Source: a bacterium SCSIO 12827 (lineage in GTDB: Bacteria > Pseudomonadota > Alphaproteobacteria > Rhodospirillales > Casp-alpha2). From it: a stretch of DNA of 64,000 bases. The position numbers were made by a program, and so were the translations under genes. Location: the NCBI GenBank assembly GCA_024397995.1, contig CP073746.1, positions 2,108,001 through 2,172,000 on the forward strand, written 5' to 3'. Shown piece after piece: positions 1 through 64,000 of this stretch. The notes beneath the pieces were generated by a model. That model saw only the letters and a program-made list of their open reading frames with translations. It did no database searches and was not told the origin of the DNA. The first letter of the stretch is position 1. Every line of letters begins with the position of its first letter.

Positions 1-1
1 C

Positions 2-520
2 TCCCGCAGTTTCGGAACCACCGTGCGGGACCGCGCAGAATTGGCGTCCCGCCTGCATCACTTCGCGTCACGGGCGGCGGAAAGACTGCGCCAGGGCGGA
101 TTGGTGGCAAGCGCCGTCAATGTGTTCATCAAAGGCAACACATTCCGCCCCGATCTGCCGCAGCACGCAAACAACGTCACGGTGGAATTGCCTTTCCCGA
201 CATCGGATACGGGGGACATCGTGCGGGCCACCTTACAAGGCCTCGGCAGGCTGTACCGTCCCGGCATCCCCTACAAGAAAGCGGGCGTCCTGATGCTGGA
301 GGTTTGTAACACCAAACTGGCCCCGCGCAGCTTGTTCGCCGCCCCCGACCCGCGCCGCGACCGGCTGATGCAGACAATGGATAGCCTGAACGCCAAACAC
401 GGCCCGGGCACCCTGTGCTACGGTGAAATCCCCCAGCCCCGCACTTGGTACATGACCCAGCGCCACCGCTCACCGCGTTTCACGACCCACTGGCGGGAAT
501 TACCGGTGGCGCGCACCTAA
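2..520 (+). CDS. umuC: DNA polymerase V subunit UmuC-like, C-terminal part (5' truncated by window edge)
   Basis: This is the last 172 codons of a Y-family translesion polymerase. The frame is open from base 2, and its first residues SRSFGTTV match the little-finger region that UmuC proteins carry, so the GTG at 23 is internal rather than a start. The C-terminal block with RLMQTMDSLNAKHG and RSPRFTTHWRELP is the DUF4113-type tail of UmuC, which is absent from DinB. The catalytic palm lies outside the window. UmuC homologues copy past DNA lesions during the SOS response; the promoter and any umuD partner are off the left edge. Identity is firm for the tail; completeness cannot be judged. Confidence 0.85.
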   Translation, partial: SRSFGTTVRDRAELASRLHHFASRAAERLRQGGLVASAVNVFIKGNTFRPDLPQHANNVTVELPFPTSDTGDIVRATLQGLGRLYRPGIPYKKAGVLMLEVCNTKLAPRSLFAAPDPRRDRLMQTMDSLNAKHGPGTLCYGEIPQPRTWYMTQRHRSPRFTTHWRELPVART

Positions 521-596
521 TCCAAAAGGCCGCGGCCAGGGCCGCTCACCCCGAACAGACCCGACCAATCGTAAATCAGCATGATTTATGGAGAAA

Positions 597-674
597 TGGG
601 GTGGCTGATGGGATTTGAACCCACGACCCTCGGCACCACAAGCCGATGCTCTAACCAACTGAGCTACAGCCACC
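597..674 (-). tRNA. tRNA-His (GTG anticodon)
   Basis: The minus strand folds into a full cloverleaf. The acceptor strand GGTGGCTG pairs with CAGCCACC, an extra G(-1) faces C73 as expected for tRNA-His, and the encoded CCA lies at 597-599. The anticodon loop TTGTGGT (635-641) holds GTG at 637-639. The T-arm GTGGGTTCAAATCCCAT is canonical. Confidence 0.97.
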
Positions 675-763
675 ATTCGGACCCTTTTGGAGCCCCGGAG
701 CCGCCAATTTACTGGGCGCGGCCCACGAAAGAGCGCCCTGTGTAATCCCCTGCCCCGCTTACG

Positions 764-1111
764 TCAAGCGGGCTTGAAATGAAGCGCCAGCCAGACCGTT
801 TCCGTGTCCGCCGCCGTCCATTCGACGCGGTGGCGCTTGTGCGCCGGCAGCAGCAGGAAATCGCCGGGTCCGAGGGTATGGGGGGCGGCCTCGCCCTCGA
901 TCAATAGCCCGGCTTCACCCGCGAGCAGAATCACCCATTCATCTTCGGCCTGATCGTACCACGCGCCCTCGAGCGTCGCATGGCCGGTGGAGACGATGCG
1001 CTCCAGCCGGAAGGCCCCGCCTTCGGCCAGGCGGGTGAATACCTCTGCCCCCTTCCCGTCCGGCAGATCGGCGAAAAGGTTGGCGATCGCGGCCTTGTTG
1101 AATTCGCTCAT
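764..1111 (-). CDS. Small cupin-domain protein
   Basis: This 115-residue protein has a single cupin barrel. Residues 36-115 carry a DEWVILLAGEAGLLIEG strand pair and a GPGDFLLLPAHKRHRV motif with the histidines typical of a metal-binding cupin. The frame stays open further upstream, but the ATG at 1111 begins the conserved part and a longer start would run into the divergent aminotransferase gene. It is transcribed away from that gene over about 100 bp of shared upstream DNA. No substrate can be assigned. Small cupins of this kind are usually stand-alone stress or sugar-binding proteins. Confidence 0.8.
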   Translation of the reverse strand: MSEFNKAAIANLFADLPDGKGAEVFTRLAEGGAFRLERIVSTGHATLEGAWYDQAEDEWVILLAGEAGLLIEGEAAPHTLGPGDFLLLPAHKRHRVEWTAADTETVWLALHFKPA

Positions 1112-1210
1112 GACCGTTGCCTCCGCCCGACCGTCTACCATAGAGTGCCGCCCACCGGAAACGGGCCGCCAAGGCCCCGATACAAAGACCACCAGACGGA
1201 GAATGCATCC

Positions 1211-2380
1211 ATGGTACAGATGGCCGCCGCGATGTCGCGGCTTGGCACCGAAAGCGCCTTCGAGGTTCTGGCCCGCGCCAATGCGCTGGCCGCCCAGGGC
1301 AAGGACATCATCAACCTCGGCATCGGCCAGCCCGACTTCAAGACCCCGCCGCATATCGTCGAGGCCGCCATCAAGGCGCTGAAGGACGGCCATCACGGCT
1401 ATACCCCCGCCAACGGCATCCCCGAGCTGCGCGAGGCCGTGGCGCGCGACATCGCCCGCCACCGCAAGGTCACGGTCGATCCCGCCGACGTCATCATCGT
1501 GCCGGGCGGCAAGGTCACCATGTTCTTCGCCGTGCTGGCGCTGGGCGAGCCGGGGGCGGAGATCATCTATCCCAACCCGGGATTCCCGATCTACGAAAGC
1601 GTCATCAAGTTCACCGGTGCCACCCCCGTGCCCATGGCCCTGCACGAAGACAAGGGCTTCGCCTTCTCGGCCGAGGAAGTGTTGGCCCTGATCACGCCGC
1701 GCACCCGGCTGATCATCCTGAACTCACCGGCCAACCCCACGGGGGGTGCCGTGCCGCGGGAGGAAATGGACAAGCTGGCGGCGGGCCTGGCCGAACACCC
1801 GCATGTCACCATCATGTCCGACGAGATCTATTGCCGCATGCTGTACGACGGGCGCGAGCACGTCAGCCTGCTGGAATACGAGCATCTGCGCGACCGGGTG
1901 ATCCTGCTCGACGGCTGGTCCAAGACCTATGCCATGACCGGCTGGCGCATGGGCTATGGCGTATGGCCGAAATCCATGGTCGAACCGATCACCCGCCTGG
2001 CCATCAACTGCAATTCCTGCGTCAACGCGGCCAGCCAGTTCGCCGGCATCGCGGCGCTGGACGGGCCGCAGGACGCGGTCGACGATATGGTCAAGGCATT
2101 TGACGAACGCCGCAAGGTCATTTTGCGCGAGTTGAACCAGATCCCGGGCTTCCGCTGTGCCGAGCCTGGGGGGGCCTTCTACGCCTTCCCCAATATCGAG
2201 GGAACGGGATTGTCGTCCATGGAGTTGCAGAACAAGCTGTTGAACGAGGCCGGCGTGGCGATCATTTCCGGCACCAGCTTCGGCGCCCAGGGCGAAGGTT
2301 ACATCCGCTTTTCCTACGCCAATTCCAAGGAGAACATCCTGAAGGCCGTGGCCCGCATCCGGGATTGCCTGTCCGGTTAA
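1211..2380 (+). CDS. Class I/II pyridoxal-phosphate aminotransferase (aspartate aminotransferase type)
   Basis: This 389-residue fold-type I aminotransferase has the IGQPDF substrate-loop motif near residue 37, LNSPANPTGG near residue 170, a D-E-IY block, and the PLP-binding lysine in SKTYAMTGWRMGYG near residue 238. Length and motifs fit the aspartate/aromatic aminotransferase subfamily, cytosolic and moving amino groups between glutamate and 2-oxo acids. The ATG at 1211 follows GGAG and begins just before the conserved SRLGTESAFEV segment. The gene stands alone and ends at a strong terminator at 2406-2445. The exact amino acid substrate cannot be read from sequence. Confidence 0.88.
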   Translation: MVQMAAAMSRLGTESAFEVLARANALAAQGKDIINLGIGQPDFKTPPHIVEAAIKALKDGHHGYTPANGIPELREAVARDIARHRKVTVDPADVIIVPGGKVTMFFAVLALGEPGAEIIYPNPGFPIYESVIKFTGATPVPMALHEDKGFAFSAEEVLALITPRTRLIILNSPANPTGGAVPREEMDKLAAGLAEHPHVTIMSDEIYCRMLYDGREHVSLLEYEHLRDRVILLDGWSKTYAMTGWRMGYGVWPKSMVEPITRLAINCNSCVNAASQFAGIAALDGPQDAVDDMVKAFDERRKVILRELNQIPGFRCAEPGGAFYAFPNIEGTGLSSMELQNKLLNEAGVAIISGTSFGAQGEGYIRFSYANSKENILKAVARIRDCLSG

Positions 2381-2405
2381 CACGGCCCCCGTCCGCAACG
2401 ATCTC

Positions 2406-2445
2406 AAGGGCATGTGCCGAAATTATTCGCACATGCCCTTTTTTT
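2406..2445 (+). terminator. Rho-independent terminator after the aminotransferase gene
   Basis: A perfect 12-bp stem (2406-2417 with 2429-2440) with an 11-nt loop runs into a T-tract ending at 2445. It separates the aminotransferase gene from glnBA. Confidence 0.92.
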
Positions 2446-2498
2446 CGGCATTATGGATGGGCAGGCGGTTGACTCAGGACCGCCAAATTGCATGGTAA

Positions 2499-2996
<498 letters not shown>

Positions 2997-3009
2997 CCGT
3001 CCGGTTCCC

Positions 3010-3027
3010 GCCGGCGGTTCCGCCGGC
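3010..3027 (+). other. GC-rich hairpin between glnB and glnA
   Basis: A perfect 8-bp stem, GCCGGCGG-TT-CCGCCGGC, sits 14 bp after the glnB stop. It has no T-tract, so it is more likely an RNA-processing or mRNA-stabilising structure than a terminator. Confidence 0.5.
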
Positions 3028-3099
3028 GCGCCAGGAAGGCCTACACCAAAGCGCGTTCAAAATATCGTCTGGACACTTAGTCAAGAAAAGGAAGCAGGT

Positions 3100-4521
3100 A
3101 TGAGCTTGGATATAAAAACACCGGCGGAATTCGTTAAATACGTGACGGACAACGAAATCCCCTTCGTTGATCTTCGCTTCACGGACTCCCGCGGGAAATG
3201 GCAGCACCTCACCATGGTGTCGGATTTCGTCACCGAGGCTGAATTCGAAGACGGCATCATGTTCGACGGCTCGTCGATCGCCGGCTGGAAGGCGATCAAC
3301 GAATCCGACATGGCGCTGATCCCCGACGCGTCCACGGCGGTCATGGACCCGTTCTCGGCCCAGCCCTGCGTGATCCTGTATTGCGACGTTCTCGACCCGG
3401 TCACCGGCCAGGGCTACGAGCGCGACCCGCGCTCCATCGCCAAGCGCGGCGAAGCCTATCTGGGCACCACCGGCATCGGCGACACGGCTTATTTCGGCGC
3501 CGAGCCGGAATTCTTCGTGTTCGACGACGTGCGCTATGCCGTCGACATGAACAAGTGCTTCTACGAGTTCACGTCTGAAGAAGGCCCCTATGTCTCGGGC
3601 ACCCTGTTCGACGAAGGCAACCTGGGCCACCGCCCGGGCGTCAAGGGCGGCTACTTCCCCGTGCCGCCGGTTGACTCATGCCACGACCTGCGCGGCGAAA
3701 TGGTCAGCGTGATGCAGGAAATGGGCCTGACCATGGACAAGCATCACCACGAAGTCGCCGCGTCCCAGCACGAACTGGGCATGGCCTTCTCGACCCTGGT
3801 GCGCGCGGCCGACAACGTGCAGATCTACAAGTACTGCACCCAGATGGTCGCCCATACCTACGGCAAGTCGGCGACCTTCATGCCGAAGCCCGTGGCCGGC
3901 GACAACGGCACCGGTATGCACACCCACCAGTCCATCTGGAAGGACGGCAAGCCGACCTTCGCGGGCTCGGGCTATGCCGACCTGTCGGAAACCTGCCTGT
4001 ACTACATCGGCGGCATCATCAAGCATGCGAAGGCCCTCAACGCCTTCACCAACCCGTCGACCAACTCCTACAAGCGCCTGATCCCCGGCTTCGAAGCCCC
4101 GGTTCTACTGGCCTACTCGGCCCGCAACCGTTCGGCCTCCTGCCGCATTCCGTATTCGGGCAGCCCCAAGGGCAAGCGTTGCGAAATCCGCTTCCCGGAC
4201 GCCACGGCCAACCCGTATCTGGCGTTCACGGCCATGATGATGGCCGGCCTCGACGGCATCCAGAACAAGATCCATCCGGGCGACCCGATGGACAAGGACC
4301 TCTACGATCTGCCGGCCGAAGAACTGGCGGGCGTTCCCACCGTCTGCGGCTCGCTGCGCGATGCCGTCCAGGCGCTGGACGCCGACCGCGACTTCCTCAA
4401 GAAGGGCGACGTCTTCACCGACGACGCCATCAACGGCTACATGGATCTTAAGTGGGAAGAAATCTACAACTTCGAACACACGCCGCATCCGGTTGAATTC
4501 ATGATGTATTACTCCTCCTAA
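3100..4521 (+). CDS. glnA: Glutamine synthetase type I (GlnA)
   Basis: The 473-residue enzyme makes glutamine from glutamate, ammonia and ATP as a cytosolic dodecamer. Visible family landmarks are [11 protein letters not shown] near residue 52, the AEPEFF metal/glutamate motif near residue 132, [11 protein letters not shown] near residue 215, and [13 protein letters not shown] near residue 330. The KDLYDLP segment near residue 400 contains the adenylylation tyrosine used by GlnE, marking the GSI-beta class. The ATG at 3100 is preceded by AAGGA. It is probably co-transcribed with glnB and possibly has a promoter of its own in the 103-bp gap. A long palindrome follows the stop codon. Confidence 0.97.
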
Positions 4522-4531
4522 GACAGACGGC

Positions 4532-4566
4532 GGGCGGGACCGCGCGGTCCCGCCCTGCCCTGTTTT
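4532..4566 (+). terminator. Terminator after glnA
   Basis: A perfect 24-bp palindrome at 4532-4555 forms a GC-rich stem of up to about 10 pairs 10 bp after glnA, followed by a short TTTT at 4562-4565. A second, weaker GGGGGC/GCCCCC hairpin with GATTTT lies at 4625-4661. Confidence 0.7.
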
Positions 4567-4669
4567 CGGAAACATCACGACCAATCGGAAGACCGGCGTT
4601 CAACCGGTTTTACGCGCCAAACTTGGGGGCTCTGTCGTTTCGGCGGCGGGCCCCCGATTTTCTTGGGGG

Positions 4670-5515
4670 CTACGCCTCGTGGCCCGGCGGCGGCAGGTCG
4701 CGGGGGTCGAGGGCCCGGCCGTGCAGCACCGGCATCAGGTCGAAATAGGGCCGGATGATGGGTGACGCCGATCCTTCGAAATCCGCGAACGGCCCGTCAA
4801 AGAACACCACGCCCTCGTGCAGCATGACCGTGCGCGGCTGTAGCCGGCGCAGCAAATCCTTGTCATGGGTGACGATCAGGGTCGTCCGATGCTTGCCCGA
4901 CCGGGTCGGCGCCACATGCGTGCGCGCGATCAGGTCGTGCATGGTCGACGCCGTGGTCGGGTCCAGGCCCGTGGTCGGCTCGTCGTAGAACAGAACCTCC
5001 GGGTCCATGGCAAGGGCGCGTGCCACGGCCAGGCGCTTGGCCATGCCGCCGGACAGCTCGTTCACGTCCGTCGCCATGAAATCGTCGGTGTCGGGAAGAT
5101 CGACCGCCACTAGGACCTTTTGCGCGACGGCGATGATCTCGGGCTCTTCGAGGCCCCGCACTTCCGACAGCCACAGGCCGATATTGTCCAGCACCGTGCC
5201 GGAAAACAGGGCGTTCCTCTGGAATACCACACCCCAATGGGTATGCAGGCGGTCGGTCTCCATCGTATCCAGCGCCGTCAGGTCGATCAAGGGGGCGCCG
5301 TCCATGTCGTGGTCGGCGACGAACACGCGCCCTTGATCGGGGTCGAGGCGGCCCAAGATGTGGTTGAGCAGAACCGTCTTGCCGCTGCCCGAGCCGCCGA
5401 CGATGGCGACGATTTCCCCCCGTTCGATCGACAGGTCGATGCCGGTAAGCACCCGATGCGCGCCGAAGGCCTTGCACAGGCCGTCAATCCTGATTTCCGC
5501 CGGCGCGCCGTTCAT
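4670..5515 (-). CDS. ABC transporter ATP-binding protein, MlaF-like
   Basis: This 281-residue nucleotide-binding subunit has Walker A GGSGSGKT near residue 38, the Q-loop in VVFQRNALF, signature LSGGMAKR, Walker B VLFYDEPTTGLD and a switch histidine in IVTHD. The MAKR form of the signature and the overall layout resemble MlaF/Ttg2A, the ATPase for retrograde phospholipid or solvent-resistance transport. No MlaE permease is adjacent; the only MCE-domain partners visible here are at 50945-51910. The start ATG at 5515 lies 37 bp after the upstream reductase gene, so the two may be co-transcribed. Transport substrate is inferred from family only. Confidence 0.85.
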   Translation of the reverse strand: MNGAPAEIRIDGLCKAFGAHRVLTGIDLSIERGEIVAIVGGSGSGKTVLLNHILGRLDPDQGRVFVADHDMDGAPLIDLTALDTMETDRLHTHWGVVFQRNALFSGTVLDNIGLWLSEVRGLEEPEIIAVAQKVLVAVDLPDTDDFMATDVNELSGGMAKRLAVARALAMDPEVLFYDEPTTGLDPTTASTMHDLIARTHVAPTRSGKHRTTLIVTHDKDLLRRLQPRTVMLHEGVVFFDGPFADFEGSASPIIRPYFDLMPVLHGRALDPRDLPPPGHEA

Positions 5516-5552
5516 CAGGCCGGGGCCACGCGGGCCCGTGGCGGGTGGGCCC

Positions 5553-6542
5553 TCATCCCCGCACCTTGACGGGTTCGTACTCCTCCAGCCGGTCCGTGGC
5601 CGGGGCCGGGGTGCGCGACAGGGCGGCGACGGCATCCCACAGGTCCTGGGTCATCTTGACGTCCACGGACTTGAGCGAAGGTTCCAACTGCTTGACGTTG
5701 CGCGCACCGACGATGGGGGCCGTGACCGCCGGATTGGCCGCGACCCAGGCAACGGCCAGGGTCACCGGATGGATGCCCTGCTTTTCCGCGAACTCCGTGA
5801 ACCGGCCGGCGGTTTCCAGCATCCAGTCGTCGGAATAGCGCACGGCGTATTCCTGCTTGTCCTTGACCCGGCCGACCTTGGGCTGCACGCCGGGGCGGTA
5901 TTTGCCCGACAGCATGCCGCCGCCGACGGGGCTGTAGGTGATGACGCCCATGCCTTCCGCCTGGGCCTGGGGGAAAATTTCCGCCTCGACCGCGCGCTTG
6001 ACCAGATTGTACATGGGCTGGATCACGTCGAACTTGGTCCAGCCGTTCTTTTCCGAAATGCCCAGGGCTTTGGCGACCTGCCAAGCGGCATAGTTCGACG
6101 CCCCGATGTAGAGCACCTTGCCAGCACGGACCAAGTCCTCCAACCCGCGCAGGACTTCTTCCAGCGGCGCCAGTTTCTCGAAGCGGTGCATGAACAAAAC
6201 GTCCAGACGGTCGGTCTTGAGCCGTTTCAACGAGTCCTCGACCGCCAGGGCGACGTGGCGGCGGTTGCCCCCGCCCGAATTGATGTCGCCCCGAATGTTA
6301 TTGAAGCATTTGGACGTGATGACCAGGTTGTCCCGCTCGCCCTTCATCAGCTCGCCCAGGATGGTTTCCGCCTTGCCCTTGGTATAGGCGTCTGCGCAAT
6401 CGAAGAAGTTGACGCCGATGTCGCGTACCTTCTTGTACATGGCCTTGGACGCGGCCTTGTCGGCTTCCGCCCCGAAGGACATGGTACCGAAGCATAGCTG
6501 CGACACGCGCACACCCGTGCGACCCAAAGTTCTGTATTCCAT
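5553..6542 (-). CDS. Aldo/keto reductase family oxidoreductase
   Basis: The protein has 329 residues and the AKR TIM-barrel pattern. The catalytic tetrad is visible as Asp48 and Tyr53 in FDCADAYTKGKAE, Lys78 in VITSK and His119 in LFMHRF. IGASNYAAWQ and ITYSPVGGGMLSGKY are further AKR landmarks of the subgroup annotated as NADP-dependent oxidoreductases. The ATG at 6542 follows GGAGGAA. It reduces carbonyl substrates with NADPH, but the physiological substrate is unknown. It may form a pair with the downstream ABC ATPase gene. Confidence 0.88.
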   Translation of the reverse strand: MEYRTLGRTGVRVSQLCFGTMSFGAEADKAASKAMYKKVRDIGVNFFDCADAYTKGKAETILGELMKGERDNLVITSKCFNNIRGDINSGGGNRRHVALAVEDSLKRLKTDRLDVLFMHRFEKLAPLEEVLRGLEDLVRAGKVLYIGASNYAAWQVAKALGISEKNGWTKFDVIQPMYNLVKRAVEAEIFPQAQAEGMGVITYSPVGGGMLSGKYRPGVQPKVGRVKDKQEYAVRYSDDWMLETAGRFTEFAEKQGIHPVTLAVAWVAANPAVTAPIVGARNVKQLEPSLKSVDVKMTQDLWDAVAALSRTPAPATDRLEEYEPVKVRG

Positions 6543-6763
6543 GGATGGTTCCTCCCGTCGGCGCTCCCGGCGCGATGCGGGACGCGGTTGTGATTGGTTG
6601 TGGCGCAGATTGCCGGGCCGATGCGAAAGACGCAAGGAAAAGGCCGCTTTCTTACCCCTTACTTACCCTTTACCCCACATCATCGGTTGCGCAAAACCGT
6701 GTGTAATTCCAATATGATGGATTACATCCTTACAGCACCTCTTTTCCCGGATCGCGGAAAATT

Positions 6764-8557
6764 ATGGAACTCTCGAACCATCTCATCCTGATCGGATCTG
6801 CCCTGATCTTGGTCAGCATCATCGCCGGCACCTTGTCGTCGCGGTTCGGGGCTCCCTTGCTGTTGGTGTTCCTGGTGCTCGGCATGCTGGCCGGCGAAGA
6901 TGGTCCAGGCGGGCTCAAATTCAACGACTACGACACCACCTATCTGGTCGGCAGCATCGCGCTCGCCATGATCCTGTTCGACGGTGGTCTGCGCACCCGG
7001 TGGAAGGATTTTCGCAGTGTCAGCGCGCCGGCCGCGGTACTGGCGACTGCCGGGGTGCTGATCACCGCCGCCATCACAGGCGTCGCGGCGCGGTTCCTTC
7101 TTGGCGTCGATTGGCTGGAAGGCCTGCTGATCGGATCGATCGTCGCCTCGACGGATGCGGCAGCGGTGTTTCTACTGCTGTCGGCGCGGGCCATGCGCCT
7201 GCGCGACCGGCTCAGCTCGATCCTTGAGGCCGAGGCCGGGCTCAACGACCCCATGGCCGTGCTGCTGACGATTACCTGCGTCGGTTTGATCACATCGACG
7301 GACCCATCCTTGACCCTTGATACGGCGACCATCGTCGCCGGGCAGTTTTCCCTGCAGATTGTCGGCGGGCTGCTGGCCGGGCTGTTCGGGGGGTATGCCC
7401 TGCTGACGGCACTCAACGGCCTGAGCATCGCATCCGGCCTTTATCCGGTGCTGGCCGCATCGGGGGCTTTGCTGCTGTTCGCCGGTGCCCAGGAAATCGG
7501 CGCCAGCGGGTTCCTCGCCGTCTACATCGCGGGCCTTGTCGTCGGCAACCGGCGGCACAAGGCGACTCTGCTGATCAACCGCTTCCACGACGGCCTGGCT
7601 TGGCTGTGCCAGATCATCATGTTCCTGATCCTGGGCCTGCTGATCACGCCCAGTTCCCTTATCCCGGTCATCCTGCCCGCCGTCGCCATCGCCGCCGCCC
7701 TGATGTTCATCGCCCGGCCCGTCGCCGTGGGGTTGTCCCTGGCGGCGTTCCGTTATCCGCCCCGTGAAATCGCCTTCGTGTCCTGGGTCGGGCTGCGCGG
7801 CGCCGTGCCCATCTTCCTCGGCACCATTCCCGTAATCGCCGGTGTCGACAACGCGGAAACCTATTTCGGGGTCGTCTATGTCGTCGTCATGGCCTCGCTG
7901 ATCGTGCAGGGGTGGAGTGTCAACGCCGTCGGTCGGCGCCTGGGCGTGCTGCTCGCTCCCCGCCCGGCACAGCCGCCCCGGGTCGAAATCGACCTTCCCT
8001 CGGATCTCGGCAAGGACATGACCGCCTATACCGTCCAGGCGCGCAGCATGGCGCTGCGGCGTGATCTGTCCCGCCTGCCGTTGCCGGAAAACATCGACGT
8101 CGTCTCCATCATCCGTGACGGCATCCTCCGGACCCCTGCCGATCTCGAACGCCTGGCCCCGGGGGATGATGTGATCCTGCTTGCGCCACCGGATCAGACG
8201 GCGGCGCTCGACCGCTTGTTCGGCGCGCGGCAGCCCGGTCAGAACGACCCCGACGCGGTCGGCGAGTTCTCGTTCGATGCCCAAGCCCCCCTCGGGGCGA
8301 TCGCCGACGCCTACGACTTCTGGATCCCCAAAAACCGACGCGAGACACCGGTCGGCGATTTCCTGCGCCGCAACCTTTTGCGCATGCCCATCGCCGGGCG
8401 TCGCCTGCACTTGGTTTCGGTCGAACTGATCGTCCGGCGCGCGGAGAACGGCCGGATCATCACCGTCGGCATTGAACTGGACCCGGTAGCGGGCCGCTGG
8501 CGGCGCCTGTTCGATCTCACGAAGGTCTGGCTGGAAAGCCGCCTCGGCCGGCGCTGA
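6764..8557 (+). CDS. CPA1-family potassium (sodium)/proton antiporter, NhaP2/CvrA type
   Basis: This 597-residue inner-membrane antiporter has about 12 hydrophobic segments in residues 1-390. Key motifs are FDGGLRTRW near residue 71, STDAAAVF near residue 130 and EAGLNDPMAVLL near residue 158, which carries the paired acidic ion-binding residues of CPA1 exchangers. The soluble tail holds a TrkA-C-like domain (about 400-480) and then a CorC/HlyC-like domain (about 490-565), the arrangement of NhaP2/CvrA. It would exchange K+ or Na+ for H+ in pH and osmotic control. A second antiporter of another family follows 118 bp downstream. Confidence 0.88.
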   Translation: MELSNHLILIGSALILVSIIAGTLSSRFGAPLLLVFLVLGMLAGEDGPGGLKFNDYDTTYLVGSIALAMILFDGGLRTRWKDFRSVSAPAAVLATAGVLITAAITGVAARFLLGVDWLEGLLIGSIVASTDAAAVFLLLSARAMRLRDRLSSILEAEAGLNDPMAVLLTITCVGLITSTDPSLTLDTATIVAGQFSLQIVGGLLAGLFGGYALLTALNGLSIASGLYPVLAASGALLLFAGAQEIGASGFLAVYIAGLVVGNRRHKATLLINRFHDGLAWLCQIIMFLILGLLITPSSLIPVILPAVAIAAALMFIARPVAVGLSLAAFRYPPREIAFVSWVGLRGAVPIFLGTIPVIAGVDNAETYFGVVYVVVMASLIVQGWSVNAVGRRLGVLLAPRPAQPPRVEIDLPSDLGKDMTAYTVQARSMALRRDLSRLPLPENIDVVSIIRDGILRTPADLERLAPGDDVILLAPPDQTAALDRLFGARQPGQNDPDAVGEFSFDAQAPLGAIADAYDFWIPKNRRETPVGDFLRRNLLRMPIAGRRLHLVSVELIVRRAENGRIITVGIELDPVAGRWRRLFDLTKVWLESRLGRR

Positions 8558-8675
8558 GGGAAATCGGCCCGACAACGGTTCAATCCCGGAGAAAAACCCT
8601 TTAACCTCGATTCAGGTATGCAGGTCACCGTCCGGTCGGCAAACCTTTCCGGAACCGAATGCTTAAGGACCGCCC

Positions 8676-10403
8676 ATGGGATCGCACGCGACCCTGCCCT
8701 ATCTGCGGGAAACGATCATCTTCCTGATCGCTGCCGGCGTTATGGTTCCCCTGTTCCACCGCTTCCGCGTCAGCCCGGTCCTCGGCTATCTGGTCGTCGG
8801 CGGGGTCATCGGCCCTTTCGGCCTGGGCCTGCTGGCTGATGATTTTCCGATCCTGTCCGAGGTCGTGATCTCGGACATCGCGGGCGTTCAGGCGCTTGCT
8901 GAACTGGGCATCGTGTTTCTTCTGTTCACCATCGGCCTCGAACTGTCGCTCGAACGGCTATGGGCCATGCGCCGGCTGGTGTTCGGCCTGGGCAGCCTGC
9001 AGGTCCTGGTGACCAGCACGATCATCGGCCTGATCGCCTTCGAATTCGGCAACTCGGTACGGGCGTCGATCGTGCTCGGCGCCTGCCTTGCCCTGTCGTC
9101 GACGGCGATCGTCATGCAGCTTTTGTTGGAGGGCCGCCGGATCGGCACGCCCCTGGGCCGGTCCAGCTTCGCGATCCTTCTGATGCAGGATCTGGCCGTG
9201 GTGCCCATCCTGTTCGTGGTCGGCGTGCTCGGCACCAAGGTCGACAGCGGGTTCGGGTGGGATCTCGCCCTGGCGCTGGGCAAGGCGGGGTTGACCATCG
9301 TGCTGATCTATATGGGCGGGCGGCTGATCCTGCGCCCGGCCCTGCGTCTGGTCGCGCAGACCCGCAGCCCGGAAATGTTCATGGCGGCGGTCCTGCTTAC
9401 CGTCATCGGCATCGCCGCAATCACCGGCTATGCCGGCCTGTCCATGGCGCTCGGCGCCTTCCTGGCGGGCCTGTTACTGGCAGAAACGGAATACAGCCAC
9501 GAAATCGAGGTCGATCTCGAACCCTTCAAGGGCTTGATGCTGGGCCTGTTCTTCATGTCCGTCGGCATGGGCATCGACTGGCGGGTGATCGGCGACGAGC
9601 CGATGTGGATTCCCTTGTCCGTCCTCGGCCTGTTTCTTGTGAAGTCGGTCATCACGGCAGGCCTCTGTCTTGCCTTCGGCCTGCCCCGTCATACCTCGCT
9701 CGAAGCCGGCCTGCTGTTAGGCCAGGGCGGTGAATTCGCCTTCATCGTCGTCGGCTTGGCCATGAGCCTGTCCCTGCTGCCGGCGGATGTCGGACAGTTC
9801 ATGCTGATCGTCGCCGGCCTGACCATGCTGGTCACGCCGCTGGTCGCCAAAGCCGCGGAGATGCTTGCCGGCCGTATGGAGCGTGAAGAAACAACCCGCG
9901 CCCACCAAGGCAACCTGGCAGCCATCGGGGATATGGAGGGCCATGTCATTTTGGCCGGGTTCGGGCGGTTCGGGCGCACCCTGGCCAATACCCTACAGGC
10001 GGAATCCATCGCTTACATCGCGCTCGACACGGACCCCGGGCATGTCGCCCGCGCACGGGCCGAAAACCTGCCTGTATTCTATGGCGACGCCTCGCGCCTT
10101 GATCTGCTGAATCGCGCCCATATCGAACGCTGCGCCGCCGTCGTCGTTACCATGGACAACCCCGCGGCAGCGGAACGGATCGTCGGTGAAATCCGCAGCA
10201 CTTGGCCACTGGTCGCCGTCTATGCGCGGGCACGTGACAAGGCGCATGCGGTCCGCATGATGAATGCCGGCGCAACCCAGGCCGTGCCGGAATCGATTGA
10301 GGGCAGCCTGCAACTGGCCGGGCGCGTGCTGTCTGGCCTGGGGGCGACGGAAGAGGTCGTGCGCCGCCGGTTGGAACACCAGCGTTCGATCGAGGAACTG
10401 TAA
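8676..10403 (+). CDS. CPA2-family monovalent cation/proton antiporter with TrkA-N domain (KefB/KefC-like)
   Basis: This protein of 575 residues carries about 12-13 membrane segments (residues 8-400) of the Na+/H+ exchanger fold, including LFTIGLELS, LSSTAIVMQLL and LLMQDLAVVPI. A Rossmann RCK/TrkA-N domain follows from about residue 420, with the nucleotide-binding motif AGFGRFGRTLA. This is the KefB/KefC architecture: potassium efflux coupled to proton entry and gated by ligand binding to the RCK domain. There is no kefF/kefG-type ancillary gene beside it. The ATG at 8676 starts just before the first hydrophobic helix. Ion preference cannot be read from sequence. Confidence 0.88.
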   Translation: MGSHATLPYLRETIIFLIAAGVMVPLFHRFRVSPVLGYLVVGGVIGPFGLGLLADDFPILSEVVISDIAGVQALAELGIVFLLFTIGLELSLERLWAMRRLVFGLGSLQVLVTSTIIGLIAFEFGNSVRASIVLGACLALSSTAIVMQLLLEGRRIGTPLGRSSFAILLMQDLAVVPILFVVGVLGTKVDSGFGWDLALALGKAGLTIVLIYMGGRLILRPALRLVAQTRSPEMFMAAVLLTVIGIAAITGYAGLSMALGAFLAGLLLAETEYSHEIEVDLEPFKGLMLGLFFMSVGMGIDWRVIGDEPMWIPLSVLGLFLVKSVITAGLCLAFGLPRHTSLEAGLLLGQGGEFAFIVVGLAMSLSLLPADVGQFMLIVAGLTMLVTPLVAKAAEMLAGRMEREETTRAHQGNLAAIGDMEGHVILAGFGRFGRTLANTLQAESIAYIALDTDPGHVARARAENLPVFYGDASRLDLLNRAHIERCAAVVVTMDNPAAAERIVGEIRSTWPLVAVYARARDKAHAVRMMNAGATQAVPESIEGSLQLAGRVLSGLGATEEVVRRRLEHQRSIEEL

Positions 10404-10422
10404 CGCCGGAGGCTGGGCGCCC

Positions 10423-10980
10423 TTAGAACGGAATCCAGGAGTGTTCCTTGGAATAATGCAGGTAGCCGATGCTGGCCCCGGCGCGCAGGCCGACGCCCGT
10501 GCGGATCGGCGCCAGGATCACCTTGCCCGACTGCTGGTAGTTGATGCCGACACCGGCGACCACATAAAAGCTGCCGTCAACACCCGGATAGCGTTGAAAC
10601 AGGGCCTCCGTGTCATCTAGGTTATAGATCAACGTGAACACCTTGGACGCATTACCGCCGAAATCGAAACCAATGGACGGCCCCTGCCAGTAGACTTGGC
10701 GGCCTCCGCCGGCCTTGCGTTCCAACATGCCTTCGCCATAGCGCAGACCGACGCCGATGGCGCCGGACGCTTCTTCGCCCAGGATCACCGCGTTGGGCTG
10801 TCCCTGTTCGGCAAAGACCTTCTGAATGGCCTCGGCCAAGCCTTTGGTGGTGGCCCCGAAGAAGCCCTTGGCCTTGGCCATGATTTCGTCCTGGCTGTAG
10901 GTATCGTCGGCATGGGCGGGTGCGGCGACCGTAACGGTGGCGGCAAGAACGCAAGCGAACAGCGTGGGTATCAGACGCAT
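10423..10980 (-). CDS. Secreted DUF1134-family protein
   Basis: A 185-residue exported protein starts with a clear signal peptide (residues 1-24, ending AHA). The mature part has the repeated GV-GL-YG-G pattern and the phrases SIGFDFGGNASKVFTLIYNL and GVGINYQQSGKVILAPIRTGVGLRAG that mark the alphaproteobacterial DUF1134 family. Its molecular role is not established. It is convergent with the antiporter gene, 19 bp apart, and reads away from a long AT-rich intergenic region. Confidence 0.82.
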   Translation of the reverse strand: MRLIPTLFACVLAATVTVAAPAHADDTYSQDEIMAKAKGFFGATTKGLAEAIQKVFAEQGQPNAVILGEEASGAIGVGLRYGEGMLERKAGGGRQVYWQGPSIGFDFGGNASKVFTLIYNLDDTEALFQRYPGVDGSFYVVAGVGINYQQSGKVILAPIRTGVGLRAGASIGYLHYSKEHSWIPF

Positions 10981-11125
10981 GGGAATTGTTGCTCCTTGGG
11001 TTCGTCCGGAATGCGGCCCGAAAATATCCCCGGGCCGCAGGATATCTTCCCCACTCTAGGGGCGGGAATGCGGCGATCCAATGACAATGGTCACAAATGG
11101 CCCCCGCGCGCATCTCCGGATTTAT

Positions 11126-11143
11126 TGCAACGCAATATTTTCA
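11126..11143 (+). repeat. 18-bp direct repeat, copy 1
   Basis: TGCAACGCAATATTTTCA. Its left half is embedded in the inverted repeat ATTGC-AAC-GCAAT. A second copy with one mismatch lies 167 bp downstream, and both are in the AT-rich intergenic region, so a protein-binding site is the natural guess. Confidence 0.55.
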
Positions 11144-11292
11144 ACACACACCGCCCTTCTGTTAATTTTCCCTGCAACATCAGGTCGGAGAAAATAATTT
11201 CTTTTATTCCATGTTATTACAATAGAAATGCAATCCTTATTACTCACAGAAATTGCGCGCCATGACGTCAATTCGAGAAATTTTGATGATTG

Positions 11293-11310
11293 TGCAACGC
11301 AACATTTTCA
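11293..11310 (+). repeat. 18-bp direct repeat, copy 2
   Basis: TGCAACGCAACATTTTCA. It differs from copy 1 at one base and lies about 175 bp before the chemoreceptor start. Confidence 0.55.
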
Positions 11311-11486
11311 GCTTAAGATTTTCACCATAGACATGCAGACCCCAGCGCCGGGAACCTGCACGCATCGAACGGCGGCACCACGCCGCCCCATGCTTCGGAC
11401 GTGAACAGGGAGCCTCGACCAACCCGCGTCAGCGCCGGCACATCGGGTCACCAGAGACTTTCTGACGATTGAAAGGATGTGATTCC

Positions 11487-12920
11487 ATGATCGCCAGATT
11501 GATCGCCTTTCCGCAGAAAACCGTGGACAGCGACACCGGACGTGCCAACCGGCTTTCGGAAATTCTAAGCCTCTTGAATCGGGTCGCCGCCATCGCCGAC
11601 GATGCCCGCAAGGACGAGAAAACCGCTTTCGAAGAGGTCTTCGAGCAAGTTTGTTCCTTCACCGGCTGGCCCATCGGCCATCTTTACGTGCGCGATCCGG
11701 GCGATCACCTGCGCTACGTGTCACGTGACGTGTGGCGGCTGGAGCCGGACATGGACACCGCCGCCATCGCCGAATTCATGACCCTGAGCAAGAACACGGT
11801 GTTCACCCGAGGCACCGGCCTGGTCGGCATCATCGCCGAAACCGGCGAAGCCCGTGCGGTGGAGGATGTGACCGTCCTGCCCCAGTTCCTGCGCGCAGAG
11901 GCGGCACAGCGCAACGAAGTGCGCGGGTTCTTCGGCTTTCCCGTGATGCTGGACGGCGCCTGCGTGGCCGTGGCCGAGTTCTACGGCCGCCAGACGGGCC
12001 TGCTCGACGACACATCGCTTGAAATCATGACCTATGTATCGTCGCAACTGGCTCGCGTGTTCGAGCGTCAGGCCTTCGAAAAACGCAGGACGGCCCTGAT
12101 GGACCAGTTTGAAACCAGCGTGCAGAGCGCCGTGGGGCGGCTTGGTGCCGCCTCGGGTGAATTGACGGGTTCGGCCGGCGAACTGGGGCAACGCTGCGGG
12201 GCGACCGCCGACGCCTGCGCCAAGGTCGGAGCCGGGATCGCCGACATTTCTGCCGCCGCCGGATCCTTGAAATCCGCCATGGCCGCCCTCGACGACGCCG
12301 AACGCAACACGGAAAGCAAGACCTCGGCCGTAATCGGCACGGTCAACCAGTTGGCCGGTGAACTGCGCGATGCCGTGACTCAACTTGAGAGATCCAACCA
12401 GGCCGCCCAGGACATCGGCGAGATCACCAGAAACGTCAGCGAAATCGCGGGACAAGTCCGCATGCTGGGCCTCAACGCCACCATCGAGGCGGCACGCGCC
12501 GGCGAGATGGGCAAGGGATTCGCCATCGTCGCCAGCGAGATCAAGAACCTGGCGCAGCAGTCCGAAGCCGCCTCCGGATGCATCGCCGAGCAGATCTCCG
12601 GCTTGCAGGACACCGTACGCGCCAGCGCCGTCAACATGGCGAGCGTGGCCGGCAAGATGGAGGATCTGGTGCAGACTGTCCATGGCATGGCCCAGGTCCT
12701 GAGCGGCCAGAAGCAGGCTACGAGCACCATCGGCCGCCATGTCGCCGACTCTCAGGAGACAGTTGCGGGCATCACCGCAGACGTGGCGCTGATGGACGAG
12801 GCCATGGCGGTGTTATCGGAACTGTCCCGGGGACTCGGTCGCTTGGCGGCGGACCTGGAAGGCACCGCCCATGACGTATCCCACTCGGGCGAAGCCTTCA
12901 TGACCGCTATGCGGGGCTGA
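11487..12920 (+). CDS. Soluble GAF-domain methyl-accepting chemotaxis protein
   Basis: The protein of 477 residues has a GAF sensor domain (about 25-200) followed by a coiled-coil methyl-accepting signalling domain (about 210-470). The tip is conserved as EIAGQVRMLGLNATIEAARAGEMGKGFAIVA, here split around residues 320-350. No transmembrane helix or HAMP domain is present, so it is a cytoplasmic receptor sensing an internal ligand and signalling to CheA/CheW. I chose the ATG at 11487 because AAAGGA lies 9 bp before it; the frame extends to a TTG at 11469 without a ribosome site. No che genes are near. Confidence 0.88.
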   Translation: MIARLIAFPQKTVDSDTGRANRLSEILSLLNRVAAIADDARKDEKTAFEEVFEQVCSFTGWPIGHLYVRDPGDHLRYVSRDVWRLEPDMDTAAIAEFMTLSKNTVFTRGTGLVGIIAETGEARAVEDVTVLPQFLRAEAAQRNEVRGFFGFPVMLDGACVAVAEFYGRQTGLLDDTSLEIMTYVSSQLARVFERQAFEKRRTALMDQFETSVQSAVGRLGAASGELTGSAGELGQRCGATADACAKVGAGIADISAAAGSLKSAMAALDDAERNTESKTSAVIGTVNQLAGELRDAVTQLERSNQAAQDIGEITRNVSEIAGQVRMLGLNATIEAARAGEMGKGFAIVASEIKNLAQQSEAASGCIAEQISGLQDTVRASAVNMASVAGKMEDLVQTVHGMAQVLSGQKQATSTIGRHVADSQETVAGITADVALMDEAMAVLSELSRGLGRLAADLEGTAHDVSHSGEAFMTAMRG

Positions 12921-12941
12921 TTCGCCGCCGTATTGCCCTGC

Positions 12942-13340
12942 TTAGCGGTCCGGCAGGTTGATCGTCACCGTTGCCTTGCCGTAGCCATGCACCTTGTCAT
13001 GGGCCCGCACGATCACGTTTTTGATCCCTGAGGGCACCTTCACCCCGTCGGTCGAGCGCGTGAACGGTTGCTCGTCGACATGCGGATGATACAGAACCCG
13101 GCGATCCAGCAGAGTCCCGTCCGGCGCCAGAACCTCGAAATTGTCGGCGTAATGGTCCCAGCCCGTGTCGCCGTGGTGAACGGTCGCGGTCACCGTATAG
13201 GTGCCGTCACCGTTGGGTGACGCCTCTGCATGAACGACACGGGGCGCATCGGCCTGGGCGGCGCCACCAGCCAGCATCAGCGCCAGCATCAGCGACAGAA
13301 CCATGACGGCGGTGGGAAACGTTCGGGTCAGATGGGGCAT
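12942..13340 (-). CDS. Small exported protein of unknown function
   Basis: This 132-residue protein has a signal peptide (residues 1-31, ending AQA). The mature domain is beta-rich, with YTVTATVHHGDTGWDHYADNFEV followed later by a YHPHVDEQPFTRS segment containing two His and acidic residues. An Ig-like or metal-binding periplasmic fold is plausible but not demonstrated. It is divergent from the microprotein gene at 13506; the LexA box at 13450 lies in the shared upstream region, so SOS control of this gene too is possible. Confidence 0.7.
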   Translation of the reverse strand: MPHLTRTFPTAVMVLSLMLALMLAGGAAQADAPRVVHAEASPNGDGTYTVTATVHHGDTGWDHYADNFEVLAPDGTLLDRRVLYHPHVDEQPFTRSTDGVKVPSGIKNVIVRAHDKVHGYGKATVTINLPDR

Positions 13341-13449
13341 GTCGGAGCTTCCCTTTCAATTTCCTCTGGGAAAACCCCCGGAAGTCTTTGGATTTTAGGT
13401 CGGAAAAACGGCGGCAGCCAAGGGCATAACGAAAAAGTGTTGACTAAAT

Positions 13450-13464
13450 GTTCTTGTTATGTTC
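13450..13464 (+). promoter_or_regulatory. LexA operator (alphaproteobacterial SOS box)
   Basis: GTTCTTGTTATGTTC is an exact GTTC-N7-GTTC direct repeat, the established LexA box of Alphaproteobacteria. It lies just downstream of a -35-like TTGACT (13440-13445), so bound LexA would cover the core promoter. It is 41 bp upstream of the 26-codon ORF at 13506. Confidence 0.8.
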
Positions 13465-13505
13465 TTTTCTGGTCACACGATGATTCAACCCTGGGAGTGA
13501 CCCCG

Positions 13506-13586
13506 ATGACCATTTCGCGCCTTCATGAACTGTTCGCCCTCGCCGTCATGTTCACCGCCGGCTATGCCTGCATGGTGGTCGGCTAA
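13506..13586 (+). CDS. LexA-boxed 26-residue single-pass membrane microprotein (SidA-like in layout)
   Basis: The peptide is 26 residues: a short polar head MTISRLHE, then an 18-residue hydrophobic stretch (LFALAVMF through CMVVG) that can span the membrane once. The ATG follows GGGAG at 13493-13497, and a perfect LexA box lies upstream. In Caulobacter the 29-residue SOS-induced SidA peptide is of this size and topology and blocks division through FtsW. I see no reliable sequence similarity to SidA, so function is inferred from size, topology and LexA control. The gene is convergent with the thioesterase gene. Confidence 0.65.
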   Translation: MTISRLHELFALAVMFTAGYACMVVG

Positions 13587-13613
13587 GGCCGTTGCCGCCG
13601 CGCCTTCGTCGCC

Positions 13614-14033
13614 TCAGGGCTTGAGAACCGGACGCTTCTTCCCGTTCTCGTCCAAGGCGACGAAGGTGAAGATTCCTTCCGTCACCCTGACCCGCCGGTC
13701 ACGCGCCCGCTGACGCAGGGCCCAGGCTTCGATCCGCAGGGCGATTGAGGTATTACCGACGCGCACGACTTCGGCGTAACAGCACAGCACATCTCCGACG
13801 TTGACCGGTTTGTGGAAAATGAATCCGTCAACCGCCACGGTGGCGACCCGGCCGCCGGCGTGTTGGGCGGCGACAATGCCTCCGGCGACGTCCATTTGCG
13901 CCATCACCCAGCCGCCGAAGATGTCGCCGGACGGATTGGTGTCGGCGGGCATGGCCAGGGTCCGAATGGCCAATTCGCCCCGCGGCTGATCGTCGTGGGA
14001 AGCGGCCGAATCGGCGGAATTCTGGGTCGTCAT
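13614..14033 (-). CDS. Acyl-CoA thioesterase, YciA-type hotdog protein
   Basis: The 139-residue single hotdog domain has the YciA/BACH landmark ADTNPSGDIFGGWVMAQMDVAGG, containing the catalytic Asp in the TNPSGDIFGG region, and VDGFIFHKPVNVGDV. Such enzymes hydrolyse short to medium acyl-CoAs in the cytosol. I chose the ATG at 14033, which has AGGA upstream; a GTG at 14072 would add 13 residues that are not part of the family. It is divergent from parE. Confidence 0.88.
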   Translation of the reverse strand: MTTQNSADSAASHDDQPRGELAIRTLAMPADTNPSGDIFGGWVMAQMDVAGGIVAAQHAGGRVATVAVDGFIFHKPVNVGDVLCCYAEVVRVGNTSIALRIEAWALRQRARDRRVRVTEGIFTFVALDENGKKRPVLKP

Positions 14034-14210
14034 CACGAAATTATCCTGTTTCTGCAATAGGGAATTCAGCACAATATATGGTAATTCATTGCACCCCCCC
14101 TACCCCATCGTGGTATAGCTTGGGACAGGCTGAGGCCAGCGCAAGGCCATTCGGCCGGAACACGAAAACTAACGAACAAGCGCCCCACAAGACATGGGGC
14201 CGGATAGCCA

Positions 14211-16268
14211 ATGAGCGACCTATTTCAACACGCCCAAGACAAAAAGCAACCGGATAAGGCGCCGCCGAAAGCCGCCATGGCAAAACCCGCCAAGGCTGCC
14301 CAGCCCTCGGGCGACGGCGAGTATACCGCCAAGGACATCGAGGTTCTGGAAGGCCTGGAGCCCGTCCGACGCCGCCCCGGCATGTACATCGGCGGCACGG
14401 ATGAACGCGCCCTGCACCACTTGGCCGCGGAAATCATCGACAACTCCATGGACGAGGCCGTGGCCGGCCATGCGGGCCGCATCGAAGTCGCCCTGGGCGA
14501 GGACGGCGCGCTGACTGTGCGCGACAACGGACGCGGTATTCCCATCGACCCGCACCCCAAGTTCAAGGACAAATCGGCGCTTGAGGTCATCATGACCACG
14601 CTGCATTCCGGCGGCAAATTCTCGGGCAAGAACTACGAAACCTCGGGCGGCCTGCACGGTGTCGGGCTTTCCGTGGTCAACGCCCTGTCGTCGGAACTGG
14701 TCGTCGAGGTCGCCCGCGACAAGAAATTGTGGCGCCAGACCTATTCGCAGGGCAATCCGACCTCGAAGCTGGAGGACGCGGGTACGGTCAACAACCGGCG
14801 CGGCACCACGGTGACGTTCTCCCCCGATCCTGAGATCTTCGGCGCGCGCTGCGCCTTCAAGCCGCAGGCGCTGTACCGCATGGCGCGGTCCAAGGCCTAT
14901 CTGTTCAAGGGCGTCGAAATCCGCTGGTCCTGTGATCCCAAGCTGTTGAAGGCCGACGATCCGACCCCGGCGGAAGCCACCTTCCACTTCCCGGGCGGGC
15001 TCGGCGACTACCTGCAGGCGTCCCTGGAGGCCCGCAAATGCCTGACCGATCAGCCCTTCGTCGGCGAGGGTAAGCTGGTCGGCGGCACCGGCCGCGCCGA
15101 ATGGGCCATCGCCTGGCCGCTGGATGAGGAAGGATTCTGTTCGTCCTACTGCAACACCATTCCGACGGCCCAGGGCGGCACCCATGAAACGGGCCTGAAA
15201 TCGGCCCTGTCGCGGGGGCTGCGCGCCTATGGCGAGTTGGTCAAGAACAAGGAAGCCGCCAAGGTCCAGGCCGACGATATCACCGGCGGGGCCGCGATCA
15301 TGCTGTCCGTGTTCATCGGCGATCCGCAGTTCCAGGGACAGACCAAGGACAAGCTGGCGACGGCCGAGGCCCACCGCCTGGTCGAAACCGCGGTGCGCGA
15401 CCATTTCGACCACTGGCTGTCCGGTCATCCGGCCCAGGCCAACGCCCTTCTGGAGCATGCCATCGAGCGCGCGGAAATGCGCCTCAAGCGCCGCGCCGCC
15501 AAGGAGACCAAACGTCAGTCGGCGACCCGCCGCGTGCGCTTGCCGGGCAAACTGTCCGACTGCACGCGCAATACGTCCCAAGGTACGGAAATCTTCCTGG
15601 TCGAGGGCGACAGCGCCGGCGGCTCCGCCAAGCAGGCGCGCCTGCGCGAGACCCAGGCCGTGCTGCCCCTGCGCGGCAAGATCCTCAACGTCGCCAGCGC
15701 CACCGCCGACAAGATGCGCGCCAATCAGGAACTGTCCGACCTGATGGAAGCCTTGGGCTGCGGCACCGGCGATCAATTCATGGAAGACGACCTGCGCTAC
15801 GAGAAAGTCATCATCATGACCGACGCCGACGTCGACGGCGCCCATATCGCGTCGCTGCTCATGACCTTCTTCTTCCAGGAAATGCCCAAGCTGGTGGAAT
15901 CCGGCCACCTCTATCTCGCCCTGCCGCCGCTCTACCGGCTCAGCCAAGGCGGCAAGTCGGCCTATGCCCGCGACGACGCGCATAAGGACGAATTGATGGA
16001 GACCGTGTTCAAGGGCCGCGGCAAGGTCGACGTCAGCCGCTTCAAGGGCCTGGGCGAAATGCCGCCGTCCCAGTTGAAGGAAACCACCATGGACCCGACC
16101 AAGCGCATTCTGCTGCGCGTGACCCTGCCCACGGGCGACGGGCCCGAGATCAAGACCGAAGCCAAAAAGACGGCGAAACTGGTGGAAAGCCTGATGGGAC
16201 GGAAACCGGAACTGCGCTTCGCCTATATCCAGGAACACGCCAAGTTCGTGCAGGACATCGACATCTAG
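14211..16268 (+). CDS. parE: DNA topoisomerase IV subunit B (ParE)
   Basis: The protein of 685 residues has the GHKL ATPase domain (NSMDEAVAGHAG near residue 82, DNGRGIP near residue 105, GGLHGVGLSVVNAL near residue 148) and the TOPRIM domain (EGDSAGGSAKQ near residue 465, DADVDGAHI near residue 538). Absence of the long GyrB insertions and the sequence RETQAVLPLRGKILNV point to ParE rather than GyrB. With ParC it forms the tetramer that decatenates daughter chromosomes. An alanine- and lysine-rich N-terminal extension of about 35 residues precedes the ATPase. parC is not in this window. Confidence 0.95.
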   Translation: MSDLFQHAQDKKQPDKAPPKAAMAKPAKAAQPSGDGEYTAKDIEVLEGLEPVRRRPGMYIGGTDERALHHLAAEIIDNSMDEAVAGHAGRIEVALGEDGALTVRDNGRGIPIDPHPKFKDKSALEVIMTTLHSGGKFSGKNYETSGGLHGVGLSVVNALSSELVVEVARDKKLWRQTYSQGNPTSKLEDAGTVNNRRGTTVTFSPDPEIFGARCAFKPQALYRMARSKAYLFKGVEIRWSCDPKLLKADDPTPAEATFHFPGGLGDYLQASLEARKCLTDQPFVGEGKLVGGTGRAEWAIAWPLDEEGFCSSYCNTIPTAQGGTHETGLKSALSRGLRAYGELVKNKEAAKVQADDITGGAAIMLSVFIGDPQFQGQTKDKLATAEAHRLVETAVRDHFDHWLSGHPAQANALLEHAIERAEMRLKRRAAKETKRQSATRRVRLPGKLSDCTRNTSQGTEIFLVEGDSAGGSAKQARLRETQAVLPLRGKILNVASATADKMRANQELSDLMEALGCGTGDQFMEDDLRYEKVIIMTDADVDGAHIASLLMTFFFQEMPKLVESGHLYLALPPLYRLSQGGKSAYARDDAHKDELMETVFKGRGKVDVSRFKGLGEMPPSQLKETTMDPTKRILLRVTLPTGDGPEIKTEAKKTAKLVESLMGRKPELRFAYIQEHAKFVQDIDI

Positions 16269-16326
16269 TCACCGGCCGGCCTGAGCAACCCGCAAAGCCG
16301 CCCCCTGCCGTCGCGGCGGTCGCCGC

Positions 16327-17298
16327 TCAGTTCAACAGGTCGTCGGAAGGATCAAGGCCTGTCGCCTCGTCCATCCCCAGCATGAGGTTCAGGCATTGCA
16401 CCGCCTGGCCGGACGCCCCCTTGCCCAGGTTGTCGAGCAGCGCCGTCAGCACTGCCTGGCCCGTGGCTTCGTTGGCGAAGACGAAAAGCTTCAGGTCGTT
16501 GGTGCCGTTCAGTCCCTCGGGTTCAAGATGCCCCAACCCAAGCGCCGCGTCATAACCTTCGACGGTGACGAAGCGTCGCCCGGCGTAATGGTCGGCGAGC
16601 ACCGTATGCAGGTCCTTGGCCGTCGGCGTGCCCGGCAGCGACCACAAGGGCACCGGAATCTGCACGATCATGCCCTGGCGATAACGCGCAACGGAGGGCA
16701 CGAAGATCGGTGCGTGGTTCAACCCTGAATACTTGTGGATTTCCGGCACGTGCTTGTGCGCCAGGCCGAGCGCATAGACCCGCACAGCGGTGTCGATATG
16801 GCCTTCCGCATTCGGGTCTTCGAAAGCTTCGATCAGCTGCCGCCCGCCGCCGGAATAGCCTGACACGGCGTTGATGCTGGCGGCAAAGTCCTTGGGCAGC
16901 AGCCCCGCCGACACCAACGGGTGCAGCAGCGACACGGAAGCAACGGCGTAGCAGCCCGTGTTGGCCACGCGCGCCGCACCGGCGACCGTGGCCTCATGGC
17001 CCTTGTCGTATTCCGGGAAGCCGTAAGTCCAGCCCTGGGCCGTGCGATGGGCGGTCGAGGCATCGATCACCCGGGTCGAATTGTTTTCAATCAGGGTCAC
17101 GGATTCCTTGGCCGCCGCATCGGGCAGGCAGAGGATCGCGACGTCCGCCGCGTTCAGCAACTCGGCCCGCGCCGCCGGGTCCTTGCGGCGGTCATCGGCC
17201 AGACGCAACAGGTCCACGTCGGCGCGGCGGGACAGGCGCTGGCTGATCTGCAGTCCCGTGGTCCCTACTTCCCCGTCGATGAACACCTTGGCAGTCAT
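16327..17298 (-). CDS. argC: N-acetyl-gamma-glutamyl-phosphate reductase, type 2 (ArgC)
   Basis: This 323-residue enzyme reduces N-acetylglutamyl phosphate to the semialdehyde with NADPH in arginine synthesis. The short form begins with MTAKVFIDGEVGTTG, carries the active-site cysteine Cys116 in NTGCYA, and has HKHVPEIHKY near residue 183, as in the argC2 class. In many alphaproteobacteria argC2 directly follows rplM-rpsI. Here the ribosomal pair lies 1.9 kb away with two unrelated genes between. It is divergent from the MetX-like gene. Confidence 0.94.
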   Translation of the reverse strand: MTAKVFIDGEVGTTGLQISQRLSRRADVDLLRLADDRRKDPAARAELLNAADVAILCLPDAAAKESVTLIENNSTRVIDASTAHRTAQGWTYGFPEYDKGHEATVAGAARVANTGCYAVASVSLLHPLVSAGLLPKDFAASINAVSGYSGGGRQLIEAFEDPNAEGHIDTAVRVYALGLAHKHVPEIHKYSGLNHAPIFVPSVARYRQGMIVQIPVPLWSLPGTPTAKDLHTVLADHYAGRRFVTVEGYDAALGLGHLEPEGLNGTNDLKLFVFANEATGQAVLTALLDNLGKGASGQAVQCLNLMLGMDEATGLDPSDDLLN

Positions 17299-17468
17299 GG
17301 TCTTGGTCCTTGTGGTTGCTTGGCCTTGTCGCGAAATGATCTTTGCGCCGACAGGGTATAGGCGTAGCCGGCCTCGCGCGCAACAATGCGCATTGATCCT
17401 TCGGGCATCACGGGTCTAGAGTTTCCGCCACATCCTGCCGCCCCTCCTTTTCCGAAAGCCCCATTCTC

Positions 17469-18494
17469 ATGCTGCTGCCGACTTCCAAGACCTACACCCA
17501 TGGCGACTTCAAACTGTCCACGGGCGAAACCCTGCCCGACCTGACCGTCGCCTACGAGACCTGGGGCACGCTCAACGCCGCCGGCGACAACGCCATCCTG
17601 GTTTGCCACGGCTACACCAACTTTCCCCACGCCACTGGTGACGCCAGCGGCTGGGCCGTCAACCTGATCGGCCCCGGTAAGGCGGTGGATACGGACAAGT
17701 ACTTCGTCGTCTGCTCCAACATGCTGGGCTCGGCCTACGGCACTTCGGGCCCGGCCTCCACCAATCCGGCGACAGGCAAGCCCTGGGGGCCCGATTTCCC
17801 CGCCTATTCCTGCGCCGACATGGTCGAGGCACAGCGCCTGTTGATCGATCACCTGGGTATCGGGCAGTTAAAGGCCGTCATGGGCTATTCCTACGGCGGG
17901 CATCTGACCTTTCGCTGGGGCGCCACCCATCCGGACCGCATGCGGGCCCTCGTCCCCATCGCCGGCGTCATCAAACGCGCCACCAAGCCCGAGCAAGTGC
18001 AGGCGATCATCGACCGTTACGCCCAATGCCCGGGATGGAACGGGGGCCATTATTACGGCAACGAGATCGCGGGCGGCGTGTTCGACCGCATGGTCGCCGA
18101 CCGGATTGAGCGGCTAACCAACTACGGCATCGGCACCCACCTGGCCGACACGGTGGACGACCCGGCGGAACGCGAACGCATCATCCGCGGGCGCGCCGAA
18201 ACCTGGGCCCGCGAGTTCGACGCCAACTCCCTCTATATCCTCTACCGCGCCGGCATCGGCTCCGACATGACGCCGCTGGCGGGTAACATCAAGGCCCCGC
18301 TGTTGAACGTGCTGGCCGATACGGATAGCGTCGTCGACGTGGCCCTGGGCCAGCCGACGGTGGACCTTCTGAAATCAAAGGGCGTGGATACGGAGTTTCA
18401 TGAGATCAAGACCCGCTACGGCCATGCCGGGCCGATGATCGACGCCGACCTGTGGGCGGACAAGCTGCGGGCGTTCCTCGACCGCACGCCGTAA
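17469..18494 (+). CDS. Alpha/beta hydrolase of the homoserine O-acetyltransferase (MetX) family
   Basis: The protein has 341 residues. It has the MetX-family start (LPDLTVAYETWGTLN), a nucleophile elbow at Ser141 (GYSYGG), an acid in VLADTDSVVD and a late histidine in RYGHAGPMIDADLW. True MetX proteins usually have GGSMGG at the elbow and a longer lid, so homoserine acetylation is likely but not certain; a related acyltransferase or hydrolase is possible. MetY at 22230 and Hom at 32324 supply the steps on either side. No metW follows and no SAM riboswitch is visible upstream. Confidence 0.75.
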   Translation: MLLPTSKTYTHGDFKLSTGETLPDLTVAYETWGTLNAAGDNAILVCHGYTNFPHATGDASGWAVNLIGPGKAVDTDKYFVVCSNMLGSAYGTSGPASTNPATGKPWGPDFPAYSCADMVEAQRLLIDHLGIGQLKAVMGYSYGGHLTFRWGATHPDRMRALVPIAGVIKRATKPEQVQAIIDRYAQCPGWNGGHYYGNEIAGGVFDRMVADRIERLTNYGIGTHLADTVDDPAERERIIRGRAETWAREFDANSLYILYRAGIGSDMTPLAGNIKAPLLNVLADTDSVVDVALGQPTVDLLKSKGVDTEFHEIKTRYGHAGPMIDADLWADKLRAFLDRTP

Positions 18495-18501
18495 GTTAAG
18501 G

Positions 18502-19080
18502 TCACCAGACCTTGGGCTTCTGGCCGGCTTTTTCCATTTCCTCGAACTTGTGCTGCAGGAAGCGCTGGAACGGCTGGTCCTTATAGGCCCCGGCCTTCAC
18601 GTATTCGAACATGGACTGGAAATGGAACGGCTTGAAATAGCCGGGCATGCGCACGACCTCGGTCTCGCCCGCCTTCATTTCCTCGGGCGTCGGCAAGAAC
18701 ACGATGGTCGGCGTGAAGTTGACCCGCCAGCGCCGCGCCAGATCCCGTTCCTCCATGGCCTTGCCGTCCAGGTCCGTGACCTCGCGCGAGCCCCATAGGT
18801 TCAATTGCAGAACCATGAAGTTCTGCTTCACGAAGTCCGAGAGTTCGGGCACCGCGAAGTTCACGGTGTGCATTTCGCGGCAATAGGGGCAGCCCTTCTG
18901 CTCGAAAATCACGGCGACGCGCTTGCCCTGGGCGGCGGCATCGGCCATGTCCTCGGCCAGGATCAGGAAGGTTTCCGCGAACCAGGGCTGCTTGTGCAGG
19001 CCGTCGTCGCCAACCGTGGCGGCACGGGCCGTGCCCGAGATCGCCATTAACACCACCACTGCCGTTAAAAGCCGTCGCAT
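18502..19080 (-). CDS. Periplasmic thioredoxin-like protein (SoxW-type)
   Basis: The 192-residue protein has a signal peptide (1-20, ending ARA) and one thioredoxin fold whose redox motif is CPYC (Cys64, Cys67) in EQKGCPYCREMH, followed by the cis-proline region NFTPTIVFLP. It resembles SoxW and other exported thioredoxin-fold proteins that reduce or isomerise disulfides. The ATG at 19080 gives the signal peptide directly; a longer frame adds nothing recognisable. It lies downstream of the rpsI terminator and is convergent with the MetX-like gene, 7 bp apart. Confidence 0.85.
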   Translation of the reverse strand: MRRLLTAVVVLMAISGTARAATVGDDGLHKQPWFAETFLILAEDMADAAAQGKRVAVIFEQKGCPYCREMHTVNFAVPELSDFVKQNFMVLQLNLWGSREVTDLDGKAMEERDLARRWRVNFTPTIVFLPTPEEMKAGETEVVRMPGYFKPFHFQSMFEYVKAGAYKDQPFQRFLQHKFEEMEKAGQKPKVW

Positions 19081-19146
19081 GTCCTGTCCTCCCGTCGTTG
19101 GGCGAACCAGTATAGCGCGAAAGCCCGCTGCCTGACAGCGAACACG

Positions 19147-19175
19147 AAAAAGGCCGCTGCCCAATGGCAGCGGCC
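19147..19175 (-). terminator. Terminator of the rplM-rpsI operon
   Basis: On the minus strand a perfect 10-bp stem (GGCCGCTGCC/GGCAGCGGCC) with a 4-nt loop is followed by TTTTT. It starts 27 bp after the rpsI stop codon. Confidence 0.93.
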
Positions 19176-19202
19176 CTTCTCGACCAAAATCAAAATCTTG
19201 GC

Positions 19203-19685
19203 TTATCGTTTCGAGAACTGGAAGCTACGACGGGCCTTGCGGCGGCCGAACTTCTTACGCTCGACGGCGCGGCTGTCACGGGTCAGGAACCCGCCCGCCT
19301 TCAGCTTGCCGCGCAGGGTCGGCTCGAAATAGGTCAGCGCACGGGAAATGCCGTGGCGCACGGCGCCGGCCTGGCCCGAAAGCCCGCCGCCCTTGACCGT
19401 GCACATGACGTCGTACTGGCCCAGGCGCTCGACCGTTTCGAACGGCTGCTTGATCATCATCTGCAGCACGGGGCGCGCGAAATAGAGCGCGGCGTCCCGG
19501 CCGTTGACGGTGATCTTGCCCGGTCCCGGCTTGATCCACACGCGGGCGACGGCGTCCTTGCGGCGGCCCGTGGCGTAGGAGCGGCCGTGTTCGTCGATCA
19601 CCGGCTCCGCAGGGGCCGTGTCTTCGACGTCCGGAGCACCCGTCAGTTCCTTGAGGTCCTCAAGCGTTTTCACATCTTCGGACAT
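19203..19685 (-). CDS. rpsI: 30S ribosomal protein S9
   Basis: S9 of 160 residues. The conserved core runs from about residue 35 ([18 protein letters not shown]) to the basic C-terminal tail ending FSKR, which reaches the decoding site, as in all S9 proteins. An acidic N-terminal extension of about 33 residues is common in alphaproteobacteria. It follows rplM with a 3-bp gap and ends at a strong terminator. Confidence 0.98.
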
Positions 19686-19688
19686 GGA

Positions 19689-20153
19689 TTAGGCGCTCCT
19701 TTTGTTCTTCGGGTTCATGGATGCAACGTCCAGAACCTGCGGCTGCTGGCCGGCATGGGGATGCTCGGAGCCCGCATAGACATGCAGCTTACGCATCTGT
19801 TCGCGGCCCAGCGGGTTGCGCGTAACCATGCGCTCGACGGCCTTGATGACAACGCGCTCGGGATGGGCGCCGCCCAGGATGCCGCCGGCCGTGCGGGTCT
19901 TGATGCCGCCCGGATGGCCCGTGTGGTAATGGTACTTCTTGTCCGCCAGCTTGTTGCCGGTCAGACGCACCTTGTCGGCATTGATGACGATGATGTGGTC
20001 GCCGCAATCGATATGCGGGGTATACATCGGCTTGTGCTTGCCGCGCAGGCGAGAGGCGATGACCGACGCCAGACGACCGAGGACAAGACCTTCGGCATCG
20101 ACGACGAACCAACCCTTTTCGACTTCCGTCGGTTTCGCGGAATAGGTTTTCAT
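19689..20153 (-). CDS. rplM: 50S ribosomal protein L13
   Basis: L13 of 154 residues, an early-assembly large-subunit protein. It begins [20 protein letters not shown] and contains the family core [20 protein letters not shown] and [11 protein letters not shown]. The start at 20153 has AAGGAA 10 bp upstream; the open frame further upstream is not L13-like. It is the first gene of the rplM-rpsI operon. Confidence 0.98.
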
Positions 20154-20293
20154 CGGTTCACGTTCCTTAAAAGCTTTCGCGGCCCGATCCCCAGGCAAAA
20201 CGCGCACAGGGAGGGCCGAAGGCGGCGGAATATGCCACACAAGAGCGGGAAGTCAAGCGGAAAACTGCAACAATTTCCGTCGCTTACACACGC

Positions 20294-20307
20294 GGTATTA
20301 TAATACC
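20294..20307 (-). promoter_or_regulatory. Candidate promoter palindrome upstream of rplM
   Basis: GGTATTATAATACC is a perfect 14-bp palindrome containing TATAAT, in an AT-rich pocket about 140 bp upstream of rplM and just after the thioesterase stop. It could be the -10 region of the ribosomal operon promoter. The matching -35 (CTGATT, 16 bp away) is weak. Confidence 0.4.
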
Positions 20308-20320
20308 TTATTGTTTGGAA

Positions 20321-20740
20321 TCAGCTCTTTGGCGGAATTGAATAGGTCCCGGTCATATGCGCGACGGCGGCATCGAAGCCGTCGGAGTGCACGGTCACTT
20401 CCATGACTGCGAGCCGCTTGCCGAGTTTCAGCACTGAAGCCTCGGCGATCAGGTCGGCGGGTTCCGGCCGGTGCAGGAAATTGGCGTTGAAACTGGTGGT
20501 GACGGCCAGTTTCACGGGGCCTATGCGGCCCAGCAGGGCCGCGTACATGGCCGCGTCCGCCAAGGCCATCATGGCCGGGCCCGACACGGTGCCGCCGGGG
20601 CGCAATTGCCGTTCACCCGCCGGCATGCGCAACACCGCCGTGCCCTCCCCGATGGCGTCGGCGCGCATGCCGACCTCATGGGCGAAGGGAATTTCCTGTT
20701 CCAGGATACGGTTGAAATCTTCTGCGGTGATTTCCGGCAT
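20321..20740 (-). CDS. PaaI-type hotdog thioesterase
   Basis: The 139-residue hotdog protein has the PaaI signature: RPGGTVSGPAMMALADAAMYAALLG, with the Asp in the long helix, and a later TTSFNANFLHRPEPADLIAEA strand pair. Members hydrolyse acyl- or aryl-CoA thioesters in catabolic pathways. It is divergent from an enoyl-CoA hydratase-like gene, with a LiuR-like palindrome in the gap, which suggests a joint role in acyl-CoA turnover. Confidence 0.87.
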   Translation of the reverse strand: MPEITAEDFNRILEQEIPFAHEVGMRADAIGEGTAVLRMPAGERQLRPGGTVSGPAMMALADAAMYAALLGRIGPVKLAVTTSFNANFLHRPEPADLIAEASVLKLGKRLAVMEVTVHSDGFDAAVAHMTGTYSIPPKS

Positions 20741-20781
20741 GGCGTGGGCTCCGGGCTGAAATGAAGGAAATGCGACCGTAA

Positions 20782-20797
20782 TTTACGTTAACGTAAA
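20782..20797. promoter_or_regulatory. 16-bp perfect palindrome, LiuR-like operator
   Basis: TTTACGTTAACGTAAA reads the same on both strands and sits between the divergent thioesterase and enoyl-CoA hydratase-like genes. It closely resembles the ACGT-based operator described for MerR-family LiuR regulators of branched-chain amino acid and acyl-CoA catabolism. That match is from memory. No regulator gene of this family is in the window. Confidence 0.6.
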
Positions 20798-20882
20798 CGT
20801 CAATTGAGGGTCCGGCACGCCGGCCCCGCTTGCCATCCCCGGCCACCGGGCCGTAGAAACAAAGGCGGAGGAAACATCGCCT

Positions 20883-21713
20883 ATGACCGATTCTGCCAAC
20901 CAAGGCGCCAACGAGGCCCTGCTTCTGCGCGACGACCGCGACGGCGTCGCGACCCTGACTCTCAACCGGCCGGACAAGTTCAACGCGCTCTCGACCGAAT
21001 TGATGGGTGCGATCCAGGACCAGCTGGACGCCCTGATGGACGACCGGTCGGTCAAGGTCGTGGTCATCGCCGCCAACGGCCGCGCCTTCTGCGCCGGGCA
21101 TGACCTTCAGGAAATGAAGGCCATGGACGGCCGCGCACCGCTGGAAGCCCTGTTCAAGCAATGCTCGCGCATGATGACGTCACTCACCCGCATTCCGCAG
21201 CCGGTGATCGCGCGGGTCCACGGGGTCGCCGCGGCAGCGGGCTGCCAACTGGTCGCGCAATGTGACCTTGCCGTCGCCGCCGAGGGCGTGCGGTTTTCGA
21301 CCTCGGGCATCAATCTGGGGCTGTTCTGCTCCACCCCCATGGTGGCGGTGACCCGAAATCTGCCGCGTAAACAGGCGCTGGAACTTCTTTTTACCGGTGA
21401 TTTCATTGATGCCGAAACGGCGCGGCAATACGGCCTGATCAACCGAGTGGTGCCGGCGGATAGGCTCGACCGCGCCACGGACGACCTCGCCCGCACCATC
21501 GCCGACAAGTCGCCCCGCGCCATCCAGTTCGGCAAGGAGCTGTTCTACAAGCAGATCGAGGAAGGGCTTGAGGCCGCCTACGACCTTGCCACCGAAACCA
21601 TTGTTCAGAACATGCTGCATCCGGACGCCCAGGGCGGCGTCGGCGCCTTTCTGGACAAACAGCCCATGCCTGCATGGCAAGACCCGTCGAAGGACCCTAA
21701 GGACACACCATGA
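20883..21713 (+). CDS. Enoyl-CoA hydratase/isomerase family protein, ECHDC3-like, lacking the usual glutamates
   Basis: The crotonase-fold protein has 276 residues, with LNRPDKFNALS near residue 28 and the oxyanion-hole segment AFCAGHDLQEM near residue 68. At the places where enoyl-CoA hydratase has its two catalytic glutamates, this protein has a glutamine (GCQLVAQCD) and no acid (FSTSGINLGLFCS). It resembles the ECHDC3-type branch of the family. A normal hydration reaction is therefore doubtful; an isomerase, hydrolase or binding role is possible. It overlaps the next gene by ATGA. Confidence 0.8.
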   Translation: MTDSANQGANEALLLRDDRDGVATLTLNRPDKFNALSTELMGAIQDQLDALMDDRSVKVVVIAANGRAFCAGHDLQEMKAMDGRAPLEALFKQCSRMMTSLTRIPQPVIARVHGVAAAAGCQLVAQCDLAVAAEGVRFSTSGINLGLFCSTPMVAVTRNLPRKQALELLFTGDFIDAETARQYGLINRVVPADRLDRATDDLARTIADKSPRAIQFGKELFYKQIEEGLEAAYDLATETIVQNMLHPDAQGGVGAFLDKQPMPAWQDPSKDPKDTP

Positions 21714-22225
21714 GCCAGCCCGCCGAAACACCGCCCCCGCCCCTCCATTACGACGACGTCCTGGTCGCGGGCGTGCTGAAGAACGTGCGCACCATCGCCA
21801 TGGTCGGCGCCTCGCCCAATTGGGTGCGGCCGTCCAACTTCGCCATGAAATACCTGTTGGGCAAGGGCTACACCGTCATCCCCATCAATCCGGGTCATGC
21901 GGGCAAGGAGATCTGGGACCAGAAAGTCTTCGCCGAACTGGGCGAGGTGCCCGGCCCCGTCGACATGGTCGACGTGTTCCGCGCGTCCAAGGACGCGGGC
22001 GGCATCATCGACCGCGCCATTGAATTAAAGGACGCCAAAGGCATCAAGGTCGTCTGGCTGCAACTGGGTGTGCGCGACGATGCGGCGGCGGTGCGGGCCG
22101 AAGCCGCCGGCCTGACCGTCATCATGGACCGCTGCCCCAAGATCGAATACGGGCGGCTGTTCGGCGAACTGGGCTGGTGCGGCGTCAATTCCGGCGTCAT
22201 TTCCGCCAAGCGGCCGAAGCGCTGA
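21710..22225 (+). CDS. CoA-binding domain protein (YccU-like)
   Basis: This 171-residue protein is a single Rossmann-type CoA-binding domain: RTIAMVGASPNWVRPSNFAMKYLL near residue 27 and VIPINPGHAGKEIWDQKVF, then VWLQLGVRDDAAA and the late MDRCPKIEYGRL with its conserved Cys. The family is homologous to the CoA-ligase domain of succinyl-CoA synthetase but lacks the catalytic parts. Its start overlaps the stop of the enoyl-CoA hydratase-like gene (ATGA), and metY follows after 4 bp, so the three are probably one operon. Confidence 0.88.
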   Translation: MSQPAETPPPPLHYDDVLVAGVLKNVRTIAMVGASPNWVRPSNFAMKYLLGKGYTVIPINPGHAGKEIWDQKVFAELGEVPGPVDMVDVFRASKDAGGIIDRAIELKDAKGIKVVWLQLGVRDDAAAVRAEAAGLTVIMDRCPKIEYGRLFGELGWCGVNSGVISAKRPKR

Positions 22226-22229
22226 TCCG

Positions 22230-23540
22230 ATGGCAGATAAAAAAACCGCCCCGGACGGCCCCTATGAATTCGGGTTCGAGACCCGCTCCATCCACGCCGG
22301 TGCCCGCCCCGACGCGGAAACCGGGGCGCGGGTCACGCCGATCCATCAGAACACGTCTTATGTGTTCGAAAGTGCGGAGCACGCGGCCGACCTGTTCAAC
22401 CTGCAGACCTTCGGCTTCATCTATTCCCGGCTGACCAACCCCACCGTGTCGGTGCTGGAGGAACGCCTCGCCAATCTGGAGGGCGGGCGCGCCGCCGTCT
22501 GCGCCGCCTCGGGCCATGCGGCGCAGTTCCTCGCCATGTTCACCCTGCTGGAGCCGGGCGACAGCTTCATCGCGTCGAAGAACCTCTACGGCGGCTCCAT
22601 CACCCAATTCGGCCATTCGTTCAAGAAACTCGGCTGGACCTGCCATTTCGTCGATCCGACGCCGGAGGAGTTCCAACGCGCCCTCGCCGCGCATCCCGAC
22701 GCCAAGTGCTTCTTCCTCGAAGCCCTCGCCAATCCGGGCGGGCTCGTCGTCGATCTGGAGCCGATCGCCGAGATCGCCCATGCGGCGGGCATCCCGCTCA
22801 TCGTCGACAACACGCTGGCGACCCCCTACCTGCTGCGCCCCTTCGACTGGGGGGCCGACATCGTCGTTCATTCGACGACCAAGTTCCTGTCGGGCCATGC
22901 CAATTCCATGGGCGGGGCGGTGATCGAATCAGGCAAGTTCGACTGGGCGGCGTCCGGCAAGTTCCCCGGCATGTGCACGCCTGACCCGGCCTATCACGGC
23001 CTCACGTTCTACGAGACCTTCGGTGACTTCGGCTTCACCATGAAGGCGCGGACCGTGGCGTTGCGCGACTTCGGCCCCGCCATGGCGCCGATGAACGCCT
23101 TCCTGACCATCACGGGGACGGAAACCCTGGCGCTGCGCATGGACCGCCACGTTCAGAACGCCCAGGCCGTGGCGGAATTCCTCGAAGGCCATCCCGCCGT
23201 CTCCTGGGTGTCCTACGCCGGCCTGAAATCCAGCCCCTGGCACGCGCTCGCAAAGAAATACCTGCCGAAGGGGGCCGGATCCGTGTTCACCTTCGGGCTC
23301 AAGGGCGGTTATGAGGCCGGGATCAAATGCGTGGAAACGGTGGAACTGTTCTCCCACCTTGCCAACGTGGGCGACACGCGGTCGCTGATCATCCACCCTG
23401 CCTCGACCACCCACCGGCAGTTGTCGGAAGAGCAGCAGATCGCCGCCGGCGCCGGGCCGGACGTGGTGCGGCTCTCCATCGGCCTGGAAACGGCGGATGA
23501 TCTGATCCGGGATTTGGATAGGGCGCTGAGCGCCGCCTAG
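22230..23540 (+). CDS. metY: O-acetylhomoserine sulfhydrylase (MetY)
   Basis: The 436-residue PLP enzyme belongs to the Cys/Met metabolism family. Landmarks are TRSIHAGARPDAETGARVTPIHQ at the start, IYSRLTNPTVSVLEERLA near residue 71, the PLP lysine in HSTTKFLSGHA near residue 216, and THRQLSEEQ-AAG near the end. The length and LFNLQTFGFIYSR point to MetY, which makes homocysteine from O-acetylhomoserine and sulfide, rather than the shorter MetB/MetC/MetZ. A MetX-like protein 3.7 kb upstream could supply the substrate. It is the last gene of a probable three-gene operon. Confidence 0.9.
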   Translation: MADKKTAPDGPYEFGFETRSIHAGARPDAETGARVTPIHQNTSYVFESAEHAADLFNLQTFGFIYSRLTNPTVSVLEERLANLEGGRAAVCAASGHAAQFLAMFTLLEPGDSFIASKNLYGGSITQFGHSFKKLGWTCHFVDPTPEEFQRALAAHPDAKCFFLEALANPGGLVVDLEPIAEIAHAAGIPLIVDNTLATPYLLRPFDWGADIVVHSTTKFLSGHANSMGGAVIESGKFDWAASGKFPGMCTPDPAYHGLTFYETFGDFGFTMKARTVALRDFGPAMAPMNAFLTITGTETLALRMDRHVQNAQAVAEFLEGHPAVSWVSYAGLKSSPWHALAKKYLPKGAGSVFTFGLKGGYEAGIKCVETVELFSHLANVGDTRSLIIHPASTTHRQLSEEQQIAAGAGPDVVRLSIGLETADDLIRDLDRALSAA

Positions 23541-23546
23541 CAGCCC

Positions 23547-23951
23547 TTAGACGTAGTTGGACACTTCCACCAGATTGCCGTCCGGGTCGCGGAAGTAGAT
23601 GGAGTTCAACTCGCCCAGGGCGCCCGTGCGCTTGGACGGCTTGACCTCGATCTCGATGCCCAGGCCTTCCAGATGCGCCATGACGTCGGCGATCGGGGTT
23701 TCGGTGATCAGGCAGAAGTCCCCCGCCCCGGTCACCGGGTTCACGCCCTTGGGCTCGTAGGGGCTCGGGTACGGGTGCAGGTTGATCTTGTTGCGCCCGA
23801 ACAGCAGGGCCGTGCGGATGTCGCCGGGCCGGGCTTCAAAGTCTTCCCGCGTCATGCCCAGCGCCTTTCCATAAAACTCGCAGGTCTTGTCCACGTCGGC
23901 GACGGTGAGGACGAAATGGTCGATGCGGTCGATCTGGAACGGCGCGGTCAT
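23547..23951 (-). CDS. VOC/glyoxalase-family metalloprotein
   Basis: A vicinal-oxygen-chelate protein of 134 residues with two beta-alpha-beta-beta-beta modules. Likely metal ligands are the first-module His in DHFVLTVADVD, His in KINLHPYP and Glu in DGNLVEVSNY. SIYFRDPDGNLVEV is the standard second-module motif. It resembles the group annotated as virulence or lactoylglutathione-lyase-like VOC proteins; the substrate is unknown. It is convergent with metY, 6 bp apart. Confidence 0.87.
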   Translation of the reverse strand: MTAPFQIDRIDHFVLTVADVDKTCEFYGKALGMTREDFEARPGDIRTALLFGRNKINLHPYPSPYEPKGVNPVTGAGDFCLITETPIADVMAHLEGLGIEIEVKPSKRTGALGELNSIYFRDPDGNLVEVSNYV

Positions 23952-23995
23952 GGGAACTCCCTAACGTTTCTGGTTCTTGACGATGAATGGTTGGA

Positions 23996-24928
23996 TTACT
24001 TGCCGCGCACGGCGGCGACGATTTCCTGGGCGACGCGGTCGGCGTCGTCCGGATCAACCTGGCAGGTGCCCACGGCGGCATGGCCGCCGCCGCCGTACTG
24101 CAACAGCATCGATCCGACGTTGGCCTTGTTGCCGCGGTCGAGGATCGACTTGCCGACCGCGATCTCGACCCGGCCGCGGTCCGGCAGGTTGGTGAGATGG
24201 ACCGAGATGTCGCATTCGGGATAGAGCGCATAGACCAGGAAGCGGTTGACCGTATAGAGCGTGTCCTCGCCCCGCAGGTCGACCTTGACCACGTTGTCCG
24301 TGACCTCGGCGCAGCGCTTGATCTGCATTTCGGCGAATTCCTCGTTCAGGATGTAGGTGCGCACACGCTCCGCCACGTCGGGGATCTGCAGGATTTCCTC
24401 GACCGGGTGATGGCGGCAATAGGTCATCATGTCGATCATCAACTGTTCTTCAGAGATCGCGAAATCGCGCAGGCGCGACAGCCCCGTGCGCCCGTCGAGG
24501 ATGAAGTTGAGCAGCGTATAGCCGTCGGGGGCGAGGATTTCCTCTTCCGTGAACTGGGCAGCATCGGCCTTGTCCACCGCGTCGATCAGGGCCGGGTCGA
24601 CCAGGGGAAAGGTGTCCTTGCCGCCGTAATGATCATAGACCACCCGCGCCGCCGAGGGCGCCTTGGGATCGATGATATGGTTTTCCATGGGACCGACGCG
24701 TTCCGATTCGGATACGTGATGGTCGAAACACAGATGCACGCCCGGCACGTAAGGCAGGTTGGTGGTGATATCCTCGCGGGAGACCTCGATCTTGCCGTGC
24801 TGCATGTCGCGGGGATGGGCGAACATGACCGTGTCGATCATGTCCTGCTCCATGAACAGGGCGCCGCAGACGACGCCGTCGAAATCGGGCCGGGTAATCA
24901 GCCGGTAGGATCCGGTGTCCGCGCTCAT
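23996..24928 (-). CDS. DHH-family phosphoesterase (exopolyphosphatase-related)
   Basis: The protein has 310 residues and the DHH/DHHA1 architecture. Manganese-binding motifs are RPDFDGVVCGA near residue 12 and CFDHHVSES near residue 77; a DAVDKADAAQF block follows, and a DHHA1-type GGGGHAAVGTC ends the protein. Relatives cleave short RNA, cyclic dinucleotides or pyrophosphate-type bonds, and the substrate here cannot be named. The ATG at 24928 follows GAGGAA; a longer frame reaches 25021 without a ribosome site. Confidence 0.85.
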   Translation of the reverse strand: MSADTGSYRLITRPDFDGVVCGALFMEQDMIDTVMFAHPRDMQHGKIEVSREDITTNLPYVPGVHLCFDHHVSESERVGPMENHIIDPKAPSAARVVYDHYGGKDTFPLVDPALIDAVDKADAAQFTEEEILAPDGYTLLNFILDGRTGLSRLRDFAISEEQLMIDMMTYCRHHPVEEILQIPDVAERVRTYILNEEFAEMQIKRCAEVTDNVVKVDLRGEDTLYTVNRFLVYALYPECDISVHLTNLPDRGRVEIAVGKSILDRGNKANVGSMLLQYGGGGHAAVGTCQVDPDDADRVAQEIVAAVRGK

Positions 24929-25111
24929 GCCTGTTTCCTCGCCCGTTTCGGTGCGCGTTTCATTGCCTCGAAGGTACCGCCTAAGTTCAGCACATTGCAA
25001 TATGAACCGGGGACAGCCCAATCATGCGGATCGGCGTGCCAGCGCCCCCGGTGATGTGCTATAGCAGGCGCCGAGACGCGACGCCGCGCCACAGACGAAG
25101 GGACAAAGGCC

Positions 25112-25498
25112 ATGGCCAACCACGACGATCACGATCATCACCATCACGGGCATGTCCACGGCCCCGATTGCGGCCACGACCACAGCCATGACCACGGCGA
25201 CGATGACCATACGCTCAGCGTGCAAATCGCCAATCAGATCATCAACGTCGCCAACACGCGCCTGGAAAGCGGCCTGCAGCCCGAGGTTATCGCCGAAGGC
25301 CTGCGTCACGCGGCGGCCAACTTCTCCGCCTTCGTCGCCCAGCATACGGACCCGGAAGCCATCGCCGAAGGCCATATCACCGAAGAATTTCACCACATGC
25401 TGGAATACTACGCCCAGGTCCATGGCAGACAGCATGAACAGCCCAAGCCGGCGGCCGGCCTGCATCAGCTGATCAATCAGGTGAAGGACGAGTTCTAA
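25112..25498 (+). CDS. Small protein with a histidine-rich N terminus
   Basis: The protein has 128 residues. Residues 4-33 hold about 14 His and 9 Asp plus one Cys, in runs such as HDHHHHGHVHG and HDHSHDH, a typical nickel, zinc or copper chelating tail. Residues 35-128 form a compact acidic helical domain (LSVQIANQIINVANTRLESG, then EEFHHMLEYYAQ) that I recall only as a DUF5076-type alphaproteobacterial protein. No signal peptide, so it is cytosolic. It may buffer or deliver a metal, by composition only. It is divergent from the DHH phosphoesterase gene. Confidence 0.75.
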   Translation: MANHDDHDHHHHGHVHGPDCGHDHSHDHGDDDHTLSVQIANQIINVANTRLESGLQPEVIAEGLRHAAANFSAFVAQHTDPEAIAEGHITEEFHHMLEYYAQVHGRQHEQPKPAAGLHQLINQVKDEF

Positions 25499-25540
25499 CC
25501 GGAAATTCCAGAACTTGCGCTTTGTGAAATTGCACGTCTT

Positions 25541-25906
25541 ATGCAAGAATTTACAATGTGCAGCTTGGTTTCCAGATCGCTTCTGACGCTGACCGCCGCC
25601 ATTATGCTGGTGTTTTCCTTGGTTGCGGCCACCCCATCACCTGCCCCCGCCTCGGACAAGCCTTTTATCGCGACACAGGGCGTCGACATTCTTCTGTCGT
25701 CATTGGAAAAGCACACGGCCTGCCTGCCTTCGTCGTCCAAGGCATCTGACGGCACGCGCACCGTGCAGATTGCCGCCAAAAGCGGCACGCAATCGAGCCA
25801 GAACATCCGCACATGCTGCTGTCCAACGGCGGCAGGATACTCCTGCTGCAAACAGATGGCCGTGGCCGCCTGTCCGTCGCAGATACCTGGTTGCCTTTGC
25901 CAGTAA
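25541..25906 (+). CDS. Exported cysteine-rich small protein of unknown function
   Basis: The 121-residue protein begins with a hydrophobic signal sequence (to about residue 37) and ends in a 32-residue tail with eight cysteines (CCC, CC, then three single Cys). Six or more are likely to be paired or to bind metal. I recognise no family. The ATG at 25556, five codons later, is an equally good start; neither has a strong ribosome site. It follows the His-rich gene by 42 bp and is convergent with the membrane protein gene, so expression with the His-rich protein is possible. Confidence 0.6.
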   Translation: MQEFTMCSLVSRSLLTLTAAIMLVFSLVAATPSPAPASDKPFIATQGVDILLSSLEKHTACLPSSSKASDGTRTVQIAAKSGTQSSQNIRTCCCPTAAGYSCCKQMAVAACPSQIPGCLCQ

Positions 25907-25932
25907 GCTCCCTCGTCGCCTAGCCTGCGGGC

Positions 25933-27102
25933 TCAACCACCTTCCGTGATGATGTAGAAGTGCTCAAGCCACTCGTTCACGTGGTGGATATACGGCACGT
26001 GCGTGAGGTACTTGGTATTCGATGGCGCGAACGTCTGAATCCTGCGGATACCGGTCGGTGCCTGCACCGCCAACAGGGTCTCGTGAATGTAGTAGGTCGG
26101 ATAGCGCTTCCCGTCGACTGTCACTTTCTCCAGCTTCGTCCGGACCTGGAGGTACATCGCCCCCGGTACCTTCTGCATCTTCACGATCTCGAACGGCAGG
26201 TGATTTTCCATCGAATGCATGAGGCGGCCGTATAGGACGTTGATCAAAAAGTATCCCAGCCTGTCGCCGTCAAAGAATTTTTTGGCCAGCTGCCCAAGGC
26301 TTGCGGCCAGCGCCTCGGTATTGGCCATCACACCGGCAATCCCTTCCAGTGTCGCCTGAACCTGAGGACACGACGCCTGATCTTCCTGCATCGGGGCCGC
26401 TGGCCCGACCGTGCTTAGCCTTTCCGCATCTTCGAGCGACATCAGGCTGCGCTCCGGCGACGGCACGTAGTCGACAATGATGTAGGGCCTCAACTGCTTA
26501 AGGTACTCATGTCCATCAAGGTCCCAGGTCTCGTCGAACAACCAGACATGCGCCTTTCGGTTGTTCGGGTTACGAAGATAGTAGTCTTCCATCCCCTTGC
26601 GGTTCTCGGGGCTCAACGCCTTCTTCGTCTTCAGGCTTTCGGTCTCGAACGGCCACATTTTCTCATATCGAAAGCGCACATGAGACTTCAACGCAAAGAA
26701 GGCGCTGTCGTCATAGAGGTCGACCTTCGGCGTCTTCGTAAACTTCAACGGGGCACCATACATGGCTCCGACATTGATGAATTTCTGATTGTCCTGCTCG
26801 AACAGCCGCATCTCGTAGCGTTTGCGAACGTTGGCGAGATCCTCGGTAAGCCCCTGTATCTTCGTCTCGTATTTGGTGTTCGTAAGTTCAGCTTCCTTGC
26901 CGAACATGGTCGATGTCACCGAATAGGTCGCTGCGACGCAGCCCGTACCAACAAACACGACGGCGTAAATCCAACTATTTTTTAAACGCTCAATATAATT
27001 CGAAGGATTCGACACCGCAGGCGCTTGCTCCAGAGGCGGCGTTTGCGGCGCTCCGCCGGCTTCCGGTTCACCCTGCGGCGGCTTTCTCGGGGTCCTTGAC
27101 AT
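25933..27102 (-). CDS. Membrane-anchored protein of unknown function
   Basis: This 389-residue protein has a proline-rich N terminus (1-35), one transmembrane helix (about 42-62), a short coiled coil (about 75-105) and a large outer domain with no recognised family. The topology suggests anchoring in the inner membrane with the bulk in the periplasm. The ATG at 27102 has AGGA 10 bp upstream. It is 20 bp downstream of the small exported protein gene and probably co-transcribed with it. Codon use is more mixed and GC appears lower than in neighbours, which may indicate recent acquisition. Confidence 0.7.
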   Translation of the reverse strand: MSRTPRKPPQGEPEAGGAPQTPPLEQAPAVSNPSNYIERLKNSWIYAVVFVGTGCVAATYSVTSTMFGKEAELTNTKYETKIQGLTEDLANVRKRYEMRLFEQDNQKFINVGAMYGAPLKFTKTPKVDLYDDSAFFALKSHVRFRYEKMWPFETESLKTKKALSPENRKGMEDYYLRNPNNRKAHVWLFDETWDLDGHEYLKQLRPYIIVDYVPSPERSLMSLEDAERLSTVGPAAPMQEDQASCPQVQATLEGIAGVMANTEALAASLGQLAKKFFDGDRLGYFLINVLYGRLMHSMENHLPFEIVKMQKVPGAMYLQVRTKLEKVTVDGKRYPTYYIHETLLAVQAPTGIRRIQTFAPSNTKYLTHVPYIHHVNEWLEHFYIITEGG

Positions 27103-27122
27103 ACGATACGGTCCTGATTCAT

Positions 27123-27443
27123 TCAGCGGGCGACGCCGGGAACCGGTCCATAGGGCGTGTAACACACACATTGCGCCCCGACCGGCAGCGCAACGCCGAG
27201 CGGGCAAGCGCCCAGACTGGTCAGACAAACACGCGCATACCCACGCTGGACCAATGTGACGCCAGGACGTGTTGGGCTGGTTTTCCGAGCCTCGAACCGC
27301 CCCGCGAAATCAATTTGGCCGGCGGTGAAGCTTGCGAGCGTCAGAGACATCGCTTTCGCTTCCGCCTCATCCGCACGCGGTTGCGGGGCCAACGCAATCA
27401 GCGACACGATCGTGAACGTGAATAAAAAGGTACGCAAAAGCAC
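27123..27443 (-). CDS. Small exported protein with a C-terminal GPVPGVAR motif
   Basis: The protein has 106 residues and a signal peptide (to about residue 23, ending RADEA). The end carries paired cysteines in CLTSLGAC and CVCYTPYGPVPGVAR. Similar tails occur in small secreted proteobacterial proteins of unknown role. I chose the GTG at 27443 because GGGGAGG lies 6 bp before it; the frame also reaches a TTG at 27461. It sits between fbp and the membrane-anchored protein gene on the same strand. Confidence 0.65.
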   Translation of the reverse strand: MLLRTFLFTFTIVSLIALAPQPRADEAEAKAMSLTLASFTAGQIDFAGRFEARKTSPTRPGVTLVQRGYARVCLTSLGACPLGVALPVGAQCVCYTPYGPVPGVAR

Positions 27444-27521
27444 ACTCTGCCTCCCCTGCAAGGAATCCAGAGTGTACTTTAAATTAGAAAAAAATGGAAT
27501 AAAGCGCGAAGGCTGAAGACG

Positions 27522-28583
27522 CTACTCCGCCGCGCCGGCGCGGCTGGCGGGAACGGCGTTGGCGTCTGCTTCCGCCTCGGCGTGATAGCGCTCGAGAATT
27601 TCAACTTCCTCGGCCGAGCCCATCATCACCGGGATACGCTGGTGGATGTCCGTCGGCTGGACGTCGAGGATCGGGCACTGCCCCGTGGTTGCCCGCCCGC
27701 CGGCATGTTCGATGATCATGGCCATGGGGGACGCTTCGTAGAGAAGGCGCAGGCGCCCGCCTTTTTCCCGGCATTTCTCATCGACCGGATACATGAACAC
27801 CCCGCCCCGCGAAATCGCCCGGTGCACGTCGGCGACCATGGCCGCGACCCAGCGCATGTTGAAATCACGGCCGCGGGGGCCGGTTTTGCCCGCCAGGCAT
27901 TCCTCGACATAACGCGCGACCGGTGCGTCCCAGAACCGCTGGTTCGACGCGTTGATGGCGAATTCCTTGGCTTTCTCCGGCACCTGGATGTCGCGTTCGA
28001 CCAGCACGAATTCACCGACGTTGGGATCCAGGGTAAACTTGGTGACCCCTTTGCCCTCAAGCGTCAGCAGCATGGTCGTGGACGCGGAATACAGGACGTA
28101 GCCGGCGGCGATCTGGTTACGCCCGGGCTGCAGGAAATCTTCCTTGGTCGCCAGGCGCGTCGGATCGGGTGAGCGCAGGATGGAGAAGATCGTGCCCACC
28201 GGCCCGTTGATTTCGATGTTGGACGACCCGTCCAGCGGATCGAATACCAGGAGGTATTTTCCGCGCGGCTCGTCCATCGGGATGATGTAGGGGTCTTCCA
28301 GTTCTTCGGACGCCAGGGCCGTCAACTGCCCGCCGCGGCGGGTCCAGGCCAGGAAGGTGTCATTGGCCAGAACGTCCAATTCCTTCTGGGTCTCGTCCTG
28401 AATGTTCTGACCGACAGCACCGCCCAGGTTGCCCGCGAGGTCGCCGTGGTTGACCAGACTGGCCACGGCCTTACAGGCCGCCGCGATGTCGTTGATCAGC
28501 GAGGCAAGTTCGCCCGTCGCCTTCGGTTCGTTACGGACGTCCTCGTACAGGAAATGGGCGAGTGTCAGTCTTTCGCTACCCAT
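27522..28583 (-). CDS. fbp: Fructose-1,6-bisphosphatase class I
   Basis: The 353-residue enzyme removes the 1-phosphate of fructose-1,6-bisphosphate in gluconeogenesis or the Calvin cycle. The metal and substrate signature DPLDGSSNIEING (Asp115, Asp118) and EELED near residue 93 are intact, and the C-terminal LRLLYEASPMAMIIEHAGG with GxAT is the family's second landmark. The ATG at 28583 follows GAGGGA. A class II enzyme, GlpX, is encoded 2.7 kb away, so the organism has both forms. No Calvin-cycle genes are in the window. Confidence 0.95.
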   Translation of the reverse strand: MGSERLTLAHFLYEDVRNEPKATGELASLINDIAAACKAVASLVNHGDLAGNLGGAVGQNIQDETQKELDVLANDTFLAWTRRGGQLTALASEELEDPYIIPMDEPRGKYLLVFDPLDGSSNIEINGPVGTIFSILRSPDPTRLATKEDFLQPGRNQIAAGYVLYSASTTMLLTLEGKGVTKFTLDPNVGEFVLVERDIQVPEKAKEFAINASNQRFWDAPVARYVEECLAGKTGPRGRDFNMRWVAAMVADVHRAISRGGVFMYPVDEKCREKGGRLRLLYEASPMAMIIEHAGGRATTGQCPILDVQPTDIHQRIPVMMGSAEEVEILERYHAEAEADANAVPASRAGAAE

Positions 28584-28688
28584 TGTATCCCTCTTGCTTG
28601 TTTCATTATTGGGGCGCCGGCCGGCTAAGAACATATGCCAGACCCCCGCCGCCGATACCAGGGGTTTTGCCCCGCCGAACCGGGGCCC

Positions 28689-29210
28689 TCAAACGGGCTG
28701 AGGCCCCTCAGCCTCATCCAGAAAAGTAGCCTCCTTATCCTCGATGTAGCGGCTGAGGGCCAGCACCTTTCCCACGCACTCCCCACCGTCCGTGACCGGC
28801 AGGCGAAGTGCCTCATACTGTACGGTCCGGCCCGAGGGGGCTGTGAAGCGGTTGAGGTAGAGAATTGGCGCCCGCGCCGCGACGGCGCGTTCGTTCTGGT
28901 GCAGCATGGCATCGGCCAGGCCCGGAATCTTTAATTCCTTCACCGACTTGCCGGTCATGTCGACACCCTGCAGGTTGGTGCGCTCCGTCCCCCAATAGCG
29001 GAACACAAAACTGCGGTGGTCCGCGACCACATCCATGACGACCAGCCAGGGCAGAATCGTGGCGGGAAACTCGACAAGCCGGATATCGGCCCAGGCGGGC
29101 ATGCCGTTCGCACCCGCGCGCGCCGCCCAGTAGCCGTGAAGCCAGGCAAAGTCGCCCGTAAACGTCGATGGATCGACAGGCAACTCCTCGGCGCTGAACG
29201 CGTCGTTCAC
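28689..29210 (-). CDS. PAS-domain protein of the PAS_5 type
   Basis: This 173-residue protein has a single PAS-like domain of the alphaproteobacterial PAS_5 group: a segment LVEFPATILPWLVVMDVV, then FVFRYWGTERTNLQGVDMTGKSV and a final conserved pair of beta strands. These are soluble sensors whose output is unknown. The start is uncertain: GTG at 29210 has GGGAG 8 bp upstream and is preferred here, but the frame continues to a TTG at 29270. tRNA-Glu lies just upstream on the same strand. Confidence 0.75.
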   Translation of the reverse strand: MNDAFSAEELPVDPSTFTGDFAWLHGYWAARAGANGMPAWADIRLVEFPATILPWLVVMDVVADHRSFVFRYWGTERTNLQGVDMTGKSVKELKIPGLADAMLHQNERAVAARAPILYLNRFTAPSGRTVQYEALRLPVTDGGECVGKVLALSRYIEDKEATFLDEAEGPQPV

Positions 29211-29324
29211 AAAACCCACTCCCAAATCACCGCCAAAATCGGCGGCGCCTCTTCCCACACGCCATTGCAACCGGAAACCGGGTCCGGTGCAATGAATTAC
29301 GTGTCGGATTTATCTACAGAAAAT

Positions 29325-29402
29325 TGGCGTCCCCAAGGGGATTCGAACCCCTGTCTCCTCCGTGAAAGGGAGGTGTCCTAGGCCGGGCTAGACGATGGGG
29401 AC
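29325..29402 (-). tRNA. tRNA-Glu (TTC anticodon)
   Basis: A full cloverleaf on the minus strand: GTCCCCA pairs with GGGGAC, discriminator G and encoded CCA lie at 29325-29328, and the anticodon loop CTTTCAC holds TTC at 29364-29366. The T-arm is AGGGGTTCGAATCCCCT. Confidence 0.97.
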
Positions 29403-29481
29403 GCTGTGGCCCATGGCCCGAAGGCGCACTTGGTATACGGCCCAAGACGCAAAATCAAGGGGACTTTTTCAATAATCGACA

Positions 29482-31344
29482 TCAGCCCGCCGGCTGGGCG
29501 TCCTCGATCTGAAATTGCACCGTGGTTCGGCCGTTCCAGTTGTTGAAACGCAGGCGTCCCGCCAAGTGCATCAGACGTCCATCATGGTTCATCAAAGCCG
29601 GCCCCAAATCGGAATCAAGTGCCCGGAATGCAATGCCTTCAAGCACCCCCCGGCCGTCTTTCGCAACAGAACACTTCACGTGATTCTCGCCGACCCGGTC
29701 GGCATAGGTCAGGCGCACATGCGGCATGACGAAGCGCGGTTCCGGATTGCCGGCCCCGAAGGGGCCCAACAGGGCGATTTCCTCGACCAGGGCTTCGGTC
29801 GCCCCGTCGGGGCGGAGACCACCGTCCAGATAGAGTGTCGGCAGGATGCCGCCCTCCGCCACATGGGCCGCCACGCGGTCATCCAGAAAGGCCCGGAATG
29901 CCGCCAGACGGTCACGCGCAACGGTGAACCCCGCCGCCATGGCGTGGCCGCCGCCCTTGACGATCAGGCCCGCCTGCCGCGCGGCGATGATCGCAGCGCC
30001 CAGGTCCACGCCCTTGACCGAACGGCCGGAGCCAACGCCGAGATCACCGTCCCCGCCGCCGTTAAAGGCAATGACGCAGGCCGGCCGGTTGTAGCGTTCC
30101 TTCAGGCGGCTCGCGACGATGCCGATCACCCCCGGATGCCAGCCGTCGCCATGGGCCAGCGCCACGGCCCCCATGGCGTTGGCGCTGCCGCCGCCGGCGT
30201 CCTCAAGCTGCGCCATGGCCCCCTGCAGCACCGCGCTCTCTATGGTCTGGCGGTCGCGGTTGAAGGCGTCCAGCTTGCGCGCCAGGTGCCAGGCCTCGTC
30301 CTCGTGCTCCGTGGTCATCAACCGGTATCCCAGGTCCGATTCGCCGACCCGCCCACCGGCGTTGACCCGAGGCCCCATGACGAATCCCAGGTGATAGGCG
30401 GTCGGCGCCTCGTCCACCCCGGCCACGTCGGCCAAGGCCCGCAGGCCCAGGTTTCGCCGCCCGGCCATGACCTTCATCCCTTGCGTAACCAATGCGCGGT
30501 TAATTCCAGTCAAAGGCACCACGTCGCAGACCGTGCCCAAGGCGACCATGTCGAGCCATTGCAGCAAATCCGGCTCGGCCCGCGATGCGTACCATCCCGC
30601 ACCCCGCAGCACCCGGTTGATGGCGACGACCAGAAGAAACGTCACGCCCACGGCGGCCAATTGGCCGTATCCGGCCGTCTCGTCCAGGCGATTGGGGTTG
30701 ATGACGGCTTCGGCCTTGGGCAGATCGGCCTCGGCCGTGTGGTGGTCGACCACGACCACGTCGATGCCGGCGTCACGGGCGGCGGCCAGGGGCTCGAAGG
30801 CCAGCGTGCCGCAATCCACCGTGACCACAACGGATGCCCCATGATTGTCCTTCAGCCCCAGGATGGCCGCCGTATTGGGGCCGTAGCCTTCCTTGATGCG
30901 GTCGGGGATATGAACCGCCGTGCGTCCACCAACGGCGCGCACGAAACGGCTCAACAACGCCGACGAGGTCGCCCCGTCCACATCGTAGTCACCGAAGATG
31001 CCGATGCACTCGTTCTGCATGATGGCGCCGGCCAGGCGTTCCGCCCCCTGCCCCATGTCGAGGAACCGGTCCGGATCGGGCAGCAGGTCGCGCAGGGTCG
31101 GCGCCAGGAACCCCGGCACCTCCTCCACGTCGATGCCGCGGCCGGCCAGCACGCGGGCCGTCAGTTCGGAAAGTTCCCATCGTTGAACAAAGGTCTGCAC
31201 GGTGCGCGGATCGACAGGCCTCTCCAGCCACTGCCGCCCGGTCAGCGACCGCTCGACGCCGAGAACCCGGGCCGTTTCGCCCCCAACATGCCGCGGATGG
31301 CCCGCTGTCCCGATGTCAGGACCTGCGAGAGAGCTTGGACACAT
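29482..31344 (-). CDS. recJ: Single-stranded-DNA exonuclease RecJ
   Basis: RecJ of 620 residues, a 5'-3' single-strand exonuclease of recombination and mismatch repair. DHH motifs are GIFGDYDVDGATSSALL near residue 116 and VVVDHHTAEADLP near residue 198; the DHHA1 domain has KGGGHAMAAGF near residue 465, and an OB-like C-terminal domain ends the protein. The ATG overlaps the end of glpX by 29 bp, indicating translational coupling. It is the last gene of a four-gene minus-strand operon. Confidence 0.95.
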   Translation of the reverse strand: MCPSSLAGPDIGTAGHPRHVGGETARVLGVERSLTGRQWLERPVDPRTVQTFVQRWELSELTARVLAGRGIDVEEVPGFLAPTLRDLLPDPDRFLDMGQGAERLAGAIMQNECIGIFGDYDVDGATSSALLSRFVRAVGGRTAVHIPDRIKEGYGPNTAAILGLKDNHGASVVVTVDCGTLAFEPLAAARDAGIDVVVVDHHTAEADLPKAEAVINPNRLDETAGYGQLAAVGVTFLLVVAINRVLRGAGWYASRAEPDLLQWLDMVALGTVCDVVPLTGINRALVTQGMKVMAGRRNLGLRALADVAGVDEAPTAYHLGFVMGPRVNAGGRVGESDLGYRLMTTEHEDEAWHLARKLDAFNRDRQTIESAVLQGAMAQLEDAGGGSANAMGAVALAHGDGWHPGVIGIVASRLKERYNRPACVIAFNGGGDGDLGVGSGRSVKGVDLGAAIIAARQAGLIVKGGGHAMAAGFTVARDRLAAFRAFLDDRVAAHVAEGGILPTLYLDGGLRPDGATEALVEEIALLGPFGAGNPEPRFVMPHVRLTYADRVGENHVKCSVAKDGRGVLEGIAFRALDSDLGPALMNHDGRLMHLAGRLRFNNWNGRTTVQFQIEDAQPAG

Positions 31345-32293
31345 GGTGGTGTCCTTCGATGTAGCGCAGCGTCAGCGTCTTGGAGCGCACGACGAGCGAA
31401 TGAGTGGTTGCCATGCCGCGACCGGGGAACTGAACGCCCGACAGCATGGGCCCCGTGGTCACGCCGGTGGCGGCGAAGGTGACGTTGCCGGCGGCCATCT
31501 CGGTCAGCCCGTACTTGTGCTGGGGATCGGTAACTCCGGCCTTGCGCAGGCGCGCCGTCTCATCGTCATTGCGCACGATCAGGCGGCTTTGCATCTGTCC
31601 GCCCAGGCCACGCAAGGCGGCGGCGGCCAGCACGCCCTGGGTTGCCCGGCCACTGCCCAGGAAGATATCGACGCCCGAGCCCGGCAAAGCCGTGGCGACC
31701 ACGCCGGACACGTCACCATCCAGGATCAGGCGAATGCGCGCCCCCGCTTCCCGCACCTTGGTAACGATCTGTGCGTGGCGGGGCCGGTCGAGCATGCAGA
31801 CCACAAGGTCCGACACCTTGACCTTCTTGGCCTTGGCGAGGGCCGCCAGGTTATCCGCCGGATCGGCGTCCAGATCGACGACATCCTGGGGCAGGCCCGG
31901 ACCAACGGCGATCTTTTCCATGTAGATGTTGGGGACCGACAGAAACCCGCCGTCCTGGGCCAGGGCGATGACCGACAGCGCGTTGTAGCCGCCGCGCGCG
32001 ATGATCGACTTGCCCTCAAGCGCCAGCACGGCGACATCCGCCTTGGGCGCACCGCCGGTGCCGAGCTTCTGGCCGGTGTACAGATCCTCGACCTCACCTT
32101 CCTCGCCCTCGCCCATGCGCACGGTACCGTCCACCATGAGGGTGTCCAGGCTGTCCATCATCGCCTTCACGGCGGCCTCGTCGGCGGCGCGTTCGTCGCC
32201 GCCGCCCAGATGGGCCATGGCCGCCACGGCGGCGGCCTCGGTCACGCGAACGGCCTCAAGGGCCAGGTTGCGGTCGGTCACGGCATCGGTCAC
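31316..32293 (-). CDS. glpX: Class II fructose-1,6-bisphosphatase (GlpX)
   Basis: The protein has 325 residues. Family signatures are VRMGEGEEGEVEDLYTGQKLG near residue 58, the ILDGDVSGVV metal site near residue 190, and the GSGRATQGVLAAAALR segment. It catalyses the same step as Fbp with an unrelated fold, and some members also act on sedoheptulose-1,7-bisphosphate. Translation starts at a GTG at 32293 preceded by GAGGAT. It lies between hom and recJ in one operon, an arrangement seen in many alphaproteobacteria. Confidence 0.95.
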   Translation of the reverse strand: MTDAVTDRNLALEAVRVTEAAAVAAMAHLGGGDERAADEAAVKAMMDSLDTLMVDGTVRMGEGEEGEVEDLYTGQKLGTGGAPKADVAVLALEGKSIIARGGYNALSVIALAQDGGFLSVPNIYMEKIAVGPGLPQDVVDLDADPADNLAALAKAKKVKVSDLVVCMLDRPRHAQIVTKVREAGARIRLILDGDVSGVVATALPGSGVDIFLGSGRATQGVLAAAALRGLGGQMQSRLIVRNDDETARLRKAGVTDPQHKYGLTEMAAGNVTFAATGVTTGPMLSGVQFPGRGMATTHSLVVRSKTLTLRYIEGHHHVSKLSRRS

Positions 32294-32323
32294 GGACGGA
32301 TCCTCGTCATTCTTTTATTCGGA

Positions 32324-33616
32324 CTACAGGTCTTCGATGCGAATGATACGCGGCGCCATAACCACGGCGTCAAGGGCGGCGATGGCGGAGACCGCGTCGA
32401 TCATGTCCGATTCCAGGGTGTCGTGGGTGGTCATCACCACCGGTACGGGCTCTCCGGGATCGCGGGCGCGCTGAATGATCGATTCCATGGACACGTTATG
32501 CGCCCCCAATGCCTGGGCGATATCGGCGAACACACCCGGCTTGTCCACGACCTCGAACCGAAGGTAATAGCAGCCCCGGTGTGCCGACATGGGTACCGGC
32601 CGGGGGACAGCCAGATCCGCCGCCGGGCGGGCAAAGCACGGCACCATGTTGCCGCGCGCGATGTCGATAATGTCGGCGACCACGGCGGAAGCCGTCGGCC
32701 CCGCACCGGCCCCGCGGCCTTGCATCAGCACACGGTCGACGAAATCGCCTTCGGCGACGACGGCGTTGAACACTCCGTCGACATGATTGATCGGCGCGTC
32801 CAGCGGCACCATACAAAGATGCACTCGCTGCTCGACCCCCTCCGCCGTTTCCGTGGCGATCCCCAGAAGCTTGATGCCGAAGCCCAGTTCCTTGGCGAAG
32901 GACAGATCGACGGGCGAGACATGGCGGATACCCTCGACATGGACCGATTTGAAATCGACCTGGGTACCGAACGCCAGGGCCGCCAGGATCGCCAGTTTGT
33001 GAGCGGCGTCGACGCCGTCGATGTCGAAACTGGGATCGGCCTCGGCGTAGCCTTCCGCCTGGGCCTCGGCCAGCACGTCCTCAAATTCACGTCCGGTGTC
33101 GCGCAGTTCGCTGAGGATGTAATTGCAGGTCCCGTTGAGGATGCCGTAGACCCGGGAAATCGCATTGGCCGCTAGCCCTTCGCGCAGCCCTTTCAGGATC
33201 GGAATGCCGCCCGCCACGGCCGCCTCGAAGGCCAGCGCCACGCTCGATCTCTCGGCGGCGGCGGCAAGCGCCTGACCGTGGTGGGCGATCAGCGCCTTGT
33301 TGGCGGTGACGACATGCTTGCCGTTGGCCAGCGCCGCCGCACACAGGTCCTTGGCGACACCGTCAGAGCCGCCGATCAGTTCAACCACCACGTCCACGGT
33401 GGGATCGGCGGCCAGCGCCATCGGGTCATCGGTCCAGGAAACCCCGGACAGATCGACGCCGCGGTCCTTGTTGGGATCACGGGCGGAAACGGCGGTGATG
33501 TCGATGGCCCGGCCGGCCCGACGGGTAATCTCGTCCCGATGGGTGGCCAGGACCCGGACCGTGCCCGCGCCGACAGTGCCAAGCCCGGCAATGCCTAAGC
33601 GCAACGGTGCCGTCAT
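32324..33616 (-). CDS. hom: Homoserine dehydrogenase
   Basis: The 430-residue enzyme reduces aspartate semialdehyde to homoserine, the branch point to threonine and methionine. It has a Rossmann start (GIAGLGTVGAGTV), the catalytic-domain block GILNGTCNYIL near residue 182 and EAQAEGYAEADPSFDIDG, and a C-terminal ACT domain (about 350-430) for feedback control. It is monofunctional, with no aspartokinase part. Its ATG overlaps the stop of the upstream aminotransferase gene by 4 bp. Confidence 0.96.
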   Translation of the reverse strand: MTAPLRLGIAGLGTVGAGTVRVLATHRDEITRRAGRAIDITAVSARDPNKDRGVDLSGVSWTDDPMALAADPTVDVVVELIGGSDGVAKDLCAAALANGKHVVTANKALIAHHGQALAAAAERSSVALAFEAAVAGGIPILKGLREGLAANAISRVYGILNGTCNYILSELRDTGREFEDVLAEAQAEGYAEADPSFDIDGVDAAHKLAILAALAFGTQVDFKSVHVEGIRHVSPVDLSFAKELGFGIKLLGIATETAEGVEQRVHLCMVPLDAPINHVDGVFNAVVAEGDFVDRVLMQGRGAGAGPTASAVVADIIDIARGNMVPCFARPAADLAVPRPVPMSAHRGCYYLRFEVVDKPGVFADIAQALGAHNVSMESIIQRARDPGEPVPVVMTTHDTLESDMIDAVSAIAALDAVVMAPRIIRIEDL

Positions 33617-34842
33617 CCGCCGAGGGCCCGCCTGCCGGAGTCCAGATTATCCAGATTGCCGGCGCGATAGCGTTGCATGAAGGACTTGATGGCGCGCAGG
33701 GCCTGCCGCGTCCGGTGGACGTTCTCCACCACCGCGATACGCACGAAGCCGTCACCGTGCTCGCCAAATCCGACGCCGGGTGCCACCGCGACCTGGGCTT
33801 CGGACAACAGAAGCTTGGAAAATTCGAGCGATCCCAGGTGGGCCATGTCCTCGGGGATCGGCGCCCAGGCGAACATGGTCGCCGGCGGCGCCGGCACGTC
33901 CCAGCCGGCCGACGCCAGGCCGGAAATCAGCACGTCGCGGCGTTCCTTGTAAACCGCGCGCATCTCGTCGACGCAGTCCTGCGGCCCATTCAGCGCGGCG
34001 GCGGCGGCCACCTGTATCGGCGTGAAGGCGCCGTAATCCAGATAGGATTTGACCCGCGCCAGGGCGGAGATCAGCTCCCGATTGCCGGCCGCGAACCCGA
34101 TGCGCCAGCCGGGCATGGAATAGGTTTTGCTCATCGAGGTGAATTCGACGGCAATGTCCCAGGCGTTCTGAACCTGCAGGATCGACGGCGGCGGATTGTT
34201 GTCGAAATAGACTTCCGAATAGGCCAGATCCGACAGGATGTAGATTTCGTGGAAGCGGCAGAAATCCACGACCTGCTCGTAAAACGCCAGATCACAGAGT
34301 TCCGCCGTCGGATTGTTCGGGTAGTTGAGAACGATCGCCGTCGGCTTGGGCACGCTGTGCTGCACCGCGCGTTCCAGTGCTTCGAAGAAGGTCTGATCCG
34401 GTTTCACCGGGATGTTGCGCACAGCGGCGCCGGCGATAATGAAGCCGAACTGATGGATCGGATAGCTGGGGTTCGGCACCAGGATCACGTCGCCGGGGCT
34501 GGTGATGGCGGCCGACAGGTTGGCGAGACCTTCCTTGGACCCCAATGTCACGATGGCTTCGTGTTCCGGGTCCACGGCGACGTTGAAGCGGCGTTCATAA
34601 TATGCCGACAGCGCCTTGCGCAGACCGGGAATGCCGCGCGAATTAGAATAGCGGTGGGTCTTCGGGTCCTGTGCCGCCTCAACCATCTTGTCGACGATAT
34701 GCTGCGGCGTCGGCAGGTCCGGGTTGCCCATGCCGAAATCAATGATGTCCTCGCCGTTGGCGCGGGCGCGCGCCTTCATGGCGTTCACTTCCGCGAACAC
34801 ATAGGGCGGGAGACGGCGAATACGGTGGAATTCCTGTTTCAT
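33613..34842 (-). CDS. Alanine/LL-diaminopimelate-type aminotransferase
   Basis: This 409-residue fold-type I aminotransferase starts MKQEFHRIRRLPPYVFAEVN and has DFGMGNPDLPTP near residue 35, NYPNNPTAELCD near residue 170 and the PLP lysine in SMSKTYSMPGWRIG near residue 235. The sequence is typical of the AlaC/AlaA-like enzymes found next to hom in alphaproteobacteria, often annotated as LL-diaminopimelate aminotransferase. It is likely to use alanine or a related amino acid. The ATG at 34842 matches the family start; the one at 34887 adds 15 residues. It leads the operon hom-glpX-recJ. Confidence 0.87.
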   Translation of the reverse strand: MKQEFHRIRRLPPYVFAEVNAMKARARANGEDIIDFGMGNPDLPTPQHIVDKMVEAAQDPKTHRYSNSRGIPGLRKALSAYYERRFNVAVDPEHEAIVTLGSKEGLANLSAAITSPGDVILVPNPSYPIHQFGFIIAGAAVRNIPVKPDQTFFEALERAVQHSVPKPTAIVLNYPNNPTAELCDLAFYEQVVDFCRFHEIYILSDLAYSEVYFDNNPPPSILQVQNAWDIAVEFTSMSKTYSMPGWRIGFAAGNRELISALARVKSYLDYGAFTPIQVAAAAALNGPQDCVDEMRAVYKERRDVLISGLASAGWDVPAPPATMFAWAPIPEDMAHLGSLEFSKLLLSEAQVAVAPGVGFGEHGDGFVRIAVVENVHRTRQALRAIKSFMQRYRAGNLDNLDSGRRALGG

Positions 34843-34959
34843 CGTGGCTTCATCATGTGCCAGAGCGGGGACGGATACAACAGCCATGCCGGGCGCGAAC
34901 GCGCGCTCTGCGGCGCGTTCCGACCCTGGACAGGCGGCAATCCTTTAGCGGCAAAAGCC

Positions 34960-36156
34960 TCAGCGCGTCAAAAAGATTTCCGCGCGACGGTTTCCGGCCT
35001 CGCCGTTCGGCATGATTTCCTGGTACAGCGGCTGCGTATCGGACAACGCCGCCGTTGCGACCGTGCGACGATTCGCGCCGCGCCGGATCAGCTCCTTGGC
35101 CACCATCTTGGCCCGCTCTGCGGACATCTTGTAGTTCACCAGACGGTGCTTTTCCGGGCTCAGGTTGCGCGTCCGCGAAGACGAATGGCCGACCACATGC
35201 AGGGTGCCCCCCCGCTCCTTCTGCAAGGCAACGACCTGGGCGAGGATCTGACGGTCGCGCACCGACAACCGGGAAGAGCCGTTGGGGAACACGATGGTCG
35301 CGACCCGCGTCGCCCCCGGCGGCAACGGCTGCGACTGGGGAGTCCCCGCCACGGCAGCCCCTTCCATGACCGTGGCCGGAAGCTCGGTCATCCCCGGCTC
35401 GATGACGCCGTCACCGGAAATCACCATGGTTTCGCCGACGCCCACGCCGGACGGCATGCCGGTCGGGCGCACGAACTTGGGTTCTTCCCCGGCGGCGGCG
35501 AGAATTTCAGCCAACCGTTTCTGCATGCGGTTCTGGAATCCGGAGAATTCGGCTTCCTGTTCAGCCTGGGTCGGGATCGTGAATTGCGGCACGCCCGGCA
35601 CCGTGGTCGCCAACTGCTCCTCGCCGGCGGGCGGGGTCAGGGTTTCCTTGGGCTGGGTCAGCTTGGGTCCCTCGGCCATGGCCTTGGGCGTTTCGGATGC
35701 CGCCGGCTTTTCAGCCATCGGCGTCGGGGCGGGCGGCGCCGCGGGGGCGGCTGCCGGGCGCACCGGGTCGGCGGCGGCGCTTTGGTCTTGGCGGGAAATC
35801 GCGGGGGCGTAACGCGGGCGGTCCGGGTCGGCGGCAAGGCCCAGGTTACGGCTTTCCTGCTGCTTGGTCACATCGGACACCTTGGGGTATTCCGTGGACG
35901 ACTGTTCCTGGCCGGCGGCTTCCGCGACCTGCTGCTCGCGCTGACGGCGCGCCTCTTCCTCGGGGTCACCCGCGGATTTGTCGCCAGAGAACAGGTCGAC
36001 TGTGCTTTTGTACCATTCGGCCGGATTGACGGCGTCGGGCACCGACGAACAGCCGGTCATGAGGACCGCCAAGACGGCAGCCATCGGCACGGACCGCAAC
36101 AGGCCTCGATGCAGACTCGCTCGAAACTGAATAACGTCCTCCTTGATCACGCCCAT
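34960..36156 (-). CDS. OmpA-family peptidoglycan-binding lipoprotein
   Basis: The 398-residue lipoprotein has a lipobox LMTGC with the acylated Cys36. A long alanine- and proline-rich linker follows, and the C-terminal OmpA domain (about 290-398) has TIVFPNGSSRLSVRDRQIL, GHSSSRTRN and NRRAEIFL. It would tether the outer membrane to peptidoglycan. The ATG at 36156 follows GGGAAGGGAG. An inverted repeat (36185-36222) lies in its leader. It is divergent from phaC. Confidence 0.87.
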   Translation of the reverse strand: MGVIKEDVIQFRASLHRGLLRSVPMAAVLAVLMTGCSSVPDAVNPAEWYKSTVDLFSGDKSAGDPEEEARRQREQQVAEAAGQEQSSTEYPKVSDVTKQQESRNLGLAADPDRPRYAPAISRQDQSAAADPVRPAAAPAAPPAPTPMAEKPAASETPKAMAEGPKLTQPKETLTPPAGEEQLATTVPGVPQFTIPTQAEQEAEFSGFQNRMQKRLAEILAAAGEEPKFVRPTGMPSGVGVGETMVISGDGVIEPGMTELPATVMEGAAVAGTPQSQPLPPGATRVATIVFPNGSSRLSVRDRQILAQVVALQKERGGTLHVVGHSSSRTRNLSPEKHRLVNYKMSAERAKMVAKELIRRGANRRTVATAALSDTQPLYQEIMPNGEAGNRRAEIFLTR

Positions 36157-36419
36157 GTGCCGCAATACTCCCTTCCCTAAATTCAGCCCCCGAACGCTGA
36201 TGATACGTTCTTTCAGGGGGCTCCCCACCTTGAATTTCCTAATATGCCGGTTTACAACCCCGCCAACCGGCGGAGACGGCAGGTATCGTCCGAACCCAGG
36301 ATTCTCGTCGCCAGAGATGTCGTTTGCACAACAACGATTCCACGCCACCCCGGCTTCTTCGCAATCCGGTATCATATTTTGCCTCAATCGCCTAGTCGGA
36401 GCAAAGGACGCAGCGCCCA

Positions 36420-38231
36420 ATGAGTAAGAAGCCCAGCGGCCCGACACCAGCAGACAATACGCCCGAGTCCGCAAACCCCTACATTGAGATCGCGGAACGC
36501 AGCCAGCGCCTCGTCAATGACTGGCTGACCCGGCATGGCAATGAAATCCAGGCGCCGGACGTCGACCCCCTGAACGTCGGCGAGGCATTCATCGAAATGA
36601 CCCGCCACATGATGGCCAACCCCCAGAAAATGATGGAATCGGGGCTATCGCTTTGGCAGGGCTATATGGAGCTGTGGCAATCGACGGCCCTGCGCTTGTT
36701 GGGCGCGGAGGCCGAACCCGTGGCCGAACCCGCGCGCGACGACCGGCGATTCCGCGACGAGGCCTGGTCGGAAAACCAAGTCTTCGACTTCATCAAGCAG
36801 TCCTACCTGCTGACTGCGAAGTGGCTGGAATCGACGGTTCACGACGTCGAAGGCCTGGATCGCAAGACCCAGCACAAGGTCGATTTCTACACAAAGCAGT
36901 TCGTCAACGCCCTGTCACCGACCAATTTCCTGATGACAAATCCGGAAGCCCTGCGCGCGACGGTCGAAAGCAAGGGCGAAAATCTCGTCAACGGACTTAA
37001 CAATCTTTTGGAAGACCTGGAACGCGGCGACGGCAAGCTGGCGATCCGTATGACCGACATGGAGGCGTTCGAGATCGGCAAGAACGTCGCCACCGCCAAG
37101 GGCAAGGTCGTCTACCGCAACGACCTGATCGAACTGATCCAGTTCGACCCCCTGACCGACAAGGTTTCGCAGACGCCCCTGTTGATCGTGCCGCCGTGGA
37201 TCAACAAGTTCTACATCCTCGACCTGAGGCCGGAAAACTCGTTCATCCGCTGGGCATCGGAACAGGGCCACACCGTCTTCGTCATCTCCTGGGTCAACCC
37301 GGACGCCAAACTGGCCCGGAAAACCTACGACGATTACATGCTCGAAGGCCCCCTCGCCGCCATGGACGCCATCGAACAGGCAACCGGTGAACGCGCCATC
37401 AACATCATCGGCTATTGCCTGGGCGGCACCCTGACGGCGGCGACATTGGCCTGGATGGCGGCGCAGAAGGGGCAACAGTGGAAGGACCGCATCAAATCCG
37501 CGACCTTCTTCACCACCATGGTCGATTTCGCCGAGGCCGGGGACCTTTCCGTATTCGTCGACGAAACGCAGCTCGCCAACATGGAAGCCAAGATGAACGA
37601 GCGCGGCTACCTTGAAGGCACGGAAATGGCGACCACCTTCAACATGTTGCGGGCCAACGACCTGATCTGGTCCTTCGTGGTCAACAACTACCTGCTGGGC
37701 AAGGACCCCTTTCCCTTTGATCTGTTGTTCTGGAATTCGGATTCAACCCGCATGCCGGCCGCCATGCATGCGTTCTACCTGCGCAATATGTACCTGGAAA
37801 ACAAGCTGGCCACGCCGGGCGGCATTTCGCTTGCGGGCACGCCCATCGACCTGACCCGGGTCGACGTGCCGACCTACATGATTTCAACCCGCGAAGACCA
37901 TATCGCGCCATGGAAGGCGACCTACGCGGGGACGCAGATCTACAAAGGCCCCGTTCGCTTCGTGCTGTCGGCATCGGGCCATATCGCGGGCGTGATCAAT
38001 CCGCCGGCGGCGAACAAGTACTGCTATTGGACCAATGCCCAGACGCCGAAAGACCCGGACGCCTGGTTGGACAAGGCCAAGCAGCACGAAGGGTCCTGGT
38101 GGCCCGATTGGGACGCCTGGGTCAAGAAGCAGTCGGGCAAGAAAACGGTGCCGGCCCGCATCCCCGGTGACGGCAAGCTGCCGGCCCTGGACGACGCCCC
38201 CGGCACCTACGTCAAGATTCGCGCATCCTGA
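36420..38231 (+). CDS. phaC: Class I poly(3-hydroxyalkanoate) synthase (PhaC)
   Basis: PhaC of 603 residues polymerises 3-hydroxyacyl-CoA into storage granules. The PhaC N-terminal domain runs to about residue 270, then an alpha/beta-hydrolase core has the lipase-like box GYCLGG, with the nucleophile Cys333. The catalytic Asp is in REDHIAP (about residue 490) and the His in ASGHIAGVIN (about 522). Length and Cys-box fit class I, which acts without PhaE or PhaR. No phaA/phaB or phasin gene lies beside it. Its end overlaps the convergent regulator gene by 25 bp. Confidence 0.96.
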   Translation: MSKKPSGPTPADNTPESANPYIEIAERSQRLVNDWLTRHGNEIQAPDVDPLNVGEAFIEMTRHMMANPQKMMESGLSLWQGYMELWQSTALRLLGAEAEPVAEPARDDRRFRDEAWSENQVFDFIKQSYLLTAKWLESTVHDVEGLDRKTQHKVDFYTKQFVNALSPTNFLMTNPEALRATVESKGENLVNGLNNLLEDLERGDGKLAIRMTDMEAFEIGKNVATAKGKVVYRNDLIELIQFDPLTDKVSQTPLLIVPPWINKFYILDLRPENSFIRWASEQGHTVFVISWVNPDAKLARKTYDDYMLEGPLAAMDAIEQATGERAINIIGYCLGGTLTAATLAWMAAQKGQQWKDRIKSATFFTTMVDFAEAGDLSVFVDETQLANMEAKMNERGYLEGTEMATTFNMLRANDLIWSFVVNNYLLGKDPFPFDLLFWNSDSTRMPAAMHAFYLRNMYLENKLATPGGISLAGTPIDLTRVDVPTYMISTREDHIAPWKATYAGTQIYKGPVRFVLSASGHIAGVINPPAANKYCYWTNAQTPKDPDAWLDKAKQHEGSWWPDWDAWVKKQSGKKTVPARIPGDGKLPALDDAPGTYVKIRAS

Positions 38232-39748
38232 CCACCCGCAAGCGCCCGGCCCACGGCCTGTTCCAACAAGGCCGCCGCGTCTTTCAGGGCATCAGTGGGA
38301 TAGGCCGTATATCCCAGGACCAGCCCATGGCGGCGTTCGGGCCCGGCGTAATAGCCGGACAAGGCACGTGCGGTAATGTCGACGGCCGCCGCCTCGCGGG
38401 TGATCGCACCGTCCGCCAAGTTTCCGCCCGGCCCGCCGGGTGCCAGAGTAACGGTCAATTGCATGCCGGCATCATCATCGGGCACATCGAACAGACCGTC
38501 GAACCGTGTGACCAGTTCGTCCCGCAAGACCGTCTGCCGCTCCCCATAAATCTGCCGCATGCGCCGGACATGGGCGCCGAAACGCCCTGACTCCATGAAA
38601 TCGGCGAGGATCGGCTGCATGGCCAAGGCGGGAAAGTCATCAACGACACCGCGCAGGCGGACGAAGGCGTCAATCAGCGGCTCCGGCACCACCAGATAGC
38701 CTAAACGCAGGGCCGGAAACATGACCTTGGAAAAGGTACCGACATAGATCACCCGGTCACCACCATCCAATCCCTGAAGTGCGGCCAGCGGCCGCCCCCG
38801 GTAGCGGTATTCGCTGTCGTAGTCGTCTTCCAGCACCCAGAACCCAGCATCCCGCGCCCAAGACAACAAGTCCAGGCGGCGCGCCAGGGACATGGTCGAT
38901 CCCAGGGGGAACTGATGCGACGGCGTCACCGCCAGCAGACGTGGATGCGGGGCCTGCTTACGCGCATGGGCCACATCCAATCCCTCGCCGTCCACCGGCG
39001 CCTGCACGACCCTGGCCCCGGCCGAGGAAAAGGCCGAGATCAAACCCCGATAGCCGGGGTTTTCCATGACCACGGGCGCCCCCGGTTCCAACAGTACGCG
39101 CGCGCAAAGATCGATGCCCTGCTGCGCCCCCGAAGTGATGACGACCTGATCGGCGATGCATTTGGCCCCGCGCACGGCAACCAGATAGTCGGCGATGGCC
39201 CGGCGCAGGGGCGCATGACCGCGGCCGTCCCGGTCTTCCAGCAAGGCCAGAGGCGGTCGCCGCCAAAAGCGGCCCACGGCGCGGCCCCATTCGTCGAAGG
39301 GAAAGGCGGCGACATCGGGAAGGCCCGGAAGGAAGGGACGGTGCGTCCCCGGCCCGGGCGAATGACGGGATATCAGATCAAGCACCCGCGCCGGCAAGGG
39401 CGGCGGCGCCGCGGCATCGGCGGGCAACGGCCCCGCGGCGCGCAGGTCGCCGGACAAATCCGGCAGATCCACGGAAACCCGTGTGCCCGCCCCCGGCCGG
39501 GCTTCGGTGAAACCCTCGGCCAGCAATTGATCATAGGCAGCAAGCACCGTGTTTCGGGAGATTTCCAGTTCGCGGGCGAGGATGCGGCTGGCCGGAAGGC
39601 GCGCGCCCGGGCGCAGGACCCCGGCCAGGATCAGGCTTTTGATTCCTTTGTAGAGCTGCTCGTTCAAGGGCAGCGCACCAGACCTGTCCAAGTCCAGATC
39701 GATCAGCTGGGAATCCCGGCCCAGTTTCATGCGGCCCGGAGAGGTCAT
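38207..39748 (-). CDS. MocR-family (PdxR-like) GntR/aminotransferase transcription regulator
   Basis: The protein has 513 residues: a GntR winged helix (about 20-90, ILARELEISRNTVLAAYDQL) fused to a fold-type I aminotransferase domain (about 130-500) with the PLP lysine in GTFSKVMFPALRLGY. This is the MocR architecture; members sense PLP or amines, and PdxR members control vitamin B6 genes. It is divergent from a flavin-binding PNPOx-like gene at 39867. Two ATGGCTC direct repeats lie between them, fitting MocR operator style. Confidence 0.87.
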   Translation of the reverse strand: MTSPGRMKLGRDSQLIDLDLDRSGALPLNEQLYKGIKSLILAGVLRPGARLPASRILARELEISRNTVLAAYDQLLAEGFTEARPGAGTRVSVDLPDLSGDLRAAGPLPADAAAPPPLPARVLDLISRHSPGPGTHRPFLPGLPDVAAFPFDEWGRAVGRFWRRPPLALLEDRDGRGHAPLRRAIADYLVAVRGAKCIADQVVITSGAQQGIDLCARVLLEPGAPVVMENPGYRGLISAFSSAGARVVQAPVDGEGLDVAHARKQAPHPRLLAVTPSHQFPLGSTMSLARRLDLLSWARDAGFWVLEDDYDSEYRYRGRPLAALQGLDGGDRVIYVGTFSKVMFPALRLGYLVVPEPLIDAFVRLRGVVDDFPALAMQPILADFMESGRFGAHVRRMRQIYGERQTVLRDELVTRFDGLFDVPDDDAGMQLTVTLAPGGPGGNLADGAITREAAAVDITARALSGYYAGPERRHGLVLGYTAYPTDALKDAAALLEQAVGRALAGGQDARILT

Positions 39749-39752
39749 TTAA

Positions 39753-39782
39753 ATGGCTCCGTAAGAATAACATTTATGGCTC
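39753..39782. promoter_or_regulatory. ATGGCTC direct repeats, candidate MocR operator
   Basis: ATGGCTC occurs at 39753-39759 and again at 39776-39782, 23 bp apart on the same strand. They sit in the AT-rich gap between the divergent MocR-type regulator and the PNPOx-like gene. MocR proteins typically bind direct repeats, so this is a reasonable operator candidate. Confidence 0.5.
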
Positions 39783-39866
39783 TTTCTTAAGAACCAACTT
39801 GCACGGTACAGGGAGATCATCATTGCCGGCAAGGCAGTATTCGATCATGCGAAAAGGAACCGGACC

Positions 39867-40544
39867 ATGCCCACTTTCCCTGACCTGCGGGTCACCGAGC
39901 GCTCAAAGGTCAAACGGGTGCCCAAGCGCGCCGCCTATGATCGCGCCACGGTGGACGCGATCCTGGACGCGGGCCTGATGTGCCATGTCGGATATGTGAT
40001 TGATGACGCCCCTTACGTGACGGCGACCTGCTACTGGCGGCACGGCGACCGTGTGTACTGGCACGGATCGGCGGCCAGCCGCATGCTCCGCACGGTGACC
40101 AGCGGCGTGCCGGTCTGCTTCACGGTGTCGCACCTGGACGGCTTGGTCATGGCACGGTCGGGCTTCCACCATTCCGTCAATTACCGGGGGGTGACCCTAT
40201 TCGGCGAGGCGGTCAAGATCGAGGACCCGGCGGAGAAGCTGGCGACCTTGAAGGATTTCACGGACCGCCTGTCCCCCGGCCGCTGGGAGGAACTGCGCGA
40301 GACCACGGATCAGGAGCTGAAGGGCACCACCATCTGCGCGCTGACCATCGACGAAGGCTCGGCCAAGGTGCGCGCGGGCGGGCCCGTCGATGATGAACCC
40401 GATTACGATCTCAACGTCTGGGCCGGGGTCGTGCCGATCACCACGGTGGTCGGCGAACCCGTGGCCGATGATCGCCTGAAACCGGGCATTCCTGAGCCCG
40501 ACTACCTGCGCCGCATTTCCATCGGCGCGCCGCCCCGGGGATAG
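39867..40544 (+). CDS. Flavin-binding pyridoxamine 5'-phosphate oxidase-like split-barrel protein
   Basis: The protein of 225 residues is of the nitroreductase/NimA-like split-barrel type. Landmarks are the MCHVGYVIDDAPYVTATCYWRHGDRVYWHGSAASRM stretch (here near residues 38-72, given by its parts), SHLDGLVMARSGFHHSVNYRGVTLFG, and a C-terminal VPITTVVGEPVADD. It probably binds FMN; the oxidised substrate is unknown. It is divergent from a PdxR-like regulator, which suggests vitamin B6 or amine control. Confidence 0.82.
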   Translation: MPTFPDLRVTERSKVKRVPKRAAYDRATVDAILDAGLMCHVGYVIDDAPYVTATCYWRHGDRVYWHGSAASRMLRTVTSGVPVCFTVSHLDGLVMARSGFHHSVNYRGVTLFGEAVKIEDPAEKLATLKDFTDRLSPGRWEELRETTDQELKGTTICALTIDEGSAKVRAGGPVDDEPDYDLNVWAGVVPITTVVGEPVADDRLKPGIPEPDYLRRISIGAPPRG

Positions 40545-40559
40545 CGCTATCATGCGCGC

Positions 40560-41282
40560 ATGACCTTCGACGGCCTGACCCTCACGACAATCCTCATCGC
40601 CATCAGCGCCATGGGCTTCGGCTGCGCGTTCCAGGCGGCGCTGGGGCTGGGGTTCGCCTTGCTGGCGGCCCCCGTGCTGGCCCTGCTGGACCCTGCCTTC
40701 GTGCCTGGCCCCATGCTCCTGGCGGGAACCGTGCTGGCCGCCCTGACGGCTTACGGCGAGCGCGACGCCATCGACCGCCGCACGCTGGCGACCTGTCTGA
40801 TCGGCTTGGCCGTGGGCACGGTGGTCGGCGCGGTCGTCCTCCAGGCCGTGCGGGGCATGGACCTGCAGCGCGTGTTCGGCGTCATGATCCTGCTCGCCGT
40901 CGGCGTCAGCCTCATGGGAAAGACCGTCGCCGCCAAGGGACGCAGCCTACTCATCGCCGCCGGTATTTCCGGCGTCATGGGGATCATGGCCGGGCTGCAC
41001 GGCCCGGTGATCTCCCTTGCTTTTCAGAATGCCGAACCCCGGGTCGCCCGCGCCATGCTGGGCGCCTATTTCACGGTCGCCTATCTGTCGGCGGTGGCGG
41101 CCCTGGCCCTGGTCGGGTCATTCGGCGCGCCGGAGGCCGGCCGCACTCTGGTGCTGCTGCCCGGCGTGGCGGTCGGTCTGGCCCTGGCCCCGATCACCCG
41201 GCGCTACATCAACCGCGACCGCCTGCGCATCGCGATCCTCGCCATTGCGGCGGTCAGCGGTCTGATCCTGATCGTGAAATAG
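40560..41282 (+). CDS. TauE/SafE-family membrane permease
   Basis: This 240-residue integral membrane protein has about eight hydrophobic helices and two TauE/SafE half-repeats, with the typical FQAALGLGFALLAAPVLALLDP and GVMGIMAGLHGPVISLAFQ motifs. The family exports sulfite, sulfoacetate or related organic anions. It starts 15 bp after the PNPOx-like gene, probably in one operon. Substrate unknown. Confidence 0.85.
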   Translation: MTFDGLTLTTILIAISAMGFGCAFQAALGLGFALLAAPVLALLDPAFVPGPMLLAGTVLAALTAYGERDAIDRRTLATCLIGLAVGTVVGAVVLQAVRGMDLQRVFGVMILLAVGVSLMGKTVAAKGRSLLIAAGISGVMGIMAGLHGPVISLAFQNAEPRVARAMLGAYFTVAYLSAVAALALVGSFGAPEAGRTLVLLPGVAVGLALAPITRRYINRDRLRIAILAIAAVSGLILIVK

Positions 41283-41293
41283 CCGACCGCGCC

Positions 41294-42301
41294 TTACGAC
41301 GGCTTCAGGGCCTTTTCCAACAGTAGGCGCGCAGCGGCGCGCGGATCGGCCCGCCGCGCGGCCAGGTCATCGATCAGATCGGCCATGTCCGGCGCCAGGC
41401 GCTTGAATTCGCGGCGCATGTGGTCGAGCGCCGCCGTTTCAAGCCGCATCAAGGCGATGCGCCGGCGCCGGGCCTTGTCTTCGCCGCTTGATGCAAGGTG
41501 TTGGCCGTGGTCGATCACGGCTTGCGCCAGGTCGGCGACACCTTTGCCCGTGTTGGCGCTGGTCGCGATCACCGGCACGCGCCAACCGGTCGCCCCCTCG
41601 CCCCGCCCCTGACGGCCGGTCAGGCCCAAATCCTGGGCCCCCGCCAGGTCGGCAGCGGTCTGATCCGCATCGGCGCGGTCGGCCTTGGTCACGACATGAA
41701 TATCGGCGATTTCCAGGATGCCCGCCTTCATGGCCTGGACCCCGTCGCCCAACCCCGGCGGCGAGGCGACGATCACCGTATGGGCCGCCGCCGCGACATC
41801 GACCTCGTCCTGGCCGACACCGACGGTCTCGATCACCACGACCTGGAAGCCACAGGCGTCCAGCACATCCACGGAATCAAGCGCCGGGCGCGCCAGCCCG
41901 CCCATGGCGCCCTGGGTCGCGAACGATCGTATGAACACGCCGTTGTCGCTGCCGTGGTCGCCCATGCGGACCCGGTCGCCCAGAATGGCGCCGCCGGAAA
42001 ACGGGCTGGAAGGATCAATGGCGATGACACCGACGGTCAGGTTCCGCTGACGCAATTCCTTGACCAAGGCGTTGACCAGGGACGACTTACCAGCCCCTGG
42101 TGGCCCGGTGACGCCGACCACATGGGCCGATCCCGCGGCCTGATAAACTCGGGCCATCAGATCGCCGTCTGTCGACCCGGATATCGGCGCAGCGTTGCCG
42201 GTGGTTTCGGCCAGGGACAACAGCTTGGCAATAGCCCGCCGGTCGCCGCCTTGCGCGGCGGCAAGTAGGTCTGGCGATGGATCCGGCTTGGGGGCTGCCA
42301 T
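41294..42301 (-). CDS. meaB: Methylmalonyl-CoA mutase-associated GTPase MeaB
   Basis: The 335-residue P-loop GTPase is a chaperone for B12-dependent methylmalonyl-CoA mutase. Walker A is VTGPPGAGKSSLVNAL near residue 62; AIDPSSPFSGGAILGDRVRM, TVGVGQDEVD and TKADRADADQ are G-domain signatures of MeaB/ArgK. The mutase subunits are not in the window. It is the last gene of a minus-strand group starting at 44200 and lies 10 bp after the gamma-carbonic anhydrase gene. Confidence 0.94.
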   Translation of the reverse strand: MAAPKPDPSPDLLAAAQGGDRRAIAKLLSLAETTGNAAPISGSTDGDLMARVYQAAGSAHVVGVTGPPGAGKSSLVNALVKELRQRNLTVGVIAIDPSSPFSGGAILGDRVRMGDHGSDNGVFIRSFATQGAMGGLARPALDSVDVLDACGFQVVVIETVGVGQDEVDVAAAAHTVIVASPPGLGDGVQAMKAGILEIADIHVVTKADRADADQTAADLAGAQDLGLTGRQGRGEGATGWRVPVIATSANTGKGVADLAQAVIDHGQHLASSGEDKARRRRIALMRLETAALDHMRREFKRLAPDMADLIDDLAARRADPRAAARLLLEKALKPS

Positions 42302-42311
42302 GGCCAGGGCC

Positions 42312-42899
42312 TCAGTCGCTCGACGGTATGGGACGGTTGCGGCTCAATTTGCGCAGGTCATGGCCCGCCAAGCGGTATTCGGCACTCAGGTCGTCGTACA
42401 CGGGCCAGATGTAATCCAGCATCTTTTGGTCATTGGGGCCGACCTTGCGCAGGAATTTGGCCGGCCGCCCGGCCCAGACCTCGCCGGGGCCGATCTGCTT
42501 GCCCGGCGTGACCAGGGCGCCGGCGGCGATCAGCGATCCCTTGCCGACCACCGCACCGTCCATCACGCAGGCCTGCATGCCGATCATGGAATCGTCCTCC
42601 AGCGTGCAGGCATGCAAAAGCGCCATATGCCCGACCGTGACCCGGTCGCCCAGGATCGTTGGATAGCCCTTGGAATCGACATGAACGACCGTGCCGTCCT
42701 GGATGTTCGTATCGTTGCCGATACGAATGAAGTTCATATCCCCCCGCAACACACAGGAATACCAGATCGACGACTTGGTCCCGATCGTCACGTCCCCGAT
42801 GATGATGGCATTTTCCGCGATGAAGGCGGTTTCGTCGATCTGCGGATGCTTGTCCTTGAAAGGAAGGATCACACCGCCGGGCTGGCGCGAAGATATCAT
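42312..42899 (-). CDS. Gamma-class carbonic anhydrase-like protein
   Basis: This 195-residue left-handed beta-helix protein is built of hexapeptide repeats (IIIGDVTIG, IWYSCVLRGDMNFIRIG, GALVTPGKQIGPGEVWAGRPA). The three zinc histidines His73, His91 and His96 (VHVDSKGYP and VGHMALLHA) are in place, so carbonic anhydrase activity is possible. Close relatives are often annotated as gamma carbonic anhydrase family proteins. It is in a minus-strand group with meaB. Confidence 0.9.
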   Translation of the reverse strand: MISSRQPGGVILPFKDKHPQIDETAFIAENAIIIGDVTIGTKSSIWYSCVLRGDMNFIRIGNDTNIQDGTVVHVDSKGYPTILGDRVTVGHMALLHACTLEDDSMIGMQACVMDGAVVGKGSLIAAGALVTPGKQIGPGEVWAGRPAKFLRKVGPNDQKMLDYIWPVYDDLSAEYRLAGHDLRKLSRNRPIPSSD

Positions 42900-42939
42900 T
42901 CAGAAATCACCTTAGTTTTTTGTTTCAATGTATTGTTTT

Positions 42940-43488
42940 TTAAGAATTTTTAATGAACGGAAGCATTTCCTTGAAAGCCTCCGTTCCGGCCCGCCCCAGC
43001 CATTCATAGATAACCATTTCCGTGGTCACGATGCCGGCCCCGGCCGCGCCCAGACGATCCAGGCAGGCCTTTTCACTTTCCAGGGTGCGCGAGGCCGTGG
43101 CGTCGGTGACGACGAAGATCTCGTACCCCTTGTCCATCAGATCGACACCGGTCTGCATGACGCAGATATGGGCTTCCATCCCCGTGATGACCACTTGGCG
43201 GCGGCCTGTGGCCTCGAACGCCTTCTGGAACAGTTCCTCGTTCATGCAGGAGAAATGAATTTTCTCGAACACCTGGGCCTCGGGCGCGATGCCCTGCAGC
43301 TGCGGCACCGTGCGCCCCAATCCCTTGGGATACTGTTCCGTCATCAGAATGGGCACGCCCATGCGATCGGCGGCACGCATCAGCAGCGCCGTATTGCGGA
43401 TCACCTTGGCCGGTGATTGCATGGCGGGGGCCAACTTGTCCTGGATATCGATGACGACCAGGCAGGAGAGTTCGGGCTTTATCAGCAT
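42940..43488 (-). CDS. Isochorismatase-family hydrolase
   Basis: The cysteine hydrolase has 182 residues. Catalytic residues are Asp14 in VIDIQDKLA, Lys76 in FEKIHFSC and Cys109 in ITGMEAHICV, as in the YcaC/isochorismatase family. Length and the MEAHICV motif fit the single-domain hydrolase group. Substrate is unknown. The flanking 40-bp gap to the carbonic anhydrase gene is AT-rich but lacks a proper terminator stem. Confidence 0.9.
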   Translation of the reverse strand: MLIKPELSCLVVIDIQDKLAPAMQSPAKVIRNTALLMRAADRMGVPILMTEQYPKGLGRTVPQLQGIAPEAQVFEKIHFSCMNEELFQKAFEATGRRQVVITGMEAHICVMQTGVDLMDKGYEIFVVTDATASRTLESEKACLDRLGAAGAGIVTTEMVIYEWLGRAGTEAFKEMLPFIKNS

Positions 43489-43498
43489 CTTGATTTCC

Positions 43499-44200
43499 TT
43501 AATCGGCGAGCCAATAGCGCAGAACCGCGCTGACCGCCTCGGGCCGTTCCAGGGGCGAAAGATGGCCGCAGTTTTCGACGATCACCAGTTTAGCACCGGG
43601 GATGGCGGATGCCATTTCTTCGTGCACCGCAGGCGGCGTCATGACGTCGAGCCGACCACACAGAACCAACGTCGGACAGGCAATCGCGGCCAGATTGGGC
43701 CGATTGTCCGGGCGCTCGATGATGGCCGTCTGCTGGCGCTGATAAGCCTCCGCCCCCACGTTGCGGGCCGAGGCGCGAACGACGGCGGTCAATTCCCCAT
43801 CGTCCTGGCGGTTTGCAGCGATGAAGCCCGTCATGTGGTGATCGATGACGCCGTCCAGATCGCCCATGGCGGCCCTGGCCATCAGTTCGCGGCGGCCTGC
43901 CGTGCGTTCGGGCGTGTCCGGGCCGGGGGCGGTGTCGAGCAAGGCCAAGCGGGTCACCCGTTCCGGCGCCAGACGCATGACGGCCTGGGCCGCGTAGCCG
44001 CCCATCGACAATCCGCAGAGCGCGAAGCGGTCGGGCGCCGCGTCCAACACGCGCCGGGCCATGTCGTCAATACTGCCGTCCTGTGTCATGTCGGCCACGG
44101 TCATTTCCGCGACGTCGGTCAAGGTCGCCAACTGATGCCCCCATAGCGCCGTGTCACACAGCAGCCCGGGCATGAACAGAAGCGGCGTTCGGTCAGACAT
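43499..44200 (-). CDS. Alpha/beta hydrolase
   Basis: This 233-residue esterase or lipase-like enzyme has the nucleophile elbow GLSMGG near residue 63-68, an early oxyanion segment MPGLLCD, an acid in LCGRLDVMTP and a His in ENCGHLSPLERP. No lid large enough to suggest a specific substrate. It leads the minus-strand group of hydrolase, isochorismatase, carbonic anhydrase and meaB genes. Confidence 0.87.
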   Translation of the reverse strand: MSDRTPLLFMPGLLCDTALWGHQLATLTDVAEMTVADMTQDGSIDDMARRVLDAAPDRFALCGLSMGGYAAQAVMRLAPERVTRLALLDTAPGPDTPERTAGRRELMARAAMGDLDGVIDHHMTGFIAANRQDDGELTAVVRASARNVGAEAYQRQQTAIIERPDNRPNLAAIACPTLVLCGRLDVMTPPAVHEEMASAIPGAKLVIVENCGHLSPLERPEAVSAVLRYWLAD

Positions 44201-44399
44201 GAAACCTCCTTCGGGGACCGTGACAAATCGGTAGCGGTCGGCAGAAATCCGCCGCCCAACCCCCGCTTATCATTGACTTCGGGTCGGGAACACCTAATAT
44301 CCGGCTCACACGGCCCGGGGAAGTCTCCGAGGGTCAAAATCCAAGCCCCCATAAGGTGACCACCCAGCCCGGGCGGCGCAACTCCCGAAGTGGAGCAAT

Positions 44400-45905
44400 A
44401 TGTCCTTTTCAGACCTCGGCCTCAGCGACGAACTCCTCAAAGCGATTTCCGACGCAGGCTACACCGACCCCACCCCCATCCAGGCCCAGGCCATTCCCCA
44501 AGTCCTGATGGGCCGCGATATTCTGGGCTGCGCCCAGACGGGCACGGGCAAGACGGCATCCTTCACCCTTCCGATGATCGATATCCTGGCCTCGGGCCGG
44601 GCCAAGGCGCGCATGCCGCGCTCGCTGATTCTGGAGCCGACCCGCGAACTGGCCGCCCAGGTCGCCGATAATTTTGAGATCTACGGCAAATACCACAAGC
44701 TGAACCATGCGCTGCTGATCGGCGGCGAAAACATGAGCGAGCAGATCAAGCGCCTGGAAAAGGGCGTCGACGTGCTGATCGCCACCCCGGGCCGTCTGAT
44801 GGACGTTTTTGACCGCGGCCATCTATTGCTGCGCGACGTGAAGGTTCTGGTGATCGACGAAGCCGACCGCATGCTCGACATGGGCTTCATCCCCGATGTC
44901 GAGAAAATCGTCTCCAAGCTTCCGCAGATGCGCACGACGCTGCTGTTCTCGGCCACCATGCCGCCGGAAATCAAGCGCTTGGCCGACCGCTTCCTGATGA
45001 ACCCCAAGGAAATCACCGTATCCAAGCCGGCCACGGCGGCGGAAACGATCAAGCAGCTCTTGGTCATGGTCACCGGCGCCGGGCGCGACCAGGCCTCCAT
45101 CGCCAAGCGCAAGCGCGAGATCCTGCGGAAGCTGATCGAGCGCGAGCAGCCCAAGAACGCCATCATCTTCTGCAACCGCAAGCGTGACGTCGACGTCGTC
45201 TACAAGTCGCTGGAACGCCACGGTTACAACACCGCGGCGCGTCTGCACGGCGACATGGTGCAGTCCGTGCGCATGGAAACCTTATCCAAGTTCAAGAGCG
45301 GCGACGTGACCCTGTTGGTGTGTTCCGACGTGGCGGCGCGCGGGCTCGACATCCCGGCCATGAGCCATGTCTTCAACTTCGACGTGCCGACCCATGCCGA
45401 CGACTATGTCCACCGCATCGGCCGCACGGGCCGCGCCGGACGCGAAGGTGTGGCGATCTCCATCGCCGTCCCGTCCGACGGCAAATACGTGGACGCCATC
45501 GAAAAGCTGATGGGCCGCTCCATCGATCAGGACCCGATGAGCAGCACCGGCGGCGGCAATGGCAGCAGTGGCAGTGCCGATGACACTGCCAGCGCCCCGG
45601 AAAAGGAAGCACGCGGCGAACGTGGCCGGGGTCGAGGACGTGACCGAGGCCGGGGCCGCAAACCGGCATCAGACGACACCAAGACCGAACCGGCGGCCGA
45701 TGCCGTGACCGAGACCACCGTAACCGCGGAACCGGTCAAGGACGCCCCCAAGACGGAAGCACCCGCCGCAGAGGAACCGGCCGCGAAAACGAGTCGCGCC
45801 CGTAGAAGCCGCTCGGACCAGCGCAATGACGCGGGCACGATGGACGACAAGGACGTCGTGTTTGGGCAAAGCGATCAGGTTCCGGCCTTCCTCAAGAACT
45901 TCTAA
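44400..45905 (+). CDS. DEAD-box RNA helicase (RhlE-like)
   Basis: The protein of 501 residues has the two RecA domains of a DEAD-box helicase: Q motif near residue 25, AQTGTGKT near residue 45, DEADRMLD near residue 158, SAT near residue 188, and [11 protein letters not shown] near residue 340. From about residue 380 it has a long low-complexity tail rich in Ser/Gly, Arg-Gly repeats and Glu/Ala, which probably binds RNA. RhlE-type helicases act in ribosome assembly and RNA decay, often at low temperature. A terminator-like hairpin follows at 45969. Confidence 0.92.
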
Positions 45906-45968
45906 GCCGCCTCCCTCCCGGCCCCTCTGGGGCACGAAAGCCCACCTATTCCCTTCAGGTGAATTGAC

Positions 45969-46012
45969 GCCTCGGCGCCGGTCAATCCGGCGGCCGAGGC
46001 TTCGCGCTTTTC
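45969..46012 (+). terminator. Terminator after the DEAD-box helicase gene
   Basis: A bulged GC-rich stem, GCCTCGG-CGCCGG paired with CCGGCG-G-CCGAGGC, lies 63 bp after the stop codon and is followed by CTTTTC. Confidence 0.7.
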
Positions 46013-46105
46013 GATACAGATCATGAGAATTTTTCGATGTTCGGCGGCGGGCCGCTCTTCGATATTGAGCGCCTTCCGTCAACCATCAACCGAGGAACAT
46101 CTGCA

Positions 46106-46291
46106 ATGAAACGGACCGTTCTTTCTGCCGCCATCTTCGCCTTCGTCATGGCCCTGGGCTTCTCCGCCGCGTCGACCGCCGTCCTGGCCGCCGACAAGAA
46201 GGAAAACCCCTGCGCCAAGATGACCGACAAGGCCGAGAAGAAAGCCTGCATGAAGGCCCAAGCCGACGCGAAGAAAGCGACCAAGAAGTAA
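46106..46291 (+). CDS. Small exported lysine-rich protein (PsiF-like)
   Basis: This 61-residue protein has a signal peptide (about 1-27, ending LAA). The mature part is strongly basic with two cysteines in NPCAKMTDKAEKKACMKAQ, a pattern reminiscent of PsiF repeats, which have a similar C-x-x-M...C spacing. Function unknown. The ATG at 46106 has GAGGAA 9 bp upstream. A bidirectional terminator follows. Confidence 0.7.
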   Translation: MKRTVLSAAIFAFVMALGFSAASTAVLAADKKENPCAKMTDKAEKKACMKAQADAKKATKK

Positions 46292-46332
46292 TTGGGACAC
46301 CGCGCCCGCAGTTGCGGCGCGCACCGATCAAG

Positions 46333-46365
46333 AAGGGGCAGACGGCCTGAACCGTCTGCCCCTTT
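46333..46365. terminator. Bidirectional terminator between the small exported protein gene and thiG
   Basis: A perfect 13-bp stem (46333-46345 with 46352-46364) with a 6-nt loop has a T run on the plus side and a short T run on the minus side, so it can stop transcripts of both convergent genes. Confidence 0.85.
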
Positions 46366-46396
46366 GCGTTTCAGGAGACCGCGTACGCTGCGTCGG

Positions 46397-47392
46397 TCAG
46401 ATCAACCCAGACAGCGGTGACGACGGATCGGCGTACATTTTGCGCGGCATGCGCCCGGCCAGATAGGCCATGCGCCCGGCCTTGACCGCGTGTTTCATGG
46501 CGCGAGCCATCATCACCGGGTCCTTGGCTTCGGCGATGGCCGTGTTCATCAGCACGCCGTCGCAGCCCAGTTCCATGGCGATGGCCGCGTCCGACGCCGT
46601 ACCAACGCCGGCGTCAACGATCACCGGCACCTCGGACTGTTCCTTGATCAGACGAATGTTAACCGGATTCTGGATACCCAGGCCGGAACCAATGGGCGCC
46701 CCCAGCGGCATGATGGAGACGGCCCCCGCCTCCTCCACCCGCTTGCACAGGATCGGATCGTCCGAACAATAGGCCATGACCTGGAAACCTTCTTCCGTTA
46801 GCGCGCGGGTCGCCTCGATGGTTTCCGGCATCATCGGATAAAGCGTGCGCTGTTCGCCCAGAATTTCCAGCTTCACCAGGGTCCAGCCGCCGGCTTCCCG
46901 CGCCAGGCGCAGGGTGCGCACCGCATCGTCGGTGGTGAAGCAGCCCGCCGTATTGGGCAGATAGGTGTATTTCTTGGGGTCCAGATAATCGACCAGCAGC
47001 GGCTGATTGGGGTCCGTCAGGTTCACGCGCCGGACGGCGACGGTGATCATTTCCGCCTCCGCCGCCTCGGCGGCCTGACGGTTCAGGTCATAATTCTTGT
47101 ACTTTCCGGTGCCGATGATCAGGCGCGAGCGAAATTTGTGCCCGGCGACCTCCAGAATATCCTCATCCTCGGATACGGGGGCCGAATCCGGGGCACCGCC
47201 GCCGATGAAATGCACGATTTCCAGGCGATCGCCGTCTTCCACACCGATCTGGCCGTAGCCGGATTTGGGGACGATTTCCAAATTGCGCTCAACCGCGACC
47301 TTGGCCGGGTCCAGGCCGATTCGGGTGAGAAGCTGCGCCACCGACAGGGGAGCATCCAGGGAATGGGTTTCGCCGTTGATCTGAACTTGCAT
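46397..47392 (-). CDS. thiG: Fused sulfur-carrier ThiS / thiazole synthase ThiG
   Basis: The 331-residue protein joins a ThiS-like domain (about 1-66, ending HFIGGG) to ThiG (about 72-331). ThiG builds the thiazole phosphate of thiamine; its Schiff-base lysine is in TLVKLEILG near residue 172, and [12 protein letters not shown] and [12 protein letters not shown] are family motifs. ThiS normally acts with a free C-terminal Gly-Gly that carries the sulfur; here residues follow it directly. Fused forms are known, but how the sulfur is presented is unclear. No other thi gene and no TPP riboswitch are visible. Confidence 0.93.
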
Positions 47393-47609
47393 GAAGAATT
47401 TATCCTCGGGGCCGTTGGTCGCGCCGTCGTTGAAGCCTGTACAGGCCTTTGTCCGGGGGGCTTTACAGGGATTATGGGGCCGCGGCCAGCCGCTTTCAAC
47501 GCCGGGATGGGGAGAAACGGGATGTTTCTCAGAACTCAGCGCGTGCTATAAGCCCGCTACCTTATGACGGAAGGCGGCTCGGCGCGTTCGCCGCGCCGGG
47601 AACGGAACC

Positions 47610-48056
47610 ATGACAGCGACGATTCTGATCCTCAACGGCCCGAACCTGAACCTTCTGGGCACGCGCGAACCCGACATCTACGGGCGCGAGACGCTGGCGA
47701 CCATCGAATCCGCCTGCCGGACGCGCGGCCAGGGCCTAGGCCTGGACGTGGATTTCCGCCAATCCAACGACGAAGGCGAACTGGTCACCTGGATCCAGGA
47801 AGCCCCCAAGGCGCACGCCGGGATCATCATCAACGCCGGCGCCTACACCCATACCTCGGTCGCGATTCTCGACGCGCTTTCGGCTATCGACATGCCGATC
47901 ATCGAGGTGCACCTTTCCAACATTCACAGGCGTGAAGAGTTCCGGCATCATTCCTTCGTCTCCAAGGCCGCCGACGGCATGATTTGCGGTCTCGGCGGAC
48001 AGGGCTACGAACTGGCGCTCGACGCGCTGGCAAAACGACTGAAAAACAACGGGTAA
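47610..48056 (+). CDS. aroQ: 3-dehydroquinate dehydratase type II (AroQ)
   Basis: AroQ of 148 residues removes water from 3-dehydroquinate in the shikimate pathway. It has the start [19 protein letters not shown] with the catalytic Tyr, [12 protein letters not shown], and [17 protein letters not shown] with the catalytic His. It forms the operon aroQ-accB-accC-aat, 6 bp before accB, a common alphaproteobacterial order. Confidence 0.96.
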
Positions 48057-48062
48057 GGGACC

Positions 48063-48503
48063 ATGGCAAGAAGCCCCAAAGCGACCGATATCGACGCGGA
48101 TGCCGTCCGCAAGCTGGCCAGTCTCCTGGAAGAGACGGGCCTGACGGAAATCGAATACACCCACGACGACTGGTCGCTGCGCGTATCCAAGGGGGCGACC
48201 GCCGTGACCGCCACCCCCATGGCCGTGGCCCCCGTCGCCGATGCCCCCTCTGCTGAACAGGGTGTGCCCGCCGGCGCCGTCACCTCCCCCATGGTCGGCG
48301 TGGTCTATACCTCGCCCGACCCCGAAAGCCCCGATTTCGTCAAAGAAGGCGATACGGTGAAGGAAGGCGACACCCTGCTGCTGGTCGAGGCCATGAAGGT
48401 GTTCAACCAGATCACCGCCCCCCGCGCCGGCACGGTGAAGCGGGTCCTGGTGACCAGCGGCACCCCCGTCGAGTTCGGCGAACCCCTCCTGATTCTCGAA
48501 TAG
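48063..48503 (+). CDS. accB: Biotin carboxyl carrier protein of acetyl-CoA carboxylase (AccB)
   Basis: BCCP of 146 residues. The C-terminal biotinyl domain has the biotin lysine Lys112 in LLVEAMKVFNQI. The N-terminal domain and an alanine/proline/valine-rich linker (about 46-75) precede it. It carries the carboxyl group to the carboxyltransferase in fatty-acid synthesis. accC follows after 10 bp. Confidence 0.96.
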   Translation: MARSPKATDIDADAVRKLASLLEETGLTEIEYTHDDWSLRVSKGATAVTATPMAVAPVADAPSAEQGVPAGAVTSPMVGVVYTSPDPESPDFVKEGDTVKEGDTLLLVEAMKVFNQITAPRAGTVKRVLVTSGTPVEFGEPLLILE

Positions 48504-48513
48504 GAGGCAGGCC

Positions 48514-49866
48514 TTGTTTGAAAAGGTCCTGATCGCCAACCGGGGGGAAATCGCGCTGCGCATCCTGCGCGCCTGCCGCGAAATGGGCATTTCCACGGTC
48601 GCCGTCCATTCCACCGCCGATACAGACGCCATGCACGTGCGCTTCGCCGACGAAAGCGTGTGCATCGGCCCGCCGTCGGCCAAGGACAGCTACCTGTCGA
48701 TCCAGGCCGTGCTGTCGGCCGCCGCCATTTCGGGGGCCGACGCCATCCATCCCGGCTACGGATTCCTGTCGGAAAACGCCGATTTCGCCCAAATGGTCGC
48801 CGAACACGGCTTCACCTTCATCGGTCCTTCGGCCGATCACATTCGGCTGATGGGCGACAAGGTCCAGGCCAAGGCTGCCGCCAAGGCCGCCGGCATCCCC
48901 GTGGTGCCCGGATCGGACGGTGCCATCGAGGACATCAAGGACGTGGCCCTGGTCGCCAAGGACATCGGGTATCCCGTGCTGATCAAGGCCGCCGCCGGCG
49001 GCGGCGGGCGCGGCATGCAGGTGGTGCGCCGGGAAGAAGACCTGGAAGACCTGGTCAAGGTGGCCCAGAGCGAGGCCAGCGCCGCCTTCGGCAACGGCGC
49101 CGTCTACATGGAAAAGTACCTGGACAAGCCGCGCCACATTGAAATTCAGATCATGGCCGATATGCACGGCAACGTCGTGCATCTGGGTGAGCGCGACTGC
49201 TCCCTGCAGCGCCGGCACCAGAAGGTCCTGGAAGAAGCCCCTTCGCCGGCCCTCAATGCGGCACAGCGGGCCGAAATCGGCGAGATCACGGTCAACGCCA
49301 TTTCCAAGCTGGGGTATCAGAGCGCCGGCACGGTCGAATATCTGTACGAGGACGGGAAGTTCTACTTCATCGAGATGAACACCCGCCTGCAGGTCGAACA
49401 TCCGATCACCGAGGCGATCACCGGCATCGACATCGTGCGCGAGATGATCCGCGTCGCCCAGGGGGCCAAGCTGTCGATGACCCAGGAAGACATCATCCTG
49501 CGCGGTCATGCCATTGAATGCCGCATCAACGCGGAAGATCCCGTGACCTTCGCGCCCTCTCCGGGCAAGGTCGGCGTCTATCATGCGCCGGGCGGCCTGG
49601 GCGTGCGCGTCGATTCCGCCCTGTATTCCGGCTACACAGTGCCACCCCACTACGATAGCATGATCGCCAAGCTGATCGTTCACGGCGCGTCACGGAACGA
49701 GTGCCTGATGCGCCTGCGACGGGCGCTTGAGGAATTTGTGATTGATGGCATCTCGACGGGCATACCCCTTCAACAGCGCATCATCGGCGAACGGGATTTC
49801 GTCGATGGTTCCTATGACATCCACTGGCTTGAAACCCTCATGGCCGCGGACAAGGACAACGCCTGA
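48514..49866 (+). CDS. accC: Biotin carboxylase of acetyl-CoA carboxylase (AccC)
   Basis: The 450-residue ATP-grasp enzyme carboxylates biotin on AccB. Landmarks are FEKVLIANRGEIALRILRACRE at the start, KAAAGGGGRGMQVV near residue 160, and EMNTRLQVEHPITE near residue 288. The start codon is TTG at 48514, with AGGAGG 6-7 bp upstream, which makes it convincing despite being rare. Confidence 0.96.
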   Translation: MFEKVLIANRGEIALRILRACREMGISTVAVHSTADTDAMHVRFADESVCIGPPSAKDSYLSIQAVLSAAAISGADAIHPGYGFLSENADFAQMVAEHGFTFIGPSADHIRLMGDKVQAKAAAKAAGIPVVPGSDGAIEDIKDVALVAKDIGYPVLIKAAAGGGGRGMQVVRREEDLEDLVKVAQSEASAAFGNGAVYMEKYLDKPRHIEIQIMADMHGNVVHLGERDCSLQRRHQKVLEEAPSPALNAAQRAEIGEITVNAISKLGYQSAGTVEYLYEDGKFYFIEMNTRLQVEHPITEAITGIDIVREMIRVAQGAKLSMTQEDIILRGHAIECRINAEDPVTFAPSPGKVGVYHAPGGLGVRVDSALYSGYTVPPHYDSMIAKLIVHGASRNECLMRLRRALEEFVIDGISTGIPLQQRIIGERDFVDGSYDIHWLETLMAADKDNA

Positions 49867-49887
49867 CGTTCCTGCCGAGCGTATTTC

Positions 49888-50565
49888 ATGAGCCGGCGCG
49901 ACCAAACCCAGGAAAGCCTGCCCGCCGAACTTTTGCTGCGCGCCTATGCCGCCGGCATCTTTCCCATGGCCGAAAGCCGCGACGACCCGCAGGTGTTCTG
50001 GGTCGATCCCAAACAGCGTGGCGTACTGCCGCTGGAAACCTTCCACATCTCAAAAAGCCTGCGCAAGGTCCTGCGCCGGGGCGAATTCCTCGTGCGGGCC
50101 AACTCGGCGTTCGAGCGGGTGCTTGACGAATGCGCCGCCCCCGGCCCGGGGCGCAAGGGTACCTGGATCAACGAGCCGATCCGCGACGCCGTCATCGAGC
50201 TGCACAACCTGGGCTTCGCCCATTCCCTCGAAACCTGGAAGGACGGCGAGCTGGCCGGCGGGCTTTACGGGGTAGCGCTGCGGGGGGCGTTCTTCGGCGA
50301 GAGCATGTTTTCGCGCACGGCCAACGCGTCCAAGGTCGCCCTCGCCCATCTGGTGGCGCGCCTGCGCCTGGGCGGCTTCCGCCTGCTCGACACCCAGTTC
50401 GTGACCGACCACTTGAAGACCTTCGGCTGCGAGGAAATTCCCGCCCGCGACTATCAGAAACGCCTGGAATCGGCGCTTGAGTATCAGGCCCGATTTCCCC
50501 TCAACCCGGCCCCGGACCGGGTTTCTACGGAACTAGAGGCGATGGCGGAAAAATCCGCTATTTAG
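49888..50565 (+). CDS. aat: Leucyl/phenylalanyl-tRNA-protein transferase (Aat)
   Basis: This 225-residue enzyme adds Leu or Phe from tRNA to N termini with basic residues, making N-degrons for ClpAP. Family marks are the early AAGIFPMAESRDDPQVFWVDPKQRGVLPLE, the GLYGVALRGAFFGESMFSR core and the late LDTQFVTDHL. It is the last gene of the aroQ operon and overlaps the convergent DUF2155 gene by 8 bp. Confidence 0.95.
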   Translation: MSRRDQTQESLPAELLLRAYAAGIFPMAESRDDPQVFWVDPKQRGVLPLETFHISKSLRKVLRRGEFLVRANSAFERVLDECAAPGPGRKGTWINEPIRDAVIELHNLGFAHSLETWKDGELAGGLYGVALRGAFFGESMFSRTANASKVALAHLVARLRLGGFRLLDTQFVTDHLKTFGCEEIPARDYQKRLESALEYQARFPLNPAPDRVSTELEAMAEKSAI

Positions 50566-50938
50566 GGGGGGCTGCGTCCATAGGCTCCGCGCAATCGAGC
50601 ACCCAGATGTCATAGACCGGGTGTTCCAGGGCGTTGAGCGCCGGGCTGGAGGCGAACATCCAACCGCGGAACAGGCTGATCGCCGGCTCACCGGGGCGAA
50701 TTTCCCAAATATCGAGAAAGGCCGCGGATTCCGGAGGTTCCTCCGGCGGGCGCTTGTCACAGCTGCGGGCGATGATCTCGAGGGTGCCGAAGCGCACGAC
50801 CTCGCCGACCCGGGCTTCCAGGGTCGAAACCCGCGCCGTGACCTTATCCAGCCCCTGCAGGATAACCTTGTTCATGGGGGCCGCGCCTGCCGGAAAGGCG
50901 GCGATGATGCCAATCAAGGCGATGAGGAGAAGCCGCAT
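50558..50938 (-). CDS. Exported DUF2155-family protein
   Basis: The protein has 126 residues with a signal peptide (to about residue 19). The mature domain has the DUF2155 pattern KVTARVSTLEARVGEVVRFGTLEI and AFLDIWEIRPGEPAISLFRGWMFASSPALNALEHPVYDIWVLDC. Two cysteines, in IARSCDKRP and WVLDCAEP, may form a disulfide. The function is unknown. In alphaproteobacteria the gene is typically beside aat and mlaD, as here. Confidence 0.88.
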   Translation of the reverse strand: MRLLLIALIGIIAAFPAGAAPMNKVILQGLDKVTARVSTLEARVGEVVRFGTLEIIARSCDKRPPEEPPESAAFLDIWEIRPGEPAISLFRGWMFASSPALNALEHPVYDIWVLDCAEPMDAAPPK

Positions 50939-50944
50939 CGCGGC

Positions 50945-51394
50945 CTATTTCCCCCCCGTGGCCAGGAAGATGATCTCGCCGACCTGATCCTCAAGGGACT
51001 TGAAGTCCTCAACCCTGGCGATGCGCCCGCCCGCGGGCAGCGTTTCCGAGGCCTGTCCCGGCTTCAGGCGAATGTATTTTCCACCCAGGATGCCTTCGGA
51101 GCCGATCGTCGCCACCGTGTCCTTCGGCAGTTTCACATCCGGGCGGATCGACATGATGACAACGGCCTCGAACGTCTGCGGGTCAAGAACGCGGTCAAGA
51201 ACGGTGCCGATCTTGATGCCGTTGATGCGCACGTCGCTGCCGTTGGACAGGCCGCCGATCTTGAGGAAATGCGCCTTGATTTCGTATCCGGAGACGGCCT
51301 TGACCTGGGCCACGTTGAAGGCGAAGAACAGAAACACCCCGGCGACGATCAGCACGACGCCGCCCAGGACCGTTTCGATTGCATTACGTCCCAT
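50945..51394 (-). CDS. mlaD: MlaD-type MCE-domain protein (phospholipid transport), copy A
   Basis: The 149-residue protein has one N-terminal transmembrane helix (about 8-28) and one MCE domain (about 38-117) with GSDVRINGIKIGTV and GSEGILGGKYIRLKPG. MlaD hexamers carry phospholipids between the membranes with MlaFE. It is 6 bp from the DUF2155 gene and 18 bp from a second MCE gene. Confidence 0.9.
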   Translation of the reverse strand: MGRNAIETVLGGVVLIVAGVFLFFAFNVAQVKAVSGYEIKAHFLKIGGLSNGSDVRINGIKIGTVLDRVLDPQTFEAVVIMSIRPDVKLPKDTVATIGSEGILGGKYIRLKPGQASETLPAGGRIARVEDFKSLEDQVGEIIFLATGGK

Positions 51395-51412
51395 ATCCGG
51401 TCTCTCCGCCCC

Positions 51413-51910
51413 TTATTTCGTCTGCCCGGCCGCCGTTTCGGCGGCGGCCCGGCGCTCTTCCATGGCGGCCCGGCCCTGGGAAATGATCAGATCCAGAATG
51501 TCACCGACAACCTGGGCATCCTGGGTAATGGCGATCAGATCGCCGGTTTTCAGCCCCTGCTCCGACGCACCCGGCTCCAAAACGATATACTTTCCGCCGA
51601 ACAGGCCGTCGGTCTGCACCGAGGCCGACGAATCGTTCGGCACCATCACGCCATCGGTCAGATTAAGGGTCAGCACGGCGCGGAACTTGTCATCCAGGCG
51701 CTGGGCCGCGACCTTGCCGATTCGAACGCCGCCCATGCGGACCTCGGCCCCGGGTGCTATTCCATCTACCCGGCCAAACAGGGCATCGACCCGGATGCGG
51801 CCGTCCGCGCCGGAGGTCACGTCGCGGCTTTGGTTCATGAAGCCGAGAACCGCCAGAAGCAAGACAAGCGCCAAAGCGCCGATCATCTGTTCCTTGGTTT
51901 CGAGTGTCAT
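51413..51910 (-). CDS. MlaD-type MCE-domain protein, copy B
   Basis: The 165-residue protein has one transmembrane helix (about 9-27) and an MCE domain (about 36-120) with GAEVRMGGVRIGKV and QTDGLFGGKYIVLEPG. It is a diverged tandem copy of the neighbour, with a longer charged C-terminal tail rich in Glu, Arg and Ala. The ATG at 51910 begins the helix; a frame upstream reaches 51952. The MlaFE partners are not adjacent. Confidence 0.88.
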   Translation of the reverse strand: MTLETKEQMIGALALVLLLAVLGFMNQSRDVTSGADGRIRVDALFGRVDGIAPGAEVRMGGVRIGKVAAQRLDDKFRAVLTLNLTDGVMVPNDSSASVQTDGLFGGKYIVLEPGASEQGLKTGDLIAITQDAQVVGDILDLIISQGRAAMEERRAAAETAAGQTK

Positions 51911-51955
51911 CGGTATCCGACCGTCATCGCAGCGCCCCGGCCAAGGAGCCACAAA

Positions 51956-52312
51956 TCATTCCGGCTTCCAGGCTTCGTAGTCGCCCGTGGCATGGGCGCG
52001 GGTACCGCCCTTGAAATCGTGGCCCGCGGGGCGGTAGGCACCGGCGGTTCCCGTCAGGTTGGGGACATGTTCCTTCTGCCACGGCCGCGCCCGGGTGGCG
52101 CTCTCGGTCAGCGGCTCCGCAGAGGTGTGGTGCAGCCAGGAATGCCATTCCGGCGGCACCTTGGAGGCTTCCTTGCGGCCCTTGTACAGAACCCAGCGGC
52201 GTTCGCGGCCGTACAACGACCCGCCCTTGTTCTTGTAATAACGGTTGCCGAACTCGTCGGTGCCGACGAGCTTGCCGTGAATCCAGGTATGCAGCAGCGT
52301 TCCGATGTCCAT
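51956..52312 (-). CDS. NADH:ubiquinone oxidoreductase subunit NDUFA12 (17.2 kDa)
   Basis: This 118-residue accessory subunit of complex I is found in mitochondria and alphaproteobacteria. It shows the family's WIHGKLVGTDEFGNRYYKNK start, GRERRWVLYKGRKEASKVPPEWHSWLHH and the final PNLTGTAGAYRPAG segment. It leads the minus-strand cluster with MlaD-B, MlaD-A and DUF2155. Its presence supports an alphaproteobacterial origin. Confidence 0.95.
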   Translation of the reverse strand: MDIGTLLHTWIHGKLVGTDEFGNRYYKNKGGSLYGRERRWVLYKGRKEASKVPPEWHSWLHHTSAEPLTESATRARPWQKEHVPNLTGTAGAYRPAGHDFKGGTRAHATGDYEAWKPE

Positions 52313-52461
52313 GGGGTCTCATATCCGCCTGATGTACCGCGGGAATATGGCACCATGCGGGCGCAAGGTCCAGCCCGCTTGACCGACTTTACCGGCTGTC
52401 GATCGCAATATGTAGGACGCCCTCGACTATGACCTAAGGCATAACCCCCGGTTTTCTGGGA

Positions 52462-52671
52462 GGTTCCACAAAATCAAGTAATTTATTCGTAACATAACCC
52501 CTAAATGTTGAAATAATCCTGTTGCTGCCCCCAAAGCCGCTGGCTACATTTAGCGTCCTTCACGCCTGGGCAAATACACTATGTAGTTTCAGGAAGCGAA
52601 AGCCTTCCGAGCCAGCGGCAAAGAAGCGACCCGGGTCTGTTGTTGGGCCCGCCGGCCAGTAATAGGGCCGG
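52462..52671 (+). promoter_or_regulatory. Structured nrdJ leader, possible cobalamin-type riboswitch
   Basis: The gap before nrdJ is 399 bp. A perfect 10-bp helix pairs 52536-52545 (GCCGCTGGCT) with 52610-52619. Inside it is a GNRA-capped hairpin (52592-52608, GGAAGC-GAAA-GCCTTCC, one bulged C), and another hairpin CCGGCC/GGCCGG follows at 52652-52671. Upstream are GGTTCC (52462-52467), AATCC and GCTGCCCCC (52524-52532), which recall the cobalamin riboswitch core, but no standard B12 box is present. Control of a B12-dependent enzyme would make sense. It could instead be another nrdJ-linked RNA. Confidence 0.5.
52576..52589 (+). promoter_or_regulatory. NrdR-like box in the nrdJ leader
   Basis: ACACTATGTAGTTT resembles the NrdR repressor box (consensus near ACACTATATATAGTGT). 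NrdR boxes usually come in pairs about 31 bp apart; the only other candidate, CTACATTTAG at 52544, is weak and out of phase. The site also lies inside the predicted RNA structure. Confidence 0.35.
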
Positions 52672-52711
52672 AAATGACAGGGACCATTAAGGGAGCGCAC
52701 ACGGGGTAGCC

Positions 52712-55700
52712 ATGCAGATCAAGCGGCATTTTACTAAACAGGATCAGTCACCTTACGCGGCAATCAAGTTTCGCCGGGCATCCAGCGAAATCCGAAATCC
52801 GGACGGATCCGTGGTGTTCGCTCAGGCGGACATCGAAGTCCCCGACTCCTGGTCTCAGGTCGCCTCGGACGTGCTGGCGCAAAAATACTTCCGCAAGGCG
52901 GGTGTGCCTGCAAAGCTGAAAAAGATCGAGGAAAACTCGGTCCCGTCATGGCTGTGGCGCTCCGAACCCGATGCCGCCGCCCTCAAGAAGCTGCCCAAGG
53001 ACAAACGGTCGTCCGGTGAAACCAGCGCCAAGCAGGTGTTCGACCGCTTGGCCGGGACCTGGACCTATTGGGGCTGGAAAGGCGGCTACTTCGATTCCGA
53101 AGCCGACGCCCGGACCTACTTCGATGAAATGCGCTTCATGTTGGCCAAGCAGATGGCCGCCCCCAACTCGCCCCAGTGGTTCAACACGGGTCTGCATTGG
53201 GCCTATGGCATCGACGGTCCGGCCCAGGGGCACCATTACGTTGATTTCGAGACCGGCAAGCTGGTTGCTTCCAAGTCCGCCTATGAACATCCGCAGCCCC
53301 ATGCCTGCTTCATCCAGGGCGTGTCCGACGATCTGGTGAGCGACGGCGGCATCATGGACCTTTGGGTCCGCGAGGCACGGTTGTTCAAGTACGGCTCGGG
53401 CACCGGGTCCAACTTCTCGGCCCTGCGCGGTGAGAACGAAGCCCTGTCGGGCGGCGGCAAGTCGTCGGGCCTGATGAGCTTCCTCAAGATCGGCGACCGG
53501 GCCGCCGGCGCCATCAAATCTGGCGGCACCACGCGCCGGGCGGCCAAGATGGTCGTCGTCGACGTCGACCATCCCGACATCGAGAACTACATCAACTGGA
53601 AGGTCCAGGAAGAGCAGAAGGTCGCTGCCCTGGTATCCGGTTCACGCCTGGCCAAGAAGCACCTGACCCAGGTCATGGCCGCCTGTCAGGCCGACATGGG
53701 CCCGGACGTCGGCGCCGATGATCGCTATGACCCCAAGGTCAACGCCGACCTGAAAGCCGCCATCAAGGGCTGCCGCCAGGTCATGATCCCCGACAACTAC
53801 GTCCAGCGGGTGATACATTTTGCCCGTCAGGGATATACGGAAATCGATTTCCCGACCTACGACACCGATTGGGATTCGGAAGCCTACGTGACCGTGTCGG
53901 GGCAGAATTCCAACAACTCCGTGCGCCTGACCAACGAATTCATCCACGCCGTCCTCAATGACGGTGAATGGGAATTGATCCGCCGCACGGACGGCAAGGT
54001 GCACAAGCGCATCCAGGCCCGCGAGTTGTGGGAAAAGATCGGCTATTCGGCCTGGGCCTGCGCCGATCCGGGTCTGCAGTACGACACCACCATCAACGAA
54101 TGGCACACCTGCCCCAATTCGGGCCGCATCAATGCCTCCAACCCCTGCTCCGAATATATGTTCCTGGACGACACGGCCTGCAATCTGGCGTCCCTGAACC
54201 TGATCACCTTCTCGCAGAAGGACGGCGCCTTCGACGTCGCCGGGTTCGAGCATGCGGTGCGCCTGTGGACCGTGACGCTGGAAATCTCCGTGCTCATGGC
54301 CCAGTTCCCATCCAAGGAAATTGCCCAGCTGTCCTACGAATTCCGGACCCTGGGTCTGGGCTATGCCAACATCGGCGGCTACCTGATGAACGCCGGGCTG
54401 TCCTACGATTCCGTCGAAGGCCGGGCTATTTGCGGCGCCGTCACGGCGCTGATGACCGGTGTCTGCTATGCCACCTCGGCCGAGATGGCGGCCGAACTGG
54501 GTACCTTCCCCGGCTACGAAAAGAACACCGATGCCATGTTGCGTGTCATCCGCAACCACCGCCGCGCCGCCCATGGCGAGAAGACCGGTTACGAAGGGCT
54601 GGAAGTCATCCCCGTGCCGCTGATCGCCGGCGACTGCCCGGATGCGGAACTGTCCAAGGCGGCGGCCAAGGCCTGGGATCAGGCGCTGGAAGGCGGCGAA
54701 GCCCATGGCTACCGCAATGCCCAGACTACGGTGATCGCGCCCACGGGCACTATCGGCCTTGTCATGGATTGCGACACCACGGGGATCGAGCCCGACTTCG
54801 CCTTGGTCAAATTCAAGAAGCTGGCCGGCGGCGGCTACTTCAAGATCATCAACCGTATGGTCCCCAAAGCCCTTTCAGGCATGGGTTACACGGCCGACGA
54901 GATCACCGACATGATCAACTACGCGGTCGGTCACGGCACCCTGGAAGGGGCGCCCGGGATCAATGCAGAAACCTTGAAAATCAAAGGGTTCACGGACAAC
55001 GTTCTGAAGAAACTTGAAGGGTCTCTCGGCGAAGCCTTCGACATCAAGTTCGTGTTCAACAAATGGAACCTGGGCGACGCCTTCTGCCGCCAAGGCCTGG
55101 GCATTCCGGCCGACAAGTTGGACGACATGAGCTTCGACATGCTCAGCTATCTCGGTTTCTCCAAGGCCGAGGTCGAGGCCGCCAACACCTATATCTGCGG
55201 CGCCATGACGCTGGAGGGCGCACCCCACCTGAAACCCGAGCACCTGTCCGTGTTCGACTGCGCCAATCCCTGCGGCAAGATCGGCAAGCGCTATCTTTCC
55301 GTTGAAAGCCACATCCGCATGATGGCAGCGGCACAGCCCTTCATCTCGGGTGCCATTTCCAAGACCATCAACATGCCGAACTCGGCCTCGGTCAAGGAAT
55401 GCAACGACGCGTACATGCTGTCCTGGAAACTGGGGCTGAAAGCCAACGCGCTGTACCGTGACGGTTCCAAGCTGTCGCAGCCGCTGCAGTCGGCCCTGCT
55501 GGACGACGTCGACGCCGAGGAAACCCTGGGGGATGCCGTGGCTGCTGCCCCGGCCAACGCCTCCAAGGCCGAGATCGTCGCCGAACGCATCGTCGAGCGC
55601 ATCGTCGAACGCGCCCAGGAACGCCGCCGTCCGCCCAACCGGCGCAAAGGCTATATCCAAAAGGCGTCGATCGGCGACCACAAGGTCTACCTGCACACCG

Positions 55701-56431
55701 GCGAGTACAGCGACGGCAAACTGGCGGAAATCTTCATCGACATGCACAAGGAAGGGGCTGCCTTCCGCTCGTTGATGAACAACTTCGCCATCGCCATCTC
55801 CATCGGCCTGCAGTACGGCGTGCCGCTTGAAGAATACGTGGAGGCCTTCACCTTCACCCGCTTCGAGCCTTCGGGCATGGTCACCGGCAACGACACCATC
55901 AAGATGGCGACGTCGATCCTTGACTACATCTTCCGTGAACTGGCGGTGTCCTACCTGGACCGTAACGATCTCGCCCATGTCGAGCCGGCGGATCTGCTGC
56001 CCGACACCGTGGGTGACGGTTCCGACGAAGGCGACCTTCCGGAAAATGCCGAGAAGTCCGGCATGATGGAAGCCGTGGCGCAATTGACCAGCCGCGGTTA
56101 TGTGCGCTCCAAGCAGTTCATGGTCGTTCAGGGCGGGCGTTTCGGCAACGAACAGTCCGGATCAACGGCTGGGGCCGTCCGCACCAGCGGCAGCAATGGC
56201 GGCGGCAACGGCGCCGGTGCCACCGTGCAACGGGCGGAAAGCACCGAGACGGTGCTGGAGATCGAGACCAGCGTGATCAGCCAGACCGACAGCAAACTGG
56301 ACCAGATCCGCGAAGCCCGCATGAAGGGATATGAAGGCGACTCCTGCGGCGACTGCGGCAACTTCACCCTGGTGCGCAACGGCACCTGCATGAAGTGCGT
56401 CACCTGCGGCGCCACAAGCGGATGTTCATGA
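52712..56431 (+). CDS. nrdJ: Vitamin B12-dependent (class II) ribonucleotide reductase
   Basis: NrdJ of 1239 residues reduces ribonucleotides using adenosylcobalamin, with or without oxygen. Active-site motifs are [10 protein letters not shown] near residue 196 (redox Cys), NPCSEY near residue 477 with the radical-forming Cys, and [26 protein letters not shown] around residue 840. The C-terminal tail has the thiol pairs CGDCG and CMKCVTCG that pass electrons from thioredoxin. This long two-part form is common in alphaproteobacteria. It needs no NrdB partner. A structured leader precedes it and a strong terminator follows. Confidence 0.96.
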
Positions 56432-56482
56432 TGCCGCGAACCGGCATCCCATCCATTCAGGAATCCTCCCTGGGAAACTTGG

Positions 56483-56522
56483 GGCGTGCGGCGGGCTTCG
56501 GTCTGCCGCACGCCTCTTTTTT
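56483..56522 (+). terminator. Terminator of nrdJ
   Basis: A 10-bp stem GGCGTGCGGC/GCCGCACGCC (56483-56492 with 56505-56514) with a 12-nt loop is followed by a T run ending at 56522. Confidence 0.92.
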
Positions 56523-56593
56523 GGCCTGACGATCTGACGTTACGCCGCCTTGTCGCACCCGCCGCCGACATTCCGTCCGCCGGCGGATTTCCT

Positions 56594-56692
56594 ATGTCTC
56601 GTGACGACAAGAAAGACGGTTTGCGGTTGTCCCCCATGTTCTGCTACAACCCTGAAAACCCTGCCCAAACGATACTTTTCCGGGTACGGTGA
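56594..56692 (+). CDS. Possible 32-residue ORF between two terminators
   Basis: A short frame starts at ATG 56594 and encodes 32 residues with a charged start (MSRDDKKDG) and a tail ending ILFRVR. It has no signal peptide or membrane helix. It lies between the nrdJ terminator and a second terminator 28 bp after its stop, so it may be a transcription unit of its own. There is no strong ribosome site, only GGCGGAT. It could also be part of a small RNA gene or a leader of the receiver-MBL gene. Confidence 0.4.
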   Translation: MSRDDKKDGLRLSPMFCYNPENPAQTILFRVR

Positions 56693-56719
56693 TAATCAAC
56701 GTTTTGAGGGATTGTTAAT

Positions 56720-56759
56720 CTGTTCAAGCTCTACTCGCTTGAACAGTTGGGTTTTTTTT
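56720..56759 (+). terminator. Intrinsic terminator just upstream of the receiver-MBL gene
   Basis: A perfect 10-bp stem CTGTTCAAGC/GCTTGAACAG (56720-56729 with 56737-56746) with a 7-nt loop is followed, after five bases, by eight T. It ends 37 bp before the ATG at 56796, so it either ends an independent small transcript or attenuates the downstream gene. Confidence 0.88.
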
Positions 56760-56795
56760 GGATGACCGGATCAAGACCGGCACACTGGGACAGGA

Positions 56796-58034
56796 ATGGC
56801 AGGTAAGACCGACCCCATCCATTTTGTCGCGGTCGACGACGACCCGATGATCCTTGACGCCATCACTTCCATGTTGGAGGCGGCGGGTCATCGCGTCACG
56901 GCGTTCACGGACTCCAAGGCAGCCATGGATAAAATGGTCGCCCTGGCGCCCGACTGCGTCATCTCGGATTTGATGATGCCGGACGTTGACGGTTTCCAGC
57001 TGTGCAAGTTCGTGCGCGGCAATGAAGACCTTGCCGATACAGTCTTCATCGTGCTGACGGCGAAAAGCTATGAATTCGACGTCAACCGCGCCTATGAATT
57101 CGGCGCCCACGGCTTCATCCGCAAGCCCATCGTCGCGGCAACCTTCCTCGACAAGGTCAACCGCATCCTGCGCGACGACATCGAACTGTCGTTCTGGGGC
57201 GTGCGCGGCACCCTGCCCGTTTCCGGCGAAGGCAGCTTGAAGTACGGCGGCAATACGAACTGCGTAACCCTGCAATTTCCGCGCGACCAGATCTTCATCT
57301 TCGACGGCGGCACTGGAATCAAGACCTTCGGCGACAAGCTGATGGCCAACGGCCGACGCAACATTCGCGGCCGCATCTTCATTTCCCATCCCCATTGGGA
57401 TCATATCAACGCCATTCCGTTCTTCGCCCCCTTGTACCGGCAGGGCAACGAGTTCCAGATTCTCGGCGCCAACCAGGGCGACATTTCCATCCGTGAAATC
57501 ATCTCGGCCCAGATGGATGGCGTCTACTTCCCCATCACGCTGAAGGAATTCGCGGCACGGGTTTATTTCCGCGACTTGGAGGAAGAGGAATTCGAGGTCG
57601 ACGGCATCCGCGTGAAGACGAAGCTTCTGAGCCATCCGGGCCAATGCCTGGGCTTCCGCATCGAATACAACGGCCGCGCCATCTGTTACGTCACGGACAA
57701 CGAAATGTTCCTGGAAAACAGCGACGGATATAACCCTCACTACGAGGAAAAACTGGCCGAGTTCGTGCACGGCGCCGACGTGCTGATCACCGATTCAACC
57801 TATACGGACGCCGAATACGCGACCAAGGTGACTTGGGGGCATTCGTGCATTTCCAAGGTTGTCGAATTGGCCCAGCGGGGCAAAGTGAAGACCCTCTACC
57901 TCTACCACCACGATCCGGACCAGGACGACGCGGCCATCGACGCCAAGCATGAAATGGCCCAGACCCTATTGAAGGAGCGGGGCAGCGACACCATCTGCAT
58001 CGCGCCCAAAGAACGCGACACCTTCTATATCTGA
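56796..58034 (+). CDS. Response-regulator receiver fused to a metallo-beta-lactamase-fold domain
   Basis: The protein has 412 residues. Residues 1-125 form a receiver domain with Asp14/15, phospho-acceptor Asp58 (VISDLMMPD), Thr88 and Lys110. Residues 130-412 form a metallo-beta-lactamase-fold hydrolase with HPHWDH, SHPGQ, TDNE and YHHDP ligands. The hydrolase class resembles phosphodiesterase-type MBL proteins. Phosphorylation would presumably gate a hydrolase that acts on a small molecule. The kinase is not adjacent. RidA follows after 66 bp. Confidence 0.88.
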   Translation: MAGKTDPIHFVAVDDDPMILDAITSMLEAAGHRVTAFTDSKAAMDKMVALAPDCVISDLMMPDVDGFQLCKFVRGNEDLADTVFIVLTAKSYEFDVNRAYEFGAHGFIRKPIVAATFLDKVNRILRDDIELSFWGVRGTLPVSGEGSLKYGGNTNCVTLQFPRDQIFIFDGGTGIKTFGDKLMANGRRNIRGRIFISHPHWDHINAIPFFAPLYRQGNEFQILGANQGDISIREIISAQMDGVYFPITLKEFAARVYFRDLEEEEFEVDGIRVKTKLLSHPGQCLGFRIEYNGRAICYVTDNEMFLENSDGYNPHYEEKLAEFVHGADVLITDSTYTDAEYATKVTWGHSCISKVVELAQRGKVKTLYLYHHDPDQDDAAIDAKHEMAQTLLKERGSDTICIAPKERDTFYI

Positions 58035-58100
58035 TTTTCCCGCGTTTGATCCGCCTTACCCGGCTGCGCCGGGCGCCAGCTTTATGAAAGGATCCCCCAC

Positions 58101-58568
58101 ATGACCGGAACCGTTGAATCCCGTTTGAAGGACCTGGGTATCGAACTGCCCAATCCGTCGGCCCCCGCCGCCAATTACATTCCCTACACCGTCGTTGGAT
58201 CGACCGTGTTTGTGTCGGGCCAGGTCTGCGTGTGGAACGGCGACATCATGTGCCGGGGACGTCTGGGCGAAGACGTCGCAACCGAAGACGGCTACAAGGC
58301 GGCCCGGGTCTGCGGCCTCAACCTTATTTCGCAAGTTCGCGAAGCCTGCGGCGGGGACTTGGACCGCGTGGTGCGGGTCGCCAAGTTGGGCGGATTCGTC
58401 AATTCGGCCGCTGATTTCACCGATCAGCCCGAGGTTATCAACGGTGCTTCCGATCTGATGGTCGAAGTGTTCGGCGACGCCGGCAAGCATGCCCGCTTCG
58501 CCGTCGGCGCACCGTCCCTGCCCCGCGGCGTGGCGGTCGAAGTCGATGGGGTTTTCGAAATCCGCTAA
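58101..58568 (+). CDS. RidA/YjgF-family protein
   Basis: The protein of 155 residues has the RidA fold in its longer variant (as in alphaproteobacterial Atu1372-like members). Motifs are YIPYTVVGSTVFVSGQ near residue 29, GLNLISQVREACGGDLDRVVRVAKLGGFVNS, and the late ARFAVGAPSLPRGVAVEVDGVFE, with the conserved Arg in the LPRG segment. RidA proteins hydrolyse reactive enamines and imines from PLP enzymes. Confidence 0.9.
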   Translation: MTGTVESRLKDLGIELPNPSAPAANYIPYTVVGSTVFVSGQVCVWNGDIMCRGRLGEDVATEDGYKAARVCGLNLISQVREACGGDLDRVVRVAKLGGFVNSAADFTDQPEVINGASDLMVEVFGDAGKHARFAVGAPSLPRGVAVEVDGVFEIR

Positions 58569-58582
58569 CCCGGCGTCGGCGT

Positions 58583-59401
58583 TTAACGCGTTATCAGGCG
58601 CTCTAAAAACTCCAGCATCCGCGCTTTGGCCGCCGGGTCCTTGGCGACCACGTGCAGGTCTCCCGCAAGCCCCAAGACCTGCATCCCCGTCGTGCCCACG
58701 TAATCCAGACATTTGATCGGCCGCCCCTTGCGCCAGGGATCGTTCTCCGAATAGACGGCAAGGGCCGGCTCTTCCGCTGGCCCGTGATAGCCCGTGGAAC
58801 ATCGCGTGCCGCTCATGATGCGGCCCTTGAAGGCACTGCCCGGATAGGACGCGACGGCGTTGGAGCCCTGGGAATGGCCGAACAGAAAGATGTTGTTCCA
58901 GTCGACCCAGGAAAAGCCCTTCAAGCCGACAAGGGCGCGGTCCAGTTCCTCAAGCCGCCAGGCAATGACATTCTTATAGATTCCCTTAGGCCCGGCGCGG
59001 GAATGGGTCTTCGAATCGCAGGTCCTGACACGCTTGGGTCGGGCAAAGCTGTCGGGCGCGACGACGACGAAGCCCGCCTCGGCCAGCATGACGGCATTGG
59101 TGCTGCCCGAATTGCCGAACCCGCCGCAGCCGTGCAGATAAACCACCACGGGCCGGGGCGCCCCCTTTGCCAAGGTGTCGAGCGCCAGACGAACGGAGCC
59201 GAGGTCCTGCTGGCCGCCGATCACACCGTTGCCGATGGGATTGGCATCGGCGGGAAAATAGAAGAACGCCCGGGTCCAGGTTTGCTCGACCGCTTCTGGG
59301 CCGAGGGATTCCGGCGGCACTTCGTCCATGCCGGCACCGGCGGGGCCGGACGCCATGACGAGACCAAGAACAAGAGAAAGCAAAAAGGGCCGCACGCGCA
59401 T
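58583..59401 (-). CDS. Exported alpha/beta hydrolase (dienelactone-hydrolase-like)
   Basis: The protein has 272 residues and a signal peptide (to about residue 23, ending AGA). The hydrolase core has an oxyanion segment VVYLHGCGGFGNSG and the nucleophile elbow FGHSQGSN, with Asp in SENDPW and His in AGDLHVVAKD. An esterase or polyester depolymerase-like role is possible. The ATG at 59401 gives the signal peptide; the frame is open to 59662 without one. It is convergent with ridA. Confidence 0.82.
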   Translation of the reverse strand: MRVRPFLLSLVLGLVMASGPAGAGMDEVPPESLGPEAVEQTWTRAFFYFPADANPIGNGVIGGQQDLGSVRLALDTLAKGAPRPVVVYLHGCGGFGNSGSTNAVMLAEAGFVVVAPDSFARPKRVRTCDSKTHSRAGPKGIYKNVIAWRLEELDRALVGLKGFSWVDWNNIFLFGHSQGSNAVASYPGSAFKGRIMSGTRCSTGYHGPAEEPALAVYSENDPWRKGRPIKCLDYVGTTGMQVLGLAGDLHVVAKDPAAKARMLEFLERLITR

Positions 59402-59483
59402 CACACCACCCCCGATAACGCGGTTGCCGATCGTGAACCGCACGCGCAGATTAGTCCTGATGGAACTGGTCGAGAATAGAGAA

Positions 59484-60401
59484 ATGAAGCGCGTCGTCTC
59501 GCTGCTGCCGAGTGCGACGGAAATCGTCGCGGCGCTGGGCTGCGCGGACTGGCTGGTTGGGCGTTCCCATGAATGCGACTTCCCGGACGGAATAGTAGCC
59601 CTGCCCGTCTGTACGGCCCCGCGCCTGGACCTGTCCGGCAGCAGCGCCGAGATCGACGCCAAGGTGAAGGCGGCCGTGGCCGACGCCGCGTCCGTCTACG
59701 AAGTCCTGCAGGGTCCGCTCGCCGACTGCGCGCCCGACGTCATCATCACCCAGGACCAATGCGAGGTCTGCGCGGTCAGCCTGGCCGATGTCGAGGCCGC
59801 GATCTGCGATTTGATCGACACGCCCGCAAGGATCGTGTCGCTGAAGCCGATGACGCTCGCCGACGTATTCGCCGATGTTGAACGGGTCGCCGATGCCCTG
59901 GGCCTGGCGGACCACGGCCGCACCGTGGCGGAGGGCCTGCGCGCCCGAGCCCGGGCGCTGACCGCCCCGTCCAAAGGCCCCCGCCCCCGCGTCGCCTGCA
60001 TCGAATGGACGGACCCGTTGATGGCCGCGGGCAACTGGGTGCCCGAACTGGTCACCATGGCCGGCGGCGAAGACGTATTCGGCACGGCGGGCGAGCACGC
60101 GCCCTGGATCACCTGGGACGACCTGGTCACCGCCGATCCCGACGTCATCTTGTTCATGCCTTGCGGCTTCGACTTGGCGCGCTCTACCGCCGAGGCGCGC
60201 CTGCTGATGGAACGGCATCCGGCGTTCAAAACCCTCAAGGCCGCCCGCACGGGCCGCGTCTACGCCACCGACGCCAACGCCTATTTCAACCGGCCGGGGC
60301 CTAGGTTGGTGGAGAGCCTTGAATTACTTATTTCATTGTTCCGGGATGCGGACGAGTCTGTCGAAGCCAACATGGCGTGGGTGCGCGTTGGGGCACTTTA
60401 A
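59484..60401 (+). CDS. BtuF/TroA-fold cobalamin-binding-like protein, cytosolic
   Basis: This 305-residue protein has a substrate-binding fold of the iron-siderophore/B12 type: MKRVVSLLPSATEIVAALGCADWLVGRSHECDFP at the start and DVIITQDQCEVCAVSLADVE, with ACIEWTDPLMAAGNWVPELV later. It lacks a signal peptide, unlike periplasmic BtuF. The start at 59484 is the family start; ATG 59460 adds eight residues. Such soluble homologues are annotated as cobalamin-binding proteins in alphaproteobacteria. No btuCD is beside it. Confidence 0.78.
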   Translation: MKRVVSLLPSATEIVAALGCADWLVGRSHECDFPDGIVALPVCTAPRLDLSGSSAEIDAKVKAAVADAASVYEVLQGPLADCAPDVIITQDQCEVCAVSLADVEAAICDLIDTPARIVSLKPMTLADVFADVERVADALGLADHGRTVAEGLRARARALTAPSKGPRPRVACIEWTDPLMAAGNWVPELVTMAGGEDVFGTAGEHAPWITWDDLVTADPDVILFMPCGFDLARSTAEARLLMERHPAFKTLKAARTGRVYATDANAYFNRPGPRLVESLELLISLFRDADESVEANMAWVRVGAL

Positions 60402-60422
60402 AGAAATGCTGGGACGTCGAAC

Positions 60423-61094
60423 CTACCGTGGGCTCGGGTTTTTCAACGTCACGAGATGTTCGACGTTCCGGTCGATAACAAAATCAGACGGCGCAACGAA
60501 ACCATGCTTACCCGCCTTGACCGGGATATCGACACGCTGCATGCATTTCTCCACGTACTCGGAACAAATCAGCGCTTTATCATCGTCGAAACTCGTCTTG
60601 TCGATCATGCCCATCCGGGTTGCCACCACGCGGCCGGCCAATTTGAGAATCTGGTCGCGATCATAGCGATAGCCGAACTGATCGATGGAGTACTGCCCAA
60701 AGGAGAGCAGTTTTTCTGCGTGCCCGTTATCTGGAAATCGACGATGCCGGGCAAGTACCAATCCTCCCGGATAGCCTTCTCCGTCCTCGTAATCATTGAT
60801 GTACTTGCTGAGCGGAATAGCCCTCACGCCGCTTGGCTCGACACTTTCAAACACCATGACCCTGTCAATCTGATCAAACCTCACAACAAAAGCGACATGG
60901 CTCCAGACGCTGTTTGTCGCCATCTTGATCAATTCAGAAAACGGATGCACGCCGGAACAGAACAGCAGATCGCCGGTTCGAATTTGGGAACGGAAGGCGT
61001 CGTAGACCACCTTGGAGTCGAAGCGCCCGCCCCGGCGGGGAAATCGGTCAGCAACGAGTGGCTTCGACCCGCTCTGACCTCGGTCGACGGTCAT
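60423..61094 (-). CDS. YiiX-like permuted NlpC/P60 cysteine peptidase
   Basis: The protein of 223 residues has the YiiX-type permuted papain-like fold: GDLLFCSG near residue 41, catalytic His66 in WSHVAFVVR, Glu83 in VFESVE and Cys177 in ALICSEYVEKC. Such enzymes act on peptides, acylated proteins or lipids. No signal peptide, so cytosolic or dependent on the preceding lipoprotein for localisation. Its ATG overlaps the stop of the lipoprotein gene (ATGA), so the two are translated together. Confidence 0.8.
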   Translation of the reverse strand: MTVDRGQSGSKPLVADRFPRRGGRFDSKVVYDAFRSQIRTGDLLFCSGVHPFSELIKMATNSVWSHVAFVVRFDQIDRVMVFESVEPSGVRAIPLSKYINDYEDGEGYPGGLVLARHRRFPDNGHAEKLLSFGQYSIDQFGYRYDRDQILKLAGRVVATRMGMIDKTSFDDDKALICSEYVEKCMQRVDIPVKAGKHGFVAPSDFVIDRNVEHLVTLKNPSPR

Positions 61095-61963
61095 TTGCGC
61101 AGAACCCGCCGCCGCAGCGTGAGATCATTGATCTGCGCCGTGACTTCCCTGATAGAATCGTTGAGGTTCTGTTGTGCCTGCACATTCGCGGCCGGCACCC
61201 CGGACAAGGCCGTCTGTAGCTTGACCAGTTCATCGCGCAACCGTGAGATTTCGACGTCGATCCCCGCACGGTCAAGACCGACCTTCTCCGCAGCTTCCGC
61301 AAGCGACTTCACTCCGCTGTAGAATGAACAGCGCTGGTGGTAGTTCTGAGCATCGTTGATCGCATCCCAAACCCGATATTCAGCCGTAGTCTTGCCATGC
61401 TTGGCCATGATTTCACTGCGTTTTTCGATACGTTTCTCCTCGATCGCCTTGACGATCGCCGGAGCGATGTATTTCTGATAAATCTCTTCGCCAATCACCG
61501 AGCGAGTTGAATTTGTGAAGGTCGCACCACCGGCCAAGCCCTGAGCAACAGTCCCCGAAACGATTGCCGCCGACCCGGCCAAGGCCGAGGTCAGAATGCC
61601 GAACGCCGAATTCATCAGCGCGTTGTTCGCCGTGATGTCTCCCTTGTGCTGTTCGCAGACCTTGTCTGACAGCGTCATGATTTCCGATTGAAGGCGATCG
61701 CGCGCGGTCGCGTCGGTCAAAGCCAATTCGTAGGCGGGCTTGAGATTAATACCGTGCGGCGGATTAAACATGTAGACGTCAAGATTGATCGTCTCAAAAT
61801 AATCCGGGAAATCCTTGGCTTTATCGCTTTCCTGTTGCGTCCGATGCACCACCGGATCGACGCGGAACAGCCCCTTCATTTCATCGTATTTGGCACATCC
61901 CCCCATGCCGCCGACTAGGAAAAGCGACATAAGGACTCTGCGGCAAGTCGTGATTTTATACAT
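61091..61963 (-). CDS. Lipoprotein with coiled-coil and small-residue hydrophobic stretch, unknown function
   Basis: This 290-residue lipoprotein has a lipobox ending GGMGGC (acylated Cys23). A hydrophobic small-residue stretch with Gly and Ala runs around residues 119-146, and a C-terminal coiled coil (about 225-285) includes LRDELVKLQTAL. I recognise no family. The ATG at 61963 has AGGA 7 bp upstream; one five codons earlier has none. GC is lower than in flanking genes. It is coupled to the YiiX-like gene. Confidence 0.68.
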   Translation of the reverse strand: MYKITTCRRVLMSLFLVGGMGGCAKYDEMKGLFRVDPVVHRTQQESDKAKDFPDYFETINLDVYMFNPPHGINLKPAYELALTDATARDRLQSEIMTLSDKVCEQHKGDITANNALMNSAFGILTSALAGSAAIVSGTVAQGLAGGATFTNSTRSVIGEEIYQKYIAPAIVKAIEEKRIEKRSEIMAKHGKTTAEYRVWDAINDAQNYHQRCSFYSGVKSLAEAAEKVGLDRAGIDVEISRLRDELVKLQTALSGVPAANVQAQQNLNDSIREVTAQINDLTLRRRVLRK

Positions 61964-62227
61964 TGGCAATCCTCGCATACCATTCCCCCTTCGCGATCAC
62001 CGTGATCCCGTTTAGCGCGTACTCAGTGGAAGGTTCCGTATTCCCCGTACCGGCCTCAACCGCTTTCCAACCCAGTGTCCAGACCGGACATGGTCAGTGC
62101 GTTCTTTATTTTTCTAATATTAGTATAACATAAAGTATTAGTCGACAATCTCGTAATAGGCATACGTGCGCTTTTTTCCATGGATAATTTGCGCGCATTT
62201 CCGCCCATAACTGGCTAGATTCCGGAT

Positions 62228-63441
62228 ATGCCCGACGGACGCGACGCGGTCGCCATCAAGATCATCAAATCCCTCTCCGAGGTCTCGCCCGAGGCCTGGG
62301 ATGCCTGTGCCGGAGCGGACAACCCCTTCGTCCGCCATGCCTTCCTCTCCGCGCTGGAAGATTCAGGGTCGGCGACGGGAGAGACCGGCTGGCTCAGCCA
62401 GCATCTGGTGATCGAGGATCCGGCCGGCGGCATTGCCGCCTGCGCACCGCTGTACCTGAAAAACCATTCCTACGGCGAATACGTGTTCGACTGGGGCTGG
62501 GCCGACGCCTATGAACGCGCCGGCGGGCGCTATTACCCCAAGCTGCAATGCGCCGTGCCGTTCACACCGGTGACCGGGCCGCGCCTGCTGGTCAATCAGG
62601 CCCTGCCCGACGGTCAGCACCGCGAGATGCGCCTTGCCCTGATCGCCGGTATGGCGCAACTGGCGCAGAACCTGGGCGTGTCGTCGCTTCACGTCACCTT
62701 CCCGACCGAGAACGAATGGGAAGCATTTGGATCAGCGGGCTATCTGCAACGCATCGGCCAGCAATTTCATTGGGAGAACAAGGGGTTCAAAACCTTCGAC
62801 GACTTTCTTGGCGAGCTATCGTCGCGCAAGCGCAAAAATATCAAAAAGGAACGCCGTGCCGTCCATGAAGCCGGCCTGGACATCCGCGTCCTCGAAGGCG
62901 CCGACATCACCGAGGCCCATTGGGATGCCTTCTTCCAGTTCTACATGGACACGACCGACAAGAAATGGGGCCAGGCCTATCTGACGCGCCGGTTCTTTTC
63001 CCTGCTGGGGGAACGCCTGGGCCGGGCCGTGGTCCTGATCGTGGTGGAAAAGGACGGCCGGCCGGTGGCAGGGGCTTTGAACCTGCGGGGGGGCGACACG
63101 CTTTATGGCCGCAACTGGGGCTGCGTCGCCGACTACAAATTCCTGCATTTCGAAGCCTGCTATTACCAGGCCATCGACTATGCCATCGCGCAGGGCCTGA
63201 AGTGGGTCGAAGCCGGTGCCCAAGGCCCCATAAGGTCCAGCGCGGCTACCTCCCCCGTCGCACATTTTCCGCCCATTGGATCGCCGACAAGGGCTTCCGC
63301 GATGCCGTTTCCGGCTTCTTAAAAGACGAATCCAGGGGAATCGAGCGGGAAATGTCCGCCTATGGGGCGTTCTCCCCTTCAAAAAATCAGAATAAAATCA
63401 ATTTTCTATACAAATTTTTCAAAAAACGCGCACAGGTGTGA
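62228..63441 (+). pseudogene. FemAB-like (GNAT-fold, DUF482) gene, frameshifted
   Basis: The frame from 62228 reads as a DUF482 protein with NPFVRHAFLSALEDSG near residue 32 and KRKNIKKERRAVHEAGLDI near residue 200, up to WVEAGAQGP. After a C run at 63228-63231 it goes into a nonsense tail ending at 63322. The next frame continues the family sequence HKVQRGYLPRRTFSAHWIA and runs to 63441. One missing C restores the reading. It may be a real inactivation or a sequencing error. The intact enzyme would be an acyltransferase of the peptidoglycan-related FemAB type. Confidence 0.85.
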
Positions 63442-63487
63442 TGCCGGTCACGTTTCCTTTACCAATATTCCCTAAAGTAAAGGGGTT

Positions 63488-64000
63488 ATGGAACGCTATG
63501 TGCAAATTTACCTGCTGACCGCCGCCGCCCTCGTCGCGGTGCTGTTGCTGTCGGCGGCGGCCATCGCGGCGCCCCGGGTGCCCGACGCGGAAGGTATGGG
63601 GATCAATCCCCTGATCCGAACGGCGGCGGCCCTGGCCCCTGGCGCGGATTGCATCCGCCACGGTCGCACGGGCACAGGCGAAGTCCTGGTCAACAAATGC
63701 AATGCCTGCATGGTGGTCGGGGTGACCCGCCTGCGCCAGGGATATTCCAACCCGGAAGTGCGCAAGTTCAACGTCATGGCGAACATGACCCTGCCCCTGC
63801 CGTTTCGCGGCCCGGGCCGAACCAGCCTGGGGTCCATCTATCCCTGCAAGCAGGCCAATCTGGTGAAGCCGGAAACGCTCGTCGACGACAGCAACAAGAC
63901 ATGCATCACCCTTGAAACGGATAAGAGTAACGGTGGGGTGTTCCTGGTGAACAACTGCCGCGCCTGCCGCGCCGCCCAGGTTGTGCGCATGGCCGCCAAC
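63488..64000 (+). CDS. Membrane-anchored or exported Cys-rich protein (3' truncated by window edge)
   Basis: The frame from ATG 63488, preceded by GGGG, stays open to the window end (171 codons). It has an N-terminal hydrophobic segment (about 7-28) that is a signal or anchor, then a domain with cysteine pairs in KCNACMV, a single Cys in YPCKQ, another in KTCIT and a pair in NCRACRA. Spaced CxxC pairs suggest disulfides or metal. No family is recognised. It lies 46 bp after the frameshifted gene. Confidence 0.6.
   Translation, partial: MERYVQIYLLTAAALVAVLLLSAAAIAAPRVPDAEGMGINPLIRTAAALAPGADCIRHGRTGTGEVLVNKCNACMVVGVTRLRQGYSNPEVRKFNVMANMTLPLPFRGPGRTSLGSIYPCKQANLVKPETLVDDSNKTCITLETDKSNGGVFLVNNCRACRAAQVVRMAAN

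What the first reader, a model, noticed from the sequence alone, without database searches (positions are those of the whole stretch)
13440..13586. LexA-controlled 26-residue membrane microprotein, a candidate SOS cell-division inhibitor
A perfect GTTC-N7-GTTC box sits at 13450-13464, right after a -35-like TTGACT and 41 bp before a 26-codon ORF with a GGGAG ribosome site. The peptide is almost all one transmembrane helix. Caulobacter SidA (29 residues, SOS-induced, inhibits division at FtsW) has the same size, topology and regulation. No sequence similarity is claimed; the ORF is too short for most gene finders and is probably missed in databases. The divergent exported-protein gene at 12942-13340 might share the operator.
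Basis: partly seen in the sequence, partly recalled or inferred. Interest (0 to 1): 0.75.

Follow-up and report, generated by a model that had tools for sequence, protein, structure and literature searches.

The report
SOS-controlled membrane microprotein, probably SidA-like
A 26-residue membrane peptide gene with a DNA-damage (LexA) control site is real, belongs to an unnamed family kept in many genomes of one bacterial order, and most likely helps stop cell division while DNA is repaired, which still has to be tested in cells.

Summary
Window 13450-13464 is a perfect LexA box inside a promoter; 13506-13586 encodes a 26-residue single-helix peptide. The box alone proves nothing (2.4 expected by chance in the window), but box plus peptide is conserved: 8 of 8 genomes of the genus, 42 of 48 of the family, 121 of 317 of the order (83 perfect box, 38 one mismatch). 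Perfect boxes lie within 150 nt upstream of 83 of 130 short-ORF matches and downstream of 0; one-mismatch background is 17 of 130. About two thirds of members share one chromosomal place (thioesterase gene in 79, parE in 80 of 121 loci). The 15-base box equals LexA boxes of two Caulobacter SOS genes. Pfam and NCBIfam have no match.

Function is inferred. Best reading: an SOS cell-division brake of the SidA kind. Caulobacteraceae-like genomes carry a 29-aa LexA-box ORF just before dnaE, where published locus tags put sidA; its profile resembles this family weakly (0-5 of 300 full shuffles, 5-15 of 300 stricter shuffles, reach the score). Homology to SidA is suggestive, not proven. A TisB/DinQ-type membrane toxin is the main rival. 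The divergent exported gene probably does not share the operator.

The parts
13440..13445 (+). -35-like hexamer TTGACT
   Evidence: In members with a perfect forward box, a 5-of-6 match to TTGACA lies within 20 nt 5' of the box in 54 of 80, against 8 of 79 at a control position 200 nt further up.
13450..13464 (+). LexA box GTTCTTGTTATGTTC, inside the promoter
   Evidence: Same 15-mer as the LexA boxes of Caulobacter ccna_01391 and ccna_02355 (PMC12700426, passage). A GTTC-N7-GTTC box in 8 of 8 genus members.
13463..13468 (+). possible -10 (TCTTTT) at 17-nt spacing, overlapping the end of the box; weak, inferred
   Evidence: Read; the consensus scan did not report it.
13493..13497 (+). ribosome-binding site GGGAG, 8 nt before the ATG
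   Evidence: GGAG is kept in genus relatives.
13506..13586 (+). 26-codon ORF of the SOS membrane microprotein MTISRLHELFALAVMFTAGYACMVVG
   Evidence: best mean hydropathy 2.17 over 17 and 1.74 over 19 residues.
13614..14072 (-). convergent hotdog (4HBT) thioesterase gene, conserved neighbour (not part of the SOS unit)
   Evidence: 4HBT E=2.3e-19; found in 79 of 121 member loci.
14211..16268 (+). parE, topoisomerase IV subunit B, conserved neighbour
   Evidence: TIGR01055 over its cut-off; found in 80 of 121 member loci.
12942..13340 (-). divergent exported-protein gene, conserved neighbour, no Pfam match
   Evidence: (45 of 121 loci).
13392..13421 (-). promoter-like site for the divergent exported gene, separate from the LexA box
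   Evidence: 1 found in the region, mean 0.1 in shuffles.

Best explanation
A monocistronic SOS gene. Shown by sequence: a LexA-type box sits in the promoter between a -35 hexamer and the reading frame, and the product is a conserved 26-residue peptide that is almost all one hydrophobic helix with a short charged N-terminal tip. Inferred: LexA bound at 13450-13464 keeps the promoter shut; DNA damage makes RecA trigger LexA self-cleavage; the peptide is made and inserts in the inner membrane, N-terminus in; conserved residues of its helix (consensus F-x-[KR]-[ED]-[FL]-x-A-L-x-x-L-F-x-A-G-Y-x-W) dock on a membrane protein of the divisome, most likely FtsW or its FtsI/FtsN partners, and hold back septum synthesis until repair is done, as Caulobacter SidA does.
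For: Order-wide pairing of box and peptide. A box-blind search with the single 26-mer gave 19 matches: 14 short-ORF matches, all 14 with a perfect box within 150 nt upstream, and 5 in other frames or long ORFs, none with one. Purifying selection. The identical box belongs to two LexA-controlled Caulobacter genes (PMC12700426, passage). In the own genome lexA has a box upstream, and recA, a umuD-type gene and another S24 peptidase gene have one near their starts. Strong conservation over 105 distinct peptides: E/D at position 8 in 104, A11 in 88, L12 in 81, F16 in 75 (positions 8 and 20 were anchors). SidA is a 29-aa SOS inner-membrane protein acting on FtsW (PMC4211646 section 5). 29-aa LexA-box ORFs lie just before dnaE in Caulobacteraceae-like genomes; sidA is CCNA_02004 (PMC11034885), dnaE is CC1926 (PMC1839093), and recN is CC1983 and ccna_02062, which puts CC1926 at about CCNA_02003-02005. 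Profile-profile scores of the two dnaE-located ORFs against A3, A4, A5 are 18.5, 14.8, 18.1; 0, 5 and 0 of 300 column shuffles reach them.
Against: No expression, LexA-binding or phenotype data. Similarity to the SidA-like ORFs weakens under stricter controls: 9, 15 and 5 of 300 shuffles within segments for A3, A4, A5; 23 and 33 of 599 membrane-helix decoys score as high as the two dnaE-located ORFs (the decoys come partly from loci fetched as profile hits). A fourth Caulobacteraceae-like ORF at the same place (G736) shows no similarity. The helix-face signal is marginal: 740 of 20000 shuffles, 1834 of 20000 without the two anchored columns. The divisome target is by analogy. In 196 of 317 genomes of the order no peptide with a box was found among the matches read. 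9 of 130 short-ORF matches have no box, among them strong ones (G048, G050), and some of the 38 one-mismatch boxes may be chance (background 17 of 130).
Confidence: 0.6

Rival explanations
1. An SOS-induced membrane-active peptide of the TisB/DinQ kind: it lowers membrane potential and ATP and slows growth, with no specific protein partner.
For: E. coli DinQ is a LexA-controlled 27-aa single-helix inner-membrane peptide that depolarises the membrane (PMC3567139 passages), so size, place and regulation fit as well.
Against: DinQ and TisB are held in check by antisense RNAs; here only 41 nt separate box and ATG and no RNA family reaches its gathering score. The conservation of E/D8, A11, L12 and Y20 over 105 distinct peptides is more than a depolarising helix seems to need (inference).
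Confidence: 0.22
2. A LexA-controlled small regulator of another membrane complex (transporter, respiratory complex or protease such as FtsH), not of division.
For: Many known bacterial microproteins of this size bind larger membrane complexes (general knowledge, no call); the conservation pattern fits any single helix partner.
Against: The conserved neighbours are convergent or divergent, so no co-transcribed partner gene is evident. The resemblance to the probable sidA ORFs points to the divisome.
Confidence: 0.15
3. Chance: a stray box beside a spurious short ORF.
For: A perfect box is expected 2.4 times in the window by chance, and short ORFs are common.
Against: 121 of 317 genomes keep box (0-1 mismatch) plus peptide; 83 of 130 upstream against 0 of 130 downstream for the perfect box; conserved synteny; pS well above pN in most genus pairs.
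Confidence: 0.01

Closest known systems
SidA of Caulobacter crescentus (CCNA_02004)
   Same: 29 against 26-36 residues, single membrane helix with almost nothing else, SOS regulation; the probable sidA ORFs have LexA boxes and share R-[E/D]-x-x-A-L and aromatic-x-W with the family.
   Different: Two residues fewer between the A-L and aromatic-x-W blocks; Phe in place of the Tyr; lies before dnaE instead of between exported gene, thioesterase gene and parE; sequence similarity is weak; FtsW target untested here.
DinQ and TisB of E. coli
   Same: LexA-controlled single-helix inner-membrane peptides of similar length (DinQ 27 aa; the TisB length is recalled).
   Different: Type I toxins with antisense RNA; here a short leader, no RNA found, and a strongly conserved helix motif.
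DidA of Caulobacter; YneA (Bacillus), SosA (Staphylococcus)
   Same: Small membrane division inhibitors induced by DNA damage; DidA acts on FtsN, YneA on FtsW.
   Different: DidA has 71 residues with cytoplasmic and periplasmic parts and is not SOS-dependent; YneA has a LysM domain.

Membership tests
SOS (LexA) regulon | LexA box of the organism's own type at the promoter | tested here: met
   Own lexA carries GAACCAAAGTAGAAC upstream, recA a GTTC-N7-GTTC box 122 nt from its start; box at 13450-13464 between -35 and ORF; 83 of 317 genomes with a perfect, 38 with a one-mismatch box at the gene.
SOS (LexA) regulon | RecA/LexA-dependent induction by DNA damage | not testable with these tools
   No expression data. 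The same 15-mer sits at two induced Caulobacter promoters (PMC12700426, passage).
SidA | about 29 residues, one membrane helix | tested here: met
   26 residues; aligned family members 24-36; hydropathy peak.
SidA | sequence homology to SidA | tested here: inconclusive
Against two probable sidA ORFs: hhalign 18.5 (A3), 14.8 (A4), 18.1 (A5); 0, 5, 0 of 300 full shuffles and 9, 15, 5 of 300 segment shuffles as good; 23 and 33 of 599 decoys as good for the HMM; one of four ORFs dissimilar.
SidA | same gene neighbourhood (before dnaE) | tested here: not met
   No dnaE match in any of 121 member loci and 4 loci of f81, all of about 3 kb or less.
SidA | inhibits division through FtsW | not testable with these tools
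   Needs cells.
Type I toxin (TisB/DinQ) | antisense RNA | tested here: inconclusive
   41 nt between box and ATG; no Rfam match reaches its gathering score in 12900-14300. A lineage-specific antisense RNA is not excluded.
Named Pfam or NCBIfam family | model match | tested here: not met
   6 of 6 representative peptides have no match up to E=10 in either library; profile A3 has none in PDB sequences.

The most novel reading that the evidence does not exclude
One ancient SidA superfamily serves as the SOS division checkpoint across much of the Alphaproteobacteria: this family in its order, its tailed form in f19 and f81, and SidA in Caulobacteraceae descend from one LexA-controlled helix peptide that has been overlooked because it is only about 26-36 residues long.
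Probability: 0.42. Interest if true: 0.82.

Novelty: new variant of a known kind. Interest (0 to 1): 0.64.

Why it matters
SidA is described from Caulobacter, and I know of no such SOS division inhibitor in the Rhodospirillales-type bacteria treated here (own knowledge; searches listed none). A positionally conserved LexA-box microprotein is a ready candidate that can be tested in a cultured species such as Magnetovibrio blakemorei MV-1. More than a hundred natural variants also give a sequence-function map of how a bare helix might block septum synthesis.

Tried and rejected
Box alone as evidence: rejected, not above chance. Peptide family in named libraries: none. Profile A3 over 385 genomes of the class: 45 genomes other than the window's own had a match at E<=0.3; by the listing each covers only part of the profile; I read none of these loci. 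The tailed profile A4 over the same 385 had matches in 93 genomes at E<=0.5; I read 16 loci, and 4 of them, all of family f81, are short ORFs with LexA boxes; other members outside the order may be among the unread ones. A5 over 60 genomes of the Caulobacteraceae-like family f93: 38 matches at E<=10, of which I read 4 in short frames; one (G700) was a 29-aa ORF with near-boxes. Function by neighbourhood with parE: not pursued, the gene between is convergent, none of the f19 loci and none of 4 f81 loci shows parE, thioesterase or exported gene. Antisense RNA: nothing found. Helix-face test: marginal. That f93 is Caulobacteraceae is inferred from the holdfast model NF037934, which among 14 control genomes rings only in Caulobacter vibrioides but also rings in four other families of the sample, and from the 29-aa ORF before dnaE. 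Own-genome boxes: the list was cut; of the sites looked at many lie inside ORFs, and of 18 proteins beside boxes scanned in Pfam several are not typical SOS genes (GntR/FCD regulator, glyoxalase, amidohydrolase, PRA isomerase, GTP cyclohydrolase, threonine synthase).

Papers: passages only of PMC12700426, PMC13384398, PMC3567139, PMC11034885, PMC13396833, PMC1839093; PMC4211646 passages and section 5 (33, 78, 92); all others only as search listings. None of the listings showed such a family in Rhodospirillales; most subscription papers are not in that library.

Rows left out of the counts: of 150 matches listed I read 142; the 8 others (E 0.13-0.27, frames of 57-667 aa) were not fetched, and the listing was itself cut. 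Identical peptides were counted once, and one member without the anchor Tyr was left out there; columns 8 and 20 were used as anchors, so their conservation is partly built in. The seeds of A3 were picked by eye from short-ORF hits after seeing the boxes, though several without a perfect box were included; the box-blind test is.

Full report
What is there. The sequence at 13440-13586 is as described: TTGACT, four bases, GTTCTTGTTATGTTC, 41 nt with GGGAG, then ATG and 26 codons. Caveats first. A GTTC-N7-GTTC site is expected 2.4 times in a window of this make-up and occurs once; genome-wide there are 116 against 81 for the reversed pattern. The ORF lies in a longer open frame (118 aa), so the frame alone says little, and a consensus promoter scan does not report this promoter.

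Conservation. A search with the 26-mer alone in 61 genomes, blind to the box, gave matches in 16; all 8 genomes of the genus, the window's own included, have it. Of its 19 listed matches, the 14 in short ORFs of the family type all have a perfect GTTC-N7-GTTC box within 150 nt upstream and the 5 others (long ORFs or broken frames) have none; no match has one within 150 nt downstream. In the genus the reading frame is under purifying selection: window against G005, 9 of 19 synonymous and 2 of 56 nonsynonymous sites differ; against G003, 11.5 of 19.2 and 14.5 of 55.8. G000 and G004 are identical, and some close pairs have too few changes to tell.

Order-wide family. Profiles built from these peptides were searched in 48 genomes of the family and 317 of the order. 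Of 150 listed matches to the wider profile A3 (E<=0.3; list cut) I read 142. 130 are in frames that end within 20 codons of the match: 83 have a perfect box within 150 nt upstream, 121 a box with at most one mismatch; downstream the same counts are 0 and 17, and the reversed motif upstream gives 0. The 12 in longer frames give 0 and 1. In all, 121 genomes keep peptide plus box, 83 with a perfect and 38 with a one-mismatch box: 42 of 48 in the window's family, and members in 15 families, 10 of them with a perfect box. A few of the 38 may be chance. 9 short-ORF matches have no box. In family f20, 14 of the 20 members without a perfect box carry GTTGCTATTTTGTTC, and most others a close variant. 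A -35 element 5' of the box is kept too: 54 of 80 against 8 of 79 at a control position, so the operator lies in the promoter.

Same place. The thioesterase gene is found in 79 and parE in 80 of 121 loci, the exported gene in 45, in the layout exported(-), microgene(+), thioesterase(-), parE(+) where they occur together; flanks were 1.2-1.5 kb and many contigs end early, so these are lower bounds (parE named by TIGR01055). This makes these members one vertically inherited locus. Members in f19 and f81 have a C-terminal extension (for example ...LYLWSLVALALQS), mostly paired opposed LexA boxes, and none of those neighbours in the stretches read.

LexA. Within 400 nt upstream of the lexA match, 26 of 30 loci have a GTTC-N7-GTTC box in either orientation, the own genome among them; of the 4 without, three are short contigs that my script read out of register. 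In the own genome, boxes lie near the starts of recA, of a umuD-type gene (NF007621), of an S24 peptidase gene, a radical SAM gene and a DUF5131 gene; other boxes sit near genes with no known SOS role or inside ORFs. In Caulobacter the identical 15-mer is the LexA box of two early SOS genes (PMC12700426, passage).

The peptide. Over 105 distinct members the consensus is F-x-[KR]-[ED]-[FL]-x-A-L-x-x-L-F-x-A-G-Y-x-W-[LM]-[VL]-[VI] (columns 8 and 20 were anchors; E/D in 104, A11 in 88, L12 in 81, F16 in 75, G19 in 63). It is a single hydrophobic helix with almost nothing after it. No Pfam, NCBIfam or PDB match. Outside the order, among 385 genomes of the class, the only members I confirmed are 4 in family f81; most weak matches there were not read.

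Is it SidA? SidA is a 29-aa SOS-induced inner-membrane protein acting on FtsW (PMC4211646 section 5). Its sequence was not obtainable. I therefore looked in a family that a holdfast model marks as Caulobacteraceae-like. A profile search of 60 such genomes gave one 29-aa ORF among the 4 matches read, with two one-mismatch boxes, just before dnaE. Fetching the dnaE start in three more genomes (DnaE confirmed for L390) showed 29-aa ORFs before dnaE in two, each with a perfect box GAACAAACCCGGAAC, and a 28-aa ORF with one-mismatch boxes in the third. sidA is CCNA_02004; dnaE is CC1926; recN is CC1983 and ccna_02062, an offset of 79, which places dnaE next to sidA. So these ORFs are very probably sidA orthologues (inference). 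Profile-profile comparison aligns A-R-I-A-R-E-T-L-A-L with the family's N-terminal half and F-V-W-M with its aromatic-x-W, with a two-residue gap. With all three ORFs, 0 of 400 column shuffles reach the score for A3, A4 and A5. Without the ORF that the profile itself had found: 0, 5, 0 of 300 full shuffles and 9, 15, 5 of 300 shuffles within segments; single-sequence scores are matched by 23 and 33 of 599 membrane-helix decoys, a pool partly made of earlier profile hits. The fourth ORF shows no similarity. I read this as suggestive of common descent, not as proof.

Mechanism. Shown: LexA-type operator in the promoter, short distance from box to ATG, conserved helix peptide, neighbours on the other strand on both sides. 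Inferred: induction by damage, membrane insertion, partner in the divisome, arrest of septation. TisB/DinQ-like depolarisation is the main alternative; the short leader, absence of a recognisable RNA and conservation of Y20 and E/D8 argue against it but do not exclude it.

Organism. The combined box-plus-peptide pattern found 37 stretches in genome contigs; by reading, 23 are members (21 in records labelled Rhodospirillales, Rhodospirillaceae, Magnetovibrio or Alphaproteobacteria, 2 labelled only Proteobacteria; one is cultured, Magnetovibrio blakemorei MV-1), and 14 are chance matches, 2 of them in other Alphaproteobacteria and 12 in unrelated bacteria.

Noticed in passing
L390:1352, L391:1351, L368:1498, L392:1366: 28-29-aa ORFs with perfect or one-mismatch LexA boxes directly upstream of dnaE in four Caulobacteraceae-like genomes; probably sidA orthologues, with the one in L392 (G736) strongly diverged.
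   Followed up: partly
L103-L108, L111, L123 and other f20, f3, f6, f11 loci: In these families the microgene's box is mostly GTTGCTATTTTGTTC or a close variant, one mismatch from the LexA consensus with a conserved spacer, while lexA itself in G038 (f3) and G046 (f11) keeps a canonical box. Why is unexplained.
   Followed up: no
L266, L270, L272-L274, L278, L298-L301: Members of f19 and f81 carry forward and reverse LexA boxes 27-30 bp apart in the promoter region, and a C-terminal extension of the peptide.
   Followed up: partly
window 12942-13340: Conserved exported protein of 132 aa with no Pfam match, divergent from the microgene and seen beside it in 45 of 121 loci.
   Followed up: partly
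L328:1516-1530 and L002:1501-1515 (own genome 2106815 and 104595): LexA-type boxes near the start of a umuD-type gene (about 1.2 kb before the window starts) and of another S24 peptidase gene.
   Followed up: partly
L036, L037 upstream of the microgene: Two same-genus genomes have a second perfect box, GTTCACACAATGTTC, 21 bp downstream of the first.
   Followed up: no
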